A stretch of 24,292 nucleotides of DNA from a virus. The stretch spans positions 1 to 24,292 of IMG/VR virus record IMGVR_UViG_3300027631_000133. One strand, given 5' to 3'. Of the stretch, positions 1 to 24,292 are shown in pieces. Position 1 is the stretch's first letter; every line of letters begins with the position of its first letter. The notes beneath the pieces were generated by a model. It was given only the letters and a program-made list of their open reading frames with translations. It had not been told where the DNA came from and made no database searches. The position numbers and the translations under genes are program-made.

Positions 1-378
1 GTCAATGAGTGGGGTGAGGTAGTGCTTGAGACTTATGACTATGATATCCATATAAGAGCTGAGAAGTTTTTAGATTTGCCTATCACTGATGTGTATGGTA
101 TAGTGTCTGAGTTTCTTAAGTTTAGGGAGAATTTTCTAGATGTGTATAAAAATTTATTTGGTGAAGCTGAAGAGGATCTAACAGCAGAGGATAAGGCAGC
201 CATGGAGCCTGAAGAGATAAAAGAGGTAGAGGCTGAAGTAAAGAATAACAAGTGGAGTTGGGAGAGAATGATATACGGTCTCACTGATGGGGATATCACT
301 AAAACTGAAGCAGTAGGAGCTCTACCACTTACCTATGTGTTCAATATGTTGGGAATGAAAAAAGAGTTAGACATCTAA
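1..378 (+). CDS. Putative tail assembly chaperone-like protein, C-terminal part (5'-truncated by window edge)
   Basis: The frame is open from base 1 (V-N-E-W-G-E-V...), so the GTG at 22 and later codons are probably internal and the true start lies left of the window. The visible 125 residues are mostly helical and very acidic in the middle (about residues 60-83 of the visible part, rich in E, A and K), followed by a W-S-W-E-R-M-I-Y-G-L segment and a hydrophobic end with 'LPLTYVFNMLGMKKELDI'. Such a W-x-W...LPL..VFNML ending resembles the small proteins encoded next to tape measure genes in Bacteroidetes phages, which are thought to be tail assembly chaperones; this is family recollection, not proof. 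It is the only convincing plus-strand gene here, and its last 12 bases overlap the end of the minus-strand gene at 367-816. The coding frame is real; the function is tentative. Confidence 0.6.
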   Translation, partial: VNEWGEVVLETYDYDIHIRAEKFLDLPITDVYGIVSEFLKFRENFLDVYKNLFGEAEEDLTAEDKAAMEPEEIKEVEAEVKNNKWSWERMIYGLTDGDITKTEAVGALPLTYVFNMLGMKKELDI

Positions 379-816
379 AGGGAAGCCAGGTGTAAATCCT
401 GCAGGAGGATCTAATGCCTCAAATGTATACACTAACTTTTGATTCCTTTCTAATACCTCAACAGCTTCTACTAAAGGATATCTCTTAGTAAGCCATTCAG
501 TATATTGAGAATAAATTTCAGCAGTTATACCTTCGTTATAAAGTTCCTCAGTAAATTGTGCTACGTAATCTCTAGGAGTAATTACACCCCCATTCCATAA
601 GAAAGCACCATTGTTAAGAAATATAAAGTAATACATGGCTACTATTTGTATCTCTAATTTTTCAAAGCCTGTAATCCTTGCATTAATCCTGATACTTTCT
701 ACTAATGTACCTTCACCATCTACTATATCGTTTCTTAATATCCTTTTAAGTATAGTAGCCATTCTCCTACGTGTAGGATAGAGCACATTAAAATCTCCTG
801 TATTAGCGTATGCCAT
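367..816 (-). CDS. Putative neck or tail-completion protein, 149 aa
   Basis: This is the last gene of the minus-strand tail cluster; it begins 1 base after the stop of the 204-aa gene. The N-terminal half has a stretch 'GEGTLVESIRINARITGF' followed by 'YYFIFLNNGAFLWNGG'. That arrangement (a G-x-L-x-x-S-I segment, then an aromatic stretch and glycines) loosely recalls HK97 gp10-like head-tail joining proteins, but similarity is weak and I would not assign the family firmly. The C-terminal half is amphipathic and ends in a proline- and glycine-rich tail. There are no membrane segments or signal peptide. By position, just after other tail genes, a virion structural role is likely. Its stop codon lies inside the 3' end of the convergent plus-strand gene, leaving no space for a terminator between them. 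Confidence 0.6.
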   Translation of the reverse strand: MAYANTGDFNVLYPTRRRMATILKRILRNDIVDGEGTLVESIRINARITGFEKLEIQIVAMYYFIFLNNGAFLWNGGVITPRDYVAQFTEELYNEGITAEIYSQYTEWLTKRYPLVEAVEVLERNQKLVYTFEALDPPAGFTPGFPLDV

Positions 817-817
817 C

Positions 818-1432
818 TTAGTAAGTCATTAAGTTAAGCCTTGTTACTATTGCAAATTCTGTAAGTGTAGAGTTTTGCACTGCTCCTATAAGGTAGTATG
901 CATTAGCTAGTGTATAAGATATGCTACTAGAAGAGCCTGAGGATAGATCTGTAGCAATGGGGTTAGTAGGTAAGTAGCATAATAGAAAATTTGTATCTAT
1001 ATAGAAATCTCTAGCTACCCTTTGCATCTGTCCTGATCCTGTCATATTCTGAGCCTGCCCTATTTGTGTTGCACCTACTAAGCTATTGGTAGTGTTAATA
1101 TAAAATCTTATGTTACTTGTACCTGTGCCTGATATCTTTCTTACTTGTGCTCTTAGCTGTAATACTTTAGTAGCTACTAATGTACTGCCAGGTATAAGGA
1201 TAGATGCACTAATGGTGTTGGCTGTAGAATTGTTTACTGGTGTGCCTGCACTATTACCTACTGTAGTATATGGGCTAGAGCCACCACTAGCAGCTGCTAT
1301 TATCTGAGCTCCTGTAATAGTGTTATTAACTTCCACCCCACCTATAATAGATGTGCAGTCTAGTAGATCTGTAGCCTGTAAATTTCCGATATGTGCTGGA
1401 GCTGTTTGTCTCCAATTACCCCACCATCCCAT
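818..1432 (-). CDS. Putative tail fibre or receptor-binding protein, 204 aa
   Basis: The protein starts with a tryptophan-rich segment 'MGWWGNWRQTAPAHIGNLQA' and continues as a low-charge sequence rich in T, S, N, G and A with alternating hydrophobic residues, as expected for beta-structured tail fibre or baseplate proteins. The central part (about residues 75-140) contains 'LRAQVRKISGTGTSNIRFYI', which looks like a beta-sandwich segment often seen in the C-terminal parts of phage fibres. Near the end is a serine run 'DLSSGSSSSIS'. There is no signal peptide or helix-rich region. It sits between an 85-aa gene and a 149-aa gene in the tail cluster, 3 bases from its upstream neighbour. A role in host recognition is inferred from composition and place only. 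Confidence 0.55.
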   Translation of the reverse strand: MGWWGNWRQTAPAHIGNLQATDLLDCTSIIGGVEVNNTITGAQIIAAASGGSSPYTTVGNSAGTPVNNSTANTISASILIPGSTLVATKVLQLRAQVRKISGTGTSNIRFYINTTNSLVGATQIGQAQNMTGSGQMQRVARDFYIDTNFLLCYLPTNPIATDLSSGSSSSISYTLANAYYLIGAVQNSTLTEFAIVTRLNLMTY

Positions 1433-1435
1433 AGT

Positions 1436-1693
1436 TTATATTGTTGCGTTTTCCCAAGCTTGAATAACATTGAGTGAATTTCTACTACCTCTTAATGTTA
1501 CTACTATATCCTCCATGTAGTTATTAGATCTACGAGCATCACCTCCTGCAGCTTCTAAGATATCAAACATTAAACACTTAGATCTATCAATATCAACTCC
1601 ATAGTATTCAGCTATACCTATGAGTAGGCTAGTATTATCATAACCTGTTACTCCTAAATTTGTTGCTATTTGTTGTAGTGTATTATTCGCCAT
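1436..1693 (-). CDS. Small virion-cluster protein of unknown function, 85 aa
   Basis: I do not recognise a family. The protein is mixed in charge and begins 'MANNTLQQIATNLGVTGYDN'. A central segment 'GIAEYYGVDIDRSKCLMFDI' is followed by 'LEAAGGDARRSNNYMEDIVV'. Predicted helices alternate with short loops, and there is no membrane segment. It lies 29 bases after the 144-aa gene and 3 bases before the 204-aa gene, so it is almost certainly co-transcribed with them and may be a small baseplate or tail-tip component, or a chaperone for the following fibre-like protein. That is inference from position alone. Confidence 0.6.
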   Translation of the reverse strand: MANNTLQQIATNLGVTGYDNTSLLIGIAEYYGVDIDRSKCLMFDILEAAGGDARRSNNYMEDIVVTLRGSRNSLNVIQAWENATI

Positions 1694-1722
1694 AACTATA
1701 TTAGTTTAGTAAAGTGATTTGT

Positions 1723-2157
1723 TTAGATTGGCACAGCACAGTCAGTCCAATCATTGACAGTAAGAGTGATAGTCATCTGATAGCCTGCAGCGTAATCTAA
1801 TAGATCATTGTTAAGTGGTGTAAAGGTAGGAAGCCCTACCACATCAAAGTCATAGTCAGTGCTATCATTGAAATACACATTAAGGTCACTAAGTATCTGT
1901 TGAGTGTCACTTAATATAGTGATGATATTAGCTCTATCCTTTTGTATGATGTCATAGCAGTAAATATCAAAGGTAAACTCAGTAGTATTCTCAGTAGGGA
2001 TCACTCCACTAGGCACGATATACACCAAAGGATACTTCTCATTCTGAGTAGCAAAGTTATACAGCTGTTCTTTAAAGTCAGTGCCTACTTTGAACACTTG
2101 CTTATGGGCTGTATAGAATGCTATTATTTTGTTGGTTATTGCTTGTAAGGAATTCAT
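1723..2157 (-). CDS. Putative tail terminator/completion protein, 144 aa
   Basis: The 144-residue protein has an N-terminal helix ('LQAITNKIIAFYTAHKQVF'), then a beta-rich part with 'YPLVYIVPSG', 'TEFTFDIYCYDIIQKDRANI' and a second helix near 'ILSDTQQILSDLNVYF'. It ends with 'YQMTITLTVNDW'. A helix, then strands of the form x-F-x-F-D-I-Y-x-Y-D, then a helix and a final strand is the typical layout of siphovirus tail terminator or completion proteins of similar size (gpU-like), but this is a structural guess. Its start overlaps the tape measure stop as ATGA (2154-2157), showing translational coupling to the tape measure gene and supporting a tail assembly role. Confidence 0.6.
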   Translation of the reverse strand: MNSLQAITNKIIAFYTAHKQVFKVGTDFKEQLYNFATQNEKYPLVYIVPSGVIPTENTTEFTFDIYCYDIIQKDRANIITILSDTQQILSDLNVYFNDSTDYDFDVVGLPTFTPLNNDLLDYAAGYQMTITLTVNDWTDCAVPI

Positions 2158-4358
2158 AGCTCTGAGTTTTTATTGATCATGTTTATTTTTTTCTGTACAT
2201 TGGTTATCTGCGTTTCACTAACCACAGCTGTGACCATCATATTACCACCACCATCTGAAGTAGATCCTCCTGCACTCATAGTGTTAGCATTGTTAGATGA
2301 GCCAAACAGCTGAGCTGCCTGAGGTATCATCGTGGCTGTATTGCTACCAGTATCTCCACCTCCAGTGTCACCTCCTCCTGCTGTTACAGGGGTAGATGGT
2401 GATGTGAGTAACTGCTTAGCCTTAGCTATGTTAGTTGCTATCTGAATAACACCTGCTGCGAATTGTGCTATACCTGCACCACCTCCAGTAACAGAGTTAG
2501 CAGGGTTCATATTAGCAGCTGCTACTAAAGATGATATAGCCTTAGCAGTATCAATGCCTATTTGAATAAGAGCAGATGCCTTGTTAAATTTCTCTAGTTT
2601 CTTCTGATCCTTAATGAGCAAACCTCCTAAGTTGGTGAGCCCATCTACTGTATCTTTAGCGAAAGCTAGCTTAGCATCTCTTACTTTTCTATTATTTTCT
2701 ACCTCAGCATTAGCAGCAGCAATGTTAGCATTATCAATATCAATATCATACTTATTCTTTAGGGCTAGTAAAGTCTCAGCATTACCATTAGCAAGCTCTT
2801 GCTCTTTAAGATACTGAGCCTCAATAGCCATTATTTTACGTTGGTCATCAGTTAGGCCTAAATTGTTTAGTGAGTCTAGCAAAGCCTGTTGATCTGCTAT
2901 CTTCTTATCTGCTCTAGCTTTTGTAGTAGCTTCATCTGCTAGACGTAACTGCTCTTGAAATTCTGCAAATTGTGCACTATCAGCTCCGTACTTTTCCTTA
3001 GCTGCATTAACAGAAGCCTGATAAGCTACTTGTTGCTGTGCTGCTATCTTAGCCTCACCCTCAACCATGTTAGCTATCTTTAATGCATTGAGTGCTTGGA
3101 AGGCTTCGTTTTCTTTTTTCTTTTTAGCCTCATCAATTTTAGCCTGCTCATTTTCTTCTGCTAAATCAAACGCTGCTTTTAAGTCTTTCTTTTCTTTGTC
3201 AGTCTTAGTTTTATCTTTTAACAAATCAGCACGTAGCCTATCATATTTTTCATTAAGTACTGCTGCCTCTCTTACAGCATCATCTTTGATAGCAGCTATT
3301 CGTAAATCTTCAATCTGCCTTTCAGCATTTAGTCTATTTGTATCATACTCTTTTTGATCAGCCTCTTTTTTAGCTCTTATAGCCTTACCAACAGCAATGG
3401 CATTATCTGCTACCTTCTTAGCATTATCCTCTACCTTCTTTACATTGGCTGCATACATTACCTCCCTTGCATTATCAGCACTCCTGATGATATTATTTTC
3501 CTCATTAATCTTATCCCTTAACGCCTGCTTCTCCTTTTCAGCATCTTCACCTACCATATGAGCCATTGACGCTAATGTTTTCTGAGCATCACCTAATCTA
3601 ACTTTTGCTTGGGCTTCAAGTGCTTTTGATTTTTGTATTTCTAGAACAACTGTATCTTTTCCTGCAGCTCTAGCCATAGCTATCTCTTGGTCATAATAGT
3701 TACCTATTTGCTCACTTCTTTTTTTACTAGCCTCTGTGCTTTTCTCAGCAGCAGCTTTGACAGCCTCAGCATTTTCATCTGCAGCATAAGAGGTAAGTCC
3801 CATCATATCAGTGAGAGCCTTGAAACCTTCAATCAATAACATCAAAGGAGCCATCATAACCTTTATGACAATTTCTAAAACTCCAAAATACTTGAGCAAC
3901 ATAACTACAGCTACCACTATCCCTACAATTACTGCAGCCAATAAAAAATAAGGATTAACAAGTAACTGCAAGCCCATCTTAAGCATCTGAGCTCCTAGCT
4001 TTCCTGCAGCACTTGTAAGTGAACCTAATCCCTTGGTTAAATCAGCTGGCTTAAATTTAGCTAGAGTACCTGTAAAAGCAGTTACCTGAGTAGAAGCTTT
4101 AGAAAAGTCTAAGTTAGTTAAGCTATCTTTTATACCACCTATTTGAAGTCCTACCTTTTGCACAGTAGAGCCTGTACTAAAGTTCTTAATTGTTTTGTTG
4201 GTTTCTTTAAGCTTCTGATTAAGCTCACCTGCCCTAGTAGATAATCTTTCTATCTCAGCAGGATCCGTAGCATTTACTAAATCACTCTTGATCTGCTTAA
4301 GCTCAGCCTTCATCTCACCCAGGCCTGCTAATTTTATAGGGATTATTACCTCGTTCAT
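2154..4358 (-). CDS. Tail tape measure protein, 734 aa
   Basis: This is the tape measure protein, which fills the tail tube, sets tail length and is ejected ahead of the DNA. It begins with a helical head (about 1-100) that includes 'LTNLDFSKASTQVTAFTGTL', then a hydrophobic region at about 135-185 with at least two membrane-type segments ('AAVIVGIVVAVVMLLKYFG' and the stretch after it). Residues from about 190 to 570 are long, highly charged, A/K/E/D-rich coiled coil. A second alanine/isoleucine-rich hydrophobic stretch lies near 595-650, then a G/T/S-rich linker and a short C-terminal tail. At 734 residues it predicts a tail near 110 nm. Its start overlaps the stop of the 964-aa gene as TAATG, and its end overlaps the 144-aa gene as ATGA. 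I see no lysozyme or peptidase domain in it. Confidence 0.85.
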   Translation of the reverse strand: MNEVIIPIKLAGLGEMKAELKQIKSDLVNATDPAEIERLSTRAGELNQKLKETNKTIKNFSTGSTVQKVGLQIGGIKDSLTNLDFSKASTQVTAFTGTLAKFKPADLTKGLGSLTSAAGKLGAQMLKMGLQLLVNPYFLLAAVIVGIVVAVVMLLKYFGVLEIVIKVMMAPLMLLIEGFKALTDMMGLTSYAADENAEAVKAAAEKSTEASKKRSEQIGNYYDQEIAMARAAGKDTVVLEIQKSKALEAQAKVRLGDAQKTLASMAHMVGEDAEKEKQALRDKINEENNIIRSADNAREVMYAANVKKVEDNAKKVADNAIAVGKAIRAKKEADQKEYDTNRLNAERQIEDLRIAAIKDDAVREAAVLNEKYDRLRADLLKDKTKTDKEKKDLKAAFDLAEENEQAKIDEAKKKKENEAFQALNALKIANMVEGEAKIAAQQQVAYQASVNAAKEKYGADSAQFAEFQEQLRLADEATTKARADKKIADQQALLDSLNNLGLTDDQRKIMAIEAQYLKEQELANGNAETLLALKNKYDIDIDNANIAAANAEVENNRKVRDAKLAFAKDTVDGLTNLGGLLIKDQKKLEKFNKASALIQIGIDTAKAISSLVAAANMNPANSVTGGGAGIAQFAAGVIQIATNIAKAKQLLTSPSTPVTAGGGDTGGGDTGSNTATMIPQAAQLFGSSNNANTMSAGGSTSDGGGNMMVTAVVSETQITNVQKKINMINKNSEL

Positions 4359-7252
4359 TATCCGTAGTATTTAATTTCGATTGTTGTATTTAATAAGTAA
4401 CCATCTATGTATCCTGTACCAATTTGTGAGGTGTATATTTCAATATAATTACCTGCACCTATGTAGCTAACTGATATTATTCCATCATAAAATACATTAT
4501 TGATTAGCACAGTTATCTTAGGCACTATTATATCACCTATATCGTAGCCATCCAAATATCCTTTATACGCCCCTACTGCTCCTCGTGTCCAGGTGATACC
4601 ACCTATTGTATCATTCAGCACTTCAGCTATAGGATCACCTATCCCTACCTGAGTTAAGGTAGCAGTGTAAGATAACGGAGTGATGCCTACAGGTACACCG
4701 TTGAAAGTGGAAGCTCTTAGGTTATCACCTACTATAGTATTATCATAAATTATGTTTCCATCACCTACAATTACTGATCTAGTTCCCCCTACAATTGTAT
4801 TACCTCTACCCATTACCTGAGCTGTAGCTTGATTGCTAAATACATTAGAGGTAATCATAGCAGTAGTGTTGATACCACCCATGGCTAACATCTGCATAGC
4901 TCCTATAGCTGCAGGACCTACAGGTATGAGAGGACCACTTGGCCCCATGAAAGGTGTGAAGTTAATCTCATTATCTATGCTGATAAGTTCTACCCTTGTA
5001 AGCTTGCGAGCGTTTGCATCATAATCAATTACCTTATTGATATTCCACCATGAATTATCTATTCTAATCTTATCATTTAACTTAAGAGCTTGGATATCAT
5101 TCTCCTTCAAATCAAAGTTAGCTATAAGCATCTTACCATTGTTAATCTGCCCCATGGTCCTTCTCCAATATCTATTGTATAGATTGTTATCTGTTAGGCT
5201 AGTAGTTTGGTAATAGTAGAAATCACAAATAGCAAAGTTAATATCAAAGCTTGGTGTTAATGGATCATCAAAGTGGCCTACTAATGGATAGATAGTCAAG
5301 TTACTTTGCCCTACAGATCCAACGTCTAATATGCTATATTGTCCACAAGTGGCAAGGGGTTGCCCTGCTACAGTCTTATCGTATAAGATCCTTATGTTTG
5401 TCTCAGGTGCAGCACCTGCTATCATAGGCACAAAAGCTCCGAACAAAGTTTTAATAACAGGAGTAGGTGAAAATAGTATAGGCTTAGTTTCTACATTCTT
5501 AACATACTCATTATCAAAGACCACCTCAGCTTGTCCGTAGATATCGCTAGTAGCATTTGTATAAGTTGTATTAGGTGCGTCTTTATCAGGTGCATAAGTC
5601 AGGATAACTTTCTTTGCTGTTAGTTCAGGTAGAAAGGATAGCTCTTGTTCCTGGTCCTTAGCAAGTTTCTCAGTCCAGTCTACCTCCACACCACTATCAT
5701 AGAAATCATCTCTATTTTGAATTATCAGTTTGTTTGGTTGGTTAGTATCTACTGTAGCATAGATGTTATACATATTAAAGATAGACTTGATAAAGTCACT
5801 TTGCTTAATCTTCTTAGGTACATAATCATTAACATCTATCGTACCACCAATGGTGTATATGTTACTGCTAGGCACTATGGTTAGTTGTATGTTTGTTATT
5901 ACAGCCTGTATTCTTATCTGATTAGCACTTGATAATGGCCCTGCTATTGATCCTCTTCTCCATGTCCTAACGGTATTGTTACCACCTATTAGTATGTTCT
6001 GTTGCTGCACATTTATACCTAAAGTACTATTAGATCCACTGTTAAGAGTTGGGTATGTAAGTGGTAGACTAACCTGTATAGTTTGAGTTGTTAAATTAGT
6101 AGTACTACTTGGAGCTAAAGTTAAAGGGCATTCCACAGCATGGATAGCAGCTAAAGAACCAATAGTTGGGTTAGTATTTGTATAAATAAAAGCAGGTATT
6201 ATAGGTTGAACTAGACTGCCTGAACTCACTGCTAAATAAGGTGTATAAAATACAGGAGCTGCTGTAGTACTAAAACCATTGCCATAAGCACCATAAAAAG
6301 TAAAAGCTGTGTTATTAACTATATTCAGCTCATAAGTCATAGTAATACTATAATCATACTGCTGTGAGTTAGCTGAGCTTATGGTAAAAGGTGGAATGTA
6401 TACTCCTAAAGCGTTGATAAAAATACTCTGAGGATCTTCTAGTTCAGTCCAGTTTATTATGTTAACCTTAGTAGTCGGGCCTATGTTACTTGTTGATTGT
6501 CCGATACGTGTAATTCCCTGACTAGAATAAGTGCTATTGAAAGTAGTGGGTGTTGTAATCTCTGCTTTTACCAAATAGTCATTGTAGTCAAAGTTATCTA
6601 CCCCTCCATTGTAAGGTATGAAAAGCTTATCAAATCTATCATGAACTAACGTAGGCCAATCATAACTAAACCCAGCATCAGCGAAAATTCTATCAAAGTA
6701 TACCTTAGCAAAGATGGCAGGCTTAAACTCTTGAGTGTTGTATGTGTATGTTGAGTTAGCAGGAAGAAAATACTTGAAGCCCTCTACTATAGTGTTATCA
6801 AATCTATTAACTACATTGAGTGCATCATACGTATGGTTAAAGTCTGAGAAGTCAATATCAGTTAGGTCCTTGTTAGCAATGGCTGTGAAAAAATCTGCTT
6901 TACTATCTTTTATCAATACCTCATACTCTACGTGCTCCTCATATCCATCAGTCATCTGAGCCTTCTTAACTGAGGTGAGCTGTATAGATACATCCTCCAT
7001 GATAGGTATGCCATCCTGAATAACTGATCCTGTAGTAAGAGCATTAATGTTAAACGTACCCTCCACTATATTTACATCATAGTAATGGTTGAGTAAGTTA
7101 TTGTTATTCTTAGATCCTGTAAGAGTGATAGTCTTAGAGTAGTTACCTTGTCTCTTAGATACATCTCTAATATCTCCCACTTGGAAGTTCAAAGGGAAGG
7201 CTGTACCCTCCTTAACATCTAAGTAGCCTGTTGCTAGTTGTATCCTTACCAT
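4358..7252 (-). CDS. Large tail/baseplate hub-like protein with C-terminal repeat region, 964 aa
   Basis: This is a 964-residue structural protein. The N-terminal 130 residues ('MVRIQLATGYLDVKEGTAFP', then 'VGDIRDVSKRQGNYSKTITL') look like the conserved start of large tail proteins in Bacteroidetes phages. The middle is long and beta-rich, and about residues 480-760 carry 'IDVNDYVPKKIKQSDFIKSI', 'KKVILTYAPDKD' and 'LKLNDKIRIDNSWWNINKVI', a pattern reminiscent of tail hub proteins of the gp27/gp44 type (inference). From about residue 815 the chain changes: 'GRGNTIVGGTRSVIVGDGN' and 'IIYDNTIVGDN' resemble left-handed beta-helix repeats of trimeric adhesin heads, followed by a roughly 100-residue terminal beta domain. 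It lies between the 487-aa tail protein (1-base gap) and the tape measure (TAATG overlap). A tail-tip hub joined to a short adhesin-like tip is the likeliest reading. Confidence 0.7.
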   Translation of the reverse strand: MVRIQLATGYLDVKEGTAFPLNFQVGDIRDVSKRQGNYSKTITLTGSKNNNNLLNHYYDVNIVEGTFNINALTTGSVIQDGIPIMEDVSIQLTSVKKAQMTDGYEEHVEYEVLIKDSKADFFTAIANKDLTDIDFSDFNHTYDALNVVNRFDNTIVEGFKYFLPANSTYTYNTQEFKPAIFAKVYFDRIFADAGFSYDWPTLVHDRFDKLFIPYNGGVDNFDYNDYLVKAEITTPTTFNSTYSSQGITRIGQSTSNIGPTTKVNIINWTELEDPQSIFINALGVYIPPFTISSANSQQYDYSITMTYELNIVNNTAFTFYGAYGNGFSTTAAPVFYTPYLAVSSGSLVQPIIPAFIYTNTNPTIGSLAAIHAVECPLTLAPSSTTNLTTQTIQVSLPLTYPTLNSGSNSTLGINVQQQNILIGGNNTVRTWRRGSIAGPLSSANQIRIQAVITNIQLTIVPSSNIYTIGGTIDVNDYVPKKIKQSDFIKSIFNMYNIYATVDTNQPNKLIIQNRDDFYDSGVEVDWTEKLAKDQEQELSFLPELTAKKVILTYAPDKDAPNTTYTNATSDIYGQAEVVFDNEYVKNVETKPILFSPTPVIKTLFGAFVPMIAGAAPETNIRILYDKTVAGQPLATCGQYSILDVGSVGQSNLTIYPLVGHFDDPLTPSFDINFAICDFYYYQTTSLTDNNLYNRYWRRTMGQINNGKMLIANFDLKENDIQALKLNDKIRIDNSWWNINKVIDYDANARKLTRVELISIDNEINFTPFMGPSGPLIPVGPAAIGAMQMLAMGGINTTAMITSNVFSNQATAQVMGRGNTIVGGTRSVIVGDGNIIYDNTIVGDNLRASTFNGVPVGITPLSYTATLTQVGIGDPIAEVLNDTIGGITWTRGAVGAYKGYLDGYDIGDIIVPKITVLINNVFYDGIISVSYIGAGNYIEIYTSQIGTGYIDGYLLNTTIEIKYYG

Positions 7253-7253
7253 C

Positions 7254-8717
7254 TTAAGAGTTTACTATATTGTTATTAGCTAACTTAACTACTATGCTTT
7301 GCTTTATCAAATTCTTATTGCGTTGCTTAAACTCTTCAAAGGTAGAAGTAACTATAGTACAGCTCACATACTGTTCACTCTCAGGTAGCTCACAATCTTC
7401 ATCATAGTTGCTAATCTTAATGTAAGTGTTAGGGGAGCTGATTAACTCAGTGAAGTATAAAGCCATTTCCTGGTTCATCCAATCAGTATTGAGTGCTATG
7501 GTAGTATCAGTAGAGATGTAAGTGTTAGTCATTCCTGTCTCAGTAGTTTTATACAACCATCTATCTATCCCTGCAACCTCAACATATCCTGGCACATCCT
7601 TATTAAACTGCTCACGTGTTATGTTACCTGTAGTGTATGCCCTTCCTGTAAAAGCAAAGCTACCCCATGAGCCCATACGATCTAAGAATAAAATACTGTG
7701 CTCTACTGTTCTTACCCTTCTATCTATGTTAACCTTGTATTGTTTTGAGGAAGGCACACCATTCCTTTCATAGCGTACTGTGTACCATTCGGTGGTAGGC
7801 TTAATCATTGGTAGGGCACCTGATACTACAGATAGTAAGCCATAGTTGTTAGGCCCTATTGATATACCACTAACATGATCTACTGCTGTTACGTTCTTTT
7901 CAAATGTATCACCATCACTAGTCTGAAAGAACATAGTGTCAGGGGAAGTAGGTGATCCATTAGCTACAGCATTAACCCATAGATCCTGGGATAAGGTAGC
8001 ATAGAAATTATCAGGGGGAAGGTTAGTAAGTAGTCTATCCGTTACGTTGTTAAGCATAAACTCATCATAGTCATAAGAAGGCCACTCTACCCATCTGATA
8101 GCTCCGTTGAATACAAACTTTTTAATAGCTGTCATCATGTTTCTAGTCACTGTCTTTCTATTATCTGCATAAGTGATAACACCTCCTAATCCTGCAGCTG
8201 TTATAGTTAACCATGGGCAGCTTACTATTAGATAGCCTGGTCCTACAGATATCACAGTCAAAAGCCCTTCTAGGTTTGGATTAGCTGTAGCACCAGGTGC
8301 ATTTTGTGTGATGTTAATCTGATCACCTGCCACAAATGTATTAGGTACGCTTATCCATGTATAACCTCCACCATTCATTAATAAGGTACTCCATGTCGTG
8401 CTAGTAAGATACTCTTCGCCTACCTTTACATCATACTGATAATGGCTGTTGACTGCGTTATATGCTGAGGTGTTGGTTAGGTTTAAGTCATAGCTTACCT
8501 GAGCCTGTAAGAGCTTCGATAGATCTACCTCACCATAACCTGTGCCATACATAGGCATTACCCTGTACTCTGCTATCTTGTTAGCTGTACCACTTTCATA
8601 GATATCAAAGATATACTTAAAACCTTGTAGGTTATTATTGTTGCTATCATAGATATACTTGATAGGGTTGTATGCAGGCATTAAAGGCTGCGCTATTGCT
8701 ATTTGTGAAATTGCCAT
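7254..8717 (-). CDS. Tail/baseplate protein, 487 aa
   Basis: A 487-residue beta-rich protein with low charge and many aromatic residues. It begins 'MAISQIAIAQPLMPAYNPIK' and has a strong early segment 'GFKYIFDIYESGTANKIAEY'. The centre holds 'AIKKFVFNGAIRWVEWPSYD', and the C-terminal third holds 'VNIDRRVRTVEHSILFLDRM' followed by 'GSWGSFAFTGRAYTTGNITR'. No signal peptide, membrane segment or enzyme motif is visible. It follows the large terminase and a 55-aa gene and precedes the hub-like protein by 1 base, so it belongs to the tail-tip or baseplate set; a distal-tail or baseplate wedge role is possible. The assignment rests on composition and gene order rather than on a recognised catalytic or structural motif. 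Confidence 0.65.
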   Translation of the reverse strand: MAISQIAIAQPLMPAYNPIKYIYDSNNNNLQGFKYIFDIYESGTANKIAEYRVMPMYGTGYGEVDLSKLLQAQVSYDLNLTNTSAYNAVNSHYQYDVKVGEEYLTSTTWSTLLMNGGGYTWISVPNTFVAGDQINITQNAPGATANPNLEGLLTVISVGPGYLIVSCPWLTITAAGLGGVITYADNRKTVTRNMMTAIKKFVFNGAIRWVEWPSYDYDEFMLNNVTDRLLTNLPPDNFYATLSQDLWVNAVANGSPTSPDTMFFQTSDGDTFEKNVTAVDHVSGISIGPNNYGLLSVVSGALPMIKPTTEWYTVRYERNGVPSSKQYKVNIDRRVRTVEHSILFLDRMGSWGSFAFTGRAYTTGNITREQFNKDVPGYVEVAGIDRWLYKTTETGMTNTYISTDTTIALNTDWMNQEMALYFTELISSPNTYIKISNYDEDCELPESEQYVSCTIVTSTFEEFKQRNKNLIKQSIVVKLANNNIVNS

Positions 8718-8737
8718 ACCTATATTATTTTAATTGG

Positions 8738-8905
8738 TTATTTGTTTTTAAACTCAGCCATGGCCACAGCATAAGCTTGCTCTAACATCTGAAGGTGCAG
8801 CTGCATCCTATCAGGTCTATTGAATACTATCCTCACTTGCTTACCTGTCTTATGGTATATGAAAGCTTGCACCACTTGTATCTTATGTAGTATATCAGAA
8901 TGCAT
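8738..8905 (-). CDS. Small hypothetical protein, 55 aa
   Basis: A 55-codon frame from ATG at 8905 to TAA at 8738. It begins 'MHSDILHKIQVVQAFIYHKT', continues through 'GKQVRIVFNRPDRMQ' and ends in 'AYAVAMAEFKNK'. The protein is soluble-looking, with two strands followed by a long helix. It fills the space between the large terminase stop (11-base overlap) and the 487-aa tail gene (20-base gap), and nothing else fits there. The overlap and the compact packing of the cluster support a real gene. I recognise no family. Confidence 0.65.
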   Translation of the reverse strand: MHSDILHKIQVVQAFIYHKTGKQVRIVFNRPDRMQLHLQMLEQAYAVAMAEFKNK

Positions 8906-10043
8906 AGTAGCTGTCATCAGTGTAGTACTCCTGCCTTATGTGAGTAGTGGCATAACGGATGGCATCCATTGCATCATCAAATAGTTTGACAGGCTCATCA
9001 GTTATAAAGTCACCTATCTTCTTCCACTTATAGTTCTCATACTCCCTTCTTATGGCCTTATCATCCTGGCAAAATACTCCAAAGGTCTTAAGGTTATCTA
9101 TGCCTTTCTTTACCACCTTGTTAGCATTCTGAACATCATACCCTGCTATGTTCATCTCCTGTATTATTTCAGGCCTAGAGTAATCTGCTAAGATGGTTAC
9201 CGTTTGTTCTATGTTCAGGGTAGCTAACTTCTCTATGAGCATTGTGGTAGTCAGGTAGCTCTCATATATCACAGGCTCTATGTAGATATCATTATCACAG
9301 TAGTACACCCTCATCAAAGCTGTGGGGTGATTGTATCCAAAATCTAATCCGTATACGTACTTAACAAACTTAGCAGGCCTATGAGCTACGAAGCTCCACT
9401 GAGAATAGATGTTACTCTTAGAGATTGCCTTCTCACCTAGGGCATAGATCTGATAGAGTGCCTCATCTGTTCTAGCTAGATCCTCTATCTGAGCTTTGAT
9501 GCTTTCAGGTAGGAAGGGGTTATCTTTGTAGGTGCTCTTTATCTTCACGCTATCCTCAGCAGGTAGCTCATATAACCATGATGCACTATCACTAGGGTTA
9601 TAGTCAAAGATAAGCTTGTCCTCGGTTCTCATATTCAGCTGAGTGAAGTCATCGAAGTACAGCTCATTGGCTTCATTGCACCAGGCTATATCCCTCTTCC
9701 TACCTCTTATCTTTTGCTCATCATCTACTGAGAAAAACTCTACCATAGATCCATTGGCAAAGGTATAGATGTGCTCAGACTTGTTATGCATCTCTTGCTT
9801 ATACAGCCCTATATCTTTTAGTATCTCTATGAAGTCTCTAAGTACTGTAGCACGTAGGGCAGGGAAGGTTTTTCTAATTACTGACACCACCTTATTGTTA
9901 TTCTGCAGGCAGTAGATAATCATCAGCTGACAAAGGCTGTAAGTCTTAGATGAACGGGAGCCTCCCTCATTAATTATGAAACGTTTGTCTCCTGCTATGG
10001 CCTCATAGTTACGTTCAAAGATTGCAGTCGCTTTTATATCCAT
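8895..10043 (-). CDS. terL: Terminase large subunit, PBSX family
   Basis: This is the packaging motor: an ATPase that pumps DNA into the prohead and a nuclease that cuts the concatemer. The N-terminal ATPase carries Walker A 'GGSRSSKT' (residues 27-34, with serine before K33), an adenine/R-rich segment near 'VIRKTFPALRATV', Walker B with the catalytic acid in 'RDIAWCNEAN' (D118...E124), and the coupling motif 'FDYNPS' (146-151). The C-terminal RNase H-like nuclease has 'YGLDFGYNHP' (D234), 'ILADYSRPE' (D287) and 'LFDDAMDAIRYA' (D356/D357/D360) as metal ligands. The 382-residue length is typical of PBSX-type terminases. The small terminase subunit lies directly upstream, across a 59-base gap that contains a trinucleotide repeat. 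Confidence 0.95.
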   Translation of the reverse strand: MDIKATAIFERNYEAIAGDKRFIINEGGSRSSKTYSLCQLMIIYCLQNNNKVVSVIRKTFPALRATVLRDFIEILKDIGLYKQEMHNKSEHIYTFANGSMVEFFSVDDEQKIRGRKRDIAWCNEANELYFDDFTQLNMRTEDKLIFDYNPSDSASWLYELPAEDSVKIKSTYKDNPFLPESIKAQIEDLARTDEALYQIYALGEKAISKSNIYSQWSFVAHRPAKFVKYVYGLDFGYNHPTALMRVYYCDNDIYIEPVIYESYLTTTMLIEKLATLNIEQTVTILADYSRPEIIQEMNIAGYDVQNANKVVKKGIDNLKTFGVFCQDDKAIRREYENYKWKKIGDFITDEPVKLFDDAMDAIRYATTHIRQEYYTDDSYYAF

Positions 10044-10076
10044 AGCAAAGCTAGTACCTAGTTAGATACTATATTG

Positions 10077-10106
10077 TTATTATTATTATTATACTACTAC
10101 TACTAC
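10077..10106. repeat. Trinucleotide repeats (TTA)5 then (TAC)5
   Basis: Five TTA units (10077-10091) are followed at once by five TAC units (10092-10106). The block fills the gap between the terminase subunit genes and includes the small terminase stop. On the coding strand it puts four in-frame TAG codons in a row at the end of that gene. Confidence 0.95.
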
Positions 10107-10513
10107 TTAACTATAGTAACAGTAATAGCACTTATCTTCTCATCACCACTGGTTACATCTGTGTGCTCTTTCAGTGCATTTATTCTTTGAGTGATGGATG
10201 CATTATATTGGCCCACCATTCCACCTTCTATCTGATCCATTCTGATTGCCTCCTCTATGCGTGAGCAGATTGTGGTATACTCAGAATATCTCCCATCAGT
10301 ATTAGCAAAGTAATCAGTAACCGTACAGCTCTTATCAGCAGCATAACTTCTAAACCCTACCTGTGTTAATGGTCTCTCCAAAGGTATAGCTGTAGCCTCA
10401 CCTGTTTTAGTAGATAAGCTGTAACTGTATCTAGGTGTAGATTTACACCAGGATCTATATCCCTCAAATAGCTCCCACATTTTCTCAGGGGTTTCAATAT
10501 GCTTAGGTCTCAT
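10103..10513 (-). CDS. terS: Terminase small subunit
   Basis: A 136-residue protein that would recognise the packaging start on phage DNA and recruit the large subunit. It begins 'MRPKHIETPEKMWELFEGYR', a start characteristic of small terminases of Bacteroidetes phages, followed by a segment with 'LTQVGFRSYAADKSCTVTDY' that would hold the DNA-binding helices. Next come 'YFANTDGRYSEYTTICSRIE' and 'DQIEGGMVGQYNASITQRIN', which strongly match the family's central oligomerisation region. The C-terminus ('ISAITVTIVK') is probably the strand that joins the central ring. Its start overlaps the stop of the 44-aa gene as TAATG (10511-10515), and it is followed by the large subunit. Four successive TAG codons end the frame. 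Confidence 0.85.
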   Translation of the reverse strand: MRPKHIETPEKMWELFEGYRSWCKSTPRYSYSLSTKTGEATAIPLERPLTQVGFRSYAADKSCTVTDYFANTDGRYSEYTTICSRIEEAIRMDQIEGGMVGQYNASITQRINALKEHTDVTSGDEKISAITVTIVK

Positions 10514-10647
10514 TATCCCTGCTGTTTATATTGTTTAACATAATTCTTAGATGCTTTAAGCTTAGAGTTTTTAGTCTTAGCGTGTACACCTGGTCTCTTA
10601 ACCTTGGGCTTAGATAGTGTCGAAGTAGAGCTAATCTGCTTTTTCAT
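10513..10647 (-). CDS. Small basic lysine-rich protein, 44 aa
   Basis: A 44-codon frame from ATG at 10647 to TAA at 10513. The sequence is very basic and mostly K, S, T, Q and Y. It contains 'KPKVKRPGVHAKTKNSK', then 'SKNYVKQYKQQG' at the end. I recall similar K-R-P-G-V-H-A-K-T-K proteins upstream of terminase genes in Bacteroidetes phages, with no known function. Binding to nucleic acid is plausible from the charge. The stop overlaps the small terminase start (TAATG) and the start overlaps the preceding gene by 17 bases, which indicates co-translation. Confidence 0.75.
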   Translation of the reverse strand: MKKQISSTSTLSKPKVKRPGVHAKTKNSKLKASKNYVKQYKQQG

Positions 10648-10822
10648 TTTCTACCCCTTTATACTTTACCTTAGGAGTGCTCTCTTCAAACAAGTAACCT
10701 AACCCAATAGAGGTATAGTACTTATGCTCATTAGCCATCTCTTCAGTTACTTCAATCGTGTTTTCATAGTTGCCATTGTAGGTAGTGATGTACTGACCTA
10801 AGTATTCATTCTTTGTTTTCAT
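10631..10822 (-). CDS. Small hypothetical protein, 63 aa
   Basis: A 63-residue acidic protein beginning 'MKTKNEYLGQYITTYNGNYE' and ending 'PKVKYKGVENEKAD', terminated by TAG. The first half looks like two beta strands. There is no membrane segment. It overlaps the upstream 54-aa membrane protein gene and the downstream 44-aa gene by 17 bases each, so it belongs to the same tightly packed transcript leading into the terminase genes. I recognise no family. Confidence 0.65.
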   Translation of the reverse strand: MKTKNEYLGQYITTYNGNYENTIEVTEEMANEHKYYTSIGLGYLFEESTPKVKYKGVENEKAD

Positions 10823-10970
10823 ACTGTACTAAAATTAAAAATGTATAATAAAATGCTATCCATAATCCTGCAGCTCTTGAAGCCCAAACAAAGTCTAATG
10901 TAAACAATGCAAGGCCACAGCTCAGAGCTAATAATAGGCTAAAGATACTAATAACTTGGCTCCACTTCAT
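10806..10970 (-). CDS. Small membrane protein with two transmembrane helices, 54 aa
   Basis: A 54-codon frame from ATG at 10970 to TGA at 10806. The protein is almost entirely hydrophobic: a first helix at about residues 5-24 ('QVISIFSLLLALSCGLALF') and a second at about 33-49 ('AGLWIAFYYTFLILVQY'), with a short charged end '-ENKE'. It overlaps the sigma-like gene's end by 23 bases and the start of the 63-aa gene by 17 bases, the same spacing style as its neighbours, which supports a real gene. Its role is unknown; it probably sits in the inner membrane of the host. Confidence 0.7.
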   Translation of the reverse strand: MKWSQVISIFSLLLALSCGLALFTLDFVWASRAAGLWIAFYYTFLILVQYENKE

Positions 10971-11481
10971 ACCTATATTGTAATTTGTTTATATTTTGTT
11001 TCAATTCCTTTATTAAGTAGTAAGCAGAAGTATGAGTAATACCGAAATAGATAGCCATAGCTCTACTAGTAATATATCCTTTATCTATGTAAGCTTCAAA
11101 CACTATTAGCTGTATCTTATCTGTTATCTCATTACGATAGATCTCTATCAAACCTTTGTTAAAAGAGTAGGCTCTATCCTCCCTAAGCTTATGCACTAAA
11201 TCATCATCATCTGCAGGTTCAGTGTTGGGGTGCTCAATTGCTGTTATCTTATCATCTCGGTGGCTCTTTGATGTACTCCATAGGATCTGATACTTAATTG
11301 TATTGAGTAGATAGCCTTTTACCTTGTCAGGATCACCATCTATATTAACCACATGAAGATATGAGTTATTGATAACAGTATCAGCGTCGATGTAGCTACC
11401 CATCTTAGATAGAAAGTAGGCAGTGTATGCCCTCACCTCAGCATAGTTGCTGCTAATGTACTTGTCTAAGGCTCTTTTCAT
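10948..11481 (-). CDS. Sigma factor-like transcription regulator, 177 aa
   Basis: Probable phage sigma-like regulator. The N-terminal part ('MKRALDKYISSNYAEVRAYT', then 'DADTVINNSYLHVVNI') resembles region 2 of ECF-type sigma factors in Bacteroidetes phages. A middle section ('KVKGYLLNTIKYQILWSTSK') is followed by an acidic linker. The C-terminal part ('VFEAYIDKGYITSRAMAIYF', then 'GITHTSAYYLIKELKQNI') is a helix-turn-helix like region 4. I chose the ATG at 11481, not 11529: it gives the family-like N-terminus and cuts the overlap with the upstream 71-aa gene from 77 to 29 bases. Its place just before the terminase and tail genes suggests it directs host RNA polymerase to late promoters. Similarity is moderate and a plain helix-turn-helix regulator remains possible. 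Confidence 0.65.
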   Translation of the reverse strand: MKRALDKYISSNYAEVRAYTAYFLSKMGSYIDADTVINNSYLHVVNIDGDPDKVKGYLLNTIKYQILWSTSKSHRDDKITAIEHPNTEPADDDDLVHKLREDRAYSFNKGLIEIYRNEITDKIQLIVFEAYIDKGYITSRAMAIYFGITHTSAYYLIKELKQNINKLQYRYEVEPSY

Positions 11482-11668
11482 ACCATTGCATAAAGTCCTT
11501 GGACCATATTCTCCTACGAACAGAAGCACAAAAGCACTCCCTAGGCTGTCTACCTTCGTATTTCTCTTTTATCTTATACAATTTGATACAGCTGTACTTA
11601 GTATACCTTTCACTATCAGGTAACTTTGCTATTGTATCTACGAGTTCTATCTCAGCTTCTGTAAACAT
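11453..11668 (-). CDS. Small hypothetical protein, 71 aa
   Basis: A 71-residue basic helical protein: 'MFTEAEIELVDTIAKLPDSE' at the start, then 'YSCIKLYKIKEKYEGR', then 'CFCASVRRRIWSKDFMQWYE'. The C-x-C and R-R-R pair suggests nucleic acid binding, but I can assign no family. It overlaps the end of the upstream membrane protein gene by 22 bases and the sigma-like gene by 29 bases. It may be a co-factor of the sigma-like protein; that is only inference from adjacency. Confidence 0.65.
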   Translation of the reverse strand: MFTEAEIELVDTIAKLPDSERYTKYSCIKLYKIKEKYEGRQPRECFCASVRRRIWSKDFMQWYEKSLRQVH

Positions 11669-11895
11669 TCATCTAGTATATAAGCAATTAGTGCAGCCTG
11701 ACAAGCCAGGATAAAATCAAAGGTACAAAATATAGTAAGCCAAAAAGCCACACATTTAATACAGCTCAGTGCAGAGTGTATATGTATGGCTATTGGATAC
11801 CTGGTGTTATACTTAAATAAGTAGTTAAAAGTTGCTTGTAATGGTTCAAAAGTAACAAACCACCACGCTAAAGGTATCAGAGCTAGTAATATCAT
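11647..11895 (-). CDS. Small membrane protein, 82 aa
   Basis: An 82-residue membrane protein. It starts with a hydrophobic segment ('MILLALIPLAWWFVTF'), then a short polar part with 'YLFKYNTRYPIAIHIHS', and a second long hydrophobic region at about 44-75 ('CIKCVAFWLTIFCTFDFILA' and onward) that can form one or two helices. It ends 'DECLQKLR'. A well-formed promoter-like site lies immediately upstream, so close that the transcript would begin at or near the start codon. The gene opens the block that contains the sigma-like protein. Function unknown. Confidence 0.7.
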   Translation of the reverse strand: MILLALIPLAWWFVTFEPLQATFNYLFKYNTRYPIAIHIHSALSCIKCVAFWLTIFCTFDFILACQAALIAYILDECLQKLR

Positions 11896-11899
11896 AGCT

Positions 11900-11930
11900 C
11901 AAATATAATCAAATTATTTAGAATGGCAAA
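11900..11930 (-). promoter_or_regulatory. Bacteroidota-type promoter upstream of the 82-aa membrane protein gene
   Basis: On the minus strand, TTTG (11930-11927), 19 bases, then TATATTTG (11907-11900) matches the Bacteroidota consensus TTTG...TAnnTTTG. The upstream box lies in the last codons of the preceding gene. The predicted transcript start falls at about 11893-11895, on the ATG itself, so a leaderless message is likely. Confidence 0.55.
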
Positions 11931-12160
11931 TCATCATCAGAGTCATCTGGCATTAAAGGTATCTCTGTATGCACTGGCTTAACGTATGGCTCTTGAAAAG
12001 TAGTACTAAAGTACTTTATACCTGTCTTACTTTCTTTAAGCCATAGAGCTACCTCCATATCTTTACCGTTTACATTTACCTTCCCTTTGTAGTCAGGATG
12101 AGTTTCGCTTGTCTTTTTGTCGTTCTTAAAGATAGCACCTGTGTTGTTCTTAGTTTCCAT
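11918..12160 (-). CDS. Short protein with SSB-type acidic tail, 80 aa
   Basis: An 80-residue protein with two parts. Residues about 1-60 ('METKNNTGAIFKNDKKTSET', then 'GKVNVNGKDMEVALWLKESK', then 'TGIKYFSTTFQEPY') resemble the DUF736-like small beta proteins of Bacteroidetes phages, which may have an OB-like strand order. The end 'MPDDSDDDLPF' is a close copy of the acidic tip of bacterial single-stranded DNA-binding proteins (E. coli ends DFDDDIPF), which recruits recombination and repair partners. The gene follows the ERF and YqaJ genes, which fits a recombination role. It is half the length of a normal SSB, so direct single-strand binding is unproven. Confidence 0.75.
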   Translation of the reverse strand: METKNNTGAIFKNDKKTSETHPDYKGKVNVNGKDMEVALWLKESKTGIKYFSTTFQEPYVKPVHTEIPLMPDDSDDDLPF

Positions 12161-12161
12161 G

Positions 12162-12257
12162 TTAATCGTTGTTAAAATTTGTTAATAAATAATTGATTGT
12201 AAGTACCCACCCCCACACCACAGCAGGGGTAAGTAATATTGTTAGTAGGATAATCAT
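12162..12257 (-). CDS. Very small single-pass membrane peptide, 31 aa
   Basis: A 31-codon frame from ATG at 12257 to TAA at 12162: 'MIILLTILLTPAVVWGWVLT' followed by 'INYLLTNFNND'. Nearly all of it is one membrane helix. Its ATG overlaps the upstream TGA as ATGA (12254-12257) and it ends one base before the next gene's ATG. Without it this 92-base stretch would be an odd gap in a packed operon. Function unknown. Confidence 0.6.
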   Translation of the reverse strand: MIILLTILLTPAVVWGWVLTINYLLTNFNND

Positions 12258-12433
12258 AACCTACGTTCTTTGATGATAGGTAACTCCTCACCACACACCT
12301 CTAGTGTGATAGCTTCAGCATACTCTAGGGCTTTCTTAGCCACATAGTTAGGGCTTATCCCTTGTTGGCTTAGCATTAGTGCTTCCATAGCCACTAGTAT
12401 AGCCTTCTCCTTAAACTCTTCTCTTTGTATCAT
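12254..12433 (-). CDS. Small helical protein, 59 aa
   Basis: A 59-codon frame from ATG at 12433 to TGA at 12254. It begins 'MIQREEFKEKAILVAMEALM' and ends 'EVCGEELPIIKERRL', and is a mainly helical, acidic, soluble protein. The ATG overlaps the stop of the YqaJ-like gene as ATGA (12430-12433), and its own TGA overlaps the next ATG the same way. Proteins of this type follow recombination genes in other Bacteroidetes phages as far as I recall; function unknown. Confidence 0.75.
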   Translation of the reverse strand: MIQREEFKEKAILVAMEALMLSQQGISPNYVAKKALEYAEAITLEVCGEELPIIKERRL

Positions 12434-13101
12434 AATTGTTTTGTTAGTTCGTTAAAATATTCTCTACATTGTTCTACCCTCACCTTTATCTGCTCTATCA
12501 CCTCATCATCCCTTTCAATTACAAAGGTCTTTACTCTCTTAGCATCAGGGATATGATTAAAGCTGTGCTGTTTTTGCACCTGGTCTCTTAAGTCCAGGCT
12601 CTCCTCCATTAACCCTAACTTATAGTGTGCACTCTTTACCTCCTGCTCTACGATAGCATGGGGTGTATTAGTAAGGCAGTAACAAAGTAAAGCCTCTTGT
12701 TTATCTGTTAGCCACATATAGCCTTGAAGTTGGTAGTAGTAATCTTTGTTAGGGCATTCAGTATCAAACCATGGGAAAGTGCTACCACTCCATGAGTTCT
12801 TTACATCTACTAGCACCTGATCAGTGACTACATCCGGTGTACCGGTTAGCCAATCATTAGTGAAGTGCTCTTCGTTCTTAAATATAAAGCCCTTGTCTAT
12901 TACATCCATTACAAAGCTGAGGCACATATCCTCACACTCATTGCCCTTATCAGTATACTTACTAGTAAACTCTTTTCTGATACCATAAACGTGTGCCAGG
13001 GCTAAGCCCTGAATATACGTTTTAGTTGTTTGTGATAGTACCTCCCCTTTAGTTTTGGGTGAAGTCATTATCTTACCTATAGCTGAGCATCTAATTTTCA
13101 T
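12430..13101 (-). CDS. YqaJ-like viral recombinase exonuclease, 223 aa
   Basis: A PD-(D/E)XK nuclease of the YqaJ/lambda Red-alpha type, which would resect DNA ends to give a 3' single strand for the annealing protein next door. It starts 'MKIRCSAIGKIMTSP', the usual N-terminus of the family. Motifs: an acidic helix 'DKGNECEDMC' (E55 and E57), 'WLTGTPDVVT' with D90, 'VLVDVKNSWS' with D99 and K101, then 'YYYQLQGYMWLT', the QLQxYM motif of the family. Its start overlaps the ERF gene's stop as ATGA (13098-13101), so the two recombination proteins should be made together. This pairing is the standard two-component phage recombination system. Confidence 0.85.
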   Translation of the reverse strand: MKIRCSAIGKIMTSPKTKGEVLSQTTKTYIQGLALAHVYGIRKEFTSKYTDKGNECEDMCLSFVMDVIDKGFIFKNEEHFTNDWLTGTPDVVTDQVLVDVKNSWSGSTFPWFDTECPNKDYYYQLQGYMWLTDKQEALLCYCLTNTPHAIVEQEVKSAHYKLGLMEESLDLRDQVQKQHSFNHIPDAKRVKTFVIERDDEVIEQIKVRVEQCREYFNELTKQL

Positions 13102-13649
13102 ATCATAGGTATTAGCAACAGTGAATTAATCTGAGTATCATTCAAGTCAAAGCTCTCTTTAAGTTTCTCTACAGTGAATTTACCATCAGCAATAGCCTTA
13201 ACAGCCTCAGCAAATCTCTTTGCATCTATCTTAGGTTTAGCAGTTGTAGCTACGTGGCCATCATCATCAGTTGCCTGAAGAGTGAGCAGAGCTTGGATGG
13301 TGTACCTACGAAAGTAGGAAATTTGACTCCCCTGCTGCTGTGCATTGAGGGTTAAGTCCATAGCCATACAGCTAGAGATACTAAAGCCAGTGTAGATACA
13401 TACAATCTGAGTGCATACACTACCACCATCTATAGGCTGCAGTAAAAGTAGATCATGCTGTAATAGGATAGGCTCAACAGTTTCTAGGATACTATTGATA
13501 TCTGCATAAGACTTCTTGAAATGGGGGTTAGTAGCATTCTTATGTACTTTACCGATTAGTTGTTTTGCCTTGTGAAGGCGAACATAGAAGGGAGCAGGCT
13601 GCTGCTCAACCTCCTGAGGCTTTACAGCCTTAGTTGTTGTTTTTTCCAT
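13098..13649 (-). CDS. erf: ERF-family single-strand annealing protein, 183 aa
   Basis: Recombination mediator of the ERF superfamily, which anneals complementary single strands. After a polar, glutamine-rich N-terminus (about 1-20), the core runs 'FYVRLHKAKQLIGKVHKNAT', 'NPHFKKSYADINSILETVEP', then 'LLQHDLLLLQPI'. The 'N-x-x-F-x-S/K-x-Y-A-x-x' pattern and the later 'QGSQISYFRRYTIQALLTL' segment are the family signature. 'QATDDDGH' closes the core. The C-terminal 45 residues are a small helical extension. It starts with AAACTAACCAATG, a leader nearly the same as that of the early operon at 20347, with a TATATTTG box 23 bases upstream of the start codon. It is coupled to the YqaJ-like nuclease. 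Confidence 0.85.
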   Translation of the reverse strand: MEKTTTKAVKPQEVEQQPAPFYVRLHKAKQLIGKVHKNATNPHFKKSYADINSILETVEPILLQHDLLLLQPIDGGSVCTQIVCIYTGFSISSCMAMDLTLNAQQQGSQISYFRRYTIQALLTLQATDDDGHVATTAKPKIDAKRFAEAVKAIADGKFTVEKLKESFDLNDTQINSLLLIPMI

Positions 13650-13671
13650 TGGTTAGTTTATTAATTGTTTA

Positions 13672-13679
13672 CAAATATA
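13672..13679 (-). promoter_or_regulatory. Promoter -7 element (TATATTTG) before the ERF gene
   Basis: TATATTTG on the minus strand fits TAnnTTTG exactly and would give a 5' leader of about 16 bases ahead of the ERF start at 13649. A matching TTG/TTTG box is not seen at the expected distance (about 13697-13704), so the promoter may be weak or need an activator. The leader is nearly identical to that at 20347-20378. Confidence 0.5.
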
Positions 13680-13686
13680 CTACTTA

Positions 13687-13890
13687 TTATTCTATTTTCA
13701 CATTATTTTCTAAAATTATTTCTCTAAGCTTTTCCCTTACCTCATACATTTCCTCTTTACCATTGTACTTGTACTCACCTCGTAACCACTGATCCATCTC
13801 TACAAGTGCCATGTAATAGTTAAAGCCATTGGTAGCGTAGTTAAAATCATCTTGGTCCTCAGGTAGGTTAAATTCTAAGGTAGCTTTCAT
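13687..13890 (-). CDS. Small hypothetical protein, 67 aa
   Basis: A 67-residue acidic protein: 'MKATLEFNLPEDQDDFNYAT', then 'NYYMALVEMDQWLRGEYKYN', then 'EVREKLREIILENNVKIE'. It looks like a strand, then two helices. Proteins beginning F-x-L-P-E-x-x-x-x-F-x-x-A are common in replication blocks of Bacteroidetes phages, always as hypotheticals. It lies just upstream of the ERF promoter and downstream of the repeat-flanked 67-aa gene. Confidence 0.7.
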   Translation of the reverse strand: MKATLEFNLPEDQDDFNYATNGFNYYMALVEMDQWLRGEYKYNGKEEMYEVREKLREIILENNVKIE

Positions 13891-13946
13891 ATCATTAGTT
13901 ATTATACTTCGCCAAAGGTGGTTAAATTTTATAGTTTTGGCTAGTT

Positions 13947-13969
13947 ATATCATTTCTATTTAAGTAATG
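13947..13969. repeat. 23-bp direct repeat, copy 1
   Basis: A 23-base segment starting ATATCATTTC and ending TTTAAGTAATG, identical to the one at 14162-14184. This copy straddles the stop codon of the 67-aa gene at 13960-14163. Confidence 0.9.
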
Positions 13970-14163
13970 TGAATTAAAAAACTTATCTTCCTTCTTAAAG
14001 TAGGGTACTTACTCAATAGCCACAAGGTTAAATCATCTTGTTCTGAGCCATCAATATGAAATTCTGCATATGTATGCTCCTTGTGTCCTTGTAGAACTTC
14101 ATTTTGTTGTAAATGCTCTGGAATATCAGACAGTTTAATTACTGATTTAGTTATTGTTTTCAT
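13960..14163 (-). CDS. Small hypothetical protein flanked by direct repeats, 67 aa
   Basis: A 67-residue protein: 'MKTITKSVIKLSDIPEHLQQ', then 'HTYAEFHIDGSEQDDLTLWL', then 'LSKYPTLRRKISFLIHIT'. It is soluble with mixed charge. The last codons overlap one copy of a 23-bp repeat, and the second copy overlaps the first bases of its ATG and lies upstream of it, so the gene with one repeat makes a unit of 215 bases that could have been gained or lost as a cassette. I recognise no family. Confidence 0.6.
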   Translation of the reverse strand: MKTITKSVIKLSDIPEHLQQNEVLQGHKEHTYAEFHIDGSEQDDLTLWLLSKYPTLRRKISFLIHIT

Positions 14164-14184
14164 ATCATTTCTATTTAAGTAATG
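14162..14184. repeat. 23-bp direct repeat, copy 2
   Basis: An exact copy of 13947-13969. On the minus strand it forms the 5' leader of the 67-aa gene, ending AAATGATATG where the last ATG is the start codon. It abuts the hairpin at 14184-14200. Confidence 0.9.
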
Positions 14185-14200
14185 GGGTAACTTTTACCCC
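14184..14200 (-). other. Perfect short hairpin after the nuclease gene
   Basis: GGGGTAA, three bases, then TTACCCC: a 7-bp perfect stem with a 3-base loop, 12 bases past the stop of the nuclease gene. No U tract follows on the minus strand (ATTACTT), so it may be an RNA processing or stability element rather than an intrinsic terminator. Confidence 0.55.
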
Positions 14201-14211
14201 TTATCCTTTAT

Positions 14212-14667
14212 CTATTTGTCTAGGCAAAAATTATCATACCACTCAACAAAATCATCAAAGGTCTTACTAATAATATAGATACCTCCTGCAGCTTCTATCA
14301 TCTTCTGATATTCTTTCTGCACTACTGACTGTTTATCCTTACCAATCTTCACTTCTATCTTTACAGATCTACCATAAATAGTAGCAGATATATCTGCAGA
14401 TCCTGGAGTACCTGTGCCCTTGGTCCACTGCCCTGCAGTCTTAGTGCCATCGGTTCTATAGCTTTGCCTAAATACACCCATTGTATTAATCCTTTCAGCT
14501 TGGTGCTTAGAGTGATTAAGAAAGTCAGTGATGCATCTAGTCAAACCATTAGCTGTAGCATCTGAGTACTTAGTGAAGGGGATGATGTGCCCAGGTGCTG
14601 ATGGGTACCGGTAACTCATATACTTCTCCTCAAGCTCATGAAGTCTTTGTTTGTTTTGTTTGTTCAT
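14212..14667 (-). CDS. VRR-NUC-like PD-(D/E)XK nuclease, 151 aa
   Basis: A small nuclease, probably acting on branched or damaged DNA during replication or recombination. The core is 'GTGTPGSADISATIYG' (D92 as the first metal ligand), then 'SVKIEVKIGKDKQS' (E105-x-K107), then 'QKEYQKMIEAAGGIYIISK' with Q117, the helix-strand pattern of VRR-NUC and Holliday junction resolvase-like nucleases. The first 80 residues are helical and include 'DATANGLTRCITDFLNHSKH', probably DNA-contacting. The final 'FDDFVEWYDNF' is the usual closing helix. It lies in the replication operon after the primase/helicase. The fold is clear; the exact substrate is not. Confidence 0.8.
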   Translation of the reverse strand: MNKQNKQRLHELEEKYMSYRYPSAPGHIIPFTKYSDATANGLTRCITDFLNHSKHQAERINTMGVFRQSYRTDGTKTAGQWTKGTGTPGSADISATIYGRSVKIEVKIGKDKQSVVQKEYQKMIEAAGGIYIISKTFDDFVEWYDNFCLDK

Positions 14668-14773
14668 TTTCCCATTGTTTTTTAAATTTAATCCACGCAG
14701 CTAGTTTCCTTTGCTCTTTGTATTTTTCTCTATTTATCTTATCTCTTTTCCTTTTCTCTTCTATAGTCATCAT
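14636..14773 (-). CDS. Small highly charged helical protein, 45 aa
   Basis: A 45-codon frame with two adjacent ATGs (14773 and 14770), ending in TGA at 14636. It is dominated by K, R and E: 'MMTIEEKRKRDKINREKYKE', then 'QRKLAAWIKFKKQWENEQ'. The pattern fits one long amphipathic helix, possibly binding nucleic acid. It fills the space between the 92-aa gene (4-base gap) and the nuclease gene, overlapping the latter's start by 32 bases. There is no family match, and low-complexity composition makes the call less certain. Confidence 0.45.
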   Translation of the reverse strand: MMTIEEKRKRDKINREKYKEQRKLAAWIKFKKQWENEQTKQTKTS

Positions 14774-14777
14774 ATTA

Positions 14778-15056
14778 TTATATTCTCTTATTATTTTTTA
14801 ACTCATCTAAGATCATCTCTAAAGAGTCTATTAATGTATCCCTTTCAGCAGATCCTTGAAATTCAAAACTAAATTTTTCACATCTTTCACCATTAACTAG
14901 CATCATAGTAGATGATATATTTTCAAAGGTTATTTTTATAAATCCTCCATGCCCTGCATCTCCTCCCTGACATCCATTGTGTTCTACTGTTGTCTCTAAA
15001 AAATTTGCTGATATAAATTCCTTAGTTATTTTTCTAGTTGTCATTCCTTTTTTCAT
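14778..15056 (-). CDS. Hypothetical protein, 92 aa
   Basis: A 92-residue protein: 'MKKGMTTRKITKEFISANFL', then 'ETTVEHNGCQGGDAGHGGFI', then a beta-rich 'KITFENISSTMMLVNGER' and a helical end 'SLEMILDELKNNKRI'. The glycine/histidine/aspartate segment 'CQGGDAGHGG' is distinctive and could bind metal, but I assign no function. It follows the primase/helicase by 12 bases, behind an A-rich leader ending AAACAATTATG. Confidence 0.7.
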   Translation of the reverse strand: MKKGMTTRKITKEFISANFLETTVEHNGCQGGDAGHGGFIKITFENISSTMMLVNGERCEKFSFEFQGSAERDTLIDSLEMILDELKNNKRI

Positions 15057-15068
15057 AATTGTTTGTTT

Positions 15069-17423
15069 TTAATTGTTTATACTATTTGCTTGTTTATTTA
15101 ATTCATCCCATATATCCTCTTCCTGTTCTATTTTTTCCTGTAAGCTATACGATAACTTAGTGCTTCCTCCATTCCTATTATCATCAGGCTTATATCCTTT
15201 ATATTCGCACCACTTTCTAAAATTAATGGTTATCTTATTCTGAGTAGTATAACTTCTCTTTTCAGGGAACCTATTATTAAAGCTATCAAAGAGCTCCTCT
15301 TTAACTGAGTAGAAAGTATCAGCTTTAAGGTCCTCAAAAAAGAAGTACATCTCACTACTGATATCATCTAATATCTTTCTATATTCTAAATTCTTAGTAG
15401 GCATAGGTATAAGCCCTTTGTTTAGATAGATCTGTATGCACTCCTGGCAGTAGTTATCAAAACAGGCCCATTCCTGATCATCCCACTCATTAAATAGCTC
15501 ATGTCCAAATAGATCTACAGGAGTATATTTATCACTAAATGTATTAGCCATCTCTACTTCATACTTTCTAGCATTAAAGGATGCACTGTTACCTGATATG
15601 GTGTAGTTAGTGGTAATGATTATCTTAGGGCTGTTAGTTACATCTAGCTTTATACTATCCTTACCTTTGTACTCAATGGTGATGCCCTCAGTGATCACAC
15701 TGAATAAGCTCTCAAAATTAAACTTCTTTTTTACATCATCAAATACTAATATCTGACAAGCAGTAGATACATTTTGATAAGGAAACTTATTAAGAAAATC
15801 AAAGGTCTTACCATCTAAACTCTGCACCTTCTTAAGATGGCCCATTGCATTCCAAAACAAACCTTTCCCACTTCTACCATTAGGTACATCAGATATTGCC
15901 TCATCATTAAAGATAATTGCTTTATTGTTACTTCTATCCTTATAGCTGTGCAGGAGGTAACCTATAACAGTCTGAAATGCTTTGTACTTATCTCTATCTT
16001 TGCCTGAAATATTCCAAATAAAAGTGCGAAATTCTGATTTGTGATGATCTACTTTTACAAAATCTCTATCTATCACCTGGTCTCTCCATATAGATAGATC
16101 CATATCGGCATAAGATAGCACCTCCTTATCAGTTTGTGTAACCTTAACTATGCAATTTGTATAAAATAAGTAGGCACAATCTTTAGTATCTTTCAGTAGG
16201 GATATATCTCTGCTGCTCAATATACCTAAAAACTCCCTCTTAAAAAACTTAAGGTTGCCACTCATCAGGTTGTATACTCCTTCAGGTTTCTTATTATCTA
16301 ATATGTAATCTAGAACGTAATCTTTTACATCCTTCTCAAATACTTGATTTAAGAATATACCTTCTTTTTTAATCATCTGAAATGTGCCATTAGGTTCAGG
16401 GCTGTTCTTAAAAAAGTCATGATTATCTAGAAACTTCTTAAATCTTAAGTTATTCAAATTGTAAGCTCCATTTTGTGTAGTACTCCAAAAGTCATCATCA
16501 GGCATATTATACCTTAATTTCAATTCATCCTTAGCTTTTTTCCAATCTCCCTGGTGATTAACTAAGGTGTAGATGTTAAATGGTGAATAGCTTTGTTTGC
16601 TATTAAAGGGCTCAATAGAGCTGCCATCTTCACTAAAAATATAGAACATACTCTTTTGATGTCCGAAAGTAGCTGAGAAGCCATCTTTAATATCTTTGTT
16701 AGGCCTAGTCCAGTACTCTGATCCATCAGCTCTCTTCTTACAAAACTGCCACCCTATTTTCTTTAGCAGCTCCTTAGCCTCTTCCTCACCTTCTAGATTA
16801 TACTTCCCATCAGGAGTAGTATCTTTCCAAGTCTCTGCCCACTTTTTATCTGTAGTATTTTTATGAGGTAAAGTAATAGAGTGATGTTGGTTATATGATT
16901 TGATTAGATCAAATAGATTATTAATATCATCCTCAAAATAACTTAGCTTAATGTACTCATCACCTTTAACCTTAGTATATCCTGTAGATGGATAGCAGGC
17001 AGCATACTGCCCATTGCCTCGAAGCTCTACCATTGTAGATCCTGTGCTATATTTAGAAAACACCTGGCCATTAATCTTATCCTTACTTCTAAAATATACA
17101 TGATATCCACCTCCTGCAGTAGAGTAACAGGATAGCATACCCTCAGATATCATATTAGCTACAGAAGGTACAGCTATAAAATCATTATATATCTCACTTA
17201 TATCCTCATCATTATGAGCATCAAAATCAATACAGTAAAATTCACTAACTAAGCCACAAGCTATACCTATTTTTTGAGCATTAGAAAATCTATTTTCTAT
17301 ATTATCAATAGGCTCATATAAAAACTTATGCCCTGCTTCAAGCATTGGGGCTTTATTATCTTTAAGTGGTAGAGGGTTAAGTCCTTCACTTTGGAGCTCA
17401 TTAGCATAGTCAATTAAGTTCAT
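15069..17423 (-). CDS. Primase-polymerase / superfamily 3-type helicase, 784 aa
   Basis: The phage replication protein, joining primer synthesis to DNA unwinding. The N-terminal prim-pol domain (about 1-175) has 'FYCIDFDAHN' (D66 and D68), 'STAGGGYHVYFR' (H108) and 'MVELRGNGQYAACYPSTGYT', the three motifs of the bifunctional primase/polymerase family. A linker of about 180-500 contains a domain with 'EYWTRPNKDIKDGFSATFG'. The C-terminal ATPase has Walker A 'PNGRSGKG' (K520), Walker B 'QILVFDDV' (D562/D563), then 'KIIITTNY' and 'FNARKYEV' as sensor and arginine-finger regions, in the style of D5/P4-like helicases. The C-terminus (about 690-784) is winged-helix-like. The gene follows the iteron region and a structured leader, placing it under origin-proximal control. 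Confidence 0.9.
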   Translation of the reverse strand: MNLIDYANELQSEGLNPLPLKDNKAPMLEAGHKFLYEPIDNIENRFSNAQKIGIACGLVSEFYCIDFDAHNDEDISEIYNDFIAVPSVANMISEGMLSCYSTAGGGYHVYFRSKDKINGQVFSKYSTGSTMVELRGNGQYAACYPSTGYTKVKGDEYIKLSYFEDDINNLFDLIKSYNQHHSITLPHKNTTDKKWAETWKDTTPDGKYNLEGEEEAKELLKKIGWQFCKKRADGSEYWTRPNKDIKDGFSATFGHQKSMFYIFSEDGSSIEPFNSKQSYSPFNIYTLVNHQGDWKKAKDELKLRYNMPDDDFWSTTQNGAYNLNNLRFKKFLDNHDFFKNSPEPNGTFQMIKKEGIFLNQVFEKDVKDYVLDYILDNKKPEGVYNLMSGNLKFFKREFLGILSSRDISLLKDTKDCAYLFYTNCIVKVTQTDKEVLSYADMDLSIWRDQVIDRDFVKVDHHKSEFRTFIWNISGKDRDKYKAFQTVIGYLLHSYKDRSNNKAIIFNDEAISDVPNGRSGKGLFWNAMGHLKKVQSLDGKTFDFLNKFPYQNVSTACQILVFDDVKKKFNFESLFSVITEGITIEYKGKDSIKLDVTNSPKIIITTNYTISGNSASFNARKYEVEMANTFSDKYTPVDLFGHELFNEWDDQEWACFDNYCQECIQIYLNKGLIPMPTKNLEYRKILDDISSEMYFFFEDLKADTFYSVKEELFDSFNNRFPEKRSYTTQNKITINFRKWCEYKGYKPDDNRNGGSTKLSYSLQEKIEQEEDIWDELNKQANSINN

Positions 17424-17440
17424 ATTTTTCCTATATTAAA

Positions 17441-17520
17441 GAGAGCCCCTGCCGATAAATCACCCTATGATAAGATGGCAGGGGTTTATACTCTCAAAAT
17501 GTTTTGTTAATCAGGGTGAT
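17441..17520 (-). other. Structured 5' leader RNA with H-type pseudoknot potential
   Basis: Read on the minus strand: AUCACCCU (17520-17513) pairs with AGGGUGAU (17466-17459). CCCCUGCC (17484-17477) pairs with GGCAGGGG (17453-17446), and GAGAG (17495-17491) pairs with CUCUC (17445-17441), leaving a 6-base bulge. The first stem's 3' arm lies inside the loop of the second, so the two interleave as a pseudoknot. It starts just after the predicted transcript start and ends 18 bases before the primase start codon. It could control translation, stabilise the message or, as DNA, be part of the origin. I match it to no known riboswitch class. Confidence 0.6.
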
Positions 17521-17528
17521 TATCTTGA

Positions 17529-17561
17529 CAAATATATTAATTAATTCAATACTGATACAAA
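17529..17561 (-). promoter_or_regulatory. Promoter for the primase/helicase operon
   Basis: TTTG (17561-17558), 21 bases, then TATATTTG (17536-17529) on the minus strand matches the Bacteroidota consensus. The predicted start at about 17522 lies at the first base pairs of the structured leader. The -33 box is next to the first iteron (17564), so an origin-binding protein could repress or activate it. Confidence 0.65.
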
Positions 17562-17563
17562 AT

Positions 17564-17811
17564 GTGCAATCTTTTTTTATTAACAATCAACTTTGCACCC
17601 CACTTTGCACACCTTCCCCTAGTACTGGCGTGGCTTTGTGCAAAGTTTGACTTTTTTTTTACTTTTTTTTTTTTCAAGTGGTAGTACATTATATATAGGG
17701 TAGGGGCTTTTTATCAAAACTTTGCACTTTTGCCCTTAAGTATCTGATTATCAATACCATTTTATGTGCAATGTTATGTGCAAACTTATTTTTCCTATTT
17801 TCACTTTGCAC
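17564..17811. other. Probable replication origin: eight TTTGCAC/GTGCAA iterons with T-rich tract
   Basis: Copies lie at 17564, 17638, 17766 and 17778 (GTGCAA direction) and at 17592, 17604, 17721 and 17805 (TTTGCAC direction). Two pairs are spaced exactly 12 bases apart (17592/17604 and 17766/17778), and 17634-17645 is the palindrome CTTTGTGCAAAG. Between them lies a strand-biased tract of T9-AC-T12 (17652-17674), an easy place to unwind. The region is free of genes and lies between a DnaA domain IV-like protein and the primase/helicase, as in many phage origins. It fills most of the 390-base non-coding stretch 17424-17813. Confidence 0.75.
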
Positions 17812-17813
17812 AG

Positions 17814-18176
17814 TTAATAATAATTGCATCTAATCTGCTCTTTAAGTTTCTCTAATTTCTCCAGGCTTACACATTCTAATACCCTCTGCTTTAATGGCTT
17901 ATAGTATTGAGGTAGCACAAACTGCTCTCTTAATTCTAAGGTATGCATCATATAAGAGCTATCCTTGTATTTCATGTACGTGTCATGCTTTGCTATCCCA
18001 TTTATGACAGTTGCATGAGTTTGCTCAAACAGCCTACCAATCTGAGATAAGGTCATGCCATCCCTTTTGAGTACTTTATAGAGGTAATACCTCCGATAGA
18101 TCAGATGCATATATCTGCTTTTTTGTTTTAGATCATACTTGTCTATGATAGCCTGTATCTCTTCTAGTCTAGTCAT
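17814..18176 (-). CDS. DnaA domain IV-like replication initiator or regulator, 120 aa
   Basis: A 120-residue basic protein. After an N-terminal helix ('MTRLEEIQAIIDKYDLKQKS') comes 'YRRYYLYKVLKRDGMTLSQI', then 'GRLFEQTHATVINGIAKHDT'. The 'IGRLF...THATVINGI' stretch (about 46-61) closely follows the DNA-binding signature of DnaA domain IV (IG..FG.RDHTTV..). No AAA+ domain is present, so it is a stand-alone DNA-binding module. The C-terminal 50 residues are helical. It overlaps the methyltransferase stop as ATGA (18173-18176), and its own stop lies 3 bases from the outermost iteron. It probably binds the TTTGCAC repeats beside it; that pairing is inference. Confidence 0.7.
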   Translation of the reverse strand: MTRLEEIQAIIDKYDLKQKSRYMHLIYRRYYLYKVLKRDGMTLSQIGRLFEQTHATVINGIAKHDTYMKYKDSSYMMHTLELREQFVLPQYYKPLKQRVLECVSLEKLEKLKEQIRCNYY

Positions 18177-19543
18177 AATGGTAAATTTTTAATTATTTTT
18201 TCTAATACTCTAACTACTATACTATTCCCTGCTTGCTTGTATGCTTGACTATCAGATACAGGCCAACTAAAAGTATCAGGGAAATCCATAAGTCTAAAGC
18301 ATTCTCTAGGTGTTAATCTTCTAATCCGATAATCATTAATATTATGATTTCTATCCCCTCCTAAATTTGCTAATATTGCAGGTGAAATACCATTAATATC
18401 AAAAATTCTATTTTGTTGATAAGGTTGCTGACCACCACTTTCTAAACTTGGATTTAATTGTACTACCACATTATCCTTTTGAACAGTTGTAATAGCATTG
18501 CTTGTACCTTGTTGGTTTATTTCCAATCTCTGCTCTGTTGGAGCTCCCGTTGTTCTATCAGATGCATTGTTAGGATTACGACCTCTGAATGCACCTATCA
18601 TCACTCCCTGATTACAAGCAGTATCCAATGTCTGAGCCACTTGTTTACCTACTCTACCTCTTCTAGTTTCAGATCCTGGGAATGAAAGATTAATACTATC
18701 TCCCTCAGTAGCCTCATCATATCCTTTAGCTGTGCCTGATTTTATTTTAAGATATTGACAATCTCTAGGTTGTTTGTAATAACTAGCAATACAAGTTTTT
18801 GACTCATTTGGAATATCATCAATTAAAATGTTTTTATTTACCTGATGCCTAACTAAATAATTAATTCTTTCATTACTCAAAAAATACTTATCATCTACAG
18901 TAGGCTCAAGTACATTCTTTAATCTTTTAGTTAACTCCTCCTCAGCTGGCCATGTGAATGTATTATCCTGATCATCTCTAATGCCTATTAAAAATACTCT
19001 TTCTCTATTCTGAGGTACTCCATGTTTTTTAGCATTTAATACTTTGTAATGTAGATGATAAGGTACAGCTCCATCTATTGAGTGTTCATTAATTACACCA
19101 TTTATAGACTTGCCTCCTAGATAATCTATCCACTCTTTAAATGTTTTACCTATTTTATCTTTTTTATTTTCTTTATCGTGAGATAGTAATCCTCTTACAT
19201 TCTCAAAAATAAAGAAACGTGGATTATTAACCTGTATAAATTTTAAACTATTAAAGAATAAAATACCTCTTTTATCCTCTTTACCTAATCTCTTACCTGC
19301 CATACTAAATGCTTGACAAGGTGGAGAGGTCATATATATATCTAGGCTTTCTGATGGTATCTCTCTATCGTATACATTCAATGGGTAGTATTTAGGCTCT
19401 CCATAATTATGTATAAAAGTTTGTCTTGCATACTTATCCATATCACAGGCATATACTTCTTGATATTCAATGCCTAATCTAGTTAGTGCTTGATTAAATG
19501 CTCCTACTCCTGAGAAGTCACTCCCTACTTTAATTGTTTTCAT
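18173..19543 (-). CDS. dcm: DNA (cytosine-5-)-methyltransferase, 456 aa
   Basis: A C5-cytosine DNA methyltransferase, which would modify phage DNA, most simply to escape host restriction. Motif I is 'SDFSGVGAFNQAL', motif IV 'MTSPPCQAFSMAG' with the catalytic Cys at 76, motif VI 'FENVRGLL' (E114), and motif VIII 'QNRERVFLIGI' (R180 onward). The long variable part (about 210-400) is the target recognition domain. Motif IX is 'RRLTPRECFRLMDFP', and motif X 'QAGNSIVVRVLEKI' closes the fold. All key residues are present, so it should be active. No cognate endonuclease gene is in the window, so it acts alone. Both ends overlap neighbours as ATGA. Confidence 0.93.
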   Translation of the reverse strand: MKTIKVGSDFSGVGAFNQALTRLGIEYQEVYACDMDKYARQTFIHNYGEPKYYPLNVYDREIPSESLDIYMTSPPCQAFSMAGKRLGKEDKRGILFFNSLKFIQVNNPRFFIFENVRGLLSHDKENKKDKIGKTFKEWIDYLGGKSINGVINEHSIDGAVPYHLHYKVLNAKKHGVPQNRERVFLIGIRDDQDNTFTWPAEEELTKRLKNVLEPTVDDKYFLSNERINYLVRHQVNKNILIDDIPNESKTCIASYYKQPRDCQYLKIKSGTAKGYDEATEGDSINLSFPGSETRRGRVGKQVAQTLDTACNQGVMIGAFRGRNPNNASDRTTGAPTEQRLEINQQGTSNAITTVQKDNVVVQLNPSLESGGQQPYQQNRIFDINGISPAILANLGGDRNHNINDYRIRRLTPRECFRLMDFPDTFSWPVSDSQAYKQAGNSIVVRVLEKIIKNLPL

Positions 19544-19686
19544 AAGGTCTCAACTTTAAGTATTAGTCTAGGCCACATGGCCATAAGTTGTAAAGCGTGC
19601 TCTTTGTCTAAGGCCTCTAAGATCCTGGTGCCTACCATTTTCTTACCACTTTCAAAATAGTTGTAGGTTACTTTATAGCGTTTCAT
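19540..19686 (-). CDS. Small hypothetical protein, 48 aa
   Basis: A 48-codon frame from ATG at 19686 to TGA at 19540. It begins 'MKRYKVTYNYFESGKKMVGT' and continues 'RILEALDKEHALQLMAMWPR', ending 'LILKVETL': a strand, a helix and a final strand. It overlaps the upstream stop as ATGA (19683-19686) and the methyltransferase start as ATGA (19540-19543). The two exact overlaps make a chance frame very unlikely. Function unknown. Confidence 0.75.
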   Translation of the reverse strand: MKRYKVTYNYFESGKKMVGTRILEALDKEHALQLMAMWPRLILKVETL

Positions 19687-19853
19687 TTCTCTTGTTTTAT
19701 TTCGTTAAAGTCTTGCTCACTTAAATAGTCTAGGTACAGCTCCAGGTTGAAGCTTCCACCTTTATCATCTGTTGAGCTCTGCTCTCTCCACCATTGCATC
19801 TTCCTTTTAAGACTAAAAGTGGTAGGGGTAAATGTGTTTTCGTTAGTTTCCAT
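19683..19853 (-). CDS. Small hypothetical protein, 56 aa
   Basis: A 56-residue protein starting 'METNENTFTPTTFSLKRKMQ' and continuing 'WWREQSSTDDKGGSFNLE', ending 'DYLSEQDFNEIKQEK'. I chose the ATG at 19853 rather than the in-frame one at 19865, because the latter overlaps the previous stop and would add only M-Y-I-N. It is acidic and soluble, with an N-terminus of low complexity. The TGA overlaps the next ATG. Function unknown. Confidence 0.65.
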   Translation of the reverse strand: METNENTFTPTTFSLKRKMQWWREQSSTDDKGGSFNLELYLDYLSEQDFNEIKQEK

Positions 19854-19855
19854 AT

Positions 19856-20107
19856 TTATATACATTCAGGGTTATTGTAAGCCCACTCTTCTACAAGTTG
19901 GGTTGTCTCTTGTAGCTCTTTGCTAGTCAAGGGTGTAAATATTATGTAATTTTTACCTCTTTGATAACTGTCTACTAGCAAAGCTTCATAGATACCCTCC
20001 TCAACAAAGTAGCATCTAAACTCAGCAGTGTATATGATACCTCCATCCTCAGAAGCCCACCATACATTGATGTAGCCTTTTTTCAAGTAGTCTATCTCGT
20101 AGCTCAT
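19856..20107 (-). CDS. Small hypothetical protein, 83 aa
   Basis: An 83-residue protein rich in aromatics: 'MSYEIDYLKKGYINVWWASE', then 'GIIYTAEFRCYFVEEGIYEA', then 'LLVDSYQRGKNYIIFTPLTS' and a helix 'LQETTQLVEEWAYNNPECI'. The layout (several strands, then one helix) suggests a small compact domain. Its ATG overlaps the stop of the 26-aa frame as ATGA. As a small early-operon gene, a role in host takeover is possible, but nothing in the sequence proves it. Confidence 0.7.
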   Translation of the reverse strand: MSYEIDYLKKGYINVWWASEDGGIIYTAEFRCYFVEEGIYEALLVDSYQRGKNYIIFTPLTSKELQETTQLVEEWAYNNPECI

Positions 20108-20184
20108 AGTGCACAGGATATATACATTCCTACTAAAAAGAGTGTCAAGGCTGCTAAGCCCTGGATAAAATCAATAGTTCTCAT
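20104..20184 (-). CDS. Very small single-pass membrane peptide, 26 aa
   Basis: A 26-codon frame from ATG at 20184 to TGA at 20104, starting 'MRTIDFIQGLAALTLFLVGM' and ending 'YISCAL'. One membrane helix with a short charged N-terminus. It is joined to the next gene by ATGA (20104-20107) and overlaps the previous stop by 14 bases. So short a frame could be chance, but both junctions match the operon's style. Confidence 0.5.
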   Translation of the reverse strand: MRTIDFIQGLAALTLFLVGMYISCAL

Positions 20185-20347
20185 CTAGTCCTAGTTTTTC
20201 GATTAATACTAATACAGTTGCATACTTGGTTTGTAGTCTTTGAGCTGCAGGATCTGTATGCCCGAATGCTCCTACCATTTCATTGTACTCATCTCTCAAC
20301 TCTATTGAATAGAGGAGGATAGTGGCTTTCATTTGTTCTGTTGTCAT
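20171..20347 (-). CDS. First gene of the early operon, 58 aa
   Basis: A 58-codon frame from ATG at 20347 to TGA at 20171. It begins 'MTTEQMKATILLYSIELRDE' and goes on 'YNEMVGAFGHTDPAAQRLQT', then 'KYATVLVLIEKLGLDENY': two or three helices, acidic, soluble. A promoter lies 24 bases upstream with a leader of about 17 bases (AAACTAACCAATG), almost the same as that of the ERF gene. It is thus likely to be the first phage protein made from this operon. I recognise no family. Confidence 0.75.
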   Translation of the reverse strand: MTTEQMKATILLYSIELRDEYNEMVGAFGHTDPAAQRLQTKYATVLVLIEKLGLDENY

Positions 20348-20370
20348 TGGTTAGTTTTTATTGGTTTAGA

Positions 20371-20404
20371 CAAATATACGTACTTACAATGAATTGTTTA
20401 CAAT
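20371..20404 (-). promoter_or_regulatory. Early promoter for the methyltransferase/initiator operon
   Basis: TATATTTG (20378-20371) on the minus strand fits TAnnTTTG. The upstream box is the TTG at 20403-20401, with 22 bases between, at the long end of the known range. Predicted transcript start is about 20364, 17 bases before the ATG. The -33 region sits in a palindrome (see next entry). Confidence 0.6.
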
Positions 20405-20405
20405 T
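20384..20405. promoter_or_regulatory. Candidate operator: palindrome and direct repeat at the early promoter
   Basis: AATTGT-TT-ACAATT (20392-20405) is a perfect inverted repeat with 6-base arms covering the -33 box, and TTACAAT occurs twice (20384-20390 and 20398-20404), 14 bases apart. This spacing between half-sites suggests a dimeric repressor or activator. No repressor gene is visible in the window. Confidence 0.45.
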
Positions 20406-20640
20406 ATACGTTATCAATAATCATTCTAAATAAGGAATGTGAACATAAAAGCCTATCATGTATAGAAAATACAATAATTTGGACATGAGAAAATCAGGGA
20501 ATAACCTTAAATATACTTTACAAAAAGTAGGTAATATGTTAGCTATATTATACATTATGCCATTATTCTAGCTATTATGATGGCTATAACCGTCACAAAT
20601 CTTGGCAGAATTGCTTACTAAACCTACTCAGTTTATTGTG
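20406..20640. other. Non-coding AT-rich stretch between the late and early blocks
   Basis: I see no convincing gene on either strand. The stretch is AT-rich, with a weak CATTC...GAATG inverted repeat near 20423-20440 and one GTGCAAA (origin-type) motif at 20638. It separates the terminator of the exonuclease gene from the early promoter. Confidence 0.5.
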
Positions 20641-20642
20641 CA

Positions 20643-20683
20643 AAAAAATAACCCCCTACCAAACTAACCAAAGATATAGGGGG
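20643..20683 (-). terminator. Intrinsic terminator of the lysis/exonuclease operon
   Basis: On the minus strand CCCCCTA (20683-20677) pairs with TAGGGGG (20658-20652), a 7-bp GC-rich stem with an 18-base loop, followed by TTATTTTTTTG (U tract). It lies about 40 bases after the exonuclease stop at 20724. Confidence 0.8.
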
Positions 20684-20723
20684 CTATGAGCTAATATATT
20701 GATCACATTAACCTGGTGCAAAC

Positions 20724-21500
20724 TTACGAAATATTTTTCTTTATTATCCTATACTTTACCCAATCTTCATAAGTTTTATTATTCACTTTAAAATATTTGT
20801 TACAAGGGTTACATATTAACCAATGGTGAATTGTACCTGCTGAGGTAGTGACTTTCTTATTATAACGTATGTTAGTAGTACCACATTGAGGGCAATCAAA
20901 TTTGTCTCCTCCTGTTAATACAGCATAATTAACCTTTGATTGTGTGTATGAATTAAGCTTATCAAAGACACTTTCTAGTACTGTCACATCCATCTTACAA
21001 TAAGCCACCATCTTAGCCATTGCCTCAGGTGATTTTTTAAATACGATGTCTTTCCACAAATCAAGGCCACCTGTGTCCATCTTAGCACCTACACCTAAAA
21101 ATTTAGCTATGTAGTCAAGTTTATTAGAGTTAAAGTTAAAATATCTCTTAGCCTCTTTAAGAGTATCAATTGTATTATGTATTGGAGGCATTCCTAAATT
21201 GTGAAATAAGCACCTAGTTCTAATCCATTTCATATCAAAACGATCGCCATTATGAGCCACAATCTCGTTAGCTTGAGCCATAACCTTTAAAAACTTCTTT
21301 AACATTGCCTTGTCAGATTGCTTTGAGTCCCATTCTAAACTATGTACCTCGTCTTGACCTTCCCACTTATAGCATATGCATATGATGGCTCTCTCGTGTA
21401 TAATGTCTCCAGGATTAATGTTTAAATTATAACCACTTCGCCAAAATATTCCAACATTAAAACTTGTCTCAATGTCAAAAAACAATCTTTTTCTTATCAT
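20724..21500 (-). CDS. DnaQ-like 3'-5' exonuclease with C-terminal zinc ribbon, 258 aa
   Basis: A predicted DEDD-family exonuclease of the RNase H-like 'YprB' type. Motif I 'FFDIETSF' gives D9 and E11; motif II 'EIVAHNGDRFDMKWI' gives D89; motif III 'MVAYCKMDVTVLESVF' gives Y167 and D171, the fourth acid. The middle includes 'NTIDTLKEAKRYFNF' and 'KLDYIAKFLGVG'. After residue 200 comes a zinc ribbon, C-P-Q-C (C203 and C206) and C-N-P-C (C230 and C233), probably for nucleic acid contact. The gene starts by TAATG overlap with the spanin-like gene and is last before the terminator. Being in the late rather than the replication block is unusual; it could trim DNA at packaging or degrade nucleic acid, but the substrate is unknown. 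Confidence 0.85.
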   Translation of the reverse strand: MIRKRLFFDIETSFNVGIFWRSGYNLNINPGDIIHERAIICICYKWEGQDEVHSLEWDSKQSDKAMLKKFLKVMAQANEIVAHNGDRFDMKWIRTRCLFHNLGMPPIHNTIDTLKEAKRYFNFNSNKLDYIAKFLGVGAKMDTGGLDLWKDIVFKKSPEAMAKMVAYCKMDVTVLESVFDKLNSYTQSKVNYAVLTGGDKFDCPQCGTTNIRYNKKVTTSAGTIHHWLICNPCNKYFKVNNKTYEDWVKYRIIKKNIS

Positions 21501-21943
21501 TAAAAGGGGAGGTATAGTTTTAGTAAAAGTCTAGTAACGAATGACAGGAGTACTCCTATAATAAAGCCCCATACTAGGAGCATCCAATTAGTTTTGGCCT
21601 TTTGTTTTTTTTCAGTTTTGTAGATATACTTATACTTCAAAACATCCTGCTTTAAGATTTGTGTTTTGTATCTATATTCTATCTTAGTTTGCCACCTGGT
21701 CTTAGGCACATATACATTCTTAAAATTAATGATAGTATCCTTAGTAGTTATGATTTTCTCCCATATAATCGTATCATTTACCACCACTGGTATGCTATCT
21801 ACTGAGATTATTCTAATGGTATCACTATCCTGCACTAACTCTAGACCATACTTAAGTGCCTTCTTATAGTGGTATTGTGCTTTCTTAGCGTCTGAACAGC
21901 TAAATAGTAGGGATAATATCAGAATGGATAGTAAGTGTCTCAT
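21500..21943 (-). CDS. Putative unimolecular spanin (lipoprotein with C-terminal membrane anchor), 147 aa
   Basis: Candidate u-spanin, the factor that fuses inner and outer membranes at the end of lysis. I chose the ATG at 21943 because it overlaps the amidase stop as ATGA and gives a classic lipoprotein start: 'MRHLLSILILSLLFSCSDAK', with L-F-S-C as lipobox and C16 as the lipidated residue. The periplasmic part (about 17-115) is rich in strands and short charged stretches ('TIRIISVDSIPVVVNDTIIW', then 'TTKDTIINFKNVYVPKTRWQ'). The C-terminus has one strong membrane helix ('WMLLVWGFIIGVLLSFVTRL') followed by a basic end. Lipid at one end and a helix at the other is the layout of T1 gp11. Its position after holin and amidase fits. 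A plain lipoprotein of other use is the alternative. Confidence 0.6.
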   Translation of the reverse strand: MRHLLSILILSLLFSCSDAKKAQYHYKKALKYGLELVQDSDTIRIISVDSIPVVVNDTIIWEKIITTKDTIINFKNVYVPKTRWQTKIEYRYKTQILKQDVLKYKYIYKTEKKQKAKTNWMLLVWGFIIGVLLSFVTRLLLKLYLPF

Positions 21944-22587
21944 AAGCTCTCTAACATTGTTATCATTCGTGGGCATGGATAGATGTCACTCTTATCCTTT
22001 CTCACTGAATTGTGGGTAAATATACCACTTTCACCACGCAAAGCTCTTTTATCAATATCAAAGATGGTAGCAAAGTAAGTCCGAGGTATTTTGTACTGAT
22101 CACAAAGGTAGACTAGCAGCTGCCGAGTAGACTCTATTTGTGCATCTGTATACTTCTGCCAATAGATATGCCCTTTATACTTTTTATCTAAGATAGTCAC
22201 CTCAGTATAGTCTACTTTACCACCTACATAATTGTAGTAGTATCCATTCCTTTTAGTCAATGGGCCATAGTTGCATATCTCTATGCCTACTGATATCTTA
22301 TCTAGGCTCTTGTATGGTACTCCTGACTCAGTGAATATCTCTTGTTTAAGGCCCAGGTGATAAGCCCAATTTTTAGAGCTAAAGCATTGCACGATTGTAC
22401 CTCTTGCACCAATGATAAAAGCAGTTGCTACTTTGCCTACTTGATTGTTAAAAAATTTAGCTACATTAACAGCATCAGGTCCTCCTGCAGTATGGTGCAA
22501 ATAGATCTGTTTTTTGTCAGTAAGCTCATCTATGTATTGATCCTTAGATAGACGGTGTTGTACTATCTTTGTTATATCTAACTCCAT
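21940..22587 (-). CDS. N-acetylmuramoyl-L-alanine amidase (endolysin), 215 aa
   Basis: The endolysin, which cuts the bond between N-acetylmuramic acid and L-alanine in peptidoglycan. It is of the Amidase_2/PGRP type: 'IYLHHTAGGPDAV' gives the first zinc ligand (H31/H32), 'VATAFIIGARGTIVQCF' and 'WAYHLGL' form the core, 'LDKISVGIEICNYGPL' is the conserved strand, and 'FTHNSVRKDKSDIYPCP' gives the second histidine (H192) and the cysteine ligand (C205). 215 residues with no extra cell wall-binding domain fits a Gram-negative host. It has no signal peptide, so it would wait in the cytoplasm for the holin. The start overlaps the holin end by 44 bases, and the stop overlaps the spanin-like gene as ATGA. 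Confidence 0.92.
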   Translation of the reverse strand: MELDITKIVQHRLSKDQYIDELTDKKQIYLHHTAGGPDAVNVAKFFNNQVGKVATAFIIGARGTIVQCFSSKNWAYHLGLKQEIFTESGVPYKSLDKISVGIEICNYGPLTKRNGYYYNYVGGKVDYTEVTILDKKYKGHIYWQKYTDAQIESTRQLLVYLCDQYKIPRTYFATIFDIDKRALRGESGIFTHNSVRKDKSDIYPCPRMITMLESL

Positions 22588-23035
22588 CTATATCGTTTTT
22601 AATTTCTTTAGATCTCTGTAGTAAATTCTTAAACGCTGACCATATATCTATGCCTTTTACAGCCTTGTAATTTTCTGAGATTGATATAACTTCTATACTA
22701 CAAAGCACTAGGGATAGAATTTTTGTAAGCATTAATGGTACTGAGAAAAATTGTAGAATGATATCATTAAGGATAAACTTATCTATCAGGTAGAAGCCAA
22801 TAACAGCCACCTCATATAAAAATAATTTAGACACAATGGCTGATAGTTTACGAGATGTGATGGGGATACCTAACTTCTTAGACTTCCATATCCCTGTTAG
22901 CGTATCTACAAAAATAGCAAACCCAATTAAAAATAAGATACCTGATATTGGTAAAAAGAAAGAACCTACCACTGCGAAAAGTTGAATAATGTATTTTTGA
23001 ATTGAGGATAGTAAGATAGATAATTGTAGTTTCAT
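22544..23035 (-). CDS. Phage holin (holin_4 type), 163 aa
   Basis: The holin, which opens the inner membrane and sets lysis time. Hydrophobic segments lie at about 17-48 ('LFAVVGSFFLPISGILFLIG', then 'FAIFVDTLTGIW'), 71-90 ('LFLYEVAVIGFYLIDKFIL') and 95-118 ('FFSVPLMLTKILSLVLCSIE'). 'VDTLTGIWKSKKLGIPITSR' resembles the D-x-x-T-G-I-x-x-A-x-x-x-K signature of the holin_4 family. The last 45 residues are charged, as in holins. It starts by TAATG overlap with the connector gene and precedes the amidase. No second start for an antiholin is apparent. Confidence 0.8.
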   Translation of the reverse strand: MKLQLSILLSSIQKYIIQLFAVVGSFFLPISGILFLIGFAIFVDTLTGIWKSKKLGIPITSRKLSAIVSKLFLYEVAVIGFYLIDKFILNDIILQFFSVPLMLTKILSLVLCSIEVISISENYKAVKGIDIWSAFKNLLQRSKEIKNDIDGVRYNKDSTTPSI

Positions 23036-23601
23036 TAGAGTATTAAGATAGAGTTATTGTATCCGTTTTCTCTGAATGTACCACAGTTGCCTAGGCAAGT
23101 TGTTTGCCATTGGGTGATGCAGCTGCAGTTATTAAACATAGGCCTAAGATCAGTATCTTGATTAGTGGTAGAGATAAACTGAGGAAATAGATTTCTATTA
23201 ACTAGCAACCATCTGATTAGTCTCTGCTCAAAAAAGCTAGCTTTCTGTGCGTAGTGCTCCATCCCAAAGGCTACCTCATTACGAGATACACTAGCTGAGT
23301 AGTCACCTGATTGTGTTTGAAGTCCTTTGTTCTTAAGTTGGTAAGTCAAACCAAAGACAGCATCTTCTGCAGATCTCCAAGCTATCACTGGTTGAATAAA
23401 CTCTACTAAATTTATCTCATCAGGGTTAAGTGCTGTGTTATTATACTGAGTTAATAAATAGTTATAGAAAGTAGTGCCTAAGATAGGCTGTACTCTAAGA
23501 GCTGCCTGAGTAGCTATGTATGGTGTTACATCTGTAACATCCACATTTGCAGTTATAGGTGTATTAACTTTTAGATAAGTTTCTGTTATGAAGTATAGCA
23601 T
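23035..23601 (-). CDS. Head-tail connector (head completion) protein, 188 aa
   Basis: A 188-residue protein beginning 'MLYFITETYLKVNTPITANV', with a helical body: 'TPYIATQAALRVQPILGTTF', 'EINLVEFIQPVIAWRSAEDA', then 'AQKASFFEQRLIRWLLVNRN'. The region around 'AWRSAEDAVFGLTYQLKNKG' matches what I recall of head-tail connector-like proteins of Bacteroidetes phages (gp15/gp6-like in fold). The end is cysteine-rich ('NCSCITQWQTTCLGNCGTF'). It starts by TAATG overlap with the portal gene stop, the place where such a connector is expected. The assignment is by order and overall shape. Confidence 0.65.
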   Translation of the reverse strand: MLYFITETYLKVNTPITANVDVTDVTPYIATQAALRVQPILGTTFYNYLLTQYNNTALNPDEINLVEFIQPVIAWRSAEDAVFGLTYQLKNKGLQTQSGDYSASVSRNEVAFGMEHYAQKASFFEQRLIRWLLVNRNLFPQFISTTNQDTDLRPMFNNCSCITQWQTTCLGNCGTFRENGYNNSILIL

Positions 23602-24292
23602 TAGACAGTAGGTGTTATTGTTGGGGTTGTTTCAATGGCAGGCAAATCAGCTAAAGCTCGTATCTCGTTTGGTGTCATGTTATCTAGTATCTTCTGAGCT
23701 ACTGTAGGATGCATAGCACTGATTAGATTATTAATCCTAGAAGCATCACCTTCTAATTCTACTATAGACTCATCTATGACTTGGAAGTTATTGATAGTGA
23801 ACTCTGCAGGTATCTTTGATATTGTTAGTAGCTCATTGAAGATATGCTGAACACAGCTCCTTAGCTCCATTACTACATTCTTTTCAAAAATAACATAAGC
23901 CTGCTTAATATCTGCACCACCACCTAAGCTACCGGTAGTTCTTACTCCCATTAAGATAGGATCTATTGTGTGAGCAAAGCATATCTGCTCAGTGTTCAGC
24001 TGTGAAGCTTCTTGAAATAGGCTATCATTACCATTAGTAGGCATTGCTTCTATCTTAGGAAGTTGCTCAGCAGAATTAGCAAAGAAGGCTACAGCTTTAC
24101 CTGCATTGGCTGCCCCTTTCATTCTATCTATAGTTTCTTTGATCATGTGCTTCTCCTCCTCAGACTGTGGTCTCTTAGGAAACATCATAGCAAAAGAAGG
24201 AAAAACTGAGTTTTGAATATTAGACTTAGCAAAGTAGCTTAGCTCACCTGATAAGAAAGCAAAGTTAAGGCAGCTAGTATATTGTGGTAGTG
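23601..24292 (-). CDS. Portal protein, C-terminal part (5'-truncated by window edge)
   Basis: The portal ring protein, the DNA entry channel at one vertex of the head. The frame is open past the ATG at 24188 to the right edge, adding 'YTSCLNFAFLSGELSYFAKS', so the true start is outside the window. Recognisable portal features are that region, then 'GAANAGKAVAFFANSAEQLP' (the helix before the wing), 'QICFAHTIDPILMGVRTTG' and 'GGADIKQAYVIFEKNVVMEL', typical of phage portal proteins. The last 80 residues (helix, then acidic and T/P-rich end) are typical too. Portal in front of connector and lysis genes, far from terL, means packaging genes are split across the genome. Confidence 0.8.
   Translation of the reverse strand, partial: LPQYTSCLNFAFLSGELSYFAKSNIQNSVFPSFAMMFPKRPQSEEEKHMIKETIDRMKGAANAGKAVAFFANSAEQLPKIEAMPTNGNDSLFQEASQLNTEQICFAHTIDPILMGVRTTGSLGGGADIKQAYVIFEKNVVMELRSCVQHIFNELLTISKIPAEFTINNFQVIDESIVELEGDASRINNLISAMHPTVAQKILDNMTPNEIRALADLPAIETTPTITPTV

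Follow-up and report, generated by a model that had tools for sequence, protein, structure and literature searches.

A 67-aa phage gene bracketed by two copies of a hairpin-linked leader is probably a recently gained cassette with a precise empty site

In T4-type phages, mobile units composed of a promoter and a stem-loop (PeSLs) reportedly lie between genes and supply homology for the shuffling of small genes; the unit is said to include an early promoter and to mediate exchange of the adjoining gene. Integrons offer a second point of comparison, as their recombination sites fold as hairpins. Integron gene cassettes, which are plug-in genes with a recombination site, occur in phages, as do CALINs, according to the available part of the source (PMC9892861). 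In cluster K mycobacteriophages, the accessible part of the published description reports a short asymmetric conserved sequence of 13 bp (SAS), present in 11-19 copies per genome directly upstream of the start codons of genes from various families. This sequence may contain the stop codon of the upstream gene, about half of the copies have inverted repeats just upstream (ESAS) and a role in translation initiation has been proposed (PMC3203893).

To place a bracketed small gene against this background, we analysed a 24,292-nucleotide stretch of viral DNA (IMG/VR record IMGVR_UViG_3300027631_000133, positions 1 to 24,292; hereafter the window). The sequence CATTACTTAAATAGAAATGATAT (minus strand) is present in two exact copies in the same orientation, at 14162-14184 and 13947-13969. 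This bears out an earlier note on this DNA, which had reported identical 23-base segments at the start and the stop of a 67-aa gene and had described the gene plus one repeat as a unit of 215 bases, the spacing we find between the copies. The repeat is the longest exact direct repeat in the window and the only one of 23 bases, whereas the longest repeat in 100 first-order Markov sequences averaged 14.9 bases and reached at most 19. Allowing three mismatches, no further copies were found in the window, and none occurred in 100 shuffles. Copy 1 is the 5′ leader (hereafter D) of the 67-aa open reading frame (P1, 13960-14163, minus strand) and shares the first two bases of its ATG, while copy 2 supplies the last Thr codon and the stop codon. 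Since copy 2 is followed by ATATAAC rather than by the ATATGAA found after copy 1, no start codon stands behind it and it is an orphan leader. Immediately 5′ of copy 1 lies module C, a predicted hairpin (GGGGTAA-AAG-TTACCCC; module at 14185-14208, stem at 14200-14184), in which the last C of the stem is the first base of D. An Rfam search (E<=1) gave three hits, all below threshold; among them, a plant-virus (TMV) pseudoknot model overlaps both leaders (14165-14192 and 13950-13983) with 18.3 and 16.3 bits against a cut-off of 34, and these matches are probably due to chance.

All neighbouring genes considered here are likewise on the minus strand, and the order in the window is nuclease-like gene, hairpin C, D, P1, D, spacer E and downstream gene. 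The upstream gene (14212-14667), our left anchor, encodes a putative nuclease-like protein with weak PHROG matches (best phrog_824, unknown, E=4.4e-5; phrog_93, endonuclease, E=0.0031) and no match in a Pfam search. Spacer module E (13891-13946) separates copy 2 from the right anchor, a gene for another 67-aa protein (13687-13890). The latter is widespread, with 355 confirmed stretches, and because it is found directly behind the hairpin-leader combination (C-D) in 12 of 56 contexts elsewhere it may itself be a cassette. The second and third genes downstream of P1 encode an Erf-family single-strand annealing protein (13098-13649; PF04404 ERF, E=5.6e-17; phrog_2324, E=1.4e-27) and a phage exonuclease (12430-13101; phrog_5715 exonuclease, E=1.2e-61; no Pfam match at E<=0.1). 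Further away, the protein encoded at 17814-18176, which adjoins a C-5 cytosine methylase (18173-19543), weakly resembles the C-terminal DNA-binding domain of DnaA (E=4.8e-5, short of the curated threshold). Among named phage records, 823 contain a match to the terminase, none of which reaches 60% identity; their hosts are diverse and include Streptococcus (214), Staphylococcus (107), Bacteroides (97) and Flavobacterium (75). The best 20 of the 823 come from phages infecting Bacteroides, Parabacteroides or Flavobacterium and show about 32-33% identity, so that a Bacteroidota host is likely.

P1 has 85 confirmed relatives in viral contigs, of which the best 80 were used. Among these, both flanking genes were called in 70 loci, in which 55 different combinations of neighbours were seen, and many loci that are otherwise unmatched to the window share approximately 13966-14163, which is the P1 reading frame from its ATG to just before the stop codon. 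Values of dN/dS between the window and ten relatives range from 0.07 to 0.26, indicating that the protein is maintained by selection. P1 has zero matches in Pfam and PHROG at E<=0.1; its AlphaFold model (pLDDT 80, pTM 0.62) finds a best PDB match of E=5.3, and in BFVD a single match passes E<=0.001, to a protein of an uncultured phage (67% identity) that is itself uncharacterised. A tblastn search of the INPHARED phage collection gave nothing at E<=0.01, and none of the 103 stretches in genome_contigs that fit P1 peptide patterns, to which that search was limited, was confirmed as a relative.

To compare occupied and unoccupied sites, we assembled loci from the best 80 relatives each of P1, the nuclease-like gene, the downstream 67-aa gene and the Erf gene; every sequence compared is an uncultured-virus contig, and many are fragmentary. 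The interval between the nuclease-like gene and the downstream gene takes at least 49 distinct forms, including the window's own and with one locus, L206, counted twice. In L109, the nuclease-like gene is followed by C, a single D, E and the downstream gene, without P1, and this site agrees with the window minus P1 and one D at 99 of 106 positions with no internal gap. L118 and L266 have one-leader sites of the same type, also without P1, in which the last part of the spacer differs. Elsewhere, D is directly followed by genes of a family beginning MKQTAVEW or similar (L199, L242, L234, L233 and L171), by a different family beginning MKNIAIG (L252 and L181) or by the downstream gene itself (L226, L140, L136, L205 and L090), and some other relatives have the nuclease/downstream-gene site without any D. 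P1 is present in only one (the window) of the 65 distinct nuclease 3′ flanks of at least 450 bases among the loci listed, with D but no P1 in 23 and neither in 41; L002, which has P1 between the same two neighbours as the window, was too short for this count. Because P1 is a rare state at this site, gain is the simpler reading.

These comparisons agree with the suggestion of the earlier note that the 67-aa gene is a recently gained cassette, in that close relatives sharing these neighbours carry a single leader and lack the gene. Rather than all relatives carrying the gene with diverged flanks, the case that would have weakened this suggestion, 64 of the 65 flanks lack it. The note had also reasoned that recombination between the repeats would remove the gene and leave one leader. 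The predicted product does appear in L109, L118 and L266, and the rarity of the gene suggests that such sites may represent the state before gain rather than the result of removal. The further proposal, that the leader had been duplicated along with its gene, fares less well, as one-leader, gene-less relatives speak against it. In this explanation, leader and gene would have been duplicated in tandem at the site itself and the body of the second gene then lost, with no transfer between phages, which would account for the right copy as an orphan leader. However, since gene-less relatives have one leader and the same spacer, the simplest starting state is one without the gene, and the same block is found in a second contig, L001, with a gene copy that resembles the window's more than does that of L002; we regard tandem duplication as very unlikely.

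In L001 (10.2 kb of an 89-kb contig), similarity to the window at E<=1e-5 is confined to 13945-14220, with 95.7% identity, a segment corresponding to C-D-P1-D. Its right leader, which retains 19 of 23 positions, is followed by a spacer also seen in L124 and L110, where it stands behind one C-D and P1 is missing; the spacers can be aligned as far as the next start codon. The P1 sequences of L001 and L002 are 98.0% and 93.9% identical to that of the window (4 versus 12 differences in 198 bases, which are small numbers), whereas the nuclease neighbour is identical between the window and L002 in 410 of 446 columns and has no real match in L001. Behind P1, L002 has at best a remnant of the leader (15/23, manual count), and the window alone has a perfect second copy. 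Where the window reads ACTT, the left leader copies of both L001 and L002 read AATT. Gene conversion between the two D copies of the window was considered and is superfluous, as the two alleles are both common (33 and 26 of 67). At 4964-4980, opposite window positions 14184-14200, L002 has GGGGCAACTTTTACCCC, the common hairpin in reverse complement; the 17-base hairpin has thus apparently been inverted there, with 6 of 7 pairs preserved.

A scan of viral contigs for D, which returned 60 stretches, reveals that the 23-base repeat is part of a wider hairpin-leader element common to many phages and genes. The C-D element spans approximately 62 bp and consists of a 7-bp hairpin, the 23-nt leader and then the ATG. 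With D conserved at 20 or more of 23 positions there are 56 distinct contexts across 348 loci, and hairpin C is directly upstream in 55 of them (matching at 18 to 24 of 24 positions), the exception being the second copy in the window; at a looser cut of at least 18/23 the hairpin is found in 59 of 67 contexts (manual count). Defining gene families as single-linkage clusters of mechanically called ORFs, and counting closely related contigs separately, the genes upstream of D belong to 12 families besides P1 (none was called in 2 of the 56 contexts), and a gene of at least 40 aa starts at D in 35 of the 56, representing eight families. In the remaining 21, D is followed by further spacer, a short frame or the contig end. 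The MKQTAVEW family (L199, L242, L171 and L012) is the commonest gene directly behind C-D, with 13 of the 35, and the one member scanned has no Pfam match. Single linkage places the 62 D-bearing loci (60 contigs) in six backbone groups, the largest of 38 and 18 loci. At E<=1e-8, many of these loci share with the window no DNA other than a run of 62-67 bases within 14153-14220. D was found once in each of the 20 records searched whole (20-114 kb, hand-chosen from the 60 contigs) at up to three mismatches, a threshold that leaves out the second copy in L001, which has four. No exact C-D match was found in genome_contigs.

The second base pair of stem C varies in a paired manner (G-C in 30, T-A in 18 and mismatched in 11 of 59; Fisher p about 1e-6, ignoring relatedness). 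A promoter scan limited to the sigma-70 type found 5 sites against 4.3 expected, which is background, while terminator-like sites numbered 4 against 0.7 expected. Hairpin C is terminator-like on the plus strand only, opposite to the genes, and its candidature as terminator of the upstream gene was rejected on this account. Judging from its position, D may provide the translation start for the gene that follows. It has to be asked whether this would suffice, that is, whether the leader recurs merely as a favoured translation start signal, so that identity of the copies would carry no information on recombination. The exact placement of leaders before ATG codons and the recurrence of AT-rich leaders in many of these loci fit such an explanation. 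However, it sits poorly with the hairpin plus leader being the sole DNA common to the window and many loci, with a right-hand copy that starts no gene and with the existence of one-leader empty sites, and we consider it very unlikely.

How does C-D compare with the described systems? As in the PeSLs of T4-type phages, a stem-loop lies between genes (here with a 7-bp stem, in the 59 contexts given above), and the reported role of PeSLs in exchange has a possible counterpart in the occurrence of the same leader with different genes and of empty sites. Unlike what is said of PeSLs, the leader here abuts the ATG and is present in one copy per record in all 20 records. As to the early promoter of PeSLs, the sigma-70-type scan gave matches at background level. 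By analogy, C-D may work like a PeSL. Mobile leader units that mediate the shuffling of phage genes are already known, and the C-D cassette with its empty site may be a variant of these. A limited literature search by title and the start of the abstract found nothing on this leader or on hairpin-leader cassettes in Bacteroidota phages.

With respect to SAS, as far as the accessible part of its description goes, the likeness lies in the position of the leader directly before the start codons of eight gene families, in the way that a preceding gene can end within the conserved sequence and in the inverted repeats just upstream, which about half of the SAS copies have. In contrast to the 11-19 copies of SAS per genome, the 23-nt leader occurs once per record in the 20 searched and twice in the window, the SAS consensus GGGATAGGAGCCC (13 bp) matches the minus strand of 13941-14215 at 7 of 13 positions at best, and the same part of the description contains neither a gene bracketed by two copies nor a one-copy empty site. 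Thus, on the part of the source available, the C-D leader works like SAS but is not a member of that family. Integron cassettes, in the portion of the source at hand, are similar in being plug-in genes with a recombination site in phages. They differ in that the hairpin here lies upstream of the gene and contains no G|TTRRRY box on either strand; across 13941-14215, a GTTRRRY box is absent from the gene strand and found once on the other strand, inside the gene. None of the 18 window proteins scanned with Pfam is an integron integrase, in a contig that may be incomplete. By the features tested, the C-D unit is not an integron cassette.

Bracketing by repeats extends beyond P1. Excluding the window from the count, and with L001 and L002 scoring 8 and 7, exact flanking repeats of at least 12 nt are found around P1 in 9 of 69 loci and, at these loci, around 56 of the 898 small ORFs other than P1; the medians are equal at 7 nt (one-sided rank test p=0.027). 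Given these similar values, bracketing is not a property of P1 and recurs, as a minority state, among the small genes of these phages. In L012, P1 is located in a run of small genes that share a different 17-base leader, CTTTAAATCAGAATARR, before their ATG, with 11 copies (at most three mismatches) at 2077-6016, within approximately 4 kb of an 89.5-kb record. This leader also encodes the C-terminal end of some of the preceding genes, and P1 itself ends there in leader-supplied residues. A second ATG-linked copy of P1's own leader (at least 17/24) occurs in 24 of 70 loci compared with 120 of 4200 control ATG sites, but since the controls are unmatched for base composition this is only a hint of leader repetition within the same locus.

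These counts also bear on transposition-like insertion, in which the 23-bp repeat would be a target-site duplication around the ORF. In formal terms a target duplication would look like this, with a single leader when the site is empty and two when it is filled. Nevertheless, the 192-base insert contains the 67-aa ORF alone, for which Pfam gave no match, and lacks significant inverted repeats at its termini. Comparison of its outer 40 bases yields an inverted match of at most 7 nt, which is not terminal and is reached in 47 of 500 shuffles. No transposase was detected among the 18 window proteins scanned with Pfam, P1 elsewhere mostly lacks flanking repeats of 12 nt or more, and an ATG, a feature of leaders, is present in each of the five longest; such an insertion is highly improbable. 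Least probable of all is an assembly artefact joining two co-occurring phages, with and without the gene, at their common leader, for although the window is an uncultured-virus contig in which the repeat is a natural switch point, and no other contig has the perfect second copy, the separate contig L001 has the same leader-gene-leader order with 19/23 in its second copy and L002 has leader and gene between the same neighbours with at best a 15/23 remnant behind.

We therefore return to the cassette. Its comparative support consists of filled and empty sites, one versus two leaders, the C-D-P1-D block of L001, one leader with many genes and one gene with many leaders. It counts against the cassette that most carriers of P1 are unbracketed and that the second leader is intact in the window only. 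On balance, a cassette with a precise empty site appears real and is well supported by the contigs compared, and we think it probable that the 67-aa gene was recently gained as a plug-in cassette in a variable C-D slot at which small genes are exchanged by recombination. Since other phages have other genes behind the same leader and some relatives have no gene there, the shared leader has the appearance of a junction through which small genes pass between phages, and the presence of the same C-D in phages that share little other DNA suggests that it could offer short homology for the exchange of genes behind it.

In the mechanism that we propose, a join at the start codon would first have put P1 behind C-D. 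The 3′ end of P1 could then have been joined into the D of a recipient at six shared bases, CACATT, which are present at the end of P1 and in CCACATTA variants of C-D. This join would have left a second copy of D and hence a gene bracketed by repeats, and the bracketed 215-bp unit might subsequently be exchanged, or lost by recombination between the D copies. Exchange of genes behind C-D would take place during co-infection through recombination of the homologous or annealing type, for which the Erf protein and exonuclease encoded close by are plausible candidate enzymes. In the available part of a study of the Erf/Exo system of phage D3, identical and 78% identical sequences were recombined about as well as by lambda Red; the homologies used there were hundreds of bases long, compared with 23-62 here (PMC3945230).

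A more speculative extension, which we put forward tentatively and regard as doubtful, is that C-D is a dedicated, one-per-genome docking site that captures promoterless small genes through the phages' own annealing recombinases, common to phages that share little other DNA, in contigs from about 20 to more than 110 kb. If this were true, C-D would be a recombinase-free analogue of the integron platform, in which the leader, the stop codon of the preceding gene and the recombination joint would be the same few bases. Phages carry many small genes that are gained and lost, and that are exchanged very exactly between unlike phages. With a filled site, an empty site, the unit in a contig that is otherwise unmatched and a candidate recombinase encoded close by, the proposal that leaders may act as exchange joints becomes directly testable.
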